Assembly (NCBI GenBank): GCA_035516965.1
Contig: DATIZR010000116.1
Coordinates: 1 to 64,000 of the forward strand
Direction: 5' to 3'
DNA: 64,000 nucleotides
From: Nitrospirota bacterium
GTDB taxonomy: Bacteria; Nitrospirota; UBA9217
The notes beneath the pieces were generated by a model. That model worked only from the letters and a program-made list of their open reading frames with translations. It did no database searches and was not told the DNA's origin. Within the stretch, counting starts at the first letter, position 1; each line of letters opens with the position of its first letter. A program made the position numbers and the translations under genes. Of the stretch, positions 1-64,000 are shown in pieces.

Positions 1-294
1 CTCCTCGAATTCGATCTCCATGGCCGCCTCCTTAAGAAAGATCGCGTAGTCTCCATCCGCGGCCTGAAGCGGAACGTACCTGACCTCCTTCTTGCCCGTG
101 GTCCAGGACTCGACAGGCGAAGAGTCCGGGATCGCATACCCCGGCCCGGTCTTGACAACATGCCCGCCCATGATTTTCTCCTTTTCCTTGACCGTGGGCG
201 GCAGATACAACCCCGAGGGTGTCTTGTCCATGCCCTCGTCAGGGTCGATCAGCACGCGGTCTCCGACGATAATCAGGTTCTTTTTTGTTTTCAT
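1..294 (-). CDS. GroES-like co-chaperonin (3' end cut off by window edge)
   Basis: The 98 visible codons read as a divergent member of the Cpn10/GroES family. An N-terminal VGDRVLIDPDEG stretch matches the conserved first strand (DRVL/V) of GroES. It is followed by a TPSGLYLPP segment like the start of the mobile loop, a KIMGGHVVKTGPG strand, and a C-terminal DYAIFLKEAAMEIEFEE stretch. The frame is still open at base 1, so the true end lies outside the window. The sequence differs clearly from classical GroES, so it is probably the accessory GroES-like type rather than the partner encoded next to groEL; no groEL is visible. The ATG at 294-292 has no Shine-Dalgarno sequence, and a sigma-70-like promoter sits almost directly in front of it. 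The family call is good; a specialised role is unknown. Confidence 0.75.
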   Translation of the reverse strand, partial: MKTKKNLIIVGDRVLIDPDEGMDKTPSGLYLPPTVKEKEKIMGGHVVKTGPGYAIPDSSPVESWTTGKKEVRYVPLQAADGDYAIFLKEAAMEIEFEE

Positions 295-302
295 AGACAG
301 GC

Positions 303-330
303 AGTATACAGAGATTGCACATTATTTCAA
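303..330 (-). promoter_or_regulatory. Sigma-70-type promoter in front of the GroES-like gene
   Basis: On the minus strand TTGAAA (330-325) is followed after 16 bases by TATACT (308-303). The predicted transcription start falls about 1-3 bases before the ATG at 294, which would give a leaderless mRNA. Confidence 0.55.
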
Positions 331-502
331 GAGCAACTCTCTCTGTGGCCAAGAGACTCACGTGCGCGTGGAGAGATGCGGCTGACGCTGACTGTGTTCC
401 CAGGGAGTGTGTCACGGGCCGGATTACCAAGAGGAGGGAGCAGCAAAAAAGGGCCTGGGATATCCAAGCCCCGTGCGACAGCATGTCCTGCGGCTGCCTG
501 AG

Positions 503-670
503 CTATGCGGCATCCTTCATCATCTCTTTCACATCTTTCTCCGAGATGGTCATGTTGTGTGATTTCTTTGCATGCTGAGTTGCGATCTGGACGATCTCCT
601 TTTCGTCGTGGCTCTGGATCATGAAGCCACATTTTGGATCACATTCAACCTTCTTCAGCTTCGTTTCCAT
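503..670 (-). CDS. DUF1059 small protein
   Basis: This 55-residue protein starts METKLKKVECDPKCGF and contains MIQSHDEKEIVQIATQHAKK followed by HNMTISEKDVKEMMKDA. That is the whole of the DUF1059 family: a short CDPxCGF cysteine pair, a helix with conserved HDExE and HAKxxH segments, and a C-terminal acidic/Met tail. The function is not established; the Cys and His residues suggest metal or redox binding, which is inference. The start is well supported, because AAAGGAGGTGA, a near-perfect complement of the 16S tail, lies just upstream of the ATG at 670. It stands alone on the minus strand between the GroES-like gene and a longer intergenic stretch. Confidence 0.85.
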   Translation of the reverse strand: METKLKKVECDPKCGFMIQSHDEKEIVQIATQHAKKSHNMTISEKDVKEMMKDAA

Positions 671-1036
671 GCAGGTCACCTCCTTTCCCGAAAGATCGAA
701 CTTTAACTACCCATCTAGCTAGTATGAACTAAACGGTCAACGGTCAGACGTATTGCACGTCTATCACTCCTCAAGAAGGGAGTTGACCTTTCTTGACCAA
801 AATAAAGATCGCGGTAATGTCTACCCTCTATAGAATTATAAATAGCAGATGGGAAAGAGATAGTAAATAAGCCAAAGGTGGTATTTTGCAGTAAGTGTAC
901 GCCCTCGCAGAGAGAAACAACAGGAGGAGGATGGCCAGGCCGAACTTCATGAAGTCAAGGCCGCATGCTGCCAGACGGTCATTGTACCCTGATGGGGACG
1001 CTCAACCCGTAGCTCGTTCACGTCCCGGCATCATGG
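671..1036. other. Gene-free stretch (366 bases)
   Basis: It is AT-richer than its surroundings around 770-880 and contains several TTGACC-like words. No open frame has coding character or a ribosome binding site. It probably carries the promoter region of the DUF1059 gene; nothing else is recognisable. Confidence 0.5.
712..740 (-). promoter_or_regulatory. Possible promoter of the DUF1059 gene
   Basis: Minus-strand TTGACC (740-735), a 17-base spacer and TAGATG (717-712) lie about 40 bases upstream of the DUF1059 ATG. The -10 element is poor, so this is tentative. Confidence 0.3.
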
Positions 1037-1264
1037 TCACCCTTTCACCCGATGACAGATCAAGCACTGTTCCTTGGGAGGGTGGGAAGGCTTGAGCGGC
1101 GCCGCCTTCCCCGGCGCATGACATTCCGTACAAGCGGCATCCGTCGTGACGACCCTGTGCAGCACGTCGGCCGGAATGCCCGGAGCCTTTCTGCCCGAAG
1201 AGAGGAAAAAAAGCAGAAGCAGGAGGACTGCGGCGAATGCAATGAATCCCATTGTGCTTTTCAT
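1037..1264 (-). CDS. Small membrane-anchored dihaem c-type cytochrome
   Basis: The 75-residue protein begins with MKSTMGF and a strongly hydrophobic segment (about residues 5-22) that is either an uncleaved signal anchor or a signal peptide. Two haem c attachment motifs follow, CTECH (about residue 51) and CLICH near the C-terminus, separated by a Pro/Lys-rich linker. It should therefore carry two covalent haems on the periplasmic side and pass electrons. There is no catalytic domain, so it is likely a small electron shuttle. It lies 76 bases downstream of the nitroreductase gene on the same strand and may share its transcript. The ATG at 1264 was preferred over an in-frame start 18 bases upstream because it directly precedes the signal segment; no clear Shine-Dalgarno sequence supports either. 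Confidence 0.75.
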   Translation of the reverse strand: MKSTMGFIAFAAVLLLLLFFLSSGRKAPGIPADVLHRVVTTDAACTECHAPGKAAPLKPSHPPKEQCLICHRVKG

Positions 1265-1340
1265 TAGGAAGATCCGGACCAACTCTTTTTCTGCCAGCAG
1301 CCTGCAGCGGAAAGATCGGCGGCCAGGGCTCCTGAGCGAA

Positions 1341-1913
1341 TCAAATCCACGTTACCTTCGGCTCCTTCTTGGCCGGCCGTTTGGGCGCTTCTCCCTTCCG
1401 GTAGCCGAGCAGGATGGGGCCGAAGATTGTCTCGTCGTCCTTCAGGTCGAGCAGCTTCCGCGCCTCGGCGTCTTCTGTGACCATCGAGCCGAAGCCGACC
1501 CAGCAGCTGCCCAGTCCGAGCGCGTGTGCGGCAAGCATCATGTTCTCGCAGGCGAGCGGGCAGGAATGGGCGGCATACCTGCCGATGCCGATGACGAACA
1601 CGACCGCAGGCGCCGAATAATAGACCGGGTCGGGCAGCTCGGCATAGCGTTTCTTCATCATCTCGTACCGCTCGGGGTCGACCTCTTTCACTCCCTCGGT
1701 GATCTTTTTTGCCTGGGGCAGGGCCGCGTTGAGCAGCTTCCGCTTCGCGTCCCCGTCCTCGATCACGACGAACCTCCATGGCTGGCTGTTCATGGCCGAC
1801 GGCGCCTCGTTTCCGGCCGCGAGAACGGCGTCCAGGGTTTTCCGGGGCACGGGTTTGGCCTCGTAGGACCTGATGGAACGGCGCTGGTTGATGGCTTCGA
1901 TTACCGTGTTCAT
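1341..1913 (-). CDS. Nitroreductase family protein
   Basis: This 190-residue FMN-dependent oxidoreductase belongs to the nitroreductase fold. The N-terminal RRSIRSYEAKPVP is the typical FMN-phosphate-binding start. It is followed by EAPSAMNSQPWRFVV, the central GIGRYAAHSCPLACENMMLAAHALGLGSCWVGF helices, and the C-terminal GPILLGYRKGE strand. Members reduce nitroaromatics, quinones or flavins with NAD(P)H; the physiological substrate cannot be predicted. The ATG at 1913 has AAGGAG about 7 bases upstream. It lies 46 bases downstream of gdh and upstream of the dihaem cytochrome on the same strand, so the three may form one operon. Confidence 0.9.
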   Translation of the reverse strand: MNTVIEAINQRRSIRSYEAKPVPRKTLDAVLAAGNEAPSAMNSQPWRFVVIEDGDAKRKLLNAALPQAKKITEGVKEVDPERYEMMKKRYAELPDPVYYSAPAVVFVIGIGRYAAHSCPLACENMMLAAHALGLGSCWVGFGSMVTEDAEARKLLDLKDDETIFGPILLGYRKGEAPKRPAKKEPKVTWI

Positions 1914-1959
1914 GGCATTCTCCTTTTCATGAAGCAGTCCATACGATAATGATGATTTT

Positions 1960-3231
<1,272 letters not shown>

Positions 3232-3298
3232 GGACACCTAATGTAGGACGGTCAGGAGCAGGCATGTATCGCTTCCCCCGGACTGCGAACCCTTGATT

Positions 3299-4723
3299 TT
3301 ACTCCGGCGCGAGGCCGGTCTTTTTCGCCGCAGTTGCAACGGCATCAGCCACGGCATGGACCACGTTCCGGTCGAAGATGCTCGGGACGATGTAGTCCTC
3401 ATGCAGTTCCCGGTCCTCGATCATGTGGGCGATCGCGCGGGCGGCCGCCAGTTTGACCTCTTCGTTGACGCCCGTGGCGCGGACGTTCAGGAGCCCCCGG
3501 AACACGCCGGGGAAGCAGAGCATATTGTTGATCTGGTTCGGATAGTCCGAGCGGCCCGTCGCCATGACCCGCACCAGCGGCAGCGCCTCCTCGGGCGCGA
3601 TCTCCGAGTTCGGGTTCGCAAGCGCGAAGACCACAGGGTCTTTCGCCATCTTCCGGACGTCGTCCGGGGTGATCACGTTCGGCCCTGACACGCCAACGAA
3701 CACGTCAGCACTCCTCATCGCGTCGGAGATGCTCCCCTTGACCCTGCGCGGGTTGGTCAATCTCGCAAGGTTCCGCTTGTTCGCATTTTCGCTCCCTTTC
3801 AGGCCGGCCGCGAGAATCCCCTGTCGGTCACAGACGATGATATCCTTAACGCCCGAAGACAGAAGCATCCGGGTAATGGCGGAACCCGCCGCGCCTGCAC
3901 CGACCACGACAACCCTGAATTTCTTCAAATCCCGTTTGAGCAGCCGGGAGACGTTCATCAGCGCGGCGAGGACAACAACGGCCGTTCCATGCTGGTCATC
4001 ATGGAACACCGGGATATCGAGCTGACTGCGGAGCCGCGACTCCACCTCGAAACAGCGCGGAGCCGAAATGTCCTCCAAGTTGACGCCCCCGAACCCCGGA
4101 GCGATTGCTTTCACGGCTGCCACGATCTCATCTACTTTTTTTGTTGCCAGCACGATAGGAATGGCATCGATGCCCGCGAACTCCTTGAAGATCATCGCCT
4201 TGCCTTCCATCACCGGCAGAGCTGCCTCGGGCCCGATGTCCCCCAGGCCGAGCACGGCAGTACCGTCGGATACCACGGCCACCGCATTCCCCTTGATGGT
4301 GTAGCGGTAGGCGTGCTGCTTGTTCTGGTGAATGTCCATGCAGACCCGCGCCACGCCGGGCGTGTACACCTTGGACAGGTCGGCGCTGTCGCGCACAGGA
4401 AGCTTCGCCCGAATCTCGATCTTCCCGCCTTCATGGGCCGTGAAGGTCCGGTCCATCACCCGGAGCACCTTTACGCCCGATACCGTCCGAATCGCGCGGA
4501 CAATGGCCTTTTCATGGTCTTCATCGCGCGCGTTCGCCGTGATGTCCCTGATGATCTTGCCCTTTTCGACGCGCACGATGTCCACCGCCCCCATGTCCCC
4601 GCCCGCGCTGCTGATCGCCGTGGCGATCTTGGCGAACATGCCGATCCGGTTCTCGATCTCTGCCCGGATCGTGATGCTGTAGCTCGGGCTGGGATTGCAC
4701 ACGTATCTCTTCACGGTATCCAT
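3299..4723 (-). CDS. NAD(P)-dependent malic enzyme with N-terminal ACT domain
   Basis: The 474-residue protein converts malate to pyruvate and CO2. Residues 1-90 form an ACT-type regulatory domain (SITIRAEIENRIGMFAKIAT, then GVKVLRVMDRTF), which normally binds an amino acid or similar ligand. The malic enzyme proper follows: KVYTPGVARVC, GTAVLGLGDIGPEAALPVMEGK, the metal-binding region NLEDISAPRCFEVE, FHDDQHGTAVV, the Rossmann motif GAGAAGSA, and the FALANPNSEIAPEEA segment. The length is normal for the ACT-fused bacterial form. The ATG at 4723 begins MDTVKRYVCNPSPSYS. It heads a probable malic enzyme-gdh-nitroreductase transcript. The ACT fusion suggests allosteric control, possibly by an amino acid, which is inference. 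Confidence 0.93.
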   Translation of the reverse strand: MDTVKRYVCNPSPSYSITIRAEIENRIGMFAKIATAISSAGGDMGAVDIVRVEKGKIIRDITANARDEDHEKAIVRAIRTVSGVKVLRVMDRTFTAHEGGKIEIRAKLPVRDSADLSKVYTPGVARVCMDIHQNKQHAYRYTIKGNAVAVVSDGTAVLGLGDIGPEAALPVMEGKAMIFKEFAGIDAIPIVLATKKVDEIVAAVKAIAPGFGGVNLEDISAPRCFEVESRLRSQLDIPVFHDDQHGTAVVVLAALMNVSRLLKRDLKKFRVVVVGAGAAGSAITRMLLSSGVKDIIVCDRQGILAAGLKGSENANKRNLARLTNPRRVKGSISDAMRSADVFVGVSGPNVITPDDVRKMAKDPVVFALANPNSEIAPEEALPLVRVMATGRSDYPNQINNMLCFPGVFRGLLNVRATGVNEEVKLAAARAIAHMIEDRELHEDYIVPSIFDRNVVHAVADAVATAAKKTGLAPE

Positions 4724-4874
4724 GATGATCTCCTTATCCTCATTTATGATTATAGGGTCAATTTACGCTTTGGTCAATGGGCGACCGGGAAAAAGCCGCC
4801 TTCTTCCGTTGACAACCGCAGCTTGAGATGATTTCCGCTTAAAAAAATACGATGCAAAACCGGGGGAGAGTGTG

Positions 4875-4880
4875 TATAAT
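4875..4880 (+). promoter_or_regulatory. Candidate -10 element upstream of fumC
   Basis: A perfect TATAAT lies 58 bases before the fumC ATG. No matching -35 element is found at 16-18 bases; a TTGACA at 4809 is too far away. Only a tentative -10 is claimed. Confidence 0.35.
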
Positions 4881-4937
4881 TAGGACTAATCTTTTGTCAT
4901 CCGAAGGCAGACAGGACGAAACCGCTATCGTTCTCTT

Positions 4938-6323
4938 ATGACTGACTTCCGTATCGAAAAGGACTCCCTCGGAGAAGTGAAGGTCCCTGCCGACGCCTTG
5001 TACGGCGCACAGACGCAGCGCGCCGCCCTGAACTTTCCCGTGAGCGGCATCCGCTTCCCCCGCGTTTTCATCAGCGCCCTCGGGCTGATCAAGGCGATAG
5101 CGTCCGAGGTGAACGCCGGCCTCGGCCTGCTCGACGCGGCCATTGCCCAGGCCATCCATCAGGCCGCCCTCGAGGTGGCCGAGGGCAGATGGGACGGCCA
5201 GTTTCTCCTCGACATCTTCCAGACCGGCTCCGGCACCTCGACGAACATGAACGCCAACGAGGTGATCGCGGCCCGCGCGAACCAGCTCCTCGGCACGAAG
5301 GACGCTGCGATCCATCCGAACAATCACGTCAACATGGGCCAGTCTTCGAACGATGTGATCCCCGCCGCGATCCACGTCGGCGCGTATATCGAAGTATCCG
5401 AACTGCTGCTGCCCGCATTCAGGCACCTGCACGCGACGCTCAAGAAACGCGAATCCGACCTTTCCGACGTCGTGAAAACGGGGCGCACCCACCTGATGGA
5501 TGCCATGCCCGTGAAGCTCAGCCAGGAGATCAGCGGCTGGGCATACCAGGTGGAGCAGAGCATCGAACGGATCGAGTCCGCGCTTCCGCGCCTCGCAAAG
5601 CTCGCCATCGGCGGCACGGCGGTCGGCACGGGAATCAACGCCCCGGGAGAGTTCGGCAGGATCGTCGCAAGCCGGCTCGCGGGCAGGACAAAACTTCCCT
5701 TTGTCGAGGCAGACAACCACTTCGCTGCGCAGGCAACCATGGACACCGCGGTCGAGCTCTCGGGGCATTTGAAGGCTTCGGCATCGTCGTTCATGAAGAT
5801 GGCGAACGACCTCCGCTGGATGAACAGCGGCCCCCTTGCCGGGCTCGGCGAGATCTCCCTGCCGGCGCTCCAGCCGGGCTCGAGCATCATGCCGGGCAAG
5901 GTGAACCCTGTGATGTGCGAGATGATGATGATGGTATGCGCCCAGGTCACCGGGAACGACGCGGCGATCACCATCGCCAACCAGCAGGGAAATTTCGAGC
6001 TGAACGTCATGCTGCCCGTGATCGCGCTCAATCTCCTCCAGTCCATCACGCTGCTCGGAAATGCCGCCCGCCTCCTTGCGGACAAGGCGATAGCGGGCTT
6101 TACCGTGAACAGGGAACGCATCGAGGGCCTGCTGGACCGGAACCCCATCCTGGTCACGGCCCTGAACCCCGTCATCGGCTACGACAAGGCCGCCCAGATC
6201 GCCAAGAAGGCCTACGCGGAGTGCCGGCCGCTCAAGGACGTCGCGGCGGAGATGACCGATCTGCCGAAGAATGAACTGGACCGGATCCTCGACCCGCGGA
6301 ACATGACCAAGGGCGGGGTCTAA
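4938..6323 (+). CDS. fumC: Fumarate hydratase, class II
   Basis: This 461-residue iron-free fumarase interconverts fumarate and malate. It opens with the typical DFRIEKDSLGEVKVP and carries QTGSGTSTNMNANEV, SSNDVIPAAIH, GRTHLMDAMPVKL (the catalytic-base region) and the superfamily signature GSSIMPGKVNP. The following residues are VMCEMMMM rather than the more common TQCEA. The Lys/Asn of the signature loop are intact. It is the first plus-strand gene after the divergent malic enzyme gene, 77 bases before sdhC, placing malate, fumarate and succinate steps side by side. Confidence 0.95.
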   Translation: MTDFRIEKDSLGEVKVPADALYGAQTQRAALNFPVSGIRFPRVFISALGLIKAIASEVNAGLGLLDAAIAQAIHQAALEVAEGRWDGQFLLDIFQTGSGTSTNMNANEVIAARANQLLGTKDAAIHPNNHVNMGQSSNDVIPAAIHVGAYIEVSELLLPAFRHLHATLKKRESDLSDVVKTGRTHLMDAMPVKLSQEISGWAYQVEQSIERIESALPRLAKLAIGGTAVGTGINAPGEFGRIVASRLAGRTKLPFVEADNHFAAQATMDTAVELSGHLKASASSFMKMANDLRWMNSGPLAGLGEISLPALQPGSSIMPGKVNPVMCEMMMMVCAQVTGNDAAITIANQQGNFELNVMLPVIALNLLQSITLLGNAARLLADKAIAGFTVNRERIEGLLDRNPILVTALNPVIGYDKAAQIAKKAYAECRPLKDVAAEMTDLPKNELDRILDPRNMTKGGV

Positions 6324-6400
6324 AGAACGATGCCCGAGGGGCTGCCCCTGAAAACCGCCCTGACCGGGCATTCGCGCAGGGTTGCCCCTGCAGGAAAACC

Positions 6401-7075
6401 ATGACGCTACTGCCAACAACCACCGTCGGACGAAAACTCGCAATGGCCGCGACCGGCCAGTTCATGGTCTTCTACGTGACCGCGCATGTGCTCGGGAACA
6501 CCACGATCTTCGCAGGTGGCATCAATGCCTACGCCGACGGCCTCCGCCACGGGCCCTTTATCCTCGTGCTCTGGTCGTCGCGTACCCTGCTGCTCCTGTC
6601 CGCCGCCCTTCATATCTATTACGGCATTGTGTTGAAGCTGGAAAACTGGGGTGCGAAGCCGGAAGCCTATGCCGTGACGCACTACCGGAGCGCTTCCGTC
6701 GCGGGGAGGACCATGATCTGGAGCGGCATCGTTATCGCGGCATTCCTCCTCTTTCACCTCTTTCACTTCACGCTCCAGGCGATCGTTCCCGGCCTCGCCG
6801 CCAAAACGCATCCCGACGCGCTCGGCAGGCCCGATGTGCTCTCCATGGTCGTCGGGAACTTCCATCATGCCGGCATCGCCGCAATCTATGTGATCGGCGT
6901 ATTCGCACTCGGGCTGCACCTGTATCACGGCATCCAGAGCTCGGTCCAGACCGAGGGGCTGAACAATGAGCGCACGCTTCCCCTCTTCACGAAAGCCGGC
7001 ATCATCGCGTCAGTTCTCCTGTTCCTGGGATATGCGGCGATCCCGGTTACCATTTTGATAGGACTGTTGAACTGA
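6401..7075 (+). CDS. sdhC: Succinate dehydrogenase/fumarate reductase cytochrome b subunit (B-type)
   Basis: A 224-residue membrane protein with about five hydrophobic helices anchors the SdhA/SdhB dimer and carries dihaem cytochrome b. It resembles the single-subunit (type B) anchor found in Bacteroidota, Desulfobacterota and epsilonproteobacteria. Conserved histidines lie in the helices, for example ALHIYYGIVLKLENW, FLLFHLFHFTLQ and ALGLHLYHGIQS. The gene order C-A-B is also the type B order. Type B enzymes exchange electrons with menaquinone and can run as succinate oxidase or fumarate reductase; the direction here is not decidable from sequence. The ATG at 6401 opens MTLLPTTTVGRKLAMAATGQ, close to the first helix. 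Confidence 0.9.
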   Translation: MTLLPTTTVGRKLAMAATGQFMVFYVTAHVLGNTTIFAGGINAYADGLRHGPFILVLWSSRTLLLLSAALHIYYGIVLKLENWGAKPEAYAVTHYRSASVAGRTMIWSGIVIAAFLLFHLFHFTLQAIVPGLAAKTHPDALGRPDVLSMVVGNFHHAGIAAIYVIGVFALGLHLYHGIQSSVQTEGLNNERTLPLFTKAGIIASVLLFLGYAAIPVTILIGLLN

Positions 7076-7088
7076 GATAGCAAAATTT

Positions 7089-7141
7089 ACCGCGAGGACG
7101 CAAAGGAAGACCACATCTTCTCGAATTAAAAAATCCCGCGC
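7089..7141. repeat. Dispersed-type intergenic sequence between sdhC and sdhA
   Basis: ACCGCGAGGACGCAAAG (7089-7105) and AAATCCCGCGC (7131-7141) lie in a 138-base gap inside the sdh operon. The second word recurs at 12602-12612 in the livH-livM gap. Such words look like decayed copies of a short dispersed repeat; no coding role is visible. Confidence 0.35.
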
Positions 7142-7213
7142 TCTTCGTTTATGCCCGCGCCTTGGCAACAGGGTAAGCCTGAGCGGCTCCAGCTTTTGAA
7201 TTGGTGAGATCTC

Positions 7214-9127
<1,914 letters not shown>

Positions 9128-9167
9128 GATCGATTTGCTCGGAACAGACATGATGCAGCCGGGGAGT

Positions 9168-9198
9168 GGAGCCCCCACCGGCAGGAGCCGGTGGCTCC
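9168..9198 (+). repeat. GC-rich hairpin 1 of a pair (AGGA loop)
   Basis: CCACCGGC-AGGA-GCCGGTGG (9175-9194) is flanked by GGAG and CTCC, which extend the stem. It lies 41 bases after sdhA. There is no T-run, so it is not a classical intrinsic terminator. A second hairpin with the same core and loop lies 43 bases downstream. Confidence 0.6.
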
Positions 9199-9236
9199 CT
9201 TTATGAACACGACCTCCCGCGGACTACGACGCATTA

Positions 9237-9256
9237 CCCCCGGCAGGAGCCGGGGG
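9237..9256 (+). repeat. GC-rich hairpin 2 of a pair (AGGA loop)
   Basis: CCCCCGGC-AGGA-GCCGGGGG is a perfect 8-bp stem with the same four-base loop as hairpin 1. The two look like copies of one palindromic unit (REP-like) or compensatory variants of an RNA structure between sdhA and sdhB. Confidence 0.6.
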
Positions 9257-9297
9257 ATTGCAAGTCGCGGGATTCACGCAGAATCGGTCATCTCTTC

Positions 9298-9317
9298 TCC
9301 GCGTTGATCCGTGTCTG
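9298..9317. repeat. Dispersed-type intergenic word before sdhB
   Basis: TCCGCGTTGATCCGTGTCTG precedes the sdhB leader, and a CACGCAGAATCGG stretch lies just before it. The wording resembles the short dispersed intergenic sequences at 7089 and 12619 in style but is not identical to them. Confidence 0.3.
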
Positions 9318-9338
9318 ATTTTTCATGGTGGGGATGCT

Positions 9339-10079
9339 ATGAATCTCACTCTATACGTCTGGCGGCAGAAGAAACGCGGCGACCAAGGGCGCCTCGTCGA
9401 GTACCGGGCTCAGGACATCTCGCAGGACATGTCCTTCCTCGAAATGCTCGACGTCGTGAACGAAGAGCTGGTAAAGACAGGCGAGGACCCCATTGCCTTC
9501 GACAGCGACTGCCGGGAGGGTATCTGCGGCATGTGCGGCCAGGCCGTGAACGGCGTCCCGCACGGCCCGCGGAAGAAGACGACCCTCTGCCAGCTCCATA
9601 TGCGCCACTTCAAGGACGGCGATACGATCTACATCGAGCCGTTCCGCGCCCGCGCTTTCCCGGTCATCAAGGACCTGATCGTGGACCGCGGCGCCTTTGA
9701 GCGGATCATCCAGGCGGGCGGCTACGTCTCGGTCAATACGGGCGGCGTACCCGACGGCAACGCGGTCTTGATCGCGAAGCACGATGCGGACACGGCGATG
9801 GACGCCGCCGAGTGCATCGGCTGCGGCGCCTGCGTGGCGGCCTGCCCGAACGGGTCCGCCATGCTCTTCACCGCCGCCAAGGTTTCGCACCTGGCCGCGC
9901 TTCCTCAGGGACGGGTCGAAGCAGGCCAGCGCGTCTGCGTCATGACCGCGGAGATGCTCAAACAGGGATTCGGCAACTGCGGCAACCATTATGAATGCGA
10001 GGCCGTCTGCCCCAAGGGGATCCAGGTGAAATTCATCGCGAAGCTGGAGCGGGAGTTCATCAAGTCACAGATGCCGTAA
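9339..10079 (+). CDS. sdhB: Succinate dehydrogenase/fumarate reductase iron-sulfur subunit
   Basis: The 246-residue subunit carries electrons from the flavin to the membrane anchor. The N-terminal domain has the [2Fe-2S] motif [10 protein letters not shown] followed by a later Cys (TTLCQLH). The C-terminal domain has [12 protein letters not shown], and [14 protein letters not shown] supplies the remaining cysteines for the [4Fe-4S] and [3Fe-4S] clusters. The ATG at 9339 was chosen because [10 protein letters not shown] is the family start and GGTGGGGA precedes it; an in-frame ATG 81 bases upstream reads through non-coding sequence. It closes the sdhCAB operon after a 211-base gap that holds two hairpins. 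Confidence 0.95.
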
Positions 10080-10204
10080 AGGGACCACACATTCAACGTT
10101 CGTTGCAGAGCGTTGTGAGAGAATTTGGATAGGCCAGATGAACGTGCTTTGGCGTTTGGATTCTTAACGATTGAGGGTTCTCAAGCGCGTGTCGCGGGCT
10201 GTTG

Positions 10205-10213
10205 TGATACAAT
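10205..10213 (+). promoter_or_regulatory. Extended -10 promoter element upstream of livK
   Basis: TGATACAAT (TG-n-TACAAT) lies 54 bases before the livK ATG. No good -35 hexamer is present, as expected for extended -10 promoters. The same nine bases occur upstream of polX on the minus strand. Confidence 0.45.
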
Positions 10214-10267
10214 ATCAGTGCTCGTCCTGAAGATTCCAACGAACTAGTTCTGAAAAGGGAGGATACC

Positions 10268-11425
10268 ATGAAACGACTGCTTATCTGGATTCTGACTGTG
10301 ATCGTTGCCGTTCCGGCCGCTGCCATCGGCGCACCACTGAAACTCGGGTTCATCAATTCCATCACCGGCCCCGAGGCCCCCATCGGCGAGAACCTCACGA
10401 ACGGCGTCACCCTGGCGATCGAGGACCTGAAGAAGAAGGGCATCGACGTCGACCTTGTCAAGGAAGACGACACGGGAAAGCCTGACAAGTCCCTCGCTGC
10501 ATTCGAGAAGCTTGCCACGCGGGATAACGTCGTCGGCATCGTCGGTCCCTATACGTCGGCCACGGCCAACGCGGACGCCAAGCTGGCGGAGCGCTACAAG
10601 GTCCCCCTCATCGTACCCGCGGCCTCGAAGGAGGAGATCACGCGGCAGGGCCTGAAATGGACATTCCGCGTCTCGGGCACCACCAGCGATTACGCCGGCG
10701 TTCTGATCGATCTCGCCACGACGCTCGGCAAGCCGAAAACCATCGCCATCCTGAACGAGAACACCGACTTCGGCGTTTCAGGCGCGAAGAGCGCCAAAGC
10801 TATCGCCGAGCAGAAGGGCATCAAGGTGGTCTTCGAGGAGGCCTATTCCAAGGGCTCGCCGGATTACCGCTCCACGCTCGCCAAGGTCAAGGCAACGAAC
10901 CCCGACCTCGTGTTCATGGTCTCCTATGTGGCCGATGCCATTCTGCTGATGCGTCAATCGCGCGAGATCGGGCTCACTCCCATGGCCTTCCTCGGCGCGG
11001 GCGCGGGGTTCTCGGTGGCTCAGTTCGCTCAGGAGAAGGAGATCAGTAACGGCGTCTTCTCCTCGACGCAATGGACGGAGGACGCGCCGTGGGGAAATTC
11101 CAAGGCATGGTTTAAGCGCTACGAGAAGCAGTTCGGCAAACCGCCCACCTACCATGCGGCCTGCGCCTACGAGTCCATGATGATCATGGGACAGGCTGCG
11201 GCGGCCGCAGGCGGCGACCGGGAAAAGACCCGGGAAGCGCTCGACACGGGAAAGTGGAACGGCATCCTCGGCGAGGTGCGCTTCCAGGATTACGAAGGCT
11301 ACCAGAACCAGCGCAAGGCCGTTATGCTGGTCGAGCAGGTGCAGAACGGACAGCACGAGACCGTGTGGCCGCTCAAGGAAGCGGTCAAGAAACCCATCTG
11401 GCCCTTCCCGGGCTGGAAGAAGTAG
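10268..11425 (+). CDS. livK: Branched-chain amino acid ABC transporter, periplasmic binding protein
   Basis: A 385-residue Leu/Ile/Val-type (type I fold) binding protein. It has a signal peptide (KRLLIWILTVIVAVPAAAIGA, cleavage after about residue 22) followed by LKLGFINSITGPEAPIGE, the usual ligand-proximal start. DDTGKPDKSLAAFEKLATRDNVVGIVGPY and the C-terminal hinge segments are typical. The homologues' ligands include Leu, Ile, Val, amides and aromatic acids, so specificity is not fixed. GGGAGGA lies before the ATG. It is first in the livKHMGF cluster, but a strong terminator hairpin directly follows it, so binding protein is probably made in excess over the membrane components. Confidence 0.93.
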   Translation: MKRLLIWILTVIVAVPAAAIGAPLKLGFINSITGPEAPIGENLTNGVTLAIEDLKKKGIDVDLVKEDDTGKPDKSLAAFEKLATRDNVVGIVGPYTSATANADAKLAERYKVPLIVPAASKEEITRQGLKWTFRVSGTTSDYAGVLIDLATTLGKPKTIAILNENTDFGVSGAKSAKAIAEQKGIKVVFEEAYSKGSPDYRSTLAKVKATNPDLVFMVSYVADAILLMRQSREIGLTPMAFLGAGAGFSVAQFAQEKEISNGVFSSTQWTEDAPWGNSKAWFKRYEKQFGKPPTYHAACAYESMMIMGQAAAAAGGDREKTREALDTGKWNGILGEVRFQDYEGYQNQRKAVMLVEQVQNGQHETVWPLKEAVKKPIWPFPGWKK

Positions 11426-11438
11426 CGCTGCATGCGCA

Positions 11439-11468
11439 GGGGCGGGTTTCACACCCGCCCCTTTTTTA
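11439..11468 (+). terminator. Intrinsic terminator after livK
   Basis: GGGGCGGGT-TTCAC-ACCCGCCCC forms a 9-bp GC-rich stem followed by seven T residues. It lies 13 bases after the livK stop codon, between livK and livH. Confidence 0.88.
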
Positions 11469-11665
11469 TAGATACCTGCGAACGAAATGCCTCGCGATCA
11501 TGCAGTAAAAAAGTTCCCTTGACACAGATAAGATCCGAAGAGTCCCCTGCGGATCACGATCTATCATCTCTCTTTATCGGCTCTCATCAGTGTCAAGGTA
11601 CTTTTCGGGTGAATTTCATTTCCGCCCTGTCCCAAGCATCGGGGCTTGTCCGGGTTAGGATATCC

Positions 11666-12532
11666 ATGGCGGTCTTTTTCCAATCTCTGATCAGCGGCAT
11701 CCTGATCGGCGGCGTCTACGCGCTGATCGGCATCGGACTGACGATCATTTTCGGCGTGATGCGGGTCATCAACTTCGCCCACGGCGACCTCCTCATGCTC
11801 GGCATGTACGTCACCTATTTTCTGTTCACGCTGTTCCACATCGATCCCTTTGTCTCCATCGTAATAACCGCCCCGCTGATGTTCCTGTACGGCGCCCTGC
11901 TGCAGAAGGTCTTCATCAACCGCGCCCTCAACGCCCTGCCCCAGAACCAGATCCTGCTGACCATCGGCATGGGGCTAGTCATGAGCAACTCGGTCATGCT
12001 GGCCTTCACGTCGGACTACAAGATCCTGTCGACCTCCTATTCATCCGGCAGCGTCACCATCGCCGGGATCTCCCTCTCGGAGCCGCTCATGGTATCCTTT
12101 GGCATCACCGTTGCCATTACCGCGGCCCTGTACTGGTTCCTGTACCGGACCGACAGCGGCCAGGCGATCCGGGCGACGGCCCAGGACCGCGAAGCGGCGC
12201 AATTGATGGGGATCAATGTCAAGCGCATGTCCATCATCGCCTTCGGGATCGGGACTGCCCTGGCGGCCACGGCCGGGGCGCTGATCTCGCCCACCTACTA
12301 CATCTTCCCGCAGGTGGGAAGCGTCTTCACGCTGAAGGCCTTCGTGATCACCGTGCTCGGCGGCATGGGCAGCATCGTCGGCGCGACCCTCGGCGGCGTG
12401 CTCATCGGCGTGGCCGAGTCCGTGGGCGGCGTTTATTTGGGATCGGGCTGGAAGGATGTCATCGTGTTCATCCTGTTTCTGCTGGTGCTCCTGTTCAAGC
12501 CCTCGGGCCTCCTGGGAACCTCGAAGGATTGA
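11666..12532 (+). CDS. livH: Branched-chain amino acid ABC transporter permease
   Basis: The 288-residue inner-membrane permease has about eight hydrophobic helices. The family-typical start is QSLISGILIGGVYALIGIGLTIIFGVMRVINFAHGDLLMLG. The later block RATAQDREAAQLMGINVKR is the cytoplasmic coupling loop that contacts LivG/LivF. The C-terminal region GGMGSIVGATLGGVLIGVAE is conserved. The ATG at 11666 follows TTAGGAT. Longer in-frame starts upstream run through the intergenic leader and lack coding character. It pairs with LivM to form the membrane channel. Confidence 0.92.
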   Translation: MAVFFQSLISGILIGGVYALIGIGLTIIFGVMRVINFAHGDLLMLGMYVTYFLFTLFHIDPFVSIVITAPLMFLYGALLQKVFINRALNALPQNQILLTIGMGLVMSNSVMLAFTSDYKILSTSYSSGSVTIAGISLSEPLMVSFGITVAITAALYWFLYRTDSGQAIRATAQDREAAQLMGINVKRMSIIAFGIGTALAATAGALISPTYYIFPQVGSVFTLKAFVITVLGGMGSIVGATLGGVLIGVAESVGGVYLGSGWKDVIVFILFLLVLLFKPSGLLGTSKD

Positions 12533-12601
12533 TCGCATCAGGGAAGTGGAAAACGTTACCGCGACATGCGCGAGGGGGCAACGAAGACGGGCGTTCATGA
12601 T

Positions 12602-12638
12602 AAATCCCGCGCCGCGCGTTTCTTCGTGATCTTCGTGG
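12602..12638. repeat. Dispersed-type intergenic sequence between livH and livM
   Basis: AAATCCCGCGC (12602-12612, also found at 7131-7141) is followed by TTTCTTCGTGATCTTCGTGG (12619-12638). It fills most of the 134-base gap between two genes that usually abut. No coding or hairpin signal is seen. Confidence 0.35.
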
Positions 12639-12666
12639 TTCAGCAATACTATTCGGCCATCTTAAC

Positions 12667-13746
12667 ATGAAGAGATTTTTGAACAACATACGGGGCATCA
12701 GCACTCTTCCGCTCGTGCTTGGCATCGCCGCGATCGCGGCGCTCTTCCTGGTACCGAAGTTCGTGACGAGCACCTACGCGCTCCATATCATGATCCTGAT
12801 CTTCATCAGCGTCATCACGGGGCTGGGCTGGAACATTCTGGGCGGATACACCGGCCAGTACTCCGTGGGCCACGCGGCCTACTTCGGCGTGGGGGCCTAC
12901 ACCACCATGGCCCTGCTGCAGTACCGTCACATCGCGCCGTGGTACGGCGCCTGGGCGGGCGTTGCCGTCGCCGTGGCAACCGGCCTTATCATCGGCTCGA
13001 TCTGCTTCCGTCTGCGCGGCCCCTATTTCGTCTTGGCCTCTATCGCCGTTGCCGAGATCTTCCGGGTCTCGGCCCTGAACCTGAAGGACCTGACGAACGG
13101 CGCGGAAGGCATCCTGATCACCGAGATCCCGCCGCTCAACGTCGGCGGTACGGTCGTCACCGATTTCCTGTCCAAGGTTCCCTTCTACTACACCGGGCTC
13201 GTCATTGTCCTCATGGCCATCCTCGTGACCTTCCTGGTGCAGAACTCGAAGCTGGGATACTACTTCCAGGCGATCCGCGAGGATCAGGACGCGGCCCACT
13301 CGCTCGGCATCAGCCTGACCTTGTACAAGAACGCGGCCCTGGCCCTTTCCGCGGTATTCACCTCGCTGGCCGGCAGCCTGTACGGGCTGTACGTCGGGTT
13401 CATCGATCCCGGCACGGTCCTGGCCCTCGACCTGTCGGTCCAGATCGTGATGATCTGCATCATCGGCGGCATAGGGACCGTGTTCGGGCCGGTGATCGGC
13501 GCCGTGGTGCTCGTGCCGTTCTCCGAAGCCCTGCGCAGCAACGCCATCGCCCAGGCGCTGATCGACTCCGGCCTGGTCAGGGAGGATTCCGCGTTCGGCT
13601 CTTTCCTGAAGGAGCAGCTGTCGCACGCCCACGTCCTGATCTACGGCATCCTTCTGGTCGTCGTGATCCTGTTCATGCCCGACGGAATTCTCGGCTTTCT
13701 CAGAAAGTTCGCTGCACGGAAACGAAGCGAGGCGTCGTGCAAATGA
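12667..13746 (+). CDS. livM: Branched-chain amino acid ABC transporter permease
   Basis: The 359-residue second permease has about nine or ten hydrophobic segments. Family marks are GLGWNILGGYTGQYSVGHAAYFGVGAYT near the N-terminus and the coupling-loop sequence FQAIREDQDAAHSLGISL in the middle. The C-terminal stretch includes GGIGTVFGPVIGAVVLVPFSE. The protein ends in a basic tail (RKFAARKRSEASCK). The stop codon overlaps a possible livG start (ATGA), which points to translational coupling. Confidence 0.93.
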   Translation: MKRFLNNIRGISTLPLVLGIAAIAALFLVPKFVTSTYALHIMILIFISVITGLGWNILGGYTGQYSVGHAAYFGVGAYTTMALLQYRHIAPWYGAWAGVAVAVATGLIIGSICFRLRGPYFVLASIAVAEIFRVSALNLKDLTNGAEGILITEIPPLNVGGTVVTDFLSKVPFYYTGLVIVLMAILVTFLVQNSKLGYYFQAIREDQDAAHSLGISLTLYKNAALALSAVFTSLAGSLYGLYVGFIDPGTVLALDLSVQIVMICIIGGIGTVFGPVIGAVVLVPFSEALRSNAIAQALIDSGLVREDSAFGSFLKEQLSHAHVLIYGILLVVVILFMPDGILGFLRKFAARKRSEASCK

Positions 13747-14480
13747 AGGGAGACACCGTGACGGTCATCCTCGAAATCAATCGCGTCAGCAAGTTCTTCG
13801 GCGGCCTGGCCGCGAATGCCAACGTCTCCTTCTCGGTGGACCAGGGCATGATACTGGGTCTGATCGGCCCGAACGGCGCGGGCAAGACTACGCTGTTCAA
13901 CTGCATCACGGGTTATTATCCTCCATCCCGGGGGGAGATCGTCTTCGACGGCAGGCGCATGAACGGCTTGCACCCGGATGCCGTGTGCAAGCTCGGCATG
14001 GCGCGCACCTGGCAGAAGGTGCGGCCGCTCGCCAAGATGACCGTCGTGGACAACGTCATGGTCGGCGCCCTGTGCCGCACCAATTCCCTCACGAAGGCCC
14101 GCGCGATGGCCATGGAGCAGGTCAGGACCGTCGGGCTCGACCACCGGGCCGGCGACCTCGCGGGCTGCCTGCCCATCGGCGAGCGCAAGAAACTGGAAGT
14201 GGCCCGTGTCCTTTCCACCCGGCCCAAGCTGCTGCTGCTGGACGAGGTCATGGGCGGGCTCAACCCGGCCGAAAGCGAGGAGATCATCGGACTGATCCTC
14301 AACATCAAAAAGCTCGGCATCACCCAAATCGTCATCGAACACAATATGCGGGCGATCATGCGCATCTCCGACCGGATCGTGGTCCTGAACTCGGGCGAGA
14401 AGCTCGTCGAGGGAAATCCCCAGGAGGTCGTTTCGAACGACGCCGTGATCCAGGCCTATCTCGGAGCCGGCAATGCTTAA
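13743..14480 (+). CDS. livG: Branched-chain amino acid ABC transporter ATPase
   Basis: A 245-residue ABC ATPase of the LivG type, with Walker A GPNGAGKTT, Q-loop region MARTWQKVRP, signature region PIGERKKLEVARVL (LivG proteins often have a degenerate signature), Walker B LLLLDEVMGGLNP, and H-loop IEHNM. The ATG at 13743 overlaps the livM stop. A GTG at 13758 has a better-placed AAGGGAG and gives MTVILEINRVSKFFGG, which fits the usual family start, so the true protein may be five residues shorter. It overlaps livF by eight bases, showing tight coupling of the two ATPases. Confidence 0.92.
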   Translation: MKGDTVTVILEINRVSKFFGGLAANANVSFSVDQGMILGLIGPNGAGKTTLFNCITGYYPPSRGEIVFDGRRMNGLHPDAVCKLGMARTWQKVRPLAKMTVVDNVMVGALCRTNSLTKARAMAMEQVRTVGLDHRAGDLAGCLPIGERKKLEVARVLSTRPKLLLLDEVMGGLNPAESEEIIGLILNIKKLGITQIVIEHNMRAIMRISDRIVVLNSGEKLVEGNPQEVVSNDAVIQAYLGAGNA

Positions 14481-15177
14481 AGTGGAGAACCTGAGCTTCA
14501 GCTACGGCGACCTCCCGGTCCTGTGGGACGTGAGCCTCGAGGTGCACGAAGGGGAGATCGTCACGGTCGTGGGGACGAACGGTTCGGGCAAATCCACGCT
14601 CCTCAAGAACATCTCGCGCCTGGTGCCGCGCGGCGCTGGCCGCATCACCTTCGAGGGAGTCGACCTGGCCGGGCTGGAGGCCCACGAGGTGGTCGAACTC
14701 GGGATCGTCCAGGTGCCTGAAGGCAGGAGGATCTTCCCGCAGATGTCGGTCATCGAGAATCTCAGGATGGGCTCCTACGGCGGCAGGGCGCGAAAAAAGC
14801 GCAGCGAGAACATAAGCAGGGCGTTCGCGCTGTTCCCGCGGCTGAAGGAGCGGGAAAAGCAGCTGGGCGGGACCATGTCCGGCGGCGAGCAGCAGATGCT
14901 GGCCATCGCGCGGGGACTCATGGGCGATCCGACGCTGCTCTTGCTCGACGAACCGTCGCTCGGACTCTCCCCTCTCTTGGTGAAGTCGATTTTCGAGATC
15001 ATCGACCGGATCCGGGAGCAGGGCGTGACGGTCATGCTGGTGGAGCAGAATGTGTTTCAGTCGCTCAAGATCGCGGGACGCGGCTACGTGCTCGAAACGG
15101 GCAGGGTGGTGCTCGAGGACCGGGGCGAGGTCCTGCTGGACAACGAGCACGTGAGAAAAGCCTATCTGGGAATGTGA
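14473..15177 (+). CDS. livF: Branched-chain amino acid ABC transporter ATPase
   Basis: The 234-residue partner ATPase of LivG. It begins MLKVENLSFSYGDLPVLWDVSL. It has Walker A GTNGSGKST, Q-loop region QVPEGRRIFPQMSV, intact signature MSGGEQQMLAIARGLM, Walker B LLLLDEPSLGLSP and H-loop VEQNV. PEGRRIFP is characteristic of LivF. The start codon lies inside the last codons of livG. It ends the transporter cluster; the CBS-domain gene follows 129 bases later on the same strand. Confidence 0.94.
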   Translation: MLKVENLSFSYGDLPVLWDVSLEVHEGEIVTVVGTNGSGKSTLLKNISRLVPRGAGRITFEGVDLAGLEAHEVVELGIVQVPEGRRIFPQMSVIENLRMGSYGGRARKKRSENISRAFALFPRLKEREKQLGGTMSGGEQQMLAIARGLMGDPTLLLLDEPSLGLSPLLVKSIFEIIDRIREQGVTVMLVEQNVFQSLKIAGRGYVLETGRVVLEDRGEVLLDNEHVRKAYLGM

Positions 15178-15306
15178 CGGACGCCGTGATCGAAGTTCGC
15201 ACGTCGAAATCCCGAGCAAACCCGCATGAACGCTTTTTTACATTCCATTTCGAGCGCGGTTTGGATTTTGAGATTTTGAATTTGCCATTTCCGCCGGAGG
15301 TGACCC

Positions 15307-15945
15307 ATGTTCGTATCAGACTGGATGACCGAGAAGGTCATCATCCTTGACCACGACGATTACCTTTCCGATGCGATCTCGATGATGAAGGAGCATAAGA
15401 TCAGGCACCTGCCGGTCATGAAGAACAACAGGCTCAAGGGGCTCCTGTCCGACCGGGACATCAAGGAATTCAGCCCTTCCAAGGCCACGGCCCTCGACAT
15501 TTACGAGCTCCACTACCTGCTGGCAAAAACGAAGGTCCGGGACATCATGAAGACGAAGGTGACCACGACGGGCCCCGACGCTCCCGTGGAGGAGGCCGCC
15601 ATGATCATGCTGGACCGGAACATCGGCTGCCTGCCCGTGCTGGAAGAGGAGCGGCTTGTCGGCATCATCACCGACAAGGACATCTTCCGGGCCCTCGTGG
15701 ACATCACCGGCGTGCGCCACGGCGGCCACCGCGTATGCGTCATGATCGGGGACCGGGCGGGCACGATCAAGGACGTGGCGGATGTCATCAGGAAACACGG
15801 CTTCCGGCTCCAGGGAATCCTCACCTCCTACGAGGGGGTAAAGGAAGGCTACCGGCGGGTGGTGATCAGGGCCAAGGGCAAGGGAGATTTCAAGAAGCTC
15901 GAGGCGGAACTCGAGGAACGCTACCGGCCCTGCGATATCAGGTAG
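15307..15945 (+). CDS. CBS-pair protein with C-terminal ACT-like domain (AcuB-like)
   Basis: The 212-residue cytoplasmic protein has two CBS motifs: residues 1-60 (VSDWMTEKVIILDHDDYLSDAISMM, then LPVM) and residues 75-135 (VRDIMKTKVTTTGPDAPVEEAA, then LPVLEEERLVGIITDKDIF). Residues 140-210 (RVCVMIGDRAGTIKDVADVIRK, then EGVKEGYRRVVIRAK) look like an ACT domain. This is the AcuB architecture. CBS pairs normally bind adenine nucleotides, so the protein may report energy or amino-acid status. Its target is unknown; AcuB of Bacillus is linked to acetoin use, but nothing here supports that substrate. GGAGGTGA precedes the ATG. Its position after livF suggests a link to amino-acid or carbon supply (inference). 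Confidence 0.8.
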   Translation: MFVSDWMTEKVIILDHDDYLSDAISMMKEHKIRHLPVMKNNRLKGLLSDRDIKEFSPSKATALDIYELHYLLAKTKVRDIMKTKVTTTGPDAPVEEAAMIMLDRNIGCLPVLEEERLVGIITDKDIFRALVDITGVRHGGHRVCVMIGDRAGTIKDVADVIRKHGFRLQGILTSYEGVKEGYRRVVIRAKGKGDFKKLEAELEERYRPCDIR

Positions 15946-16074
15946 GGATGACGATCGTCACGACGGAGCACGCGCCGGTTCCTGCCTTCTCGGGCGGAGA
16001 GGCCGGATTGCCGGCTTCCGGCCTCTTCCCGTTCGCGTGTCGCCGGCGCACGGGGAAGAAGGCCGATCGGGTTT

Positions 16075-17880
16075 TCATGCCCTGTTCTTTCTCTTTTCTT
16101 TCCGGGCTGTCGGCGGCGTCTGCGCCAGGCCGCTGACCCCCTCTGCACGGGCCGACTTCTTCTCCCGCATGGCCCAGAGTCGTTCCCTGAGCTCATCATA
16201 AGGCAGAGAGTTCAGCACGTCTTTCTTCCCGACCCATCCTCTTCTCGCAGTCGCCACGCCGTAGACCATGTTGTCGAACTGGCTCGCGATGTGCGCGTCC
16301 GTGCTGATCACCAACGGCACGCCGTACCCTGTCGCCATCCTGGCATGCAGATCGTTCAGATCGAGCCTGAGCGGATAGGCATTGATCTCCATGGCAACGC
16401 CGTACTTCGCGGCCTCCCGGAGCACCGCCTCCATGTCCACGGCATAAGCGTCGCGCTCTCCGATCAGCCTGCCGGTCGGATGGGCGATCACGCTCACCTG
16501 CGGGTTCCTGATCGCTGAAAGGATCCGCTTCGTGATCTGGTCCTGCGTCTGGCCGAGCCCGGAATGGACCGAGGCCACGACGATGTCCAGCCGTTCCAGC
16601 ACGTCATCGGGAAGGTCAAGCCTGCCGTCGGAGCGGATGTCGATCTCGGTGCCCTTCAGGATTTTGAATCCGGAAAGACGCCTGTTCGCGTCATCGATCA
16701 GACTGATCTCGTCGGTGAGCCTCTTTTCATCGAGGCCGTGAGCAACGCCGAGACCCTTTGTGTGGTCCGTGACGGCGATGTACTCGTATCCCTTTTTCCT
16801 GGCGGCCTCGGTGACGGTGTCGAGGTCGTGGCTCCCGTCGGACCAGTTCGTATGCACGTGAAGATCGCCCCTGATATCCGCAAGCGCCACTAGGTCAGGA
16901 AGACGGCCGGCGAGCGCCGCCTCGATCTCGCCCGTGTCCTCCCGGAGTTCCGGCGTCATCATGAGCAGACCGAGCGCCTTGTAGATATCCTCTTCTTTTT
17001 TCCCGCCCACCCTCGTCTCGCCCGGCTCCCTGAACACGCCATACTCGTTGATCTTGAGGCCTTTGCGCACGGCCATCTCTCGGAGCCTGATATTATGCTG
17101 CCTGCCGCCCGTGAAATACTGGAGCGCGGCGCCGAACGAATCCTCGCCGACCACCCGGAGGTCCACCTGGATGCCGTCATCGGTGATGACCGATGATTTC
17201 GTCTCGCCCTGGGCCAGCACGCGGCTGACGTGCGGAAGCTTCACGAATGCGTCCATCACGGCCTCGGGTCTCTTCGACGTGGTAAGGATGTCGATGTCCT
17301 TCACCGTCTCTTTCCATCGCCTGATGCTCCCGGCAATCTCGATCCGGTCAACGGGCGAGCCCTCCTTCATGCGTGCGACAATGTCCCGGGCAAGCGGCAG
17401 CGCGCGGCCCAGCGGCGTGCGTTCCGTGCCCCGCCTGATCAGGTCGATCCCCTTCAGAATGTTCTCTACCGTCTTCTTCTGGATGCCCGGCAGGCCCGCC
17501 AGCCTGCCCTGGTCGATCGCCGCTGCGAGTTCTTCGACGCTCGTGACCTTGAGCCTGTCGAACAGCATCTTCGCCTTCTTCGGTCCGAGCCCGGGCACGC
17601 TCAAGAGCTGCAGCACGCCCCCGGGGATCTCTTGTTTCAGTTCCTCATGCTTTGCGATCTTCCCCGTGTCCAGATACTCATGGATCTTGCCGGCGAGGTC
17701 CTTGCCTATGCCAGGAATGGATTCCAGCTCCTCCCGGGACAGGGCGGCGACGTCCCGTGACAGTCCGTCCATGTTCTGCGCGGCCCTCCGGTAGGCGCGG
17801 ATGCGGAACACATTCTCGCCCTTCAGCTCGAGGAGTTCGGCGATCTCGGTGAATATATTCGCGATCTGCTGGTTTTTCAT
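16075..17880 (-). CDS. polX: DNA polymerase/3'-5' exonuclease PolX
   Basis: The 601-residue family X polymerase is fused to a PHP exonuclease, as in Bacillus PolX, a base-excision-type repair enzyme. The N-terminal part has helix-hairpin-helix segments (SIPGIGKDLAGKI, SVPGLGPKKAKML, GLPGIQKKTVENIL). The palm shows IAGSIRRWKETVKDIDIL, with the two metal-binding aspartates in DID. The PHP domain, from about residue 335, shows DLHVHTNWSDGSHD, AVTDHTKGLGVAHGL, and a late DAH. The ATG at 17880 gives the family start KNQQIANIFTEIAELLELKGEN; an ATG 42 bases upstream has its Shine-Dalgarno sequence too close. A basic tail (ARKEKRKNRA) ends the protein. Confidence 0.94.
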   Translation of the reverse strand: MKNQQIANIFTEIAELLELKGENVFRIRAYRRAAQNMDGLSRDVAALSREELESIPGIGKDLAGKIHEYLDTGKIAKHEELKQEIPGGVLQLLSVPGLGPKKAKMLFDRLKVTSVEELAAAIDQGRLAGLPGIQKKTVENILKGIDLIRRGTERTPLGRALPLARDIVARMKEGSPVDRIEIAGSIRRWKETVKDIDILTTSKRPEAVMDAFVKLPHVSRVLAQGETKSSVITDDGIQVDLRVVGEDSFGAALQYFTGGRQHNIRLREMAVRKGLKINEYGVFREPGETRVGGKKEEDIYKALGLLMMTPELREDTGEIEAALAGRLPDLVALADIRGDLHVHTNWSDGSHDLDTVTEAARKKGYEYIAVTDHTKGLGVAHGLDEKRLTDEISLIDDANRRLSGFKILKGTEIDIRSDGRLDLPDDVLERLDIVVASVHSGLGQTQDQITKRILSAIRNPQVSVIAHPTGRLIGERDAYAVDMEAVLREAAKYGVAMEINAYPLRLDLNDLHARMATGYGVPLVISTDAHIASQFDNMVYGVATARRGWVGKKDVLNSLPYDELRERLWAMREKKSARAEGVSGLAQTPPTARKEKRKNRA

Positions 17881-17933
17881 GGCTGCCTTCTTGTTAGCCG
17901 CTGATGATCCGGTAAAACTCATCTCCTGACTCT

Positions 17934-17942
17934 ATTGTATCA
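17934..17942 (-). promoter_or_regulatory. Extended -10 promoter element upstream of polX
   Basis: On the minus strand TGATACAAT lies about 55 bases before the polX ATG, identical to the element upstream of livK. No clear -35 element is seen. Confidence 0.45.
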
Positions 17943-18176
17943 CCGTAAAAGAGCCGGAGAAGTATTCCCCGGCCTCTTCGCAGGCTCGCGAACGCCCCCC
18001 AATGTCGGGCGGGAGTTCGAGGCCGGGCGTGCTACTCTTTGCGTCCGCAAGGACGTGACGGAGCGGTACATTATTCGCCGGGGAGCGTCTATCTGGCAAG
18101 GGGAGGGAGTCTTGTACTGGAAGGGGCATTCGCTATCGGGCAGGCAGGCTGCAGGTCCCGTGGACCATTCAGGCCT

Positions 18177-20375
18177 TTACCTGATCACCGGCGTATGAAA
18201 AGGTACGATCTGGACCTCTTTTTCCTTGATGAGCAGGAACAAATGATCTTTATTCGCCAGCTTGTTCAGGACCACGTTCCACGGTGCTCTCACCGCCAGT
18301 GTGGTTTTCTGATTCAGGGCTGGATCATATTTGATCGTGTAGCCGTCCTGGGCGGCGGCATCGGCGATGCGCTTCAGCACATCACGCATTGCCCTCCTTT
18401 TTACATTGATCGCAACAACGCTCCCCTTCAGGGCCCGGTACGGCTCAGGAACATATCCAGAGCCGGGGTCCGCCCCCTTCTCCAAAAGCAGTTTTACGAT
18501 CTCCCCGTTGCCGGCCAGAGAGGCTTCGGTCAAGGCCGTCGATCCCTGCGCGGCCTTTGCGTTGATGTCCGCTCCCCTGGCGATGAGCGCTGTAACGCTG
18601 TCAACATGGCCCTCATGGGCGGCGCACATGAGCGGGGTCTGACCGTCGGCGGTCGCGGTCTTCACGTCAGCCCCCTGGTCTATGAGGAACGTGATGAAAT
18701 CCGTGTATCCGCTGCAGGCGGCCACCCGCAAGGCTGTCTCCCCCCTGAGATCGGCATCATTCACGTCCGCCCCTTTTTCCCTGAGCTCCATCGCGGCCTC
18801 AAGGCGGTCATGAGCAGCGGCAAACTGCAGGGGGAAACGGCCCGCAGCGTTCCGCCCCTTCACATCGGCTCCTTTTTGCAGGAGATATTGCATGATCCGC
18901 AAATGCTCTTCCTGAAAATCGGGGGCGTCCAGCACAGCCTGCAGTGCAGAGGCCGCGCCCTCCTGACCCTGGACGATATGGTTGACATCCGCGCCGGACT
19001 CCACGAGTGACTGGACGAATTCTTCATGGCCGTTGTACGCAGCCGTCATCAGGGGCGTCATTCCGCTCGCATCCGGCTGATCGAGCAGGGCAGGGGTCAG
19101 CCTGACGAGTTGGTGGAGGTGTTCCGCATGTCCCTGTTCGGCGGCAATGATGAGCCCTGTCTGCCCCTTATCGTTCGTCGCGTCGCCCGCGATACCGGCC
19201 TTGATGAACAGTTCCAGCGCCTCCCCGTCATTCTTCGACACCGCATCCAGGAACGCCCGCCCGGTAAGGGGAATGCCCCTGTGCTGCAGCTTTTTCGTGA
19301 AATACCACTTCGCGAGGGATTCCTTTTTCACCGCGGCAAAGGCAAGGAGGGCGATAAGGACGATCGCGAGCCCCGCGAACACGACGTTCTTCAGGTCTAC
19401 TTTCCTGAAAAACCCGGATGGCGCCCGAAGTTCCGCATCTTCAACAGATGCGGTCAATACACCTGTTTCGGACGGGGATGAGCCCTCCGACAGATCCGGT
19501 GATGCCGGCAACAGTTCATCGGCGGCCTCCGGTATCCTGCGCGCTCCCGGGGCCATGATCGGCTCCCCGGTCCTCCTCTTCTGGCGCAGCAGGTGGATAT
19601 CCAGCTCAGGCAGGGGCCCGACCTTTTCGAGATACTTCCGGAGCATCGTCATCCGCAGATAGTAGCCGGCGACAACCAGAAGGCCTGCTATCGCTCCAAC
19701 GACGACTGACCTCACCATGCCGAGAAAAAAACCGGCGACAAGTCCGGCGCCGCCCAGAGCTGCAAGGGGCAGCCACCACAGAGGCGTGTAGGAGGTTAAC
19801 GTATCGAGTCGCCCCTTCAGCCGAAAGGGTTTTCCCTCGGCCGTGTGCAGGAATGCCGTCCACTCCTTGGCGTCGGTCTGCAACTGTCCCTGGTGTTTCT
19901 TGATCTCGCGTACGATGTCACCGTGCTTCCGCTCCTCGGCCAGCATGAGCGCGGTCTTGCCGGAGCGGTCCTTTGCTTCGCTGTCGATGCCTGATTCCAG
20001 CAGGAGCTCGACGATCCCGGTGCCCGGCTGGTCATGAGCCGCCTTGTGCAGTGCGTTCCATCCGTCATCATTCTTCTCGTTGATGTTCACGCCGGCCTCG
20101 ATGATGACCCGGGCGATCTCTTCCTGGCCTTTCGAAGCGGCGACCATCAGCGGCGTGACGCCGGAGCGCGCCAGGTTCACATTGAGGCCCTCTTCAATCA
20201 GCTTTTGGACGGCCCCGGCATCGCCCTTCTCGATCGCTTCAATGAGGGCGGGCCACTTCTTCGCCAGCGGAGAAGAGTAATCGGGCGTGACGTTCTTCTT
20301 CGGCTTCGGCTGCGCCACTTCCTTCTTGACCTGTTTCTGGTATCCCTTGTTCGAACCAGCTGTTTTTTCTTCCAT
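18177..20375 (-). CDS. Membrane ankyrin-repeat protein with C-terminal secretin/TonB-like (STN) segment
   Basis: The 732-residue protein has a Lys-rich start and a first ankyrin block (about residues 40-165, for example GVTPLMVAASKGQEEIARVIIEAG). A hydrophobic region at about 200-245 can span the membrane twice, followed by a Pro/Ser-rich linker. A further hydrophobic helix (VVFAGLAIVLIALLAFAAV, about 330-350) leads into a second, longer ankyrin block (about 365-640; GMTPLMTAAYNGHEEFVQSL, GQTPLMCAAHEGHVDSVTAL). The last 85 residues (GSVVAINVKRRAMRDVLKRI, then YTIKYDPALNQKTTLAVRAP) resemble the STN domain of secretins and TonB receptors. Ankyrin blocks bind proteins; partner and function are unknown. 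An odd number of spans would put the second ankyrin block and STN in the periplasm (inference). It has no close operon partners. Confidence 0.75.
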   Translation of the reverse strand: MEEKTAGSNKGYQKQVKKEVAQPKPKKNVTPDYSSPLAKKWPALIEAIEKGDAGAVQKLIEEGLNVNLARSGVTPLMVAASKGQEEIARVIIEAGVNINEKNDDGWNALHKAAHDQPGTGIVELLLESGIDSEAKDRSGKTALMLAEERKHGDIVREIKKHQGQLQTDAKEWTAFLHTAEGKPFRLKGRLDTLTSYTPLWWLPLAALGGAGLVAGFFLGMVRSVVVGAIAGLLVVAGYYLRMTMLRKYLEKVGPLPELDIHLLRQKRRTGEPIMAPGARRIPEAADELLPASPDLSEGSSPSETGVLTASVEDAELRAPSGFFRKVDLKNVVFAGLAIVLIALLAFAAVKKESLAKWYFTKKLQHRGIPLTGRAFLDAVSKNDGEALELFIKAGIAGDATNDKGQTGLIIAAEQGHAEHLHQLVRLTPALLDQPDASGMTPLMTAAYNGHEEFVQSLVESGADVNHIVQGQEGAASALQAVLDAPDFQEEHLRIMQYLLQKGADVKGRNAAGRFPLQFAAAHDRLEAAMELREKGADVNDADLRGETALRVAACSGYTDFITFLIDQGADVKTATADGQTPLMCAAHEGHVDSVTALIARGADINAKAAQGSTALTEASLAGNGEIVKLLLEKGADPGSGYVPEPYRALKGSVVAINVKRRAMRDVLKRIADAAAQDGYTIKYDPALNQKTTLAVRAPWNVVLNKLANKDHLFLLIKEKEVQIVPFHTPVIR

Positions 20376-20679
20376 GGGTCCAGCTCCGGATTGCGCGCTG
20401 AAATTGGATGGCTACCCGCCGAGGAACGGCGGCCACTGGCTTCATACGTAAGTCAACCGAAGTTTAACAGAAGAAAGGCTTCTGCGCAAATCGAAATAGC
20501 AGTTGCTCAAGGCAGCCGAAAGGGCATGCTGGAGAGGGCGAAAAAAACAAGGCCGCGAGGTGATCCCGGCCATGTTTGTTGATCTTGCGGACTATCCCGG
20601 AACTCGGTTGCCGGGATCTCCCTTCTTGCATGCGGGGCATGCCGGATGGAATGGTATGAAATCGCGCTTTGCGGCGGGA
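20376..20679. other. Gene-free stretch (304 bases)
   Basis: It lies between the SYLF gene and the ankyrin gene and presumably holds the ankyrin gene promoter on the minus strand. A GGCGGGA/TTCCCGCC inverted repeat overlaps the SYLF stop region (about 20672-20691) and has no T-run on the minus strand. No coding frame is convincing. Confidence 0.45.
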
Positions 20680-21225
20680 TCACTTTCCCGCCTTTTTCAG
20701 CGCATCCAGGAGCGTTCTTGAATGCTCATTGCTTACGGTCCGTTCCAGGATGATCTGGATCGGTCGCAGTTCTTTTCCGTAGTAGGCTCTGTTCAGGTCA
20801 TCCCGGACCATGATACCCGAGCCCTCCAGGTCCAGCCCTGCGTACAGGCCCCGCGCCTTGGCAAAGGAGATGAAGTCCGCCGTCAGCACTTTTTTCGCGC
20901 CCAGGCCGCGCGGCCCTGCGGCAACAGACGTTTCCGCTCCGAACTTGAAGGAAGAAGCATAGAGCGAATCGATCGCCTTCCTGCTCATGGCGAACATGAT
21001 CACCTCGGCATCCTCAGCGCCGATCTGGAGACCGAAGCTGACCGACCCGATCGAGTAAAACACAGGCTGGCTCCATTCTCCGGTCCGCTCGTCCCGGACG
21101 ACCAGCACACCGTTCCCGCCCGAGCCTGCCCAGAAGAATCCCGCCTTGATGATCTTCGGGAAGATCAGCAGCGCCTTTGCCTTGCTCAGGTTTTCATGGA
21201 ACCAGGTGAATTCCCTGTCCGTCAT
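20680..21225 (-). CDS. SYLF (Ysc84-like) lipid-binding domain protein, 5' end damaged or start uncertain
   Basis: The 181 residues from the first ATG match the SYLF domain: KALLIFPKIIKAGFFWAGSGG, VLVVRDERTGEWSQPVFYSIGSVSFGLQIGA, then SVAAGPRGLGAKK and the late AKARGLYAGLDLEGSGI with YYGKELRP. SYLF proteins bind phosphoinositide-like lipids; bacterial members are usually exported. Conserved-looking sequence continues upstream of this ATG in the same frame (QDLVQSSAATFGSF) back to a TAA at 21309-21307, but no ATG, GTG or TTG occurs there and no signal peptide is found in any frame. The native start and export signal therefore seem lost, or an unusual start is used. The gene may be decaying. A hydrolase gene lies 110 bases upstream on the same strand. 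Confidence 0.65.
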   Translation of the reverse strand: MTDREFTWFHENLSKAKALLIFPKIIKAGFFWAGSGGNGVLVVRDERTGEWSQPVFYSIGSVSFGLQIGAEDAEVIMFAMSRKAIDSLYASSFKFGAETSVAAGPRGLGAKKVLTADFISFAKARGLYAGLDLEGSGIMVRDDLNRAYYGKELRPIQIILERTVSNEHSRTLLDALKKAGK

Positions 21226-21335
21226 GAAACTGCCGAACGTGGCGGCTGAGCTTTGAACAAGGTCCTGTGACTCGTCTTTGAGCTGCCCGGTGTCCTTCCG
21301 CGCACGTTACTGGTCATCGCCCGTCTATGTTCCCG

Positions 21336-22154
21336 TCATACTGCCCTGTCTCCTGCCGCTTCACCCCCATTGCTCCCTGCTGCAAAACCAATGATCTCCC
21401 GCCACCAGACAAGATCAACAGCATCCAGCCAGTCGTTATGTCCGGCTCCTTTGATCGTCCACATCCGTTTGCGTCCCGGCAGCGCGTCATAGAGTGCTCT
21501 CGCATGGTGTATCGGGATCACCCTGTCGTTCTCGGCTCCGACAACCGCGATGCGCCCCTGGTAGGCCTTAAGGTTCCCGACGCTGTCATAGGCGTCACTC
21601 ACGATGAGCCGGACGGGAAGCCAGGGGAATTTTTCCTGAGCAACGGACAGGAGTGTGTCCCAGGGCGTGATGAGCAGGATGCCGTCGATGAGAGAAGGCT
21701 TATTCCCGGCGACCGCAGCCGCGACACCGCAACCTAGGGATTCGCCCAGCAGGTAGACAGGTTTCCCGTAGCGTTCATAGGCCAGGCGCACCGTCTCAAG
21801 CGCGTCACTCACAAATGACGCTTCGCCCGGTTTTCCCGCACGCGCTCCGTATCCCGGATATTCAGCGAGGACCACCCGGTACCCGAGTACGGAAAGGGGA
21901 TTCACGTAGTACGCCCTGTCGGCCGCGTTCCCGGCATTGCCATGAAAGACGACGATCGTACCCTTGACAGCCGCGATCGGGGCTGTTCCGATGAAGCCCC
22001 GATAGCCGCTCCCGCCGGACGGCCAGAACTGGATGCGGTCGGCAGCGAGCGCCGCCGGGGAAGGCATATGGGAGCTGGGATGATAGAGCATGGTTCTTTG
22101 GGCGTTGCAGCCGCAGAGCAGCAGGACGGCCAGGAGCGGCAGGATTTTTTTCAT
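21336..22154 (-). CDS. Alpha/beta hydrolase lipoprotein
   Basis: The 272-residue serine hydrolase begins MKKILPLLAVLLLCGCNAQ, a short signal with a lipobox ending at Cys16, so it is predicted to be lipid-anchored at the cell envelope. The alpha/beta hydrolase core shows TIVVFHGNAGNAADRAYY (oxyanion region), EYPGYGARAGKPGE, the nucleophile elbow GESLGCG, a late Asp in VVGAENDRVIPIHHA, and the catalytic His in KGAGHNDW. This is the BEM46/YqiA-like hydrolase group (COG1073 type); the substrate is unknown. AGAAGG supports the ATG at 22154; longer in-frame extensions upstream are Arg/Ser-rich and non-coding in character. The SYLF gene follows downstream. Confidence 0.85.
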   Translation of the reverse strand: MKKILPLLAVLLLCGCNAQRTMLYHPSSHMPSPAALAADRIQFWPSGGSGYRGFIGTAPIAAVKGTIVVFHGNAGNAADRAYYVNPLSVLGYRVVLAEYPGYGARAGKPGEASFVSDALETVRLAYERYGKPVYLLGESLGCGVAAAVAGNKPSLIDGILLITPWDTLLSVAQEKFPWLPVRLIVSDAYDSVGNLKAYQGRIAVVGAENDRVIPIHHARALYDALPGRKRMWTIKGAGHNDWLDAVDLVWWREIIGFAAGSNGGEAAGDRAV

Positions 22155-22269
22155 GATCGACCTTCTCATGCGTGAGCACCGCCGGGAGAGCCGCGCACCG
22201 GAGAGCCCCTCCCCCTGGGAGACGGAGCGCGCCAGGCATCTTCTTCTATCGCTGCCGTTCCCGACCCGG

Positions 22270-24027
22270 CTAGGCCGTCTTCCAAAGGATCTCGAAATTG
22301 CAGATAATGACGTCCGGCTGTCCATCCTTCTCTCTCACGACCTGCCCCCGCGAGTCGAGGGCGAGCAGGAGGTCGTTCTCCTTCAGGAGCGACCCGTCAT
22401 AGCCGACCGCCCGCAGCCGCTCCTTGACCTTTTCGAGATTGCCGGCGCTTTCCGCTTCTGTGATGATGTTCCTGCGGACGGCGCGCTGCAGGTCGATCGG
22501 CGTGAGCAGCGACGTCTCCTCGTGCTCTGACACCCATTCGTCGGGGCCGTTGTAATAGCCGCGGATCGTGATGTAGTTGTGCTGCGCATCCAAGGCGGGA
22601 TTGCCATCGCTGTCGACGATCTCCGCATGGGACCGGTACTTCCGCGGATCGCTCGACAGTTCGACCTTGAGGCTTCCCGTCATGTAGACCGCGCGCACAT
22701 AGACCGCATGGACCCCCAGCGCGTTCAGAGCCTGCGAGAGGGCGAACTCCTCGAAGGGGCTGTTGATCCCGAAGCGCCTGATCTTCTCTACCTCCTCCCT
22801 GCTGTATTTGGCATCTGCCGGGAACTCGCCCACGCGGGAGGTCTTCCAGACGAGGTGGATGTTGTCCTTCGTGACCGTGTAGAAGACCTCGTTCGTGTCG
22901 GACAGGCTGAGGGACGGCGTCTTGCGCCAGCGCTCGGGGAGGAAGTAGTCGAAGAGCCTCGCGTTCCTCCCCACGACCCACATGCGGCCGCCGGTGCTTT
23001 CCGCGTGGCCGGCGATGTAGGGAACGCCGAAGATCTCGGTGCGCGAGAGGTGCTGCGGGAGGGGCGTCGGCTTGAGCCGGTCGCGGACGTCATCCAGGTA
23101 GGAGTGGCGCCGCGACGCCTTGACCCGGTCCTCGTGTTCGGGCGTGCGGAACAGCAGCTCGTAGTCGATCACGGAATAGTTCCCGCCGTTCAGCAGCCGG
23201 TAAAGGGCGTCCACCTGCTGCTGTGCCGCGTCGGGGCCCCTGTGCCTGCCTGCCTCTTCGATGCGCTCGCAGTCGTCCTCATGGATAATGACGTGCTCCG
23301 GCTTCATGTCGGCCATGTGGTAGCCTTTTTTGCTCAGGTCGTCGAAGGCCTTCTTCTGCATAGCCTGCAGGTGGTGCACGATGTCGGGGAGCTCGAGCTT
23401 GATGTGTTCGAAGATCTCGATGAGGTTCTTGCCGCGGATCCATTCGTACACGAGCTTGTACTGTTTCAGAATGTCGAGATCGACGCCGGGATGGCGCGCG
23501 CGGATGCGGTTGATCTTCGCCCGGGACCGTCCGCTCTGCCAGAGCTGCATCCGCTGGGGCGGCACGTAGATGGCCAGGGGCCGCTGCGCCCTGATCCACT
23601 CGAGCCGCTGGCCGACCTGCTTGTCCGCCATCTCCATGACCAGGGCGAACTCCTCCCAGGGGCTGTTGAATTCTGCGCTCACAAAGTCCTCAAGCGTGTG
23701 CGTGTTGATCGGGACGTCCTCGCCCACGCGGCAGTTCTTGACCACGAGGTCGAGACTCGTCCCCGCCACGGGACGCGTCGGGACGCGGTACACCGAGCTG
23801 GTGCCCAGGAGCCTGACGCGGTTCTGCGTGAACCAGTCTTCTTCGTACCAGTTCTGGATGTCGAGGTGCTCCTGGTGGGGTTCGGCGTACCGGGTGAGGT
23901 AGAGGTCGCCGCCGTCCTCGGTCTTCATATGGAGGTACACCACGCCCAGTACGTTCACGAGCGCTTTCTGCCGGGCGGGTGTTTCGGTGCGCAGAGATGA
24001 TGCAATCCGTTCCGATGAAGGATCCAT
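22270..24027 (-). CDS. Unrecognised kinase-like protein with a duplicated N-lobe-type motif set
   Basis: I do not recognise the 585-residue protein as a named family. Residues 92-290 look like a protein or small-molecule kinase: LDLVVK97 (N-lobe lysine), NSPWEE125/126F (helix C glutamate), a hinge-like YEWIRGKNL, the catalytic-loop-like HMAD240MK242PEH245, and VID288YE as a possible metal-binding Asp. The usual Asn after KPE is His here. The lysine/Glu pair is repeated at HLVWK395TSRVGE and NSPFEE426/427F, aligned with VVK97NCRVGE and NSPWEEF, but the second copy lacks a catalytic loop. Residues 460-585 match nothing known to me. GGAAGG lies before the ATG. It has no signal peptide or membrane segment, so it should be cytoplasmic. 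Gene neighbours are pckG upstream and the hydrolase downstream. Confidence 0.6.
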   Translation of the reverse strand: MDPSSERIASSLRTETPARQKALVNVLGVVYLHMKTEDGGDLYLTRYAEPHQEHLDIQNWYEEDWFTQNRVRLLGTSSVYRVPTRPVAGTSLDLVVKNCRVGEDVPINTHTLEDFVSAEFNSPWEEFALVMEMADKQVGQRLEWIRAQRPLAIYVPPQRMQLWQSGRSRAKINRIRARHPGVDLDILKQYKLVYEWIRGKNLIEIFEHIKLELPDIVHHLQAMQKKAFDDLSKKGYHMADMKPEHVIIHEDDCERIEEAGRHRGPDAAQQQVDALYRLLNGGNYSVIDYELLFRTPEHEDRVKASRRHSYLDDVRDRLKPTPLPQHLSRTEIFGVPYIAGHAESTGGRMWVVGRNARLFDYFLPERWRKTPSLSLSDTNEVFYTVTKDNIHLVWKTSRVGEFPADAKYSREEVEKIRRFGINSPFEEFALSQALNALGVHAVYVRAVYMTGSLKVELSSDPRKYRSHAEIVDSDGNPALDAQHNYITIRGYYNGPDEWVSEHEETSLLTPIDLQRAVRRNIITEAESAGNLEKVKERLRAVGYDGSLLKENDLLLALDSRGQVVREKDGQPDVIICNFEILWKTA

Positions 24028-24202
24028 AGATACCTTCCGACGTGCTGACCCGAAGAGAAGAAATAGCTGCTGCTAACAATTTAGCACAGGTGGACGCGGG
24101 GACAAACCCCTGTAAAAAATTCGTGGCCCTGCCCCTTCGGTCCCGTGAAAATCGGTGACTCGGCGCCCTCCGGTCAACAGGCGCCCGGGTGATCATGCCG
24201 GA

Positions 24203-25990
24203 CTAACGAAGCCGTTTCCTCATCTCCTCGAGCTGCTTCTTGAGCCGATCCGGCAGCCGGTTCCCGAACACCGCAAAGTGCTGCTCGATGTCCGGGATCT
24301 CGGCCTTCCATGCTGAGAGGTCCACGTCCATCAGGGCCTTCATGCTTCCCGCAGGGATCGAGAGACCGCTGAGATCGAGGTCTCCCTCCTTCGGCATGAG
24401 ACCGATCGGCGTTTCCCTGGCCCCTGCCGTGCCGTCCACGCGCTCGCACATCCACTTGAGCACGCGGCTGTTGTCGCTGAACCCAGGCCAGAGGAACTTG
24501 CCCTCGCCGCTCTTGCGGAACCAGTTGACATAGAAGATCCGCGGGGCCTTGGACCCCAACCGGTCGCCCATGCTGAGCCAGTGATGGAAATAGTCACCCA
24601 TGTGATAGCCGCAGAAGGGCTTCATGGCAAAGGGATCGCGCCGCAGGTTGCCGACCGCACCGATGTTCGCCGAAGTCGTCTCCGAGGCGGCCGTGGCGCC
24701 CAGGAACACGCCGTGGTCCCAGGACACGGCCTCGTACACGAGAGGAACCACGCTGCTCCTCCTGCCGCCGAAGATGAAGATGTCGATGGGCACGCCCTCG
24801 GGGTCTTCCCAGTCCGGGCAGATGACCGGGCACTGCCGCGCCGGCGCGGTGAAGCGGGCGTTCGGGTGCGCCGCGTCCTCCGTGCTCGCGGGCGTCCAGT
24901 CGCGTCCCTTCCAGTCGATCGTATGGAAAGGCGAACTCTCGGTCATGCCTTCCCACCAAACGTCGCCGTCGTCCGTGAGCGCGCAGTTCGTGAAGATGAC
25001 GTCCCGCTTGAGCGTGTCCATGGCCATGGGGTTCGTGTCGTAGGAGGTGCCGGGAGCCACGCCGAAGAAGCCGCTCTCGGGATTGATGGCATGGAGCCTC
25101 CCGTCGCCGCGGATCTTCATCCAGGCGATATCGTCGCCGATGCACTCGCATTTCCAGCCCTTGAGCGAAGGCTGCATCATGGCCAGGTTCGTCTTGCCGC
25201 AGGCCGAGGGGAACGCCGCCGCGATGTGATAGCGCCTGCCCGCGGGGCTGGTGAGCCTCAGGATCAGCATGTGCTCGGCCATCCAGCCTTCCTTCCTCGC
25301 GATGTTCGAGGCGATCCGGAGGGCGAGGCACTTCTTCCCGAGCAGGGCATTGCCGCCGTAGCCCGAGCCGTAGGACCAGATCAGATTCTCCTCGGGAAAA
25401 TGGCTGATGTACTTCTGTTCGATGGGCGCGCAGGGCCACAGGGAGTCCTTCTGTCCCTTCTCGAGCGGCGCGCCGATGGAGTGGAGGCAGGGGATGAACT
25501 CGCCCTGTTCGCCGAGGACCTCGAGCACCTTCGCGCCGACCCTGGTCATGATGTGCATGTTGCAGACCACGTAGGGGCTGTCCGTGATCTCCACGCCGAT
25601 CTTGGAGATGGGCGAACCGACGGGCCCCATGGAGAACGGAATGACGTACAGGGTTCGGCCCCTCATGCAGCCGCGGTACAGGCCGAGCATGGTCTTCTTG
25701 AGGTCGTCGCTCCTGACCCAGTTATTCGTCGGGCCTGCCTCGTCCTGCGAGCGCGTGCTGATATAGGTGCGGTCTTCGACGCGTGCGACATCGCTGGGGT
25801 CGGTGCGGAAGAGATGGCTGTTCGGCCTCTTCGGGAGCGGGATCGCCATGCCTCGCTCCTGCATGAGCGTCATCATCCGGTCGTACTCCGCCTTCGACCC
25901 GTCGCACCAGTAGAGCGCGTCGGGCTTGCACAGGTCCGCCACCTCGTTCACCCAGGCGTTCAATTTTGCATTCTTCGTTCCACTCTTCAT
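24203..25990 (-). CDS. pckG: Phosphoenolpyruvate carboxykinase (GTP)
   Basis: The 595-residue enzyme interconverts oxaloacetate plus GTP with PEP, CO2 and GDP. GTP-type signatures are intact: the kinase-1a loop [13 protein letters not shown] with the reactive Cys, the kinase-2 region [10 protein letters not shown], the substrate-site Arg/Gly segments, and [16 protein letters not shown] preceding [15 protein letters not shown]. The length is typical. The ATG at 25990 has AAGGAG seven bases upstream; in-frame starts further upstream lack coding character. It stands as a single gene on the minus strand. With malic enzyme, FumC and SdhCAB nearby it links C4 acids to PEP, in either the gluconeogenic or the anaplerotic direction. 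Confidence 0.96.
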
Positions 25991-26174
25991 CTCGATCTCC
26001 TTCGTGATGCCCGCTGATGGCGAACCGTGAACCGCCTGATGCCCGCAATGGGTCCGCTGGTTGATGATGCCCCCGCATCCCGTCCCCGACGGTGCGATCA
26101 TTATGCCCGATTCAACGGCAAAAGTAAACTCCGACGGCGGGCGTCGGCCCGTCGCCCATCCCCTGCCGTCCGAT

Positions 26175-26203
26175 AAAAAAAGCCCCGTGCCGGGCACGGG
26201 GCT
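26175..26203 (-). terminator. Intrinsic terminator of the exported OB-like gene
   Basis: Minus-strand AGCCCCGTGC/GCACGGGGCT is a 10-bp stem (26203-26194 and 26190-26181) with a three-base loop, followed by six T residues. It lies just after the stop of the gene ending at 26234. Confidence 0.88.
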
Positions 26204-26233
26204 TCTGAAAGTGCTCTGTGCTTCTGTCCGGCA

Positions 26234-26998
26234 TCACTTCTGGATACTGGTCTTCTCCATGATCACGGTGTACTTGTATCCGGCACCGAAGTCCTTGTCC
26301 TTAGCAACCGTTCCCTTCGCCGTGACCACGACCCCCACTTCAGGCCGGTCATCGGATGTGGCAACGAGATCGTTGGTTCCCTTGGACGCGTCGCCGGTGC
26401 CGTCCTGCAGATGGATCCAGTTTTTCCCCATGATGTTCGCCGAGACCTTCACCACCTTGGCCCTGACCACCACGGTCTTCTGGTCCAGCTTCGCCTTCTG
26501 TGCGAAGATCTCTGCCACCGTGTACGCGTTTGCGCCCTCGGCTTTTTCGACCTTGATCTTCTCCGTTGTCTTGACGACGGCTGCCTTGCTTCCGCCGTGG
26601 TTCGTGTCGACCGTTTTACCCTGGTCGCCGGCCGATGCTTCGTTCGCAATGCCGCCCGAAAAAATGATGGAGTCGAAGGACCTTCCGAGCGATTTGCTCG
26701 TAAAACCCTTCATCTCCTGTCCGGGCTGGAACGTCACATTCTCGCCGACCTTCACCTGCGTCTCCGGTACGGCGACCCAGGTCTTTTTCCCGCTCTTCTG
26801 GACGCAGACATAGGTGTATCCGCCCGCGTTCATGGTCTCAACAACCTTGCCGGAAAGCGCACCTTCACCGGACCGCTCCGACGGGGACGGCATCGCTGTG
26901 CCGGGGGAGGGCGCCGCTGCGTCCACGGGCTTGGCCGGTGCGGCGGCGGATGCCAGGGTAACAATGATTGCGAAAGCAACAGCAGGAATGGTTCTCAT
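26234..26998 (-). CDS. Exported OB-like protein (NrfJ/nucleotide-binding-like)
   Basis: The 254-residue protein has a signal peptide (RTIPAVAFAIIVTLASAAAPA). A Ser/Pro/Gly-rich spacer is followed by GKVVETMNAGGYTYVCVQ, KTWVAVPETQVKVGENV and FTSKSLGRSFDSIIFSGG, the pattern seen in NrfJ-type and related periplasmic proteins. The C-terminal half (VVVRAKVVKVSANIMGKNWIHLQDGTG, then VGVVVTAKGTVAKDKDFGAGYKY) is a second, OB-fold-like block of the kind annotated as nucleotide- or DNA-binding. The function is not established; exported homologues often accompany cytochrome or metal-handling genes. GGGAG supports the ATG at 26998. It is monocistronic, with its own terminator. Confidence 0.72.
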   Translation of the reverse strand: MRTIPAVAFAIIVTLASAAAPAKPVDAAAPSPGTAMPSPSERSGEGALSGKVVETMNAGGYTYVCVQKSGKKTWVAVPETQVKVGENVTFQPGQEMKGFTSKSLGRSFDSIIFSGGIANEASAGDQGKTVDTNHGGSKAAVVKTTEKIKVEKAEGANAYTVAEIFAQKAKLDQKTVVVRAKVVKVSANIMGKNWIHLQDGTGDASKGTNDLVATSDDRPEVGVVVTAKGTVAKDKDFGAGYKYTVIMEKTSIQK

Positions 26999-27123
26999 GA
27001 TCAACTCCCTTGTACCGGGACCCGTTCGGGCCGCGGGGATTATGTCAAAATGATGCAGCGAACGAAGTGTACTGCTTTTCAGGCAAATATGCAAGAGCCA
27101 TTTGGCAGGGGGCGGGCAGGGGA

Positions 27124-27158
27124 GAAAAAACAGAAGGCAGACCGGGGTCTGCCTTCTG
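27124..27158 (-). terminator. Intrinsic terminator of the atp operon
   Basis: On the minus strand CAGAAGGCAGACC/GGTCTGCCTTCTG forms a 13-bp inverted repeat followed by TTTTTTCTC. It sits 32 bases after the atpC stop codon. Confidence 0.9.
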
Positions 27159-27189
27159 GACAATTCGATTGATGCGGAGCCTGCTCCGG

Positions 27190-27615
27190 CTATTTTTGGC
27201 CGTGCTGTTCGGCGACCTGTATCCTGATCATGGCCCGGAGCAGGTCGACGCGGGCCTTCTCGTAGTCCTTCTGCTCAAGCTTCTCGCTCAGGGCCTTTTC
27301 GGCCCGTTCCTTCGCGATCCGCTCCTCGGCGAGATCGATATCAGAGGCGCGGTCGGCGCCCTCGGCCAGGATCACGACGCGGTCCGCTCCGACCTCCGCG
27401 TATCCCCAATCGACGGCCAGATGATGCCAGTTCGCGCCCTCCCGGTAGGAAAGCATGCCGATCTTGAGCGTGGTCAGGAAGGGCGTGTGGCCCGGCAGAA
27501 CCCCGAACTCGCCCTCGCTGCCCGGCGCTATGACTTCATCGACACGCTCCGACCTGACTACCTGGCGGCTCGGCGCAACGATCTCGAGGAGCATCTTTCC
27601 TTTTTCAGCGACCAT
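27190..27615 (-). CDS. atpC: ATP synthase F1 epsilon subunit
   Basis: The protein of about 141 residues has the N-terminal beta-sandwich (LLEIVAPSRQVVRSERVDEVIAPGSEGEFGVLPGHTPFLT) and the C-terminal two-helix domain (IDLAEERIAKERAEKALSEKLE) that can inhibit ATP hydrolysis. The ATG at 27615 gives MVAEKGKMLLEIV. A TTG nine codons upstream and an ATG seven codons downstream are alternatives; AAAAAGGAAAG precedes the downstream one. It is the last gene of the atp cluster, 63 bases after atpD, with a terminator behind it. Confidence 0.92.
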   Translation of the reverse strand: MVAEKGKMLLEIVAPSRQVVRSERVDEVIAPGSEGEFGVLPGHTPFLTTLKIGMLSYREGANWHHLAVDWGYAEVGADRVVILAEGADRASDIDLAEERIAKERAEKALSEKLEQKDYEKARVDLLRAMIRIQVAEQHGQK

Positions 27616-27678
27616 TTTCTTTTTCCCGTCCTCGGTACTCAATGAGCAAACCCTGCTGGGGAGCTCCTTCCGGAGCGC

Positions 27679-30025
<2,347 letters not shown>

Positions 30026-30084
30026 TGATACCCCTCAATCGCAAAATGCAAACGGAAAAATGTGGATTGCACCCTGCGCTGCTT

Positions 30085-31596
<1,512 letters not shown>

Positions 31597-31636
31597 TTAA
31601 CTCCTTTGATCGGATAACAAACAGCATATGGGCAGG

Positions 31637-31668
31637 AACAGCCCTCGTCAGTGTTCTGACAGGCTGTT
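31637..31668 (-). other. Hairpin between atpH and atpA
   Basis: AACAGCC/GGCTGTT plus inner GTCAG/CTGAC arms around a TGTT loop form a two-part stem inside the operon. It has no strong T-run on the minus strand, so mRNA processing or stability is more likely than termination. Confidence 0.4.
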
Positions 31669-31680
31669 TTCTGTCTTGAT

Positions 31681-32217
31681 TTACTTCGCCAGCTGCTCGC
31701 GCATCTTGTTCAATTGGTTGCTGATGGTGCCGTCGTAGATCATGCTCCCGATCCGGGCCTTTGCCCCGCCGATCAGAGATCCGTCGACCCTGGCCTGGAT
31801 GTCCACCTGCTTGCCGGTCATGGCCTCGAGCTTCTTCTTGATGTCCGCCAGCTCCGCCGGGCTGACGGCGGCCGCCGTGGTCAGCTCCACGCTGGCCCGG
31901 TTCTGACGGTCGGAGAGCAGCGCCAGGAACGCGTCGTGCACGTCCTTGACGTACCGGATGCGGCCGGTCTCTGCCAGGTGCTCCACGAACCGCTGGGTCG
32001 TCTGCTGCATACCCAGCTTCCCGGCGAGTTCCCTGATGACCGCCTTCTTGTCCTCGGGCGTGAAGACCGGACTTGAAAAGAGCTTCTGGATCGAAGGCGC
32101 GGATTCCACCGCCGCGATGAACGAGCTTAGATCATCCCTGGTCTTGTCGACGGATTTTTTCTCCTCGCTCAGTTCCACCAGGGCCTTGGCATACCGCTTC
32201 GCGATGGTCCTGATCAT
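31681..32217 (-). CDS. atpH: ATP synthase F1 delta subunit
   Basis: The 178-residue peripheral-stalk subunit (OSCP type) shows IAKRYAKALVELSEE at the N-terminus, a middle helical domain, and the C-terminal signature region VDIQARVDGSLIGGAKARIGSMIYDGTISNQL. It joins F1 to the b/b' stalk. Its start overlaps the atpF stop by four bases, indicating coupled translation. Confidence 0.95.
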   Translation of the reverse strand: MIRTIAKRYAKALVELSEEKKSVDKTRDDLSSFIAAVESAPSIQKLFSSPVFTPEDKKAVIRELAGKLGMQQTTQRFVEHLAETGRIRYVKDVHDAFLALLSDRQNRASVELTTAAAVSPAELADIKKKLEAMTGKQVDIQARVDGSLIGGAKARIGSMIYDGTISNQLNKMREQLAK

Positions 32218-32801
32218 CCCCTGCCTCCCACCTTGGTGATATACTCCTTCACGATGCGCTCATGGTCCTGGGGACCGATCTTTTCCTTGATGCTCTTTTC
32301 CGAGAGGTCGACGGCCAGCATCGACGCCTCGGCCTGCAACGCGGTCTTCGCCTTCTGGACTTCCAGGTCGACGCCCTGCTTCACCTGGGCATCGATGTCG
32401 GAAACCATTTTCCTGCCCTCGTCGATCAGCGCCTGTTTGTCCTTCTCGGCGCGGGACCTGGCATCCTCGAGCAGCCGGCTCGTCTCTGCCTCAAGGTCCT
32501 TGACCTTTCGCTCCATCTCGGCCAGCGCCGCCGTTGAGCGCTCGCGGGCCTCCTTGGATTCCTGGATGGCCTTGGCGATCTCGAGGGAGCGGTTCTTGAA
32601 GAAGTCCCGGACCGGCTTCCGCATGAAATAGACGACCACGCCAGCGATGATGCCAAAATTGACCAGACGAGGAAGCCAGTCGCCAAGAAAGGTGATCTGT
32701 TCATGGCCGCCTTCAGCGGCCTCTTCGGCGAACGCAAACGCCGCGGTCAGGGTTATTGTCAGGCAGAAAAGAAGCTGTTTGAGTTTGTTGGGTATCATCA
32801 T
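32214..32801 (-). CDS. atpF: ATP synthase Fo b subunit with signal-peptide-like N-terminal extension
   Basis: The 195-residue stalk subunit begins MIPNKLKQLLFCLTITLTAAFAFAEEAA, which reads like a cleavable signal peptide ahead of the usual membrane anchor (LPRLVNFGIIAGVVVYFM). A long charged coiled coil follows (KNRSLEIAKAIQESKEARER, and ending IGPQDHERIVKEYITKVGG). Such extended b subunits are seen in several deltaproteobacteria and Nitrospirota. Two adjacent ATG codons (32801 and 32798) are both possible starts. It lies between atpF' and atpH. Confidence 0.92.
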   Translation of the reverse strand: MMIPNKLKQLLFCLTITLTAAFAFAEEAAEGGHEQITFLGDWLPRLVNFGIIAGVVVYFMRKPVRDFFKNRSLEIAKAIQESKEARERSTAALAEMERKVKDLEAETSRLLEDARSRAEKDKQALIDEGRKMVSDIDAQVKQGVDLEVQKAKTALQAEASMLAVDLSEKSIKEKIGPQDHERIVKEYITKVGGRG

Positions 32802-32843
32802 GGTTTAGCGATCCAGTTTGACCTCTGGTGTCGGTCCTCCGGA

Positions 32844-33269
32844 CTATACCGCCCTTCCGAGCAGCTTGGAGGTAATTTCCTGCGACAGTCGCTCTGCTTC
32901 CCTCTTGAGCTCGCCCCGGGCGCTCTCGGCCGCCGCCGCGACATCGGCGCGCGCCTTGTCCAGCATCTCACCGGCCTTCGTGCGCTCGGCGGCGATCATA
33001 TCACGCTGGGCGTCGAGCCCCTGCTGGTAGATGGCGTTGAAGGTAGCTGCCGCCTTCTGCTTGGCTTCGGCGAGGGAGGCGTTGTACTGTTCGAGGAGGT
33101 TCTGCATGCGGTCCTGCGCCGACTTGGCTTCGCCGAGCGCGGAACTGATACCCTGCTCGCGGTCCAGCATGACTTGCCGGATCGGCCTGAACAGTATGTA
33201 GTTGAGCACGATGAGCAGGACGATGAAGTTGGCGAGCTGGTACAGGACCGAGACGTTGATATCAATCAT
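32844..33269 (-). CDS. atpF': ATP synthase Fo b' subunit
   Basis: The 141-residue second stalk subunit has one N-terminal membrane helix (YQLANFIVLLIVLNYILFRPI) and a long coiled coil (QNLLEQYNASLAEAKQKAAA, then AESARGELKREAERLSQEI). It pairs with AtpF to make a heterodimeric stator, the arrangement found in phototrophs and many Desulfobacterota. The ATG at 33269 has GGAGGAGAGG upstream. It is the first gene of the cluster; no atpB, atpE or atpI follows or precedes. Confidence 0.9.
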   Translation of the reverse strand: MIDINVSVLYQLANFIVLLIVLNYILFRPIRQVMLDREQGISSALGEAKSAQDRMQNLLEQYNASLAEAKQKAAATFNAIYQQGLDAQRDMIAAERTKAGEMLDKARADVAAAAESARGELKREAERLSQEITSKLLGRAV

Positions 33270-33327
33270 GGTGAAGCGCCTCTCCTCCGCTGCAGAGAAA
33301 CATCTGGTGGCACGATAAATCCAAAAA

Positions 33328-33356
33328 AAACTATCATAATGAAAAACCCTTGTCAA
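33328..33356 (-). promoter_or_regulatory. Promoter of the atp cluster
   Basis: On the minus strand a perfect TTGACA (33356-33351) is followed after 17 bases by TAGTTT (33333-33328), in an AT-rich segment about 60 bases before the atpF' ATG. Confidence 0.55.
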
Positions 33357-33499
33357 TAATTTTAGCTATAAATAATATAAATGGAGGGAATGATTTTGAT
33401 TATAGAATGAAAAGGGGATGCATTGCCGCGGAAGAGAGGCGCAAAACAGCGCCTGCGCGGGAGAATTCCTACCGGCGCATGAAGGGAAAAGGGCGGCCG

Positions 33500-34921
33500 C
33501 TACCGCCGGGAATGTTTCTGCATCAGATAGGCGTGCATGGCCTTTGCCGCCCTTCGTCCGGCGCCCATCGCGGAGATGACCGTGGCCGATCCGGTCACGA
33601 TGTCGCCTCCGGCGTAGACACCCTCCCTGCTGGTCCGGCCGGTCTCCTCATCGGCCACGATGTACTTTCTTTTCGTGACCGAGAGGTCCCTGGTGCTTTG
33701 GGCGATGAGCGGGTTCGCGCCGGTCCCGACGGCGATGATCACGACATCCACGGGGATGCGGAACTCGGAACCGGGAACCGGCTTCGGGGTCCGCCTCCCG
33801 GACTCATCGAGCTCGCAGAGGTCCATCCGGACGCACTCGATGGCCGTCACGTCGCCCTGCTCGCCGATGATCCGGACCGGGTTCGTGCAGAGCTCGAAGC
33901 GGATGCCTTCCTCCTGGGCGTGGTGCACTTCCTCCTGCCGGGCGGGAAGTTCGGCCAGCGAGCGGCGGTAGATCATCACGACCTCTCTCGCGCCCAGGCG
34001 AAGGGCGGTACGCGCGGCATCCATGGCCACGTTCCCGCCTCCCGCGACAGCCACGCGGTCGCCCCGCCGGACCGGGGTGTCGTATTCCGGAAAGCGGTAG
34101 GCGCGCATGAGGTTGATCCGGGTGAGAAACTCGTTGGCCGAGTAGACGCCGTTCAGGTTCTCGCCTTCGATCCCCATGAACCGGGGCAGGCCTGCGCCCG
34201 TGCCGATATAACAGGCATCGAACTCCTGCAGCAGTTCGTCGATGCTGATCAGCTTGCCGATCACGGCATTGGTCTGGATCGTCACCCCCACGCGTTTCAG
34301 GGAGTCGATCTCGCGGGCAACGATCTTCTTGGGAAGGCGGAACTCGGGAATGCCGTAGACGAGAACGCCTCCCGCCTCATGGAACGCCTCGAAAATAGTG
34401 ACCGCATGGCCGAGCCGGGCGAGGTCATAGGCGCACGCAAGGCCCGACGGGCCGCTCCCGACAATAGCGACCTTCCTGCCCGTGGGAGGAACCGGGGCAA
34501 GAGGCTTCGAGCCGTTGTTCCGCATTTCGCGGTCCGCCACGAACCGCTCGAGCCTGCCGATGCCCACGGGGTCCATTTTCTTTGCCAACGTGCAGTTCTT
34601 TTCGCACTGGCTCTCCTGCGGACAGACCCGTCCGCAGACCGCCGGCAGCAGGTTGGACTCCCGGATGATGGCGCTGGCTCCGTCCAGATCACCCTCTCTC
34701 ACGGCCTTGATGAACCGCGGGATCGGAACATGGACGGGACAGCCGGCCACGCACTTCGGGTCCCGGCACTGAATGCACCGCTCCGCCTCCTGCAGCGCCA
34801 GCTCGTCCGTGTAACCCAGGCAGACCTCCTCAAAGTTCGTCTTCCTGACCAAAGGGTCCTGCTCGGGAATGGGGGTTTTCCGCGGGGAGATCTTCTTGGG
34901 TTTTTTGACTTCAGAATTCAT
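33500..34921 (-). CDS. nfnB: NfnB: NADP-binding flavin/iron-sulfur subunit of NADH-dependent ferredoxin:NADP oxidoreductase (SudA/GltD-like)
   Basis: The protein of about 473 residues resembles the glutamate synthase small chain. The N-terminal cysteine clusters ERCIQCRDPKCVAGCPVHVPIP and CGRVCPQESQCEKNC bind two [4Fe-4S] clusters. Two Rossmann domains follow: GSGPSGLACAYDLARLGHAV for FAD and VAVAGGGNVAMDAARTALRLG for NAD(P)H. TSREGVYAGGDIVTG is the late FAD-contact motif. With NfnA just upstream it should form NfnAB, which bifurcates electrons among NADPH, NAD and ferredoxin; sulfide dehydrogenase (SudAB) is an older name for the same complex. The ATG at 34921 was taken; an in-frame ATG at 34945 adds eight residues, and a GGAGGAAGG lies between them, far from 34921. 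Confidence 0.9.
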   Translation of the reverse strand: MNSEVKKPKKISPRKTPIPEQDPLVRKTNFEEVCLGYTDELALQEAERCIQCRDPKCVAGCPVHVPIPRFIKAVREGDLDGASAIIRESNLLPAVCGRVCPQESQCEKNCTLAKKMDPVGIGRLERFVADREMRNNGSKPLAPVPPTGRKVAIVGSGPSGLACAYDLARLGHAVTIFEAFHEAGGVLVYGIPEFRLPKKIVAREIDSLKRVGVTIQTNAVIGKLISIDELLQEFDACYIGTGAGLPRFMGIEGENLNGVYSANEFLTRINLMRAYRFPEYDTPVRRGDRVAVAGGGNVAMDAARTALRLGAREVVMIYRRSLAELPARQEEVHHAQEEGIRFELCTNPVRIIGEQGDVTAIECVRMDLCELDESGRRTPKPVPGSEFRIPVDVVIIAVGTGANPLIAQSTRDLSVTKRKYIVADEETGRTSREGVYAGGDIVTGSATVISAMGAGRRAAKAMHAYLMQKHSRR

Positions 34922-35084
34922 AACGGCAGTTAAACCTTCCTCCATGAAGAAAATAAGGGCCGCCGTTGCTAAGCAACAAGCGGCTCGGGAACGGTCTCTG
35001 GTCCTTCCTTCGCCCGAACCCGGCGCTTACGAGTGGCGACGCGAGGCGGGTGTGATCTTGGCACATTTGGTGGTTAACGGACCC

Positions 35085-35930
35085 TTATTCGCACAGTGCG
35101 CCCGCGTGGCGCTGGCGCCACGATTCAAAGGACTCCTTCTGCTCGGCCGTGTACTTCTTCAGCCGGTTCATCAGGCTGTCCCAGTCCACGAGGTGCCCGT
35201 CGAACTCCGGACCGTCCGTGCAGGCGAAGAGCGTCTCATTGCCCACGGTCACCCGGCAGCCGCCGCACATGCCGGTCCCGTCGACCATGATCGGATTCAG
35301 GCTGACCACGGTCTTGACGCCGAAGGGCCTCGTCGTTTCCGCGACGCTTTTCATCATGATCGCCGGGCCCACGGCCACCACCAGACCCGTGTCCCGCTTC
35401 TCCAGTTCCTGCTTCAGGGCCATGGTCACCAGCCCCTTGAGCCCCCTGCTTCCGTCATCGGTCGTCACGATCACGCGGTCGTTCACCCGCGACATCTCCT
35501 GCTCGTAGATCAGCAGATCGGCCGACCGGGCGCCCATAATGCAGACGACCTCGTTGCCGGCGGCTTTGAAGGCACGCGCGATGGGATAGAGGGGGGCAGT
35601 TCCGAAACCGCCTCCCACGAGTATGACCTTGCCGAACCGTTCGATATGCGTGGGATTGCCGAGCGGCCCGCAGAGATCGAGCACATCGTCTCCGGCCTGG
35701 AGCTTCGACATCTCGGCCGTGGTCTTTCCGACCGCCATCACGATCAGGCTGATCGTCCCTTCGTGCGGATCGATGTCGGCAAGTGAAAGCGGGATGCGCT
35801 CACCGCTCTCGTGGAGCCTGATGATCACGAACTGGCCCGGCTGCGCCTTCTTCGAAATGAGCGGAGCGGCGATCTTGTAGTAGAACACGTCAGGAGTGCG
35901 GAGCAGTTTTTTTTCGATTATCTTAGCCAA
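35085..35930 (-). CDS. nfnA: NfnA: FAD/[2Fe-2S] subunit of NADH-dependent ferredoxin:NADP oxidoreductase (SudB-like)
   Basis: The 281-residue protein is of the ferredoxin-NADP reductase/PyrK type. It shows the FAD-binding barrel (GQFVIIRLHESGERIPLSLADID), the NAD-binding region (VILVGGGFGTAPLYPIARAFKAAGNEV), and a C-terminal [2Fe-2S] site (CGGCRVTVG, a later ACTDGPEFDGH). This composition and its place directly upstream of nfnB identify NfnA. Translation appears to start at a TTG (35930) giving MAKIIEKKLLRTPDVFYYK, with AAGGA 11 bases upstream; no ATG is available near the family start. A 139-base gap separates it from nfnB. Confidence 0.9.
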   Translation of the reverse strand: MAKIIEKKLLRTPDVFYYKIAAPLISKKAQPGQFVIIRLHESGERIPLSLADIDPHEGTISLIVMAVGKTTAEMSKLQAGDDVLDLCGPLGNPTHIERFGKVILVGGGFGTAPLYPIARAFKAAGNEVVCIMGARSADLLIYEQEMSRVNDRVIVTTDDGSRGLKGLVTMALKQELEKRDTGLVVAVGPAIMMKSVAETTRPFGVKTVVSLNPIMVDGTGMCGGCRVTVGNETLFACTDGPEFDGHLVDWDSLMNRLKKYTAEQKESFESWRQRHAGALCE

Positions 35931-36244
35931 GATCGTGTCATTCCTTTGAAAGGAGTTAAAGGAGCCGGATCAGAAGCAGACATGCAAGCCCGGACGTAAA
36001 CAGCGTCAAGGACTAGCCATTGAAACAAGGCGGACTTCCGCTAACTTCGCGTGACACCTTACCACTTTTTTAAAATCAATGGAATAAAAAAATCTCTAGA
36101 GTTATGAAGGCAAGTAACTGTGCACAAGGCGGGTATCCGGGGGACGCTTGCCAAGGTGACGCTGCGGACGGCCCGTCTCCCGCACCATGATAACATATGG
36201 TTTGATTCCTCATGGGATCAGACGGTCGTGGTCTCCGGGTCCCC
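35931..36244. other. Gene-free stretch (314 bases)
   Basis: It lies between the EAL gene end and nfnA on the minus strand and should hold the nfnA promoter. The central 60 bases (36050-36115) are AT-rich. A GGGACGCTTGCC stretch was compared with c-di-GMP riboswitches but lacks the paired stems. Nothing else is recognised. Confidence 0.45.
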
Positions 36245-37099
36245 TCAGATCATGCCGCCCGCCTGATCGCAGCCGATCGGCCGTGAGAAGAGATAGCCCT
36301 GGCCGAACCCGCAGTGAAGAGCCTTGACCTGTGCCACCTGGTCTTCTGTCTCCAGCCCTTCCGCGATAACGCCGATATGCATGTCCCGGGCAAGGAGCAT
36401 GATCATTTTGACGATCTGCTGGTTCTCCCCGTTTGCGCCCATTCCCTGGATGAAGGAGCGGTCGATCTTGAGCCCGTCGATCGGCAGGCGATGGAGGTAG
36501 CTGAGCGGCGAATAGCCGGTCCCGAAGTCATCGATGTACAGCTGGACCCCCAGCGACTTCAGCTGGGCAAGGATGGCGATCGTCTCTTCGGGAGTTTCTA
36601 TGATGACGTTTTCCGTGATCTCGTGTCGGGCGTCCTCGCCGACACGGGCATACGGCCCGCGAGCCTGAAGCTCGAATCCCACCAGGTCCGGCTGGACCAT
36701 CTGCTTGTTCGACAGGTTGATGCTGACGAACAGGCGATGGCCTCGCGGGAACCGGGCCTGCCACTCCTGCATCTGCCGGCACGACTCCCGGAGCACCAGG
36801 CGGTCGATGGACACGATCATCCCCGTCTCTTCGGCCATGGGGATGAAATCGCCGGGAGCAATCAGGCCGCGCTCCGGGTGCTGCCAGCGGACCAGTGCCT
36901 CGAACCCGGCGAGACTGTTCGTCACGAGCGAGAGGATGGGCTGATAGAACACCACGAATTCCCCGCGCTCCACCGCCCTCCGGAGATCGGTCTCCAGATA
37001 CAGCCGCTTGAGTGCATGCGCATGCATGCCCGGCTCGAATACCACATAGCTGGTGAACCGCGCCTCTCCAATGACCTTGTCGGGAATCAGGACCTTCAT
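36245..37099 (-). CDS. EAL-domain cyclic-di-GMP phosphodiesterase
   Basis: The 284-residue protein consists of a short N-terminal part (about 35 residues) and one EAL domain. Catalytic motifs are kept: FEALVRW (EAL), SINLSNKQM, EITEN (metal Glu), DDFGTGYSPLSYLHRLPIDGLKIDRSF (DD pair and catalytic-loop Lys), IAEGLE and GFGQGYLFSRPI. It should hydrolyse c-di-GMP to pGpG. No GGDEF, receiver, PAS or membrane domain is visible, so input must come through the short N-terminus or a partner. The segment between SNKQM and EITEN (GFELQARGPYARVGEDARH) is atypical compared with other EAL proteins, though of normal length. The ATG at 37099 lacks a strong Shine-Dalgarno sequence. Confidence 0.88.
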   Translation of the reverse strand: MKVLIPDKVIGEARFTSYVVFEPGMHAHALKRLYLETDLRRAVERGEFVVFYQPILSLVTNSLAGFEALVRWQHPERGLIAPGDFIPMAEETGMIVSIDRLVLRESCRQMQEWQARFPRGHRLFVSINLSNKQMVQPDLVGFELQARGPYARVGEDARHEITENVIIETPEETIAILAQLKSLGVQLYIDDFGTGYSPLSYLHRLPIDGLKIDRSFIQGMGANGENQQIVKMIMLLARDMHIGVIAEGLETEDQVAQVKALHCGFGQGYLFSRPIGCDQAGGMI

Positions 37100-37354
37100 T
37101 TCTTTATCGGATAAACAGCCTGAAAACCCTGATTGTCTTCGGGAAAAAGCATGGCCTACGTTCACCGAAGAGTGCGGGCGACGGTGCTGTGATCCGAGAG
37201 GAACGACAAAAAAATTGCGCAATATTGCACAGGCGGGCGACCTGTCCATACCCCAAAAATACCTTGGCGGCATAGGCTTGAAACGTGACCCGCTGTCATA
37301 CAAAGGCCTTTACTCCCGCTCGATGTGGTGGTAATATGTCGTTTTCTCACCGCT

Positions 37355-40162
37355 ATGGACAAGATCATCCTTAAAGGCTGCCGCCAGCACAACCTCAAGA
37401 ACATCGACCTCGAGATCCCGAGGGACCGGCTCGTCGTGATCACCGGCCTGTCCGGCTCCGGGAAATCGTCGCTCGCCTTCGACACGATCTATGCGGAAGG
37501 CCAGCGGAGGTATGTGGAAAGCCTGTCCGCCTACGCCCGCCAGTTCCTGGGCCAGATGGACAAGCCGGACGTGGATTCCATCGACGGACTCTCTCCGGCC
37601 ATCGCCATCGAACAGAAGACGACGAGCAAGAACCCCCGGTCCACCGTCGGGACCGTGACCGAGGTGTACGACTATCTCCGCCTGCTCTTCGCCCGGATCG
37701 GCCGTCCCTACTGCTACAAGTGCGGCAGGGAGATCGCTGCCCAGACCGTGCAGCAGATCACCGACGCGGTCATGGCGCTCCCCAGGGACACGCGCATCCA
37801 GGTGCTTGCGCCTATTGTGCGCGGCAGGAAAGGCGAGTACAAGAAGGAGCTCATGGCCGCCGCGGCATCGGGCTATGTACGCGCCCGCGTGGACGGCGCG
37901 CTCAGGGACCTGAACGAACCGGTTCCGATGGACAAGAAGAAGAAGCACGACATCGAGATCATCATCGACCGCCTCGTTGTGAAGCCCGGCATTGAAAGGC
38001 GGCTGGCCGAGTCCATTGAGACCGCGCTCCGCCAGGCCGAGGGTATCGTGCTCGTCAACCTCGTGGACGAGAAAAGGGACCTGCTCTACAGCGAAAAGCT
38101 TGCCTGCATCGTGGACGGCATCAGCTATCCCGAGTTGACGCCCCAGATCTTCTCCTTCAACAGCCCCCAGGGCGCCTGCCCCACCTGCGACGGGCTCGGG
38201 GGCCTGCTCGAATTCGACCCCGGCCTCATCGTTCCCAACCCCAACCTCTCGCTCCGCGAAGGCGCGATCAAGCCCTGGGCCAAGCGAACGTCGTTCCAGT
38301 ATTTCCAGATGCTCGACTCGGTCGCCCGCAACTGCGGCTTCGATGTGAATACACCCTTCAAGGAGCTGAAGCAGGCGCAGCAGAAGATGCTGCTCCATGG
38401 CACAACGGAGAACGGGGCAAAAACGCCGGGCCGGGGCGGCAAAGAGGCCACATGCAAACCCTTTGAGGGCATCCTTGCGAACCTCAGGAGCCGCTACGAC
38501 GAGACCGACTCCTTCGCGACCCAGTGGGAGCTCGAGCAGTACATGAGCTACCAGACCTGCCCCGACTGCACGGGCAGCCGCCTGCGCAGGGAATCGCTCG
38601 CCATCAAGGTGGCGGACCTGAACATCCATGACGTCACGCGCATGAGCATCAAGCAGGCGCTGGCGTTCTTTTCCGACCTGTCGCTCAACCCCCGGGAGAC
38701 CGTCATCGCGCAGCGGATCCTGAAGGAGATCCGGGAGCGGCTCGGGTTCATGGTGCACGTGGGACTCGACTACCTCACCCTGGACCGGGGGTCGGCCACG
38801 CTCTCCGGAGGCGAGGGACAGCGCATCCGGCTCGCGACCCAGATCGGTTCTTCCCTCGTGGGCGTGCTCTATATCCTGGACGAGCCCTCCATCGGCCTGC
38901 ACCAGCGGGACAACCGCAGGCTCCTGGACACGCTCTTCCGGCTGCGCGACCTGGGAAACACGGTACTCGTGGTAGAGCACGACGAGGAGACCATCCGGTC
39001 GGCCGACCACGTGATCGACATGGGGCCGGGTGCGGGCGTGCACGGCGGCGAGATCGTCGCAAAGGGCACGCCCGAGGAGATCCAGCAGGTGCCCCAGTCG
39101 CTCACCGGCCAATACCTCTCGGGCCAGGCCTTCATCACCGTGCCGAAAGCGCGGAGGCGCTCCGAGCGGGCCGTCACCGTCGTGAACGCGAGCGAGAACA
39201 ACCTGAAGAACATCACGGTGCCGTTTCCACTCGGCCTGTTCACCTGCGTCACCGGCGTGTCCGGGTCCGGAAAGAGCACGCTCGTCGTCGACATCCTCTA
39301 CCGTGCCCTCGCCCAGCGGCTCTACCGCTCCACGGAGCGGGCGGGCGCACACAAGGACATCCGGGGGCTGGAGCACATCGACAAGGTGATCGACATCGAC
39401 CAGTCGCCCATCGGCAGGACGCCCCGCTCGAACCCAGCCACCTACACGGGCGTCTTCGGCCCGGTCCGCGACCTCTTCGCGCAGCTCCCGGAGTCGCGCA
39501 TGCGCGGCTACAAGCCGGGCCGGTACAGCTTCAACGTGAAGGGCGGCCGGTGCGAGGCCTGCGAAGGCGACGGCCTGATCAAGATCGAGATGCATTTCCT
39601 GCCCGATGTATACGTGACCTGCGACGTGTGCCACGGCAGCCGCTACAACCGCGAGACCTTGGACGTCCGGTACAAGGGGAAGAACATTGCCGATGTGCTG
39701 GCCATGACCGTGGAGCAGGCCCATGATTTCTTCCAGAACGTTCCGGCCGTCAAATCCAAGCTCCAGACGCTCCTCGACGTGGGACTCGGGTACATCACCC
39801 TGGGCCAGTCGGCGACCACGCTCTCGGGCGGCGAGTCCCAGCGCGTCAAGCTCTCGAAGGAGCTTTCGCGGCGCGCCACCGGCCGGACGCTCTACATCCT
39901 GGACGAACCCACGACGGGCCTGCACTTCGCGGACACCCAGAAGCTGCTCGACATGCTGAACCAGCTCGTGGATACGGGCAACACGGTTGTCGTGATCGAA
40001 CACAACCTGGATGTGATCAAGACCGCGGACTGGATCATAGACCTCGGCCCCGAAGGGGGCGACCGGGGCGGCACGATCGTGGCCCAGGCGACGCCCGAGG
40101 ACGTTGCGAAGGTGAAGGAATCCTACACGGGGCAGTTTCTGAAAAGAATATTGAAGAACTGA
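37355..40162 (+). CDS. uvrA: Excinuclease ABC subunit A
   Basis: The 935-residue nucleotide-excision-repair damage sensor. Two ABC ATPase units are evident: Walker [10 protein letters not shown] and GVSGSGKST, and signatures [12 protein letters not shown] and [29 protein letters not shown] and [14 protein letters not shown] are the Walker B regions. Zinc-binding cysteine pairs occur as CPTC, CPDC, and CEAC followed by CDVC. It loads UvrB onto damaged DNA. The ATG at 37355 ([22 protein letters not shown]) fits the family start; no clear Shine-Dalgarno sequence is visible, and an in-frame GTG 30 bases upstream is less likely. Transcribed alone, divergent from the EAL gene. Confidence 0.97.
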
Positions 40163-40285
40163 GCTCGGCAATCGAGCGGTTATTTTCCCCTTTTCATTTT
40201 TTAAGCTTCCCTATACAATGAGCCCTGACCAACATTCCCGGTCTGCTTTTTCCTTTTTCAGTTTTATTTCAAACCCGGAGGTCTT

Positions 40286-40759
40286 ATGACCCGCCTATAT
40301 TCTCTCCTGTTCATCACCGCTCTTCTGTTCACGGCATCAGCTTGCGGGAGCACCAAACCCCCGACGGCCCCCGCGACCCAAGGCAACAAGGTCATCGCCT
40401 CCCTCCAGGACCTGAGCAGCATGTACGGAAAGAAGAACCTTTCCGGGTTCATGCGGCTGATCTCCGACGGCTACAAGGACCGGAAGGAGTTCAGCGCAGC
40501 TCTTGAGGCGGTCTTCGCGAAATACGACACCGCGCAGTTCACGGTCCAGTACTCCCGCATGTACATCACGGTCGAGGACAAGGGAATGACCAGGGCCACC
40601 TTCAACTGGGACGGCAGTTGGGAGACAAAAGGGGGCGCCGTCCTGAAGAACAGCGGCAGGGCCACCTTCGCGTTCGATCCGAAGGACGCGCGCCTCGTCT
40701 CGTTCGACGGCAAGAACCCATTCCTGCCGCAGCCCGCGGAAGCGCCGGGAAAGAAGTAG
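40286..40759 (+). CDS. Small lipoprotein, NTF2-like in outline
   Basis: The 157-residue protein has a signal with lipobox (LYSLLFITALLFTASACGS, Cys about residue 20). A Thr/Pro-rich linker precedes a domain of about 110 residues with ASLQDLSSMYGKKNLSGFMRLISDGYKDRKEF, reminiscent of NTF2-like proteins (an early helix followed by strands TVQYSRMYITVED and RATFNWDGSWE). The precise function is unknown. A strong CCGGAGGTC precedes the ATG. It sits 123 bases after uvrA and 115 bases before nadB; the three are on the same strand but need not be linked. Confidence 0.7.
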   Translation: MTRLYSLLFITALLFTASACGSTKPPTAPATQGNKVIASLQDLSSMYGKKNLSGFMRLISDGYKDRKEFSAALEAVFAKYDTAQFTVQYSRMYITVEDKGMTRATFNWDGSWETKGGAVLKNSGRATFAFDPKDARLVSFDGKNPFLPQPAEAPGKK

Positions 40760-40874
40760 CCAGCCCTCATTTCGAAGCAGATGACCCTGAAGGAGGGAAG
40801 CGCGAATCTTCTGGCGTCGCGCCGGCTCATTGTAGGGTGTTCTTGCTAGGAATTGAGAAATCCGGATTACGGAT

Positions 40875-42452
40875 ATGAGCGGAATGAACTATACCGAAGA
40901 ACACATCCAGACCGACTTCCTCATCATCGGCGGCGGCGTTGCCGGCCTGCGGGCCGCTGTCGAGCTGGCAAGCAACGGCGAGGTGCTGGTCGTGACCAAG
41001 GATGCGCCGTCGGAGAGCAGCAGCGAGTACGCCCAGGGCGGCGTGGCCGTGGCTCTTTCCGACGAGGACGAGATCTCGATCCACCTCGACGACACGATCA
41101 GGGCCGGCGACGGCCTGTGCCTGCGCAAGGCCGTGGGGACCCTCGTCGAAGAGGGCCCGACGCGCATCCGGGAACTCATCCTCTGGGGCGCCGAGTTCGA
41201 CAAGGAGGGATCGAAGCTCGCCTTCACCCAGGAAGCCGCCCATACCAAGAGGCGGATCCTCCACGCCCAGGGCGACTCTACGGGCCGGGAGATCATGCGC
41301 GTGCTGACCGACAAGGTCCGCTCCTCCCGGACCGTCTCCAAGATCGATTTTGCTTTCACGCGCGACCTCATCATCCGGGAGGGGCGTTGCGTGGGCGCCG
41401 TCGTCTGCCAGCAGGCGCTCAAAAAGGTCCTGATCATTTCGGCCCGCGCCGTCCTGCTCGCAACGGGGGGGGCAGGCCAGCTCTACAAGCGCACGACGAA
41501 CCCGGCGGTCTCGACCGGCGACGGCATGGCCATGGCCTTCCGGGCGGGCGCCGAACTGGTGGACATGGAATTCGTGCAGTTCCATCCCACCGCGCTCTTC
41601 CGCGAGGGCGCGCCGCAGTTCCTGCTGTCCGAAGCCATGCGCGGAGAGGGCGGCATGCTCAAAAACATCAACGGCGTGCGGTTCATGGACGACTACTCGC
41701 CCTCGCGCGAGCTCGCGCCTCGCGACGTGGTCACCCGCGCCATCCACGCGGAAATGGCGGCGACCGGAGCCGACCATGTCTTCCTGGACATGACCCACCT
41801 GAACGCCGGCTATGTCATGCAGCGGTTCCCGCGCATCTACCGGACGTGCAAGGGCCTCGGCATCGACATCACCGCAGAGCCGATCCCGGTATCGCCCGCC
41901 GCTCATTACATCATGGGCGGCGTCAGGACGGACCTCTGGGGAGCGACGAGCGTACCGGGCCTCTTTGCGGCCGGCGAGACCGCATGTACCGGTGTGCACG
42001 GCGCAAACCGACTCGCGAGCAATTCTCTGCTGGAGGGGCTGGTGTATGGCGAGCGGGCGGGCCTCGCGGCGTCGCGCTATGCCAGGAGGCACGTCAACCG
42101 GCCTGCGCGCCTGTCGCGGAACCTGCCGATGCGGAAGGACCATGGCCCTGAAAAGGCCGCGGGAGTTTCCGAGATACGGGTGTCGCTCAAGAGACTGATG
42201 TGGGAGAAGGTCGGGATCGTGCGCAACAAGCAGGACCTGACCGGGGCGCTCAGACAGCTCCGGGAGTGGGACCGGCTCATGAAAGGACACGGTCCGGACC
42301 GCAGCCTTTTCGAACTCAGGAACATGCTCACGTCATCCATGCTCATCACCCGCTCGGCATTATTAAGGGAGGGCAGTGTGGGCGCTCATTTCAGGAGCGA
42401 TTTCCCGGGGAAGGGGAAGAACTGGAGAAAAAGGACCATAATTACGAAATGA
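40875..42452 (+). CDS. nadB: L-aspartate oxidase
   Basis: The 525-residue flavoenzyme oxidises aspartate to iminoaspartate for NAD synthesis and can use fumarate as acceptor anaerobically. It shows the FAD-binding IIGGGVAGLRAAVELASNG, SSSEYAQGGVAVALSDEDEI, the substrate region QFHPTALF, RDVVTRAIHAEM, GGVRTDLWGATSVPGLFAAGE and TGVHGANRLASNSLLEGLVYG. The C-terminal helical domain is present. The ATG at 40875 follows GGATTACGGAT; a second ATG nine bases on is possible. nadA and nadC are not in the window. Confidence 0.95.
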   Translation: MSGMNYTEEHIQTDFLIIGGGVAGLRAAVELASNGEVLVVTKDAPSESSSEYAQGGVAVALSDEDEISIHLDDTIRAGDGLCLRKAVGTLVEEGPTRIRELILWGAEFDKEGSKLAFTQEAAHTKRRILHAQGDSTGREIMRVLTDKVRSSRTVSKIDFAFTRDLIIREGRCVGAVVCQQALKKVLIISARAVLLATGGAGQLYKRTTNPAVSTGDGMAMAFRAGAELVDMEFVQFHPTALFREGAPQFLLSEAMRGEGGMLKNINGVRFMDDYSPSRELAPRDVVTRAIHAEMAATGADHVFLDMTHLNAGYVMQRFPRIYRTCKGLGIDITAEPIPVSPAAHYIMGGVRTDLWGATSVPGLFAAGETACTGVHGANRLASNSLLEGLVYGERAGLAASRYARRHVNRPARLSRNLPMRKDHGPEKAAGVSEIRVSLKRLMWEKVGIVRNKQDLTGALRQLREWDRLMKGHGPDRSLFELRNMLTSSMLITRSALLREGSVGAHFRSDFPGKGKNWRKRTIITK

Positions 42453-42527
42453 CGATGCGTGATCCGGTTCAGCGATCGATGTTCCGGACAGGGACGGATC
42501 ACAGCGGCTCCGCTGCCGGCAATAACG

Positions 42528-42560
42528 AAAAAGCCCTTCTGATTTCAGAAGGGCTTTTTC
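42528..42560. terminator. Bidirectional intrinsic terminator between nadB and slp
   Basis: AAAAAGCCCTTCTGA/TCAGAAGGGCTTTTT is a perfect inverted repeat with A- and T-runs on both sides. It can stop transcription from nadB (plus) and from slp (minus). Confidence 0.92.
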
Positions 42561-42566
42561 TTCGCC

Positions 42567-43124
42567 TCACCACCATCCGGGTGGAGGCGGCCACGGCCCC
42601 CAGTAGGGATTATACCCGTACGGGCCATAATCATAATAGGAATACGGATAGGGATAGGCGTAATAGAGCGGCTCCTCTTCCCAGAGATAGACCTGCCTGA
42701 TCTCGAAAAGGGGATAAACATAATCCATCTCGTCGATCTTACCCTCCCTTGTCTCCCGGAACTCACCGGCAAGAGTGACCTCCCTCCCCGCCTTGTACAC
42801 AACAGGATCGAGCATGCCCTTCTGCTTCGCGTAGACCGCCAGATACCTTCCCTGCATCTCTTCTCCCGTCTTCGGGTACCCGAACGAGTCCACGGGCACG
42901 TACAATACCTCAAGCTCCGAGCCCTGCGCGGTCAAGCGGTCATTCACGATGATGCCGCCGAGAATGAACACCTTACCGCGGTATGCATCCGGCGTTTCCC
43001 GAAGCCGGGCCAGCGAGACATCCCGCTCCCCCTGCCTCATCAGATCACGGCTCAGAACCGGAGCGCAGGAGGAAAGAAGCGCAACGGCGGCTCCCATTGC
43101 CGCCAGGATCAATACCTTTTTCAT
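42567..43124 (-). CDS. slp: Slp-family outer-membrane lipoprotein with aromatic/proline-rich tail
   Basis: The 185-residue protein has a signal with lipobox LLSSCAP (Cys at about 20). The Slp domain follows: SLARLRETPDAYRGKVFILGGIIVNDR, LEVLYVPVDSFGYP, RYLAVYAKQKGMLDP, and VTLAGEFRETREGKIDEMDYVYPLFEIRQVYLWEE. Slp is a starvation-inducible outer-membrane lipoprotein in E. coli; its biochemical role is unclear. The last 30 residues are an unusual Tyr/Pro/Trp-rich tail (YAYPYPYSYYDYGPYGYNPYW). GGGAGAGAG supports the ATG at 43124. It is convergent with nadB and shares its terminator. Confidence 0.88.
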   Translation of the reverse strand: MKKVLILAAMGAAVALLSSCAPVLSRDLMRQGERDVSLARLRETPDAYRGKVFILGGIIVNDRLTAQGSELEVLYVPVDSFGYPKTGEEMQGRYLAVYAKQKGMLDPVVYKAGREVTLAGEFRETREGKIDEMDYVYPLFEIRQVYLWEEEPLYYAYPYPYSYYDYGPYGYNPYWGPWPPPPGWW

Positions 43125-43587
43125 TACTCTCTCCCTGCAGCCCTCAACCCTGAAGACACCTGAGACGGAAATCCCGATACGGAGCAGTGCATTTCAGCCA
43201 CCCCTTCCTGCTCCGGACGGCCAGGGCTTGTTCAGCCGATGCGCTATCCGGCGATTGCCCTGCTCCGAGAAGACTGAGACCGGCTCTTCGGGAGGGACCA
43301 GTCATCCATCCAGCTACGGCCGCCGATTTTATTACATACAAGAACCGACAGGGAAACACCTCCCTGCTCTGTTTCGCGGTCTTTTCCCGATTCCATATTA
43401 AATTCCGCACGCGGCAATGTCAAGGCAGCCTAAAGGCGCAGGGATCAGTTCCTGGTTCCACCGCCCGCATACACAGAGACTTCCGGGATATTTGTTCGGC
43501 CGTCTCCACTCGATCCACCGTTTCAATCTCATTGCATCGCATCATGCTCCATGTTATACTGTCGAACGAATCGCAAGGGAGACTGAC
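43125..43587. other. Gene-free divergent region (463 bases)
   Basis: It lies between slp (minus) and the glutaredoxin gene (plus). Short open frames here lack ribosome binding sites and coding character. The right end holds the promoter at 43532-43560; the left end presumably holds the slp promoter. Confidence 0.5.
43532..43560 (+). promoter_or_regulatory. Promoter of the glutaredoxin-FTR pair
   Basis: TTGCAT, a 17-base spacer and an extended -10 (TG-T-TATACT, 43552-43560) lie 28 bases before the glutaredoxin ATG. Confidence 0.6.
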
Positions 43588-43851
43588 ATGCCGCAAGCCA
43601 ACCCGAAGATCAAGTTGTTCACGCTCAGCACCTGTTCCCACTGCAACCGCACCAAGCGGTTCTTCCGGGATAAGGGCATCGATGTAGAGTTCATTGATGT
43701 GGACCTCCTGAGCAGCGCTGAACGGGAGCGGATCATGGACGAGGTGCGGAAGCTGAACCCCGACTGCAGCTTCCCCACGATCTGCATCGGCGATGCGGTT
43801 GTCGTGGGATTCAACGAGGAAAAGCTGAAAAAAGCCCTCGACCTGGAATGA
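43588..43851 (+). CDS. Glutaredoxin-like protein
   Basis: The 87-residue thioredoxin-fold protein has the active site STCSHCNRTKRFF (CxxC form), VEFIDVDLLSS, and the cis-Pro region CSFPTICIGDAVVVGF. It is close to NrdH/glutaredoxin-family proteins that accept electrons from thioredoxin-type reductases rather than from glutathione. AAGGGAG precedes the ATG at 43588. The stop codon is one base away from the start of the ferredoxin:thioredoxin reductase gene, so the two are translated together and the FTR is the obvious candidate reductant. Confidence 0.9.
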   Translation: MPQANPKIKLFTLSTCSHCNRTKRFFRDKGIDVEFIDVDLLSSAERERIMDEVRKLNPDCSFPTICIGDAVVVGFNEEKLKKALDLE

Positions 43852-43852
43852 G

Positions 43853-44188
43853 ATGACTCCGGAAGCACTCTACGAGATACTGTCAAAATACGCGGAATCC
43901 CAGGGCATCCGCCTGAACAGGGACAGGCCCTTCGTGATGGACATCATGCAGGGCCTGCTGACGAACGAGGCGAGATATGGGTACCGGTCTTGCCCGTGCC
44001 GGCTGGCCTGGGGGGTCAGGGAGAAGGATGCCGACGTCATCTGCCCCTGCGTCTACCGCGATCCCGATGTCGAGGAGTTCGGCAGCTGCTTTTGCGGTCT
44101 CTACGTATCGATTGCCTGGAACGAGGGAGCGATCGAACAGAAACAGGTGCCGGAGCGGAGGCCGAAGGCAAAGCGGAGGATGTCTTAA
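43853..44188 (+). CDS. Ferredoxin:thioredoxin reductase, catalytic subunit
   Basis: The 111-residue protein has the iron-sulfur/disulfide motifs of FTR beta: CPCRLAWG, CPCVYRDPDV and SCFCGLYVS, spaced as in the plant enzyme. FTR uses a [4Fe-4S] cluster next to a redox-active disulfide to pass electrons from ferredoxin to a thioredoxin-type protein. Plant-type enzymes have His between the last two cysteines (CHC); here it is Phe (CFC). No variable (alpha) subunit is encoded nearby, as in many non-photosynthetic bacteria. The C-terminus is basic (RRPKAKRRMS). It is coupled to the glutaredoxin gene. Confidence 0.88.
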   Translation: MTPEALYEILSKYAESQGIRLNRDRPFVMDIMQGLLTNEARYGYRSCPCRLAWGVREKDADVICPCVYRDPDVEEFGSCFCGLYVSIAWNEGAIEQKQVPERRPKAKRRMS

Positions 44189-44267
44189 CCGCGAATGAAC
44201 TGCACGGGTGCACCCGGTTCTCAACTGAAGACCCGGGAAACCCGATACGATACACAGAGGCGAGGGA

Positions 44268-44657
44268 ATGAAAAAGAAAGACAAAAACAAGAAAAAGGCA
44301 GACATGCCCGAGTTCGTTTTCAAGGAGTTCACGCCTGAAGAGGGCAGGATCTACGAGGAGGCGGTGAGCAAGTTCCGCGAAGCCATCACCGCCGGAAAGA
44401 CCCTGCGCCAGGCCTATGAAACCTATTCTGTTGCCGATAGAGAACTGGAGAGACTGATCCAGGCCGATTTCCTGAAGATCCTGATCGCCGAGCGCCACTT
44501 CGCGCAGGGCCGCCCCCTCGAGGAGATCGCCGCGGCTCTCTCGGTTCCCCTGGACCTCGTCAAGGACACCCATAAGCGCATGCTGCAGGAGGTGGGCGTC
44601 TCTGCCGCGAACCAGTTCGGCCGGCAGTTCGGGCCTGTGACGGGGGCGAGCGACTGA
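44268..44657 (+). CDS. Uncharacterised 129-residue protein with a lysine-rich start
   Basis: I do not recognise a family. The protein begins MKKKDKNKKKADMPEFVFKEF, continues with a helical segment (GRIYEEAVSKFREAITAGKTLRQAYETY), and has ADRELERLIQADFLKILIAERHFAQGRPLEEIAAALSVPLDLVKDTHKRML, in which LEEIAAALSVPLDLV could be a helix-turn-helix. It has no signal peptide or membrane helix. GAGGCGAGGGA supports the ATG. It lies 79 bases after the FTR gene on the same strand and may be part of that transcript; a DNA-binding role is only a guess. Confidence 0.6.
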   Translation: MKKKDKNKKKADMPEFVFKEFTPEEGRIYEEAVSKFREAITAGKTLRQAYETYSVADRELERLIQADFLKILIAERHFAQGRPLEEIAAALSVPLDLVKDTHKRMLQEVGVSAANQFGRQFGPVTGASD

Positions 44658-44838
44658 GGGCACTTACCGCAGAAATACAGGCTGTTTCTCTCCTGACCAA
44701 ACACATCTCGCACCGGCAGTTCCGCGGCCTTCATCGCAGCCTCTTCATCATGCACGTCATGGCGCCTCACAAACATTTGGATCCTGGTTCGCCGCTGCGC
44801 CCTCTGCGCTCATCAATCCGCCTTTCAGAGGTTTTTTC

Positions 44839-45597
44839 ATGAACTTGCTCATCGGTCTTCTCGCGGGCCTTTTCGGCGGCATTACCGGCGGTGGCGGCGG
44901 GATCGTCTCGATCCCGCTCATGGTCGCCTTCCTCAAACTGGATCAGCACGCTGCCCATGGCATCAGCCTCGTCGCCCTCGTCTTCACCGGACTGGTCGGC
45001 GCGATCACCTATGCCATCCATGGCACGCTGGATGTGACCGCATCGATCCTCATGGCTCTGACCGCCGTGGCCGCGGCGCGTGCCGGCGCCCATTTTGCCC
45101 ATTCCCTGCCCGAATGGAAGCTCAAGCGGTCCTTTGGAGGCTACCTGATCCTCGTCGCAGGCCTGATGCTTTCGAAGCCTTTCCTTCCCGCGCTGCATAC
45201 GCCGGCCGCGGTCAGGATCGCGGTCCTGCTGCTCACCGGCGCTCTGGCGGGATTCACGTCGGGGATGATGGGTGTTGGTGGCGGAGCGATCATGATTCCC
45301 GCCATGGTCCTGCTCGCCGGCTTCGATCAGCATTACGCGCAGGGCAGTTCCCTCCTCGTCATGGTGCCCACCGGCATGACCGGCGCGTACACGCATTGGA
45401 AGCTCGGCAATATGCGGACCGAGGTACTCCCCGGCCTCATCGGAGGCATCCTGATCGGGACGTTTCTCGGCGGCACCGTCGCACATTTCCTTTCTGATGC
45501 GGCGCTGCGGTTCATCTTTGCGGCCCTGCTTATCGTGACAGGCGTGCGGTATCTGAAGACCCGTCGCCCGGCCTTGCGTGAAGCCGCTTCCCGCTGA
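44839..45597 (+). CDS. TauE/SafE (TSUP) family membrane permease
   Basis: The 252-residue protein has about eight hydrophobic helices. The duplicated TSUP motifs are GLLAGLFGGITGGGGGIVSIPLM near the start and AGFTSGMMGVGGGAIMIPAM in the second half. Family members export sulfite, sulfoacetate or related anions; the substrate here is not known. AGAGG precedes the ATG at 44839. It stands alone, 181 bases after the hypothetical gene. A second TSUP gene lies at 53938-54699. Confidence 0.88.
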   Translation: MNLLIGLLAGLFGGITGGGGGIVSIPLMVAFLKLDQHAAHGISLVALVFTGLVGAITYAIHGTLDVTASILMALTAVAAARAGAHFAHSLPEWKLKRSFGGYLILVAGLMLSKPFLPALHTPAAVRIAVLLLTGALAGFTSGMMGVGGGAIMIPAMVLLAGFDQHYAQGSSLLVMVPTGMTGAYTHWKLGNMRTEVLPGLIGGILIGTFLGGTVAHFLSDAALRFIFAALLIVTGVRYLKTRRPALREAASR

Positions 45598-45851
45598 CCA
45601 ATCGCCGGGCAGGTGGGTTTCGCAGCCGGGGAGGCCTATGACGCGGTCGTAAACTCCGGAACGGGGCATACCGACATTCCCCTCTTTTCTTCTTTATCTC
45701 GGAAACAAATTCGACTATACTTTTTTTGAGGCCAGCGGCGGAGGTTCCCTGCCGGACATTGCGGCGATATGCCGAACTTGACCGGCTGGTCACCCAGGTA
45801 TCGTCCGGCACTCGTTACGCTTCTCATCATCTTCCAGGTTGATATTCCGAA

Positions 45852-46745
45852 ATGAACAGAAAACAGACAGAACAGGGAGTGCCCAGCCGGCTCTTCGGCT
45901 TTTTAGCGCGGGTCCTGCGCGACTTCAGGCGCAACCAGGGACTGCTGCTGTCCGGAGCAGTTGCCTACTATACCCTGCTATCGATCGTTCCCCTGTCTAT
46001 TCTCGCCCTCATCGGGCTGTCTCACTTCATAGAAGAGGAGCAGCTGTTCCACACCCTGTCGACGTATCTCGAGATGGTCATCCCCGGCTATGCGGCGACG
46101 CTGACCGACCAGGTGCGGGTCTTTCTCGAGCATCGCAACGTGGTCGGCGTCATTGGATTGCTGGTCATGCTGTTTTTCAGCTCCATAGCCTTTACCGTGC
46201 TCGAAAATGCCATGTCGGTGATCTTTGTTCACCGGGTGATAATAAGGCGCCGTCACTTTCTCATCTCCGCCATTATCCCGTACGTGTATATTCTCGTCCT
46301 GGGCCTTGGCATCCTGATCGTGTCATTCATCACGGGAGCGATAGAGACGGTCGAAAAACGGCATATATTCCTGTTCGGATGGGGCTTGAGCCTGGAAGGC
46401 ATTTCCGGTGTTGCGCTGTATACCCTGGGCATTGTCGGCGAGGTGTTTCTGCTTACGTCCATCTACCTGGTCATGCCGGTCGAGCGCATCACGTTTCGTC
46501 GGGCATTGACCGGAGGGATAGCCGCGTCGATCCTCTGGGAGATCACGCGTCGCGTGCTGGTCTGGTATTACTCGGTCATCTCCATGGTGAATCTGATCTA
46601 CGGGTCCCTGGCCACGGCCGTCGTGGCGCTTCTGAGCACCGAGGCTGTTGCCCTTATCCTTTTACTCGGCGCCCAGGTCATTGCGGAGCTTGAGCGCAAG
46701 ACCACCGATATCAGCCGGCAGGATGAGACCGGCTTTAAAACATGA
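45852..46745 (+). CDS. YihY/BrkB family inner-membrane protein
   Basis: The 297-residue protein shows the family start RVLRDFRRNQGLLLSGAVAYYTLLSIVPLSILALI, FFSSIAFTVLENAMSVIFVHR, and the C-terminal blocks ALTGGIAASILWEITRRVLVWYY and YGSLATAVVALLSTEAVALILLLGAQV. About six membrane helices are expected. Members were once called RNase BN; that activity is not attributed to them now, and transport or envelope roles are suspected. The ATG at 45852 has no good Shine-Dalgarno sequence. The last residues (DISRQDETGFKT) form a short cytoplasmic tail. Confidence 0.88.
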   Translation: MNRKQTEQGVPSRLFGFLARVLRDFRRNQGLLLSGAVAYYTLLSIVPLSILALIGLSHFIEEEQLFHTLSTYLEMVIPGYAATLTDQVRVFLEHRNVVGVIGLLVMLFFSSIAFTVLENAMSVIFVHRVIIRRRHFLISAIIPYVYILVLGLGILIVSFITGAIETVEKRHIFLFGWGLSLEGISGVALYTLGIVGEVFLLTSIYLVMPVERITFRRALTGGIAASILWEITRRVLVWYYSVISMVNLIYGSLATAVVALLSTEAVALILLLGAQVIAELERKTTDISRQDETGFKT

Positions 46746-47264
46746 TCGATATGCGTGATCGCGGAAGATCAAACGCTGCCTTCAGGAGTCCGGCCATTCT
46801 ATGGAAAAACCTTCGTACGCGGATGCAGCGCACGTAGTCACGTGCGGTTTGCCGCCGCTTTCCTTCCCCGTCTTTGCATACCGTCTGAGAGAACTTTTGC
46901 TCGCCTGCCGCGCTGTCTCAGAGAGCGTATACGCAAACCCTCTGCATCTTTGACCTTGCTGCTTCAAAATGCCTCCATTTATATAATCCTTAAGGCTCCT
47001 TGACAGCAGGAATCACGGGCTCTACACTTGAAACAAGTTAGGAATCATTCTGACCCGGAAACGCCTCACAACACCGAACGTAATCACAATCTTGACAGCG
47101 GGTTGCAGGGAGTTCTGATCGAAACAGATCCCGCGATAGGCGGGACTTCTGAGCTCACTTTTTGTGTTTTATTCGAGCACGCGGAAGAAGGGCCTTTTGC
47201 GCATTGCATCACCCCCGAACTTCATTTGACTTGAAGACATCCAAGGATCAATAAGGAAGACATC
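46746..47264. other. Gene-free stretch (519 bases)
   Basis: No frame has coding character. A TATAAT at 46982-46987 is a candidate -10 without a good -35 element. CGAAACAGATCCCGCGATAGGCGGGA (47117-47142) contains a short CCCGC/GCGGG repeat. The region may include scrambled remains upstream of the catalase relic; no catalase N-terminal sequence was found in it. Confidence 0.45.
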
Positions 47265-47645
47265 ATGAAAAAGGTCATCCTGCTCACCACCTTCGGCGGC
47301 CCCGAAGCAAAGGCCGAAGTCGCCGAGCCGCCCATGGGCTTCAACGGGAAGGCCGGCCGCATGAAATATGCCCATCCCAATGACGACTATGTACAGGCCG
47401 GCGACCTCTACCGCAAGGTCATGACGGACATTGACCGGGATCACGTGAGCGGCAACATCGTGGATTTACCTGCACGGCGCGCAGAAGCGCATCCAACTGC
47501 GCCAGGCTGCCGTATTCTACAAGATTCTACAAGACCGGATCCCGATTATGGACGACGGGTTGCTGAAGGACTGAAGTTGGACGCGAAAGAGGTCGAACGC
47601 CTGGCGAAGATGTCCCAGGAAGAGAGGGCAATGGCAACCAGATGA
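47265..47645 (+). pseudogene. Catalase remnant (C-terminal quarter, frameshifted)
   Basis: The frame from 47265 begins MKKVILLT and then follows catalase C-terminal sequence: TFGGPEAKAEVAEPPMGF, NDDYVQAGDLYRKVMTDIDRDHVSGNIVD. It loses similarity after NIVD and regains it at DPDYGRRVAEGLKL. The missing part is present in another frame (LHGAQKRIQLRQAAVFYK, 47470-47523). One extra base near 47466-47470, a 10-base tandem duplication (ATTCTACAAG twice, 47514-47533) and one extra G near 47537 together restore the frame. The haem-binding and catalytic parts are absent. AAGGA precedes the ATG, so a short product might still be made, but it cannot be a catalase. Confidence 0.8.
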
Positions 47646-47776
47646 TCCCCCGCCGTGAAGCCCGCCGCGGAAACGAGCGTTGGGCTTCACCGGCCTGTTT
47701 TTCTTACATTACCTGCAGCACGGCTCCCGGGGCGATTGTACTCCAGCGGAACGCCGGTACATCGGAGACGCATTCC

Positions 47777-47902
47777 ATGAATCGAAGGTCCGGCGAAGAT
47801 CGACGAAAATTCAATGACCCGCAATTCAAAGGTCCCGAACGCAGGAGCGGGAAAGACAGGAGATCCGTGCGGGACCGAAGAAAATCGGGGCAATCATCCT
47901 GA
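47777..47902 (+). CDS. 41-residue arginine-rich small protein (possible)
   Basis: MNRRSGEDRRKFNDPQFKGPERR and the following GKDRRSVRDRRKSG form a short, highly basic protein with repeated (E/D)RR motifs and a GPERRxGxDRR core. Such motifs occur as short stand-alone proteins or as tails of signalling proteins in environmental bacteria. GGAGACGC lies upstream of the ATG at 47777. The function is unknown and the small size makes the call tentative. Confidence 0.5.
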   Translation: MNRRSGEDRRKFNDPQFKGPERRSGKDRRSVRDRRKSGQSS

Positions 47903-47939
47903 TAGATTGACAGCCGCATTCCCCCGGCTGTCGGTGCAG

Positions 47940-47974
47940 CAATAAAAGGCCTTCCGGAGATCCCGGAAGGCCTT
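47940..47974 (-). terminator. Intrinsic terminator of the DUF4382 gene
   Basis: AAGGCCTTCCGG/CCGGAAGGCCTT is a 12-bp stem with a five-base loop; on the minus strand it is followed by TTTTATT. It lies 23 bases after the stop codon of the gene ending at 47997. Confidence 0.88.
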
Positions 47975-47996
47975 GCTCGTTCATATCATTGAGGCA

Positions 47997-49595
47997 TTAC
48001 CACAGCGGCAGCATAGCGATGTCAGCCGTATCGTTCCCCGTGCGGAGATCGACGATCGTGGGGATCCCTATCGACCGGTACGTGCCGGTCGGAGCGCTTG
48101 ATAACCAGCCAACCGCATCAATGCCATAGAATGCACCAGGAAGCGGCGTTCCGGTAGAGCCTCCAGCAAGATTCGACAGCGTGTAAGCACTGGAACCTGT
48201 TCCTGTCATCTGGCTATCAACGCGGATGGCGTCAACGATCATGCCTCCATTCACGGCAAAGAGCAGGCCGCGGTCCATCTTAGCGTTCATCTTGCCCGGA
48301 TTACTCATGACAATCGAGCCCGTGACGCTGTTGCCCTTATAGGGAGAAACGACCGTGAGCGGTGTCGGGAATGAAACGGTCGTGGTTGCCGCGCTCACGA
48401 GTGTTGACGTGCTGCGGCTATATAATATGGCTCCGGCCACGGCGGTAAAATTCCCCGCGCCCTCAACGGGATCGGTCGTCGTCAGTGCGGATACCAGGCC
48501 ACTGCTGATGTATGTACCTACATGAACAGGGTCGGCGGATAGTGCAAAGGTCTGTTTGAAACCGCCATACAATGGATTGAAATGCCTGAACCGGATCTCA
48601 TAAGGATACTCGCCCGCGTTGGGAAGGGTCTGGTAAAATTGCACCCACGCGCCCGTCGGGGATGCGATGGCACCTGCTACCGTGTAGTCCGGGTTGGTAG
48701 CCGTCATCATCGTGATCAATCCGAGATCGGTCGCAGTAGACGGCGTTGTGCCCCTCGTAACAGGCACGCCCTTGATGATCACGGTCTGGTGGCCAAGGCC
48801 TCGTACGACGATATCGTACGTCTTCGTCGCTGCTGAGATCGGATACAGGACGAAGTTGCCGGAGGCATCAGGCATGGTCCATCTCTGAATCGCGTGATAC
48901 GTGGAGGTGCCATCAGTGACCAGTTTCTCGGCCTTGATCACAAAGTCAGGCGTGGTGAGCGATCCGGAAGATGAGATCTGCCCCTTTATCGCTCCCGCCT
49001 TATCAAGGTCGAAGTAGGCGAGGCGGGGCTTCAGAACATAATCCAACCCCTCATGGAATTCGACGATGTCCTCACCCGCGTCAAAGTCGATGGCAAGCCT
49101 GAGGGTGCCCCCGAAAGTAATATTGAACGCGCCGATAAGCGAGATCCCGTGGTCGAAATCCGGGACGAACAGAGGATAGGTATTCCCTCCGACGACAACG
49201 TAATTATGATACGTGCCCGCCGGCAGCGTTGAATCGTATGTCGGCTCAAGGAAAATCCTGATCTGCCGGTAAGTCCCTATCGGCAGTTGGATGTTGCTCC
49301 AGAGCGCCTGCATGTTGCCGTTCGCGAGGCTGAGCAGGTCAATCGTCACCGGGGTGGTAAGCGGATACCTGAGCCAGTCGCCCGCACGGGGATCGGCGAC
49401 ATCGCTCGCATGGAACCAGATATCCTTCACCGTTATGTAGACATGGTCAAAATCTCCTGGGGCGTCCGTAACGCTGACGGTTGCGGCGCCCGTGGGCATA
49501 ACGACAGCACCGCCTCCACCTCCACCGCCGCATGCCTGCAATACAAGAACGAAGAGCGTTATTAGAATTAAAGAATAATATTCTCGAGATTTCAT
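47997..49595 (-). CDS. DUF4382-domain lipoprotein
   Basis: The 532-residue exported protein has a signal with lipobox (LILITLFVLVLQACGGGGGGG), then ATVSVTDAPGDFDHVYITVKDIWFH, the characteristic start of DUF4382. IDLLSLANGNMQALWSNIQLPIGTYRQIRIFLEP and LRLAIDFDAGEDIVEFHEG follow, continuing the domain to about residue 210. The remaining 320 residues are beta-rich, Thr/Ser-rich repeats without a family I recognise. DUF4382 proteins are surface lipoproteins of unknown function, thought to have carbohydrate- or metal-binding beta-sandwiches. AGGAGGG favours the second of two adjacent ATGs (49595). Confidence 0.85.
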   Translation of the reverse strand: MKSREYYSLILITLFVLVLQACGGGGGGGAVVMPTGAATVSVTDAPGDFDHVYITVKDIWFHASDVADPRAGDWLRYPLTTPVTIDLLSLANGNMQALWSNIQLPIGTYRQIRIFLEPTYDSTLPAGTYHNYVVVGGNTYPLFVPDFDHGISLIGAFNITFGGTLRLAIDFDAGEDIVEFHEGLDYVLKPRLAYFDLDKAGAIKGQISSSGSLTTPDFVIKAEKLVTDGTSTYHAIQRWTMPDASGNFVLYPISAATKTYDIVVRGLGHQTVIIKGVPVTRGTTPSTATDLGLITMMTATNPDYTVAGAIASPTGAWVQFYQTLPNAGEYPYEIRFRHFNPLYGGFKQTFALSADPVHVGTYISSGLVSALTTTDPVEGAGNFTAVAGAILYSRSTSTLVSAATTTVSFPTPLTVVSPYKGNSVTGSIVMSNPGKMNAKMDRGLLFAVNGGMIVDAIRVDSQMTGTGSSAYTLSNLAGGSTGTPLPGAFYGIDAVGWLSSAPTGTYRSIGIPTIVDLRTGNDTADIAMLPLW

Positions 49596-49925
49596 CATAC
49601 CCTCCTGAAAGACTGGTTTCTCGGCGGGGACTGAAAAAATCCCGCCCGGCCCTGAAGAAGCCCTGGTAATATTCACCTCACGTTTGAAACATCTTGCACG
49701 GAATCACCTCCTCGCCCGTTGAGAAAAACAATGTTTGGTAGTAAGACACGGTATGGCATACGAAGTTTAATAAGCATATGATTATCCCTCGAGCGGCTCT
49801 AGAAAATTGAGACATCGTTGAATTAACAGCGCAATTGGATGCTGGTAAGCACCGACTACGCTCTCCGCCAATAAAAAAGGGACGGCGAGCCTGCCGTCCC
49901 TTCGTGAATGTTGTGTCCGTTCAGG
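49596..49925. other. Gene-free stretch (330 bases)
   Basis: It holds the upstream region of the DUF4382 gene (AT-rich 49720-49840) and, at the right end, the terminator of the 80-residue protein gene. No coding frame is convincing. Confidence 0.45.
49871..49902 (-). terminator. Intrinsic terminator of the small membrane protein gene
   Basis: AAGGGACGGC/GCCGTCCCTT is a 10-bp stem with a six-base loop; on the minus strand a T-run (TTTTTTAT) follows. It lies 24 bases beyond the stop codon at 49926. Confidence 0.88.
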
Positions 49926-50168
49926 CTATTTTCCTCTTTCGCCGGCCTCAATGCCTTTTCGCGTCTGCTCAATGGCTTTATGGACCAGTTCAAGTGCCTT
50001 CTCGCGATGCCCGCCTTTGTTGTGTTCAGCCACTTCCAGCTCCACCTTCGCTTTCTTCAATGCTTCCAGGGCAGCGATCATGTGCGGCTGATGAATCGCA
50101 GCCCAGCTGCCTGCCGTGCCGCCAATAAGAAATCCGACGATCAAAGCAATTACGATTTTTTTTGCCAT
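49926..50168 (-). CDS. Small exported or membrane-anchored helical protein
   Basis: The 80-residue protein has an N-terminal hydrophobic segment (KKIVIALIVGFLIGGTAGSWA) that can be a signal or anchor. An all-helical, charged domain follows (MIAALEALKKAKVELEVAEHNKGGHREKALELVHKAIEQTRKGIEAG). The HNKGGHREKALELV segment recurs in small proteins of deltaproteobacteria and Nitrospirota; no function is known to me. The paired His/Lys spacing could bind metal (inference). AAGGAGGG supports the ATG at 50168, an extended -10 lies upstream and a terminator downstream, so it is a well-formed single-gene unit. Confidence 0.8.
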   Translation of the reverse strand: MAKKIVIALIVGFLIGGTAGSWAAIHQPHMIAALEALKKAKVELEVAEHNKGGHREKALELVHKAIEQTRKGIEAGERGK

Positions 50169-50200
50169 ACGCCCTCCTTTTCCTGGAAAATTTACCCTCC

Positions 50201-50209
50201 ATTATATCA
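50201..50209 (-). promoter_or_regulatory. Extended -10 promoter of the small helical protein gene
   Basis: On the minus strand TGATATAAT (TG-n-TATAAT) lies about 33 bases before the ATG at 50168. It resembles the TGATACAAT elements before livK and polX. Confidence 0.55.
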
Positions 50210-50486
50210 CATGCTATAAGGTTGAACGTTGGGAACCGCCTCCATCCTCTTCACAGAGAATCCCTGCCTGAACACCACTTCATTGCTTCTTCCCGTGACA
50301 GCTGGTCTTCGCTCATTGCCGCAATAAAGCTGGCTTTCCGTTCATGCGGCTTATTCACTATTGTTTCATTATCGGTGTAATGCCCAAACGCAATCTGGTT
50401 ATTTCACCAAAATACCGGATAAGGAAAATCACGACAGCATTCCAACTGACTGATTTCCTGCGGCATTCATTATGGTATTTGAGTTG

Positions 50487-50506
50487 CATTTAAGTGCATT
50501 CAAGTG
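50487..50506 (+). repeat. Tandem 10-base repeat upstream of the trihaem cytochrome
   Basis: CATTTAAGTG is followed directly by CATTCAAGTG, two copies differing at one base. It lies 78 bases before the cytochrome ATG, a spacing of one helical turn suitable for a regulator binding on one DNA face. Confidence 0.5.
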
Positions 50507-50583
50507 AACGCAATAGCGCTCAAACTCGTCATGGGGCGAGTGATTAATAAATACTCAATTTTAGTCAACCTGAGGAAAGGTGA

Positions 50584-50937
50584 ATGATGCAAATGAACAA
50601 TAGACACAGGATCAAGTATGCAGTGCTGATTACCACCCTGATGGCCCTCTGTTTTCTCGCGGCAAACGCTCTTGCCGTGCCGATCGGGGTCAAACTCACG
50701 TTCGATGGAAAAGGCGCTGGAGCTGTTGTTTTTGATGGAACCCTTCATGCCAGTAAGGGCCTCACCTGTGCCGACTGCCATGACCGGCAGGGCCTCATCC
50801 CTGCGATGTTCGAAATGAAGAGGAATACGAGTTTCATCTCCATGAGAAAAATAGAAATGGGCATGTCCTGCGGCAATTGCCATCACGTTTCCATGTCCGA
50901 TCCATCGAGCTGTTCGTACTGCCATCGCAAGAGATGA
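50584..50937 (+). CDS. Small exported trihaem c-type cytochrome (c3/c7-like)
   Basis: The 117-residue protein has a signal peptide (VLITTLMALCFLAANALA, cleavage near residue 30) and three haem motifs: CADCH, CGNCH and CSYCH. Extra His residues (HHVSM after the second motif, and LHASKG before the first) are candidate distal ligands. VVFDGTLHASKGLTCADCH is typical of cytochrome c3/c7-type domains. It is expected in the periplasm as an electron carrier. GAGGAAAGG precedes two adjacent ATG codons at 50584 and 50587. A membrane protein gene lies 77 bases downstream on the same strand. Confidence 0.82.
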   Translation: MMQMNNRHRIKYAVLITTLMALCFLAANALAVPIGVKLTFDGKGAGAVVFDGTLHASKGLTCADCHDRQGLIPAMFEMKRNTSFISMRKIEMGMSCGNCHHVSMSDPSSCSYCHRKR

Positions 50938-50998
50938 GACTCTGTAAGCGGTGCGGCGCATCTTGCAGCGTACTCATATTCTGTTTTCATTCACCTGC

Positions 50999-51008
50999 GG
51001 GGGGGGGG
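50999..51008 (+). repeat. Ten-G homopolymer tract
   Basis: Ten consecutive G residues lie six bases before the ATG at 51015, where a ribosome binding site would be. Slippage here would change leader length and spacing. Confidence 0.85.
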
Positions 51009-51014
51009 CGAACC

Positions 51015-51281
51015 ATGTTAAGCAGAGTAAAACTTGGAATCAGACGGCCTTACGACAGCGAGTCGCGCAATTTTCAGATGCCGGCCATATCCGGACCAAT
51101 GCCGCGTTTGTGGATGGTCCTGCTGGTCATTACTCTTCCTTTGTTCGTCATGGGTGTCGATTTTTTTGAGAAAATGGAAAGATCGGGACCAATGGGCGCA
51201 GTCATTGCGGACACCCTTTTGCCGGCGTCCAGCATCGGCTATCTGATGTTAATCTATATTCTGAAAAAGCGAAAAATATAG
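51015..51281 (+). CDS. Small membrane protein downstream of the trihaem cytochrome
   Basis: The 88-residue protein has a basic N-terminal part (LSRVKLGIRRPYDSESRNFQ), a hydrophobic helix (LWMVLLVITLPLFVMGVDFF), a short loop (EKMERSGPMG) and a second helix (ASSIGYLMLIYILKKRKI) ending in lysines. Two spans with both ends in the cytoplasm are likely. No family is recognised. Its leader consists of a ten-G tract instead of a normal Shine-Dalgarno sequence. Position after the cytochrome gene suggests it could anchor or accompany that protein (inference). Confidence 0.6.
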   Translation: MLSRVKLGIRRPYDSESRNFQMPAISGPMPRLWMVLLVITLPLFVMGVDFFEKMERSGPMGAVIADTLLPASSIGYLMLIYILKKRKI

Positions 51282-51701
51282 ACCACAAGCTTGCAGGCGG
51301 GCAATGCATTTCGTCCGCACGCATCTACTGCTCTTTCGTTCCACCTTGCATACAATTCTTCCTTGGTCAGATGGGGCTCTATCCCAAAGAGCTTCAGGAG
51401 CGTAAATTCCGTGCGCTGCCTTCCTTCCTGAGCGGTCGGTTCCCATCTCTGATACAAGGCTTTCTCCATTGAGCATCGCCTGATGTTCCTTCCTTCTCCT
51501 CTTCTTTGCCTGTGCCTGAACAGTGCTATATTTGTTCATAAAAAAATCCCCGGTTTTAATAATGCGAAATATTTCAAAAAATATCATTGTTTCTTAGCCT
51601 CGAAGGTGGATAATGAAGGTTGGGCGCTTACAAGCCTATGCACATCCTCAGACTTTATTATTAGTGCGGGCCTGGCGTGCAATTCTTATAAAGGAGTGAA
51701 C
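51282..51701. other. Region without a clear gene (420 bases); possible decayed minus-strand gene
   Basis: Minus-strand frames 51540-51460 (KYSTVQAQAKKRRRKEHQAM) and 51469-51254 (EFTLLKLFGIEPHLTKEELY) each look partly coding but lie in different frames. This is compatible with a frameshifted small gene, though neither has a good start signal. The plus-strand part from about 51600 is the leader of the radical SAM gene. Confidence 0.3.
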
Positions 51702-53213
51702 ATGAAATTACTGCTCGTCTATCCCAAGTACCCCACTACCTTCTGGAGTTTTAAATACGCATTGAAGTTCATCTCCAAGAAGGCGAGCCTGCCGCCGCTC
51801 GGGTTGTTGACCGTGGCCGCCATGCTGCCTGCCGAATGGGAGCAGCGTCTTGTCGATCTGAACGTGAAGCATCTGACCGATGCCGATCTCCGCTGGGCCG
51901 ATTACGTGCTGGTGAGCGCCATGTCCATCCAGAAAGAGTCTGCCCTGTCGGTCATTGCCCGGTGCAAAGCGCTCGGTGTCAGAGTGATCGCCGGCGGACC
52001 GTTGTTCACGGCCAACCCCGAAGACTTCGACGGCGTGGACCATCTGGTGCTGAACGAGGCTGAGATCACGCTCCCGCTCTTCCTCGAGGACCTCGGGAAT
52101 GACAAGGCGAAGCGTATCTACACCTCTCCCCAATGGGCAAATCTCGCTGCCACGCCCGCGCCCCGGGTCGACCTGCTGAACATGCGCAAGTACGCCTCCA
52201 TGAACATCCAGTATTCCCGGGGCTGTCCCTTTGACTGCGACTTCTGCAACATCACCGTGCTCTACGGCCGCGTGCCGCGAACGAAGAGCGCGGACCAGGT
52301 CATCGCCGAGCTCAATGCGCTCTATGCCCGTGGCTGGCGGAGAGGCGTGTTCATCGTGGACGACAATTTCATCGGTAACAAGGGCAAGCTCAAGAAGGAG
52401 GTGCTCCCGGCCCTCATCGGATGGATGGAGGAGCGCAAACACCCCTTCACGCTGTATACCGAGGTTTCGATCAACCTTGCAGACGACGAGGAGCTGATGA
52501 GGCTCATGGTCAAGGCGGGGTTCGACCAGGTGTTCGTGGGCATCGAGTCACCGAACGACGAAAGCCTCGCGGAATGCAGCAAGCTCCAGAACCGGAACCG
52601 CGACCTTATCGCAAGCGTCCGGAAGATCCAGAAGGCCGGCCTCGAGGTCCAGGCCGGGTTTATCGTGGGGTTCGACAAGGACCCAGCGTCGATCTTCGAG
52701 CGCCTGATCGGTTTCATCCAGGAAAGCGGGATCGTGACCGCCATGGTGGGGCTCCTGAACGCGCCGCACGGCACCAAGCTCTACAGCCGCATGAAACAGG
52801 AAGGACGCCTTACGAGGGCAGCGACCGGCGACAATACGGACTTCTCCATCAACTTCGTCCCGAAGATGAGCAGCGAGGCCCTGCTGAACGGCTACCGCTC
52901 GATCCTCAACACGATCTACTCGCCGAAGCACTACTACGCGAGGGTGAAGAAGTTCCTCAAGGAGTATCGCCCCGCAACAAAGGCGCGGAGCTTCCGACCC
53001 CAGTTCAGCTACATCATGGCCGGGTTCAAGTCCGTGGTGCGCCTCGGCATTATCGGACGGGAGCGGTACTACTACTGGAAACTGTTCTTCTGGTCCCTGT
53101 TCAGAAAACCGAGGCTCTTCCCGCTCGCCATCACCCTGTCTATCTACGGGTTCCATTTCCGCAAGGTATTCGCGAGTCATGAGAAGACGCTGAGGGCGGC
53201 CGCGCTGAGGTAA
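51702..53213 (+). CDS. B12-binding radical SAM protein (DUF4070 C-terminus)
   Basis: The 503-residue enzyme begins KLLLVYPKYPTTFWSFKYALKF. Residues 1-150 form a cobalamin-binding Rossmann-type domain (PPLGLLTVAAMLP, WADYVLVSAMSIQKES, RVIAGGPLFTANPEDF). The radical SAM core has CPFDCDFC, and VDDNFIGNKGKLKKEVLPAL and FVGIESPNDESL are typical internal blocks. The C-terminal part (AMVGLLNAPHGTKLYSRMKQEGRL and beyond) is DUF4070. The same architecture occurs in HpnP, the hopanoid C-2 methylase, and many methylases of unknown substrate, so a B12-dependent methyl transfer is likely but the substrate is not known. AAAGGAGTGA precedes the ATG at 51702. It lies directly upstream of the cobalamin riboswitch but is not controlled by it. 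Confidence 0.9.
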   Translation: MKLLLVYPKYPTTFWSFKYALKFISKKASLPPLGLLTVAAMLPAEWEQRLVDLNVKHLTDADLRWADYVLVSAMSIQKESALSVIARCKALGVRVIAGGPLFTANPEDFDGVDHLVLNEAEITLPLFLEDLGNDKAKRIYTSPQWANLAATPAPRVDLLNMRKYASMNIQYSRGCPFDCDFCNITVLYGRVPRTKSADQVIAELNALYARGWRRGVFIVDDNFIGNKGKLKKEVLPALIGWMEERKHPFTLYTEVSINLADDEELMRLMVKAGFDQVFVGIESPNDESLAECSKLQNRNRDLIASVRKIQKAGLEVQAGFIVGFDKDPASIFERLIGFIQESGIVTAMVGLLNAPHGTKLYSRMKQEGRLTRAATGDNTDFSINFVPKMSSEALLNGYRSILNTIYSPKHYYARVKKFLKEYRPATKARSFRPQFSYIMAGFKSVVRLGIIGRERYYYWKLFFWSLFRKPRLFPLAITLSIYGFHFRKVFASHEKTLRAAALR

Positions 53214-53319
53214 AGAAAACTTCGCCGTGTCATGCCTGCGCCGGCACTCCCCCGCAGGCAGTTTAAACTTTTGCCGAATAAGTTCCGGCGAGCCCGGGAA
53301 TCGAGGTGATGACGGAAAG

Positions 53320-53516
53320 ACTGATAGAGGAATACTGATTTTTCTGGAGTATGATTTCAGGGAAGAGGAGTGAGAATCTCCCGCTGCCCCGCAGCCGTGA
53401 AGGGAACGAAAGCCCAACGATAAGCCACTGTCATGAGTAACATCATGGTGGGAAGGCGGGTGAGTAGGATCGAGCCCGAAGCCGGAAGACCTCAGGAACG
53501 ACTATTCTCGCGGGAG
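53320..53516 (+). promoter_or_regulatory. Cobalamin (B12) riboswitch
   Basis: The conserved core is clear. GGGAAGAGGAGTGAGAATC is followed by CCCGCTGCCCCGCAGCCGTGA (53381-53400 region), then GCCACTG (53424-53430), GGGAAGGCGGG, and the B12 box AGCCCGAAGCCGGAAGACC (53473-53491). All elements are in the usual order. Outer boundaries are approximate. The downstream ATG lies 37 bases after the B12 box. CTCCCGC (53378-53384) in the core is exactly complementary to GCGGGAG (53510-53516), which contains the Shine-Dalgarno sequence, so control is probably translational. Confidence 0.93.
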
Positions 53517-53527
53517 GAATGACAACC

Positions 53528-53758
53528 ATGAACTACAAGTTTTTCACGCACCAGGACTGCAGTTTTTATCCCTGCCACAACCTTCAGGAATGGAAATCCT
53601 GCCTCTTCTGCTGGTGTCCGCTGTATCTGCTCGATTGCGAAGGAGACTTCACCTACCGGAACGGCGTCAAGGACTGCTCGGACTGCGTCATTCCCCACAC
53701 GGAGGAAGGATACGATTACGTCCTCGGAGTGGTGACCAGCAAGGTCTATGGCCGGTAA
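53528..53758 (+). CDS. Cysteine-rich small protein under cobalamin riboswitch control
   Basis: The 76-residue protein has eight cysteines: QDCSFYPCHN, KSCLFCWCPLY, LDCEGDF and DCSDC. This is the Cys-rich small domain (PF04071 type), a presumed metal-binding module often found in cobalamin-synthesis loci. The riboswitch shows that it is made when B12 is scarce. A role in cobalt or corrinoid handling is a reasonable inference; no enzyme activity is indicated. The ATG at 53528 was preferred because GGGAGGA (53512-53518) is correctly spaced from it, whereas the in-frame ATG at 53519 touches the Shine-Dalgarno sequence. No cobalamin biosynthesis gene is adjacent. Confidence 0.82.
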   Translation: MNYKFFTHQDCSFYPCHNLQEWKSCLFCWCPLYLLDCEGDFTYRNGVKDCSDCVIPHTEEGYDYVLGVVTSKVYGR

Positions 53759-53937
53759 AACGTAAAGCAGGCAAGGCGTTTGGTAGAAGACCGATTGTCT
53801 GCGAGAAAATCGTCCTTCCCTTGTTTCACCTTACCTCACCTCATTACCAAAAAGCGCACAAACAGAAAAACGGCTCAGTAACGGGCGTCTTCTAAGATCT
53901 ATACGGTGTCTTCCGCGATCGGGGCGAAGAGCGGACG

Positions 53938-54699
53938 CTAGCGGACAAAGTAGACGAGGGAGACGATAAGGCCGACAGCGATCACGATGCGCCGCAGCGC
54001 GGTGGGTTTGATCCTGCCGGCCATGCGCCCGCCCAGGGCGCCGCCCGCCAGGGCGCCGATGGCCATGATCAGCGCCGCGATCCACAGGACCTGGCCGGAA
54101 AAAAGAAAGAAGATCGCCGCGGCGATGTTGATGCTGAACGAGATGGCCTGTTTCAGCGCATTCAGCCGGGTGAGCGAATCATCCAAGACGAGCCCGATCA
54201 CGGCCAGGACCATGACGCTCACGCCTGCTCCGAAATACCCCCCGTAGACGGCGGCGGGGGCCACGGGCAGTATCGCCATTGCTTCGTGCACGTGCCTGTG
54301 TCCTGTTCCGCTCATGCGGCCCGTCACCCAGGCGCGTATCCGGTCCTGGAACGCCAGCAGGACAACAGCGAGCAGGATGAGGTAAGGTATCAGGAGGCGG
54401 AACGTCTTGTCGCTCGTGTGCAGCAGCAGGACCCCGCCCGCGATCCCGCCCAGGACGCCCGAGGGAAGGAGATACCAGAGCCGCTTTCCCTGCCCCCTCA
54501 GGTCCTTCATCTGCGCGAAGGTCGCTCCGAGATACCCGGGGCAGAGAGCGACGGTGTTCGTCACGTTCGCGGCCACGGGAGGCACGCCGACGGCGGTCAG
54601 CATCGGGAACGTGATGAGCGTTCCTCCGCCGGCAAGGGCGTTCACGAGGCCGCCGGCAACGGCGGCCAGTCCTATGAGGAGAAGATCGAATCCCTGCAT
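53938..54699 (-). CDS. TauE/SafE (TSUP) family membrane permease
   Basis: The 253-residue permease has about eight hydrophobic helices. It starts [34 protein letters not shown]; the second motif is [21 protein letters not shown], so both halves of the TSUP repeat are present. It is only distantly similar to the TSUP protein at 44839-45597 and resembles the YfcA-like branch. The anion transported is unknown. The ATG at 54699 fits the first helix; in-frame upstream extensions are Arg-rich and unlikely. Confidence 0.88.
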
Positions 54700-54834
54700 G
54701 AGGGGCCGGTTCCTTCGAGAGCGCTTCGGCCGAGGAGCGGCCGGGTAGATGGCCCGGCGCCGCTGCCGGTTCTCTCGCACTTGCTTGTAAGGAAGTGGAC
54801 GTGATACGGGCCGGGACAGAAAGGGGAGCGCCCC

Positions 54835-56697
54835 TCAGAGGAACAGCCCTTCCACGATCGAGGCGTTCACCTGGTGGATCCATTTCATGATGCGGTGCCG
54901 GATGTCGTCCTTGAGGTCGTCGAAGCCGAGTCCCACGGCGTACTGACGGTCCTGCTTCCGGGCATGGAGCACCGTAGCGCGCACGGTGATGGTGCCCACC
55001 TCGATCAGGTTCAGCGTGACGCTCAGTTTCGACCCGATGCCGATCGGAGTCGGAACGTCCATCAGGCAGCCCGCCGGGCTGATGTTCTTCAGCACTGCCT
55101 TGTTCGTTTCATCGGCAAACCCTTCCAGCCAGTAGGTCACGGGGATGTCCACTGTCTTCCTCATGTACCTCCGGGCTCCGCCGGCGACGAGGATCGGTTC
55201 CGCGATCCAGACGGGCTGGTTCTTCCCCTTGAGCGTGGCGGGCTCCAGTTCCTTCCAGCTTGCCTGATTGCCGATCGCCTCGGCCACCGCCTTGCTCATC
55301 AGCACCTGACCCGGCTTCGCGATGCCGCAGAGGCGGGCCGCGATGTTGATGTTGTCGCCGATGACCGTATAATCCATGTGGTCTTCCGCGCCCATGTTCC
55401 CCATGACCACGTCGCCGCTGTTCAGGCCGATGCCGATGCTCACGGTGGTCTCGCCGGCCGCGGCCCGGGCCTCGTTCAGCGAGGCGCAGCAGCGCTGCAT
55501 CTCGAGGGCGGCGCGGACCGCGTTGATCTCCATGCCCGGACCGTCGAAAATGGCCATAACCTCGTCGCCCACGAACTTGTCGACGATCCCGCCCCACTGG
55601 TGCACGACGGCGGTCTGCAGGTTCAGATAAATGTTCATCAGGCTGACCACGTCCTCGGGGCTCATTTTTTCCGAAAGCGACGTGAAGCCTCGGGCGTCGG
55701 AGAACAGGGCTGTCACGTACTTCCGCTCCCCGCCCAGTTTCAGCTGCGTCACGTCCCGGTGCTCCTTGATGTTCAGGACCGTAGACTGGGAGAGATACTT
55801 CTCCATCAGAAGCTTCTCCCGGAGGCTCAGGATCATCTGGTTGAATACGCCGGTCACCTTGCCGATCTCGTCGCCCGATTGGACCGCAACCAGCTTCCGC
55901 AGGTCTCCCCGGGCAACGACCTGGATGCCTTCGGCCAGCGAATCCAGCGGCTTCGTCATGACCCGCGCGAGCGCGAAGGAGCCGAACAGTCCGGCGAGAA
56001 TGAAGCCCAGCGCGGTCCAGAGGTACGTCCTCTTCTGCGCGGTGATGGCCTCGTTGAGCGCCTTCTGCGACAGGCCGACGCGGGCGATGCCGATCCTCAG
56101 GTTCTTGGTTTTCAGGATGATGGGGGCCGCAGCATCAAGGACCGACTCATTGTTGACATGCGTTTCCTGGAAAAGCACGATGTCGGACCTGAGGGCGGCC
56201 AGGTCGCCGGGCGCTCCGAGCATGATCCCCTTCTTGGAGTAGTCGCTGTGGGCGAAGACCCTGCCGTCATCGTCCGCGACCATGGCGTAGACCACGTCGT
56301 CCCGCTTCAGGATGTCCTCGATCGTGGAGGCGACAGGCAGCTCCTGCTTGGTCAGGAGCCCCTCCTTGCCCACGCTGGCAAGCTGATACGCAAGCGTGGC
56401 GGCGCGCCGCTTCATCTCCGTCCGCAGGATCGCGTTCTGGCGGGTAAAGGTCACGACGCCGAGCGTGACGACCGCAAGCGACAGGATGATGATGAGCGTA
56501 CCCGCGATCTTGTAACGCACGCTGATGGATGACAGGAACCGGATCAACCGCGCCGTGAGGGACGGCGTGTCAGCCGCACTTCTGCCGGCCTGCTGCGAAG
56601 GAGAGGCCGGGATCTTTTTCACGGCTGGCTGTTTGGCGGAAGCCTGGCCCTGCGCCTCGGACGAGCCGTTGCCGCCGCTGTCGGGCGTTGGCGTCAT
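54835..56697 (-). CDS. Membrane class III adenylate/guanylate cyclase with HAMP and PilZ domains
   Basis: The 620-residue sensor has a Pro/Ser-rich cytoplasmic start, a membrane helix (about 65-90), a periplasmic region, and a second helix (about 235-255). A HAMP domain (MTKPLDSLAEGIQVVARGDLRKL) follows. The cyclase domain shows FSDARGFTSLSEKMSPEDVVSLMN with the first metal Asp, KFVGDEVMAIFDGP with the second Asp and the base-recognising Lys, and MDYTVIGDNINIAARL with the transition-state Asn/Arg. The C-terminal PilZ domain (RRYMRKTVDIPVTYWLEG, NISPAGCLMDVP) should bind c-di-GMP. Substrate choice (cAMP or cGMP) is not certain. Its start overlaps the stop of the TPR lipoprotein gene by four bases, so the two are coupled. 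Confidence 0.9.
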   Translation of the reverse strand: MTPTPDSGGNGSSEAQGQASAKQPAVKKIPASPSQQAGRSAADTPSLTARLIRFLSSISVRYKIAGTLIIILSLAVVTLGVVTFTRQNAILRTEMKRRAATLAYQLASVGKEGLLTKQELPVASTIEDILKRDDVVYAMVADDDGRVFAHSDYSKKGIMLGAPGDLAALRSDIVLFQETHVNNESVLDAAAPIILKTKNLRIGIARVGLSQKALNEAITAQKRTYLWTALGFILAGLFGSFALARVMTKPLDSLAEGIQVVARGDLRKLVAVQSGDEIGKVTGVFNQMILSLREKLLMEKYLSQSTVLNIKEHRDVTQLKLGGERKYVTALFSDARGFTSLSEKMSPEDVVSLMNIYLNLQTAVVHQWGGIVDKFVGDEVMAIFDGPGMEINAVRAALEMQRCCASLNEARAAAGETTVSIGIGLNSGDVVMGNMGAEDHMDYTVIGDNINIAARLCGIAKPGQVLMSKAVAEAIGNQASWKELEPATLKGKNQPVWIAEPILVAGGARRYMRKTVDIPVTYWLEGFADETNKAVLKNISPAGCLMDVPTPIGIGSKLSVTLNLIEVGTITVRATVLHARKQDRQYAVGLGFDDLKDDIRHRIMKWIHQVNASIVEGLFL

Positions 56698-57044
56698 TTC
56701 TTCTCGATCTCCTTCAGGGTCTTCAGGATCTGGTCGATCTTCCTGATATTCTCCTGCGCCTTCATACCCAGGCTGCTGTTCGGGTTGATCTCCACGACCT
56801 GCTCGAAGGCATCCCGGGCCTCATCGTAGTTCTCCTTGGAATAGTTCTGAAGCCCCAGATCGTAATACCGCTGCTGTGCCTTCGGGTCCGCCGCGGGCCG
56901 GGCAGCGGGCTTTTGATGGGACGATGGCGGGGGCTGCGACCGGGCTGGTGCGTGTGTCTTCTTTACCGCGCAGCCGGGAAGGAGAATGGCCAACATTGCC
57001 AAGAGAAGGATCGTGCGAAGCAGCATTGATTTTCTTCTTTTCAT
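56694..57044 (-). CDS. TPR-containing lipoprotein coupled to the cyclase
   Basis: The 116-residue protein has a signal with lipobox LLPGCAV (Cys at about 25), a Pro/Ser/Ala-rich linker, and one or two TPR motifs (AQQRYYDLGLQNYSKENYDEARDAFEQVVEINPNSS). A terminal charged helix follows. TPR lipoproteins mediate protein contacts in the periplasm, so it may present a signal to the sensory domain of the coupled cyclase (inference). The first ATG gives a Lys/Arg-rich start; an ATG six codons later is also possible. Confidence 0.78.
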   Translation of the reverse strand: MKRRKSMLLRTILLLAMLAILLPGCAVKKTHAPARSQPPPSSHQKPAARPAADPKAQQRYYDLGLQNYSKENYDEARDAFEQVVEINPNSSLGMKAQENIRKIDQILKTLKEIEKK

Positions 57045-57266
57045 ACGTGAACAATGCGAAGTGTACCGCTGATTCGGTATCCCGATATCTGCTCCCTACC
57101 GTGGAACTGCAGGCCTCGCGCGGGATGATCGGACCTCATGGGGAACGGGTGCGGCCGTTTGTCGAAGCAAGCTTATCACACGGCAATTGCCGTTGTCAAC
57201 TTCATTGCCCTTGCCCGCGGTCGGCGACAGGTTTGATCCCGCGGGCCTCGGAAGGGGCCGGAACGT

Positions 57267-59954
57267 TCAATCGCCGCTGCCGTCAATGACGGCGCGGATC
57301 TTCCGCAGCAGCTCGTTCACCGGCACGGGCTTCATGATGAAGTTGAATCCCGGTTCGATCAGGCCCTTCTGGTGCATGATGTCCGCCGTATAGCCGCTCA
57401 GGAACAGCGCCTTGATGCCGGGCTGGAAGATACTGATCTTGGTGTAGACCTCCCTGCCGTTCTTCTTGGGCATAAGCACATCGAGCAGCAGCAGTTTGAC
57501 CCGGTCCTTGTTGTCCATGAACTTCCTGACCGCGTCCTCCCCGTCGACTGCCTCGATGACCTGGTAGCCGAACTCCCGCAGCATGTGGCTCGTCAGCTCC
57601 CGGACACTCTGATCATCCTCGGCGATCAGGATCGTCTCGGTCCCTCCCAGGATGGGCGGCAGGTCCACGGGCTGCTCCTCCCGCACCTCCGCGTCGGCCA
57701 GCGGCAGGCATATCTTGAACGTCGTACCTTTGCCCGCCTCGCTCGAAACAGCGATCATACCGCTGTGCTGCCTGATAATGCCGTAACTCATGGCAAGACC
57801 GAGGCCCGTCCCCTTCCCCAGTTCCTTGGTCGTGAAAAAGGGGTCAAAAATGCGCTCACGGGTCTTGTCATCCATGCCAACGCCCGAATCGGTCACGGTA
57901 ATGAGGGCGTACCTGCCCGGCTTCCCGCACTCGTGCGCCTTCGCGGTTTCCTCATCGAGAACGAGCCGCTCCGTCTCGATGAACAGACTGCCTCCGCCGG
58001 GCATGGCGTCCCGTGCGTTCGTGGCGAGGTTCATGAGCACCTGTTCGAGCTGTCCGGAGTCGGCCATCACGGTGACGTCCTCGTCGCTCAGCATGGTCTT
58101 CAGATCGATGTCCTCGCCGATGAGACGCCTCAGGAGCAGTTCCACCTTCAGGATGATCTCGTTCACGCTCACGGGCCGGGTGTTCAGGACCTGCTTCCTG
58201 CTGTACGCGAGCAGACCCTGGGTCAGCGTTGACGCCCGGTTCGCCGCGGACATGATCTGCTCGGCGCTGTGCCTCAGCGGATCTCCCGCGTCCATTTTCA
58301 TCTGGAGGATGCTGCCGTACCCGATGATGGCCGTAAGGATGTTGTTGAAGTCGTGCGCAATGCCGCCCGCCAGCGTGCCGATGGATTCCATCTTCTGCGA
58401 ATGCCGGAGCTGCTCTTCGAGCCGCTTGCGCTCGGAGATATCGATCCCCACACCCACGATGTACTGCCTGCCGTTCAGGACCATCCGGTATCCCGTCAGG
58501 AAGAAATGCAGCACCATGCCGCTCTTTGTCACGAGCCGCGCTTCGAGGGCGGCCCTGCCCGTCGTGAACACCTCCTGCATGGCCTTCGCAACGGCGTCAC
58601 GGTCCTGCCCGAAGAGTTCGAGCACGTTCTTGTTCGTCAGCTCTTCGACGGAATAGCCAGTCATTTCCTTTTCATGATTGTTCCAGCGGATCAGCCTTCC
58701 CTGCTCGTCGCAGACGTAGAAGACGCCCGGCAGGCTGTCGATGACCGCGTCGGAGAACCTCTTTTCCTGCAGCAGGAGATCGTCCGCTTTCCTGCGTTCC
58801 GTGATATCGATCCCGGTCGCGATGACATACTCCACGGACCCGTCCTGCGCGAGCAGCGCAGTATTGGACCACGCGACGAGCTTGCGCGTGCCGTCCCTTG
58901 CGACCCACTCATTCTCGTACCGGCTCGGGAACATGCCCGCGACCAGTTTCTGAAAGTCACCCTTCACCCCCTCTGCCTGTTCGGGAGGGACGAGCAGGTC
59001 CCAGGCAATTTTCCCCACTGCCTCTGCCGCAGGGTACCCGCTGATCTCCTCGCAGGCGCGATTGAAACGGACGATCGTTCCCGTGCGGTCCAGAACGAGC
59101 ACGAGGGACGCCACCGTGTCAAGCACGGCATTCGTGAAATCCCGCTCCTTCTGCAGGACCGCTTCGGCCCTTTTCCGCTCCGTCACGTCGCGGGTTATTC
59201 CGAGGAGGGCGATGACCTCGTCCTTGTCGTTCCGGAGCGGAACCGCGTGGGTCTCCAGCCACAGCCTGCGACCCTGGATGCCGACCATCTCGAAGGCAAG
59301 GGTGCCGGACCCGCCCTGGAAAACGCGCTCCGTCAGCTTGATGAAAGCATCGCGGTGATCGGAGGTTATCAGGGGGCATATGGACCGGCCCTTGACCGTA
59401 TCGAGAGACTCGGCCTGGATCATGTCGAGGCCGGCGCGGTTCATCATGATGAGCGTGCCGTCGGGGTTCAGAAGCTTGACGCACTCGGGCTCGCTGTCGA
59501 TGATGGTCTGGAAGAGCTTCCGGCTGTCGCGCAGCTCCTGCTCCGCCTGTTCGCGGCCGGAAATATCATGAACCAGGGAAAGAATGCCGCTCATGCCGCC
59601 CGAGGCGTCCCGAAGGGTGGTATTGTACCACTCGGAGAGGAATTTCCTTCCTTCCCGGTTGATACCGGGACAGACCGCGGGCAGGGATTCTCCGCCGCGT
59701 CCCGCTGCCGCGCGCAGGCACTCGATATGCGAAGGGTCCGCGCTGAACATCAGCTCCCCGGCGTGCTTGCCCCGGGCTTCTCCGCAGGTCCAGCCGAAGA
59801 TCCTTTCGGCCGCGCTGTTCCATTCGCGCACGCGATACTCGGCGTCCCAGAGTATGTATCCCAAGGGCATGCGGTCGATGCAAAGGTTCAGCAGCTGTTG
59901 CGCATCGAGGCACGGCGACTCGGTCCGTGCGGAATTGTGAAGACGATGGCTCAT
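57267..59954 (-). CDS. Hybrid sensor histidine kinase with four PAS domains and a C-terminal receiver
   Basis: The 895-residue protein has no membrane helix. Four PAS domains follow each other (about residues 20-140, 145-265, 275-395, 400-515), each ending in a DI(T/S)ER-like link. HisKA has [18 protein letters not shown] with the phospho-acceptor His. HATPase_c has [47 protein letters not shown] and later G boxes. The receiver ends the protein ([24 protein letters not shown] with the acceptor Asp, and a late KP). The signal and the output partner are unknown; no response-regulator gene is adjacent. The short leader has GCAGGGA before the ATG. Confidence 0.93.
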
Positions 59955-60144
59955 CGGAATATCCCTGCCATTTCAGCAGTTGACCTCGTGCCCGTACATC
60001 AGAGAGGTGCTTCGCACCCCGATGCTTCAATGATAGCAAAAAAGCAATTTTCTGTGCAACATAATTTTCCCTGTTTTTTTGCCGGAGAGGGCCGGGATGG
60101 CGCGGATTGACGAAAGAGCGGTGTCACAGCGTTCCGGGGTGATA

Positions 60145-60915
60145 TCAAAGCGAGAATATTTCAGAAACCTCGTACCGGTCTGCCGTGTAGAGGGTCACGC
60201 CGCCGGAAAGCACGCTTCGGTGCGTCCTGAGCGCCACATCGGGATGGTTGTTCTGCTCGGAGAGATGGGAGAGGCAGGCCCACTTCAGCCTCTTTGCTTC
60301 TGAGGCGCGGCGCAGGAGCTCCGCTGCCTCGAGGTTCGAGAGATGGCCCCCGGGACCCTTGATCCTCTGCTTCAGATACGCGGGGTAGGGCCCCGCTGCC
60401 AGCATGTCGGGATCATAGTTGCTCTCGAGAAAGACGGCGTCAAGAGAGGCGACCACGGAAATGAGGTCTCTGAACACATGTCCCAGGTCGGTCATGATGC
60501 CGAGCCGTTTTCCCTCCGCCTCGACGATGAACGCGCAGCCGTCAGCGCCGTCGTGCGGGGTAGGAACCGACTGCACCAGCACGTCGCCAAACCTGATCTT
60601 GTCGCTCGAACGGAAATGCCGCACGTCCTTCAGGCTCCCGAGCGTGCACCGCGACGACGCCGCGGCGAGCGTGGCCGGCGTCACGTAAATGGGAAGGCCA
60701 AACTTGCGGTGGAAGACGCCGGCATGGCGGATGTGGTCTCCGTGGTCATGGGAAATGATCACCGCGTCGACGGCGCGGATGTCGCGTCCGTGCACGGCAA
60801 GACGGTCGGCGGCCTGCACGCCGCTGATTCCGGCGTCGAAGAGAAGGCGCGCCTCCCGCGTTTCGACATAAATGCAGTTGCCGCTGCTCCCCGACTGTAG
60901 CGAAATGGCGATCAT
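60145..60915 (-). CDS. MBL-fold metallohydrolase (YycJ/WalJ-like)
   Basis: The 256-residue enzyme starts MIAISLQSGSSGNCIYVET, followed by LLFDAGIS and the metal motif ISHDHGDHIRHAG. PTPHDGADGCAFIVE, IMTDLGHVFRDLI and LESNYDPDMLAAGPYP carry further metal ligands, and SHLSEQNNHPD is a late conserved segment. These match the YycJ family, phosphodiesterase-type MBL proteins linked to DNA repair or cell-wall stress in Firmicutes. Function in this organism is not known. The ATG at 60915 fits the family start; upstream in-frame codons look non-coding. Confidence 0.88.
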   Translation of the reverse strand: MIAISLQSGSSGNCIYVETREARLLFDAGISGVQAADRLAVHGRDIRAVDAVIISHDHGDHIRHAGVFHRKFGLPIYVTPATLAAASSRCTLGSLKDVRHFRSSDKIRFGDVLVQSVPTPHDGADGCAFIVEAEGKRLGIMTDLGHVFRDLISVVASLDAVFLESNYDPDMLAAGPYPAYLKQRIKGPGGHLSNLEAAELLRRASEAKRLKWACLSHLSEQNNHPDVALRTHRSVLSGGVTLYTADRYEVSEIFSL

Positions 60916-61201
60916 GACCGGCTTCACTGTAACAGTGATTCGACTTCTTGTCAACCAGGATAAGGTGAATCGGTCAGACAGCATGGCATCCGGGGCTCGA
61001 AGCCTCTGTTATCACCTTTGCAACCCCCGTGGTTTCATGCCTGCCTAGGAACTTTTCGCGGAATTGTGACCCGGCGGATGTGATCGGCCTGCTGAATATT
61101 CAAGGGTCATGGATCATGATGCAGCGAGCTGCAAGAAGAATTTCTTTTTCTGAAGGGATATAAAATTTGGGGCATCACATCATATAAATTCAGCATAGAT
61201 A

Positions 61202-61238
61202 TTGTCCGATATTGACTTGACACCGTCCGATTCCGGAC
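61202..61238 (+). promoter_or_regulatory. Candidate activator site: GTCCG repeats upstream of the sigma-54-like promoter
   Basis: GTCCGAT at 61204-61210 and again at 61225-61231, plus the inverted repeat GTCCG-ATTC-CGGAC (61225-61238). They lie 50-90 bases upstream of the -24 element, a position suited to an enhancer-binding protein. Confidence 0.4.
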
Positions 61239-61290
61239 AGAATAGTTGCTGAGTATTTTGCAATCTGCTGTAAATGCACCCATTTTTTTA

Positions 61291-61306
61291 TGGCATTTTA
61301 TTTGCT
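61291..61306 (+). promoter_or_regulatory. Sigma-54-type promoter of the first two-CW gene
   Basis: TGGCATT-TTAT-TTGCT matches the -24/-12 consensus TGGCACG-N4-TTGCW with two mismatches and exact spacing. The predicted start is about 30 bases before the ATG at 61349. Confidence 0.6.
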
Positions 61307-61348
61307 CATCATCGTACATGCATTGAGCAGGAAAGGTGGGGTGAAGCC

Positions 61349-61795
61349 ATGAGTGTTTTGATCGAGAGGAAAGTGCCATCCATTACCAACAAGGCCAAGC
61401 TGAACTGCTGGGAGTATAAAAAATGCGGACGCCAGCCCGGCGGTCACAAGGCAAGCGAACTGGGCATCTGCCCTGCCACGATCGATCATGGGCTTGATGG
61501 CACCCACGGGGGAAAGAACGCGGGACGTGCCTGCTGGGTGGTCGCCGGATCGCTGTGCGGTGGAAAAATCCAGGGTACCTACGCGAGAAAACTGCTGAAC
61601 TGCTGGCGCTGTGAGTTCATGATCGCGGTGAAGCTGGAGGAGGATGACATGCCGTTCGGTTTTTCCCATACCCGTCTCGGCATGGTGCGGTCTCTCGAGA
61701 AGCAGAGAGCGGAAGGTTCGGAGCCGAAGGAGCAGCCCGTACCCGGGGAGATGCCGGGTCTCCGCCATCCGCACCGGGAGGGCGGACCGGCATGA
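61349..61795 (+). CDS. Two-CW domain protein 1
   Basis: The 148-residue protein contains the two-CW domain: LNCWEYKKCGRQPGG at about 23-37, GICPATIDHGLDGTHGGKNAGRACWVVAGSLCGGKIQGTYA, then KLLNCWRCEFM. Paired CW units and the extra cysteines suggest a bound metal or cluster. The C-terminal 45 residues (RLGMVRSLEKQRAEGSEPKEQP) are polar and probably flexible. It has no signal peptide. The domain often occurs alone or attached to signalling modules; its function is not known. AAAGGTGGGGTGA precedes the ATG. A paralogue lies 0.95 kb downstream, beyond trmJ. Confidence 0.82.
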   Translation: MSVLIERKVPSITNKAKLNCWEYKKCGRQPGGHKASELGICPATIDHGLDGTHGGKNAGRACWVVAGSLCGGKIQGTYARKLLNCWRCEFMIAVKLEEDDMPFGFSHTRLGMVRSLEKQRAEGSEPKEQPVPGEMPGLRHPHREGGPA

Positions 61796-61837
61796 TTTTC
61801 TCTTGAGGGCGCGCCTGCCGTTGTTTATAATGAACCC

Positions 61838-62566
61838 ATGCAGGCACCTTCAGCCCTCACGAATGTCAGCATTGTGCTGGTGGATACCAAGACCGCGGAG
61901 AACATCGGCTCCGTTGCACGATGCATGATGAACATGGGCCTTTCCCGACTGGTGCTCGTGAGGCCGCCCCGCGACCGGGACGGCGCCCGGAAGCTCGCAG
62001 CGGGAGCCGGGCAGATACTGGACGCGGCAGCGGAATACTCCTGCCTGCGCGATGCAGTTTCCGGTCTGAACCTGGTAATCGGAGTATCGCGCCACCGGGG
62101 CAAACTGCGCCGGAATGTGCACACGCCCCGCGAAGCAGCCGCCGATGTCCTTCCCCTGCTTTCCGCGAATACCGTTGCACTGGTCTTCGGGAACGAAGTG
62201 AACGGACTGGACCGTGAGGACCTGGCGAACTGCCACGAATTCATCGCGATTCCGTCGTCGGACGCGTTTCCCTCCCTGAATCTGTCCCACGCCGTCATGG
62301 TGGTGGCCTATGAGTTTCTTGTGGCGGCCCAAGGTCCGGTCACCCCGGACAGCGCCGAAGTGGCGGTGCAGGACGAACTCGAGCAGTTCTATGCCCATCT
62401 GGAGGCGACCCTCCGGGAGATCGGGTTTCTCGATGGACGGCATCCGGACCGGATCATGTTCGCGATGAGGCAGCTGTTCGGACGAACGCGTCTCGACTCG
62501 AGGGAGGTCAGCATGCTCCGCGGCATACTCAGGAATGTTGGCCGTACGAGCAACGGAAGCGGTTGA
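61838..62566 (+). CDS. trmJ: tRNA (cytidine/uridine-2'-O-)-methyltransferase, TrmJ type
   Basis: The 242-residue SpoU-family (SPOUT) enzyme shows ENIGSVARCMMNMGL, VFGNEVNGLDREDL and the SAM-binding knot PSLNLSHAVMVVAYE. It should methylate the 2'-hydroxyl of position 32 in tRNA. The C-terminal helical part (EQFYAHLEATLREIGFLD) matches TrmJ/TrMet(Xm32). The ATG at 61838 lies 42 bases after the first two-CW gene, and the two may share a transcript. Confidence 0.9.
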   Translation: MQAPSALTNVSIVLVDTKTAENIGSVARCMMNMGLSRLVLVRPPRDRDGARKLAAGAGQILDAAAEYSCLRDAVSGLNLVIGVSRHRGKLRRNVHTPREAAADVLPLLSANTVALVFGNEVNGLDREDLANCHEFIAIPSSDAFPSLNLSHAVMVVAYEFLVAAQGPVTPDSAEVAVQDELEQFYAHLEATLREIGFLDGRHPDRIMFAMRQLFGRTRLDSREVSMLRGILRNVGRTSNGSG

Positions 62567-62620
62567 AATGGACAAGCCTCAAGCCATGATTATCATATGA
62601 TCTTCATCCAGCATCTCCGA

Positions 62621-62649
62621 TTGACAGCTTTTTTCCGGATCGGTAAAAT
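62621..62649 (+). promoter_or_regulatory. Strong sigma-70 promoter of the second two-CW gene
   Basis: TTGACA, a 17-base spacer and TAAAAT, about 100 bases before the ATG at 62749. The match to consensus is nearly perfect. Confidence 0.75.
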
Positions 62650-62748
62650 ACTTTAGTTCTATTAAAATAAGCATCCACGCAGAGGTTGAAAAGGATCAAA
62701 GCCAGATATATGCAATCATAATCTTACGAACAGGGGGAGTATTGAGAG

Positions 62749-63159
62749 ATGGCCAAGCTGAACGAAGCGGGACACATGGTTCTTGAGAGTGCCGGGAAAA
62801 TGAACTGCTGGGAACACAAAAAGTGCGGACGCCAGCCGGGCGGCAGTAAATCGGCCGAGCTGGGCATCTGTCCGGTCACGATCTATGCCGAGCTCGACGG
62901 CGCCCACGGCGGCAAGAATGCCGGCAGGGCGTGCTGGGCCATTGCGGGGTCGCTCTGCGGCGGCAAGGTCCAGGGGACCTATGCGCAAAAGCTGCACAAC
63001 TGCTGGCGGTGCGATTTCATGAACAGGGTGAAGCAGGAGGAAGAGCCGAACCCGCATGGTTTCTCGGCGACCCGGCTGGGGATGGACAAAGTGATTGAGA
63101 AGCAGAATGCGAAGTCGGCCGTGGCACCTGCCGCCGGCCAGGAGCAAAAGCGTCATTGA
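62749..63159 (+). CDS. Two-CW domain protein 2
   Basis: The 136-residue paralogue of the protein at 61349 has MNCWEHKKCGRQPGG, GICPVTIYAELDGAHGGKNAGRACWAIAGSLCGGKVQGTYA, and KLHNCWRCDFMNRVKQEEE. The core is nearly identical to the first copy; N- and C-termini differ. All cysteines and both CW pairs are kept. It is cytoplasmic by prediction. CAGGGGGAG precedes the ATG by about 10 bases. The separate sigma-70 promoter implies constitutive expression, in contrast to the first copy (inference). Confidence 0.82.
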   Translation: MAKLNEAGHMVLESAGKMNCWEHKKCGRQPGGSKSAELGICPVTIYAELDGAHGGKNAGRACWAIAGSLCGGKVQGTYAQKLHNCWRCDFMNRVKQEEEPNPHGFSATRLGMDKVIEKQNAKSAVAPAAGQEQKRH

Positions 63160-63161
63160 TC

Positions 63162-63188
63162 AGGCCGCAGGGCGGGCCTTTCGCTTTG
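63162..63188 (+). terminator. Probable terminator of the second two-CW gene
   Basis: AGGCC-GCAGGGCG-GGCCT stem followed by TTCGCTTT. A second inverted repeat, AACCACAGC/GCTGTGGTT with a following TTTTCTTTC, lies at 63224-63270 and may be the stronger stop signal. Confidence 0.5.
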
Positions 63189-63223
63189 CGTGAACCAGTG
63201 GTTATTTTTCGAACGGAACAGAG

Positions 63224-63270
63224 AACCACAGCATCAGCAGACGGAATCCTGCGGGCTGTGGTTTTCTTTC
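63224..63270 (+). terminator. Second hairpin with T-run between the two-CW gene and ftsZ
   Basis: AACCACAGC (63224-63232) pairs with GCTGTGGTT (63255-63263), with inner GCAG/CTGC arms, followed by TTTTCTTTC. It lies between convergent genes. Confidence 0.6.
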
Positions 63271-63276
63271 TAAGCC

Positions 63277-64000
63277 CTAATCCGCCTGCCTTCTTAAAAA
63301 CGTGGGCTTGTCCAGGTCCTCGCTGTCGATGCCGAGAGCCTCGTTCTTGAACTCGAAGGCCTCCTGCTGCCGCCGCCTGGGCTTCTCGACGACCTTCATG
63401 TACTCCTTCAGGTTGACCGGCCGCTTCACCCGCTCGCGGATGCCCTCCTCGTCGAATCCGGTGGCGATCACCGTCACCATCACCTCTTCGCTCATAACGG
63501 GATTGATCACCGCACCGAAGATGATGTTCGCTCCCGGGTCCACCTCTTCCTTGATGATCGCCGAGGCTTCGTTCAGTTCGTAGATGCCCATGTCGTTGCC
63601 GCCGGTGATGTTCAGCAGCACGGCGCGGGCGCCCTTGATGGAGCCGTCCTCGAGCAGCGGGCTCGCGATCGCTTTCTGGGCCGCCTCCATCGCCCTGTTC
63701 TCGCCGCGCGCGACGCCGGTCCCCATGACCGCCCTCCCGCGGTTCGCCATCACCGTCTTCACGTCGGCGAAGTCGACGTTCACGTAGCCCGGGATCATGA
63801 CCACGTCGGAGATCCCCTTGACCGCCTGGCCCAGCACGTCATCGGCCAGCCGGAAGGATTCGAGCAGCGTCGTCCGCTTCTCGGCCAGGTTGAGCAGCCG
63901 CTCGTTCGGGATCACGATGAGCGCGTCCACGTTCTTCTTGAGCTCGGCAATGCCTTCATCGGCCTTCTGCATCCGGGCCACGCCTTCGAAGGTGAACGGC
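63277..64000 (-). CDS. ftsZ: Cell division protein FtsZ (5' end cut off by window edge)
   Basis: The visible 240 residues are the C-terminal part of FtsZ. PFTFEGVARMQKADEGI and DALIVIPNERLL come first, followed by the T7-loop region with DVVMIPGYVNVDFADVKTVM. MGTGVARGENRAMEAAQKAI and NITGGNDMGIYELNEA follow. The protein ends in the conserved tail LDKPTFLRRQAD, the peptide that binds FtsA and ZipA-like partners. The GTP-binding half lies beyond base 64000. It is convergent with the second two-CW gene. Confidence 0.97.
   Translation of the reverse strand, partial: PFTFEGVARMQKADEGIAELKKNVDALIVIPNERLLNLAEKRTTLLESFRLADDVLGQAVKGISDVVMIPGYVNVDFADVKTVMANRGRAVMGTGVARGENRAMEAAQKAIASPLLEDGSIKGARAVLLNITGGNDMGIYELNEASAIIKEEVDPGANIIFGAVINPVMSEEVMVTVIATGFDEEGIRERVKRPVNLKEYMKVVEKPRRRQQEAFEFKNEALGIDSEDLDKPTFLRRQAD

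Follow-up and report, generated by a model that had tools for sequence, protein, structure and literature searches.

The targets of cobalamin riboswitches recorded in a regulon survey fall into the synthesis of B12, the transport of B12 and cobalt, and B12-independent isozymes (PMC3766115). The locus described here lies within a window of 64,000 nucleotides (positions 1 to 64,000 of contig DATIZR010000116.1, from the Nitrospirota bacterium assembly GCA_035516965.1), by which we mean the whole stretch of DNA that was analyzed. Its riboswitch is like the other members of RF00174 in its full-length match to the family model, its B12 box, and its position in the leader just ahead of a start codon, but, unlike the surveyed cases, its target is a single uncharacterized small protein. 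This protein shares with the rest of the PF04071 family the match to the Pfam profile and is set apart by being the sole target of a riboswitch. Two further parallels are suggested by proteins of B12 metabolism. The first is CobW, a COG0523 G3E GTPase that acts as a cobalt chaperone and possesses a CxCC motif (PMC7689651). The likeness is one of analogy only, in that both would be accessories of B12 metabolism with a metal site and a Cys motif; the PF04071 protein is just 76 residues long, lacks a GTPase domain, and occurs in genomes without a corrin-ring marker. The second is CobU, the bifunctional adenosylcobinamide kinase/guanylyltransferase (PF02283), which is fused to PF04071 in two genomes (G075 and G206) and encoded behind it in six others; in the window's genome, PF04071 stands alone in its protein and cobU is found separately, on contig C43.

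Cobamide salvage is widespread, and, to our knowledge, how free corrinoids are held and transferred between the transporter, the adenosyltransferase, and CobU is poorly known. We also know of no function assigned to the PF04071 family, and in the literature searched there was no paper naming PF04071, COG2158, or the cysteine-rich small domain together with cobalamin, an earlier mention being possible. The riboswitch itself is of a known kind; its target is uncharacterized and has good links to B12 metabolism. Governed by a B12 riboswitch of its own, fused to CobU in relatives, and accompanied by a cobalamin neighbor at 42 of 49 Nitrospirota loci, the PF04071 protein presents a small and testable candidate, and a Pfam family that had no functional hypothesis thereby gains one.

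The riboswitch and the gene behind it

The original prediction of a cobalamin riboswitch with a complete core and B12 box, for which a covariance-model search was proposed as the check, is upheld by a significant match to RF00174 on the forward strand at positions 53328 to 53510 (70.1 bits against a gathering score of 31.5; E value of 2.9e-15). The match spans the model at full length (positions 1-189) and includes the B12 box in the variant form AGCCGGAAGACCT. No other Rfam family scored above threshold in a search of the whole window, and the element is a plain, ordinary member of RF00174. In an alignment of 10 leaders, double changes preserving the pair were observed at 5 of 35 predicted pairs; as the remaining predicted pairs are mostly invariant, the covariation support for the aptamer is modest. 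Energy-based folding of the window leader alone gave a stability not above that of shuffled sequences, and hence it is the covariance model that carries the case for the riboswitch. We also considered a classical L5-L13 kissing interaction and rejected it: 8 pairs are possible in the window, but the interaction is absent as a conserved feature in the other leaders.

The gene controlled by this element (positions 53528 to 53758, forward strand) starts with an ATG 17 bases past the end of the aptamer and extends over 76 codons. Residues 2 to 70 of its product align with positions 1 to 72 of the profile of PF04071, a zf-like, cysteine-rich small domain (76.1 bits against a cutoff of 27; E value of 2e-21), which is its only match in Pfam; NCBIfam yields none. 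In an alignment of 26 sequences, the window protein begins with MNYKF and its relatives with MNYKYF; this shared first residue favors the start at 53528 over an in-frame ATG at 53519, which is probably unused. The eight cysteines counted in the original prediction (C11, C16, C25, C28, C30, C37, C50, and C53) are all invariant in this alignment, as are two histidines (H17 and H57). Together, these residues would be enough for two four-ligand metal sites; we infer that they bind metal, and the metal is probably zinc. A PDB sequence search with the window protein recovered no significant match among solved proteins, and its predicted structure, with a mean pLDDT of 60, is too poor for use.

Just as had been claimed, the PF04071 gene at the window locus has no cob, cbi, or transporter gene behind it. 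The next gene downstream, annotated as coding for a TauE/SafE protein (53938-54780), is on the opposite (minus) strand, and the target of the riboswitch is accordingly a single cistron. On the other side, a forward-strand gene for a radical SAM protein with B12-binding and DUF4070 domains (51696-53213) ends 115 bases before the riboswitch; its presence beside PF04071 is not conserved in relatives.

The Shine-Dalgarno sequence (53512-53518) is embedded in an element of the form AUUCYCG(A/C)GGGAGGA (53504-53520, forward strand), which is kept in 12 leaders even though the linker after the B12 box differs in both length and sequence. This element is presumed to be the expression platform. A small, weak hairpin over the Shine-Dalgarno sequence is possible in 12 of 12 leaders (-4.1 to -7.6 kcal/mol), and simple consensus scans of positions 53180 to 54000 detected no terminator-like or promoter-like site. 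The window leader thus appears to belong to the translational type, with control of the PF04071 gene most likely being exerted at translation initiation. By the standard logic of riboswitches, the aptamer would bind cobamide when it is plentiful, with the consequent masking of the Shine-Dalgarno sequence, whereas the PF04071 protein would be made when cobamide is low, as would befit the B12-scarcity factor of the original prediction. The leaders of G155 and G395 instead finish in a GC-rich stem and a U run (read by eye), which suggests transcription termination as the mode of control in these genomes. Terminator-like stems followed by U runs were noted by eye in the leaders of PF04071-cobU-cobT-cobS operons at L068 and L070, unlike the translational-type leader of the window.

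Genomic neighborhoods of PF04071

A first scan of genome contigs recovered 28 relatives, 19 from Nitrospirota and 9 from Clostridia. The riboswitch is immediately upstream in nine of the Nitrospirota relatives and 1 to 3 kb upstream in another nine, with cbiM lying between the two where annotated; the only one of the 19 without an upstream riboswitch (L031) is found behind purL. In G009, a genome of the window's family, PF04071 is encoded directly behind purL with no riboswitch (L083:8419-8652 and L031:5001-5234); the 1330-residue product of the gene preceding the L031 copy had been guessed to be CobN but is actually PurL.

When the survey was widened to 396 Nitrospirota genomes, PF04071 was matched in 45; one match fell below the cutoff, and the riboswitch search covered the remaining 44 genomes. 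The 42 of 49 loci cited above are those with at least one cobalamin neighbor, defined as a riboswitch, cbiM, cobU, a btu-type transporter, or a B12-dependent ribonucleotide reductase (NrdJ). This count includes two weak cases, without which it is 40: G291, where the riboswitch is 7 kb upstream and the transporter was scanned for its ATPase alone, and G387:C78, where only a fragment of the gene is present, at the end of a contig. Among the 49 loci, cbiM is a neighbor in 10, cobU in 8, and NrdJ, within a few kilobases, in 13, where one NrdJ member was called by profile and the others by BLAST clustering with that member. A riboswitch lies no more than about 220 bases upstream of the gene in 14 loci, which come from six families, and no more than 3 kb upstream in 8 more, where it heads cbiM operons that include the PF04071 gene. 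Given about 115 riboswitches in the 44 genomes, we estimate that roughly one gene per thousand would be directly behind one by chance; hence, the pairing is far beyond the chance expectation, even when kinship is allowed for. A survey of this pair in other genomes had been suggested along with the original prediction, and it finds the pairing to be conserved; the accompanying inference that the protein is part of B12 metabolism is likewise corroborated by these neighborhoods and by the fusion to CobU. As PF04071 is missing from 351 of the 396 genomes, it is not essential for the use of B12.

The layout seen in the window, with a lone gene behind the riboswitch, is found with an intact frame in seven genomes of the window's family and in members of two other families. 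It stood at the window locus but fails as a general rule, since related families have cbiM before or after the gene or cobU-cobT-cobS after it. The order riboswitch-zf-cbiM (zf denoting the PF04071 gene) is found in L032/G353 and L067/G216, the leader being very similar to that of the window, whereas the order riboswitch-cbiM(-N-Q-O)-zf is found in one clade, which has full support on the tree. In G155, G163, G395, G151, and G289, the order is zf-cobU-cobT, mostly with cobS in addition, and in G251 it is zf-cobU, with the contig end cutting the locus. In the two genomes with the fusion, CobU and PF04071 constitute one protein of 253 residues, with cobT after its gene and cbiB and cobQ before it. 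In G291, the PF04071 gene comes after those of a btu- or iron-type ABC transporter. The NrdJ-linked copies group together on the tree and are mostly from one family, which raises the possibility that this context is peculiar to a lineage. A gene with a PF13557 (Phenol_MetA_deg) domain was also noted among the cbiM and PF04071 genes at three loci (L032:6651-7448, L020:5273-6055, and L027:5287-6057); its product is perhaps an outer-membrane protein and might provide a route for metal across the outer membrane.

Outside Nitrospirota, the link to B12 is weaker, as several of the contexts in Firmicutes are unrelated to it. In a sample of this group, PF04071 was detected in 16 of 199 genomes, and a cobalamin riboswitch was nearby in 1 of 17 loci, where it lies behind the PF04071 gene. 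B12-related contexts include a clostridial operon with PF04071 between cbiC and cbiD (cobQ-cbiC-zf-cbiD; L132), the order cobQ-cbiC-zf (L121), and a clostridial copy placed just before a riboswitch-cbiK-...-btuC cluster (L036). Certain clostridial versions are extended at the N terminus by about 118 residues (L120:4948-5541, L123:5072-5647, and L124:5373-5936), a segment with no Pfam match in L120, the one scanned. The gene preceding that of PF04071 in L120 codes for a BMP/PnrA-like nucleoside-binding protein, and L115 too has a BMP gene in the vicinity; it is conceivable that this neighborhood is linked to the uptake of alpha-ribazole.

Corrinoid salvage and the role of the PF04071 protein

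The window's assembly, which is rated 97.7% complete, contains one copy of PF04071 and four cobalamin riboswitches. The other three riboswitches are on contig C61, where a tandem pair precedes cobT-btuF-btuC-btuD and the third precedes btuB-tonB, with cobQ, metK, and ahcY further along. The tandem elements (77248-77422 and 77498-77713, minus strand) are 75 bases apart, and a similar tandem pair is present on contig C36 of G007. At the start of contig C43 are cobU-cobS and a gene for a histidine phosphatase, possibly cobC. The genome thus codes for CobA, CobU, CobS, CobT, CobQ, and BtuBFCD, while the corrin-ring enzyme CbiC was not found in it. Going by this one marker of ring synthesis, the organism looks like a corrinoid salvager, and a corrin ring to be charged with cobalt is probably absent from it. 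By the same single marker, applied to draft genomes, CbiC is missing from 20 of the 44 PF04071-bearing genomes, that of the window included. A role for the PF04071 protein as a stand-in for a missing adenosyltransferase was also considered and is ruled out by the presence of CobA in the window's genome.

What is directly established is the riboswitch, the gene and its linkage in genomes, and the existence in relatives of a fusion with CobU. As its relatives are encoded next to B12 genes or fused to their products, the PF04071 protein is probably an unrecognized helper in the handling of B12. Taking these findings together, we propose, at roughly even odds in our own estimation, that the riboswitch-governed protein is a cobamide accessory with Cys/His metal sites, which serves the late salvage or nucleotide-loop stage around CobU. 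In such a capacity, it would not deliver cobalt but handle ready-made corrinoids; it could, for example, hold adenosylcobinamide or pass it on. A late corrinoid role is favored over one in cobalt delivery by the 20 of 44 genomes without CbiC and by CobU being both the fusion partner and the closest operon partner; it would also account jointly for CobU, the transporter, NrdJ, and the salvagers, in which case the cbiM operons would merely share the regulon. A more specific version, which we advance tentatively, is that PF04071 is a corrinoid factor working with CobU on salvaged cobinamide-type corrinoids and has its own riboswitch owing to its importance in salvagers. The original prediction had allowed for either a cobalt or a corrinoid chaperone; the corrinoid half fits better with a salvager genome and the fusion to CobU, and the cobalt half is disfavored by the missing CbiC.

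The part of that proposal concerned with cobalt nonetheless deserves consideration. As a metallochaperone or buffer for cobalt, this Cys/His protein would take Co(II) from a CbiM-type transporter and pass it to a cobaltochelatase. The ten Nitrospirota loci with cbiM would suit such a role equally well, with the gene ending the riboswitch-cbiM(-N-Q-O) operons of one clade and preceding cbiM in others, and one clostridial copy is close to a CbiK-type cobaltochelatase gene. However, CbiC, again as a single marker in draft genomes, is missing here and in 19 other genomes bearing PF04071, CobU acts after the insertion of cobalt, and CobW, a cobalt chaperone already known, belongs to the COG0523 GTPases (PMC7689651), whose domain the PF04071 protein lacks; we therefore see this role as rather unlikely. 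An alternative centered on redox chemistry would have an iron-sulfur cluster or thiols reduce the corrinoid cobalt for adenosylation or keep NrdJ-like enzymes active. Its CxxCxC...C...CxxC pattern could carry a cluster, and the 13 loci near the B12-dependent reductase and the CobU neighborhood are compatible with this, but no ferredoxin-type match emerged from the Pfam and PDB sequence searches and the NrdJ-linked copies form one cluster on the tree, mostly of one family, making such a partner distinctly unlikely.

A zinc-finger-like regulator of the cobamide regulon, which would bind nucleic acid or protein and never touch a corrinoid, has in its favor the small size of the protein, its zinc-finger-like residues, and its association with many different kinds of cobamide genes; the covalent fusion to CobU, a pathway enzyme, would be unusual for a regulator, and we consider this possibility quite improbable. 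Finally, the lone riboswitch and zf might be a meaningless remnant of a riboswitch-zf-cbiM operon that lost its transporter, given that L032/G353 and L067/G216 retain precisely that operon with a very similar leader. Yet the conservation of the lone form across three families, with an intact frame and invariant residues, points to continued selection, and there is very little likelihood that it is a mere leftover. Among the named control genomes, the domain is present in two, those of Methanocaldococcus jannaschii and Methanosarcina acetivorans, the latter of which is genetically tractable.
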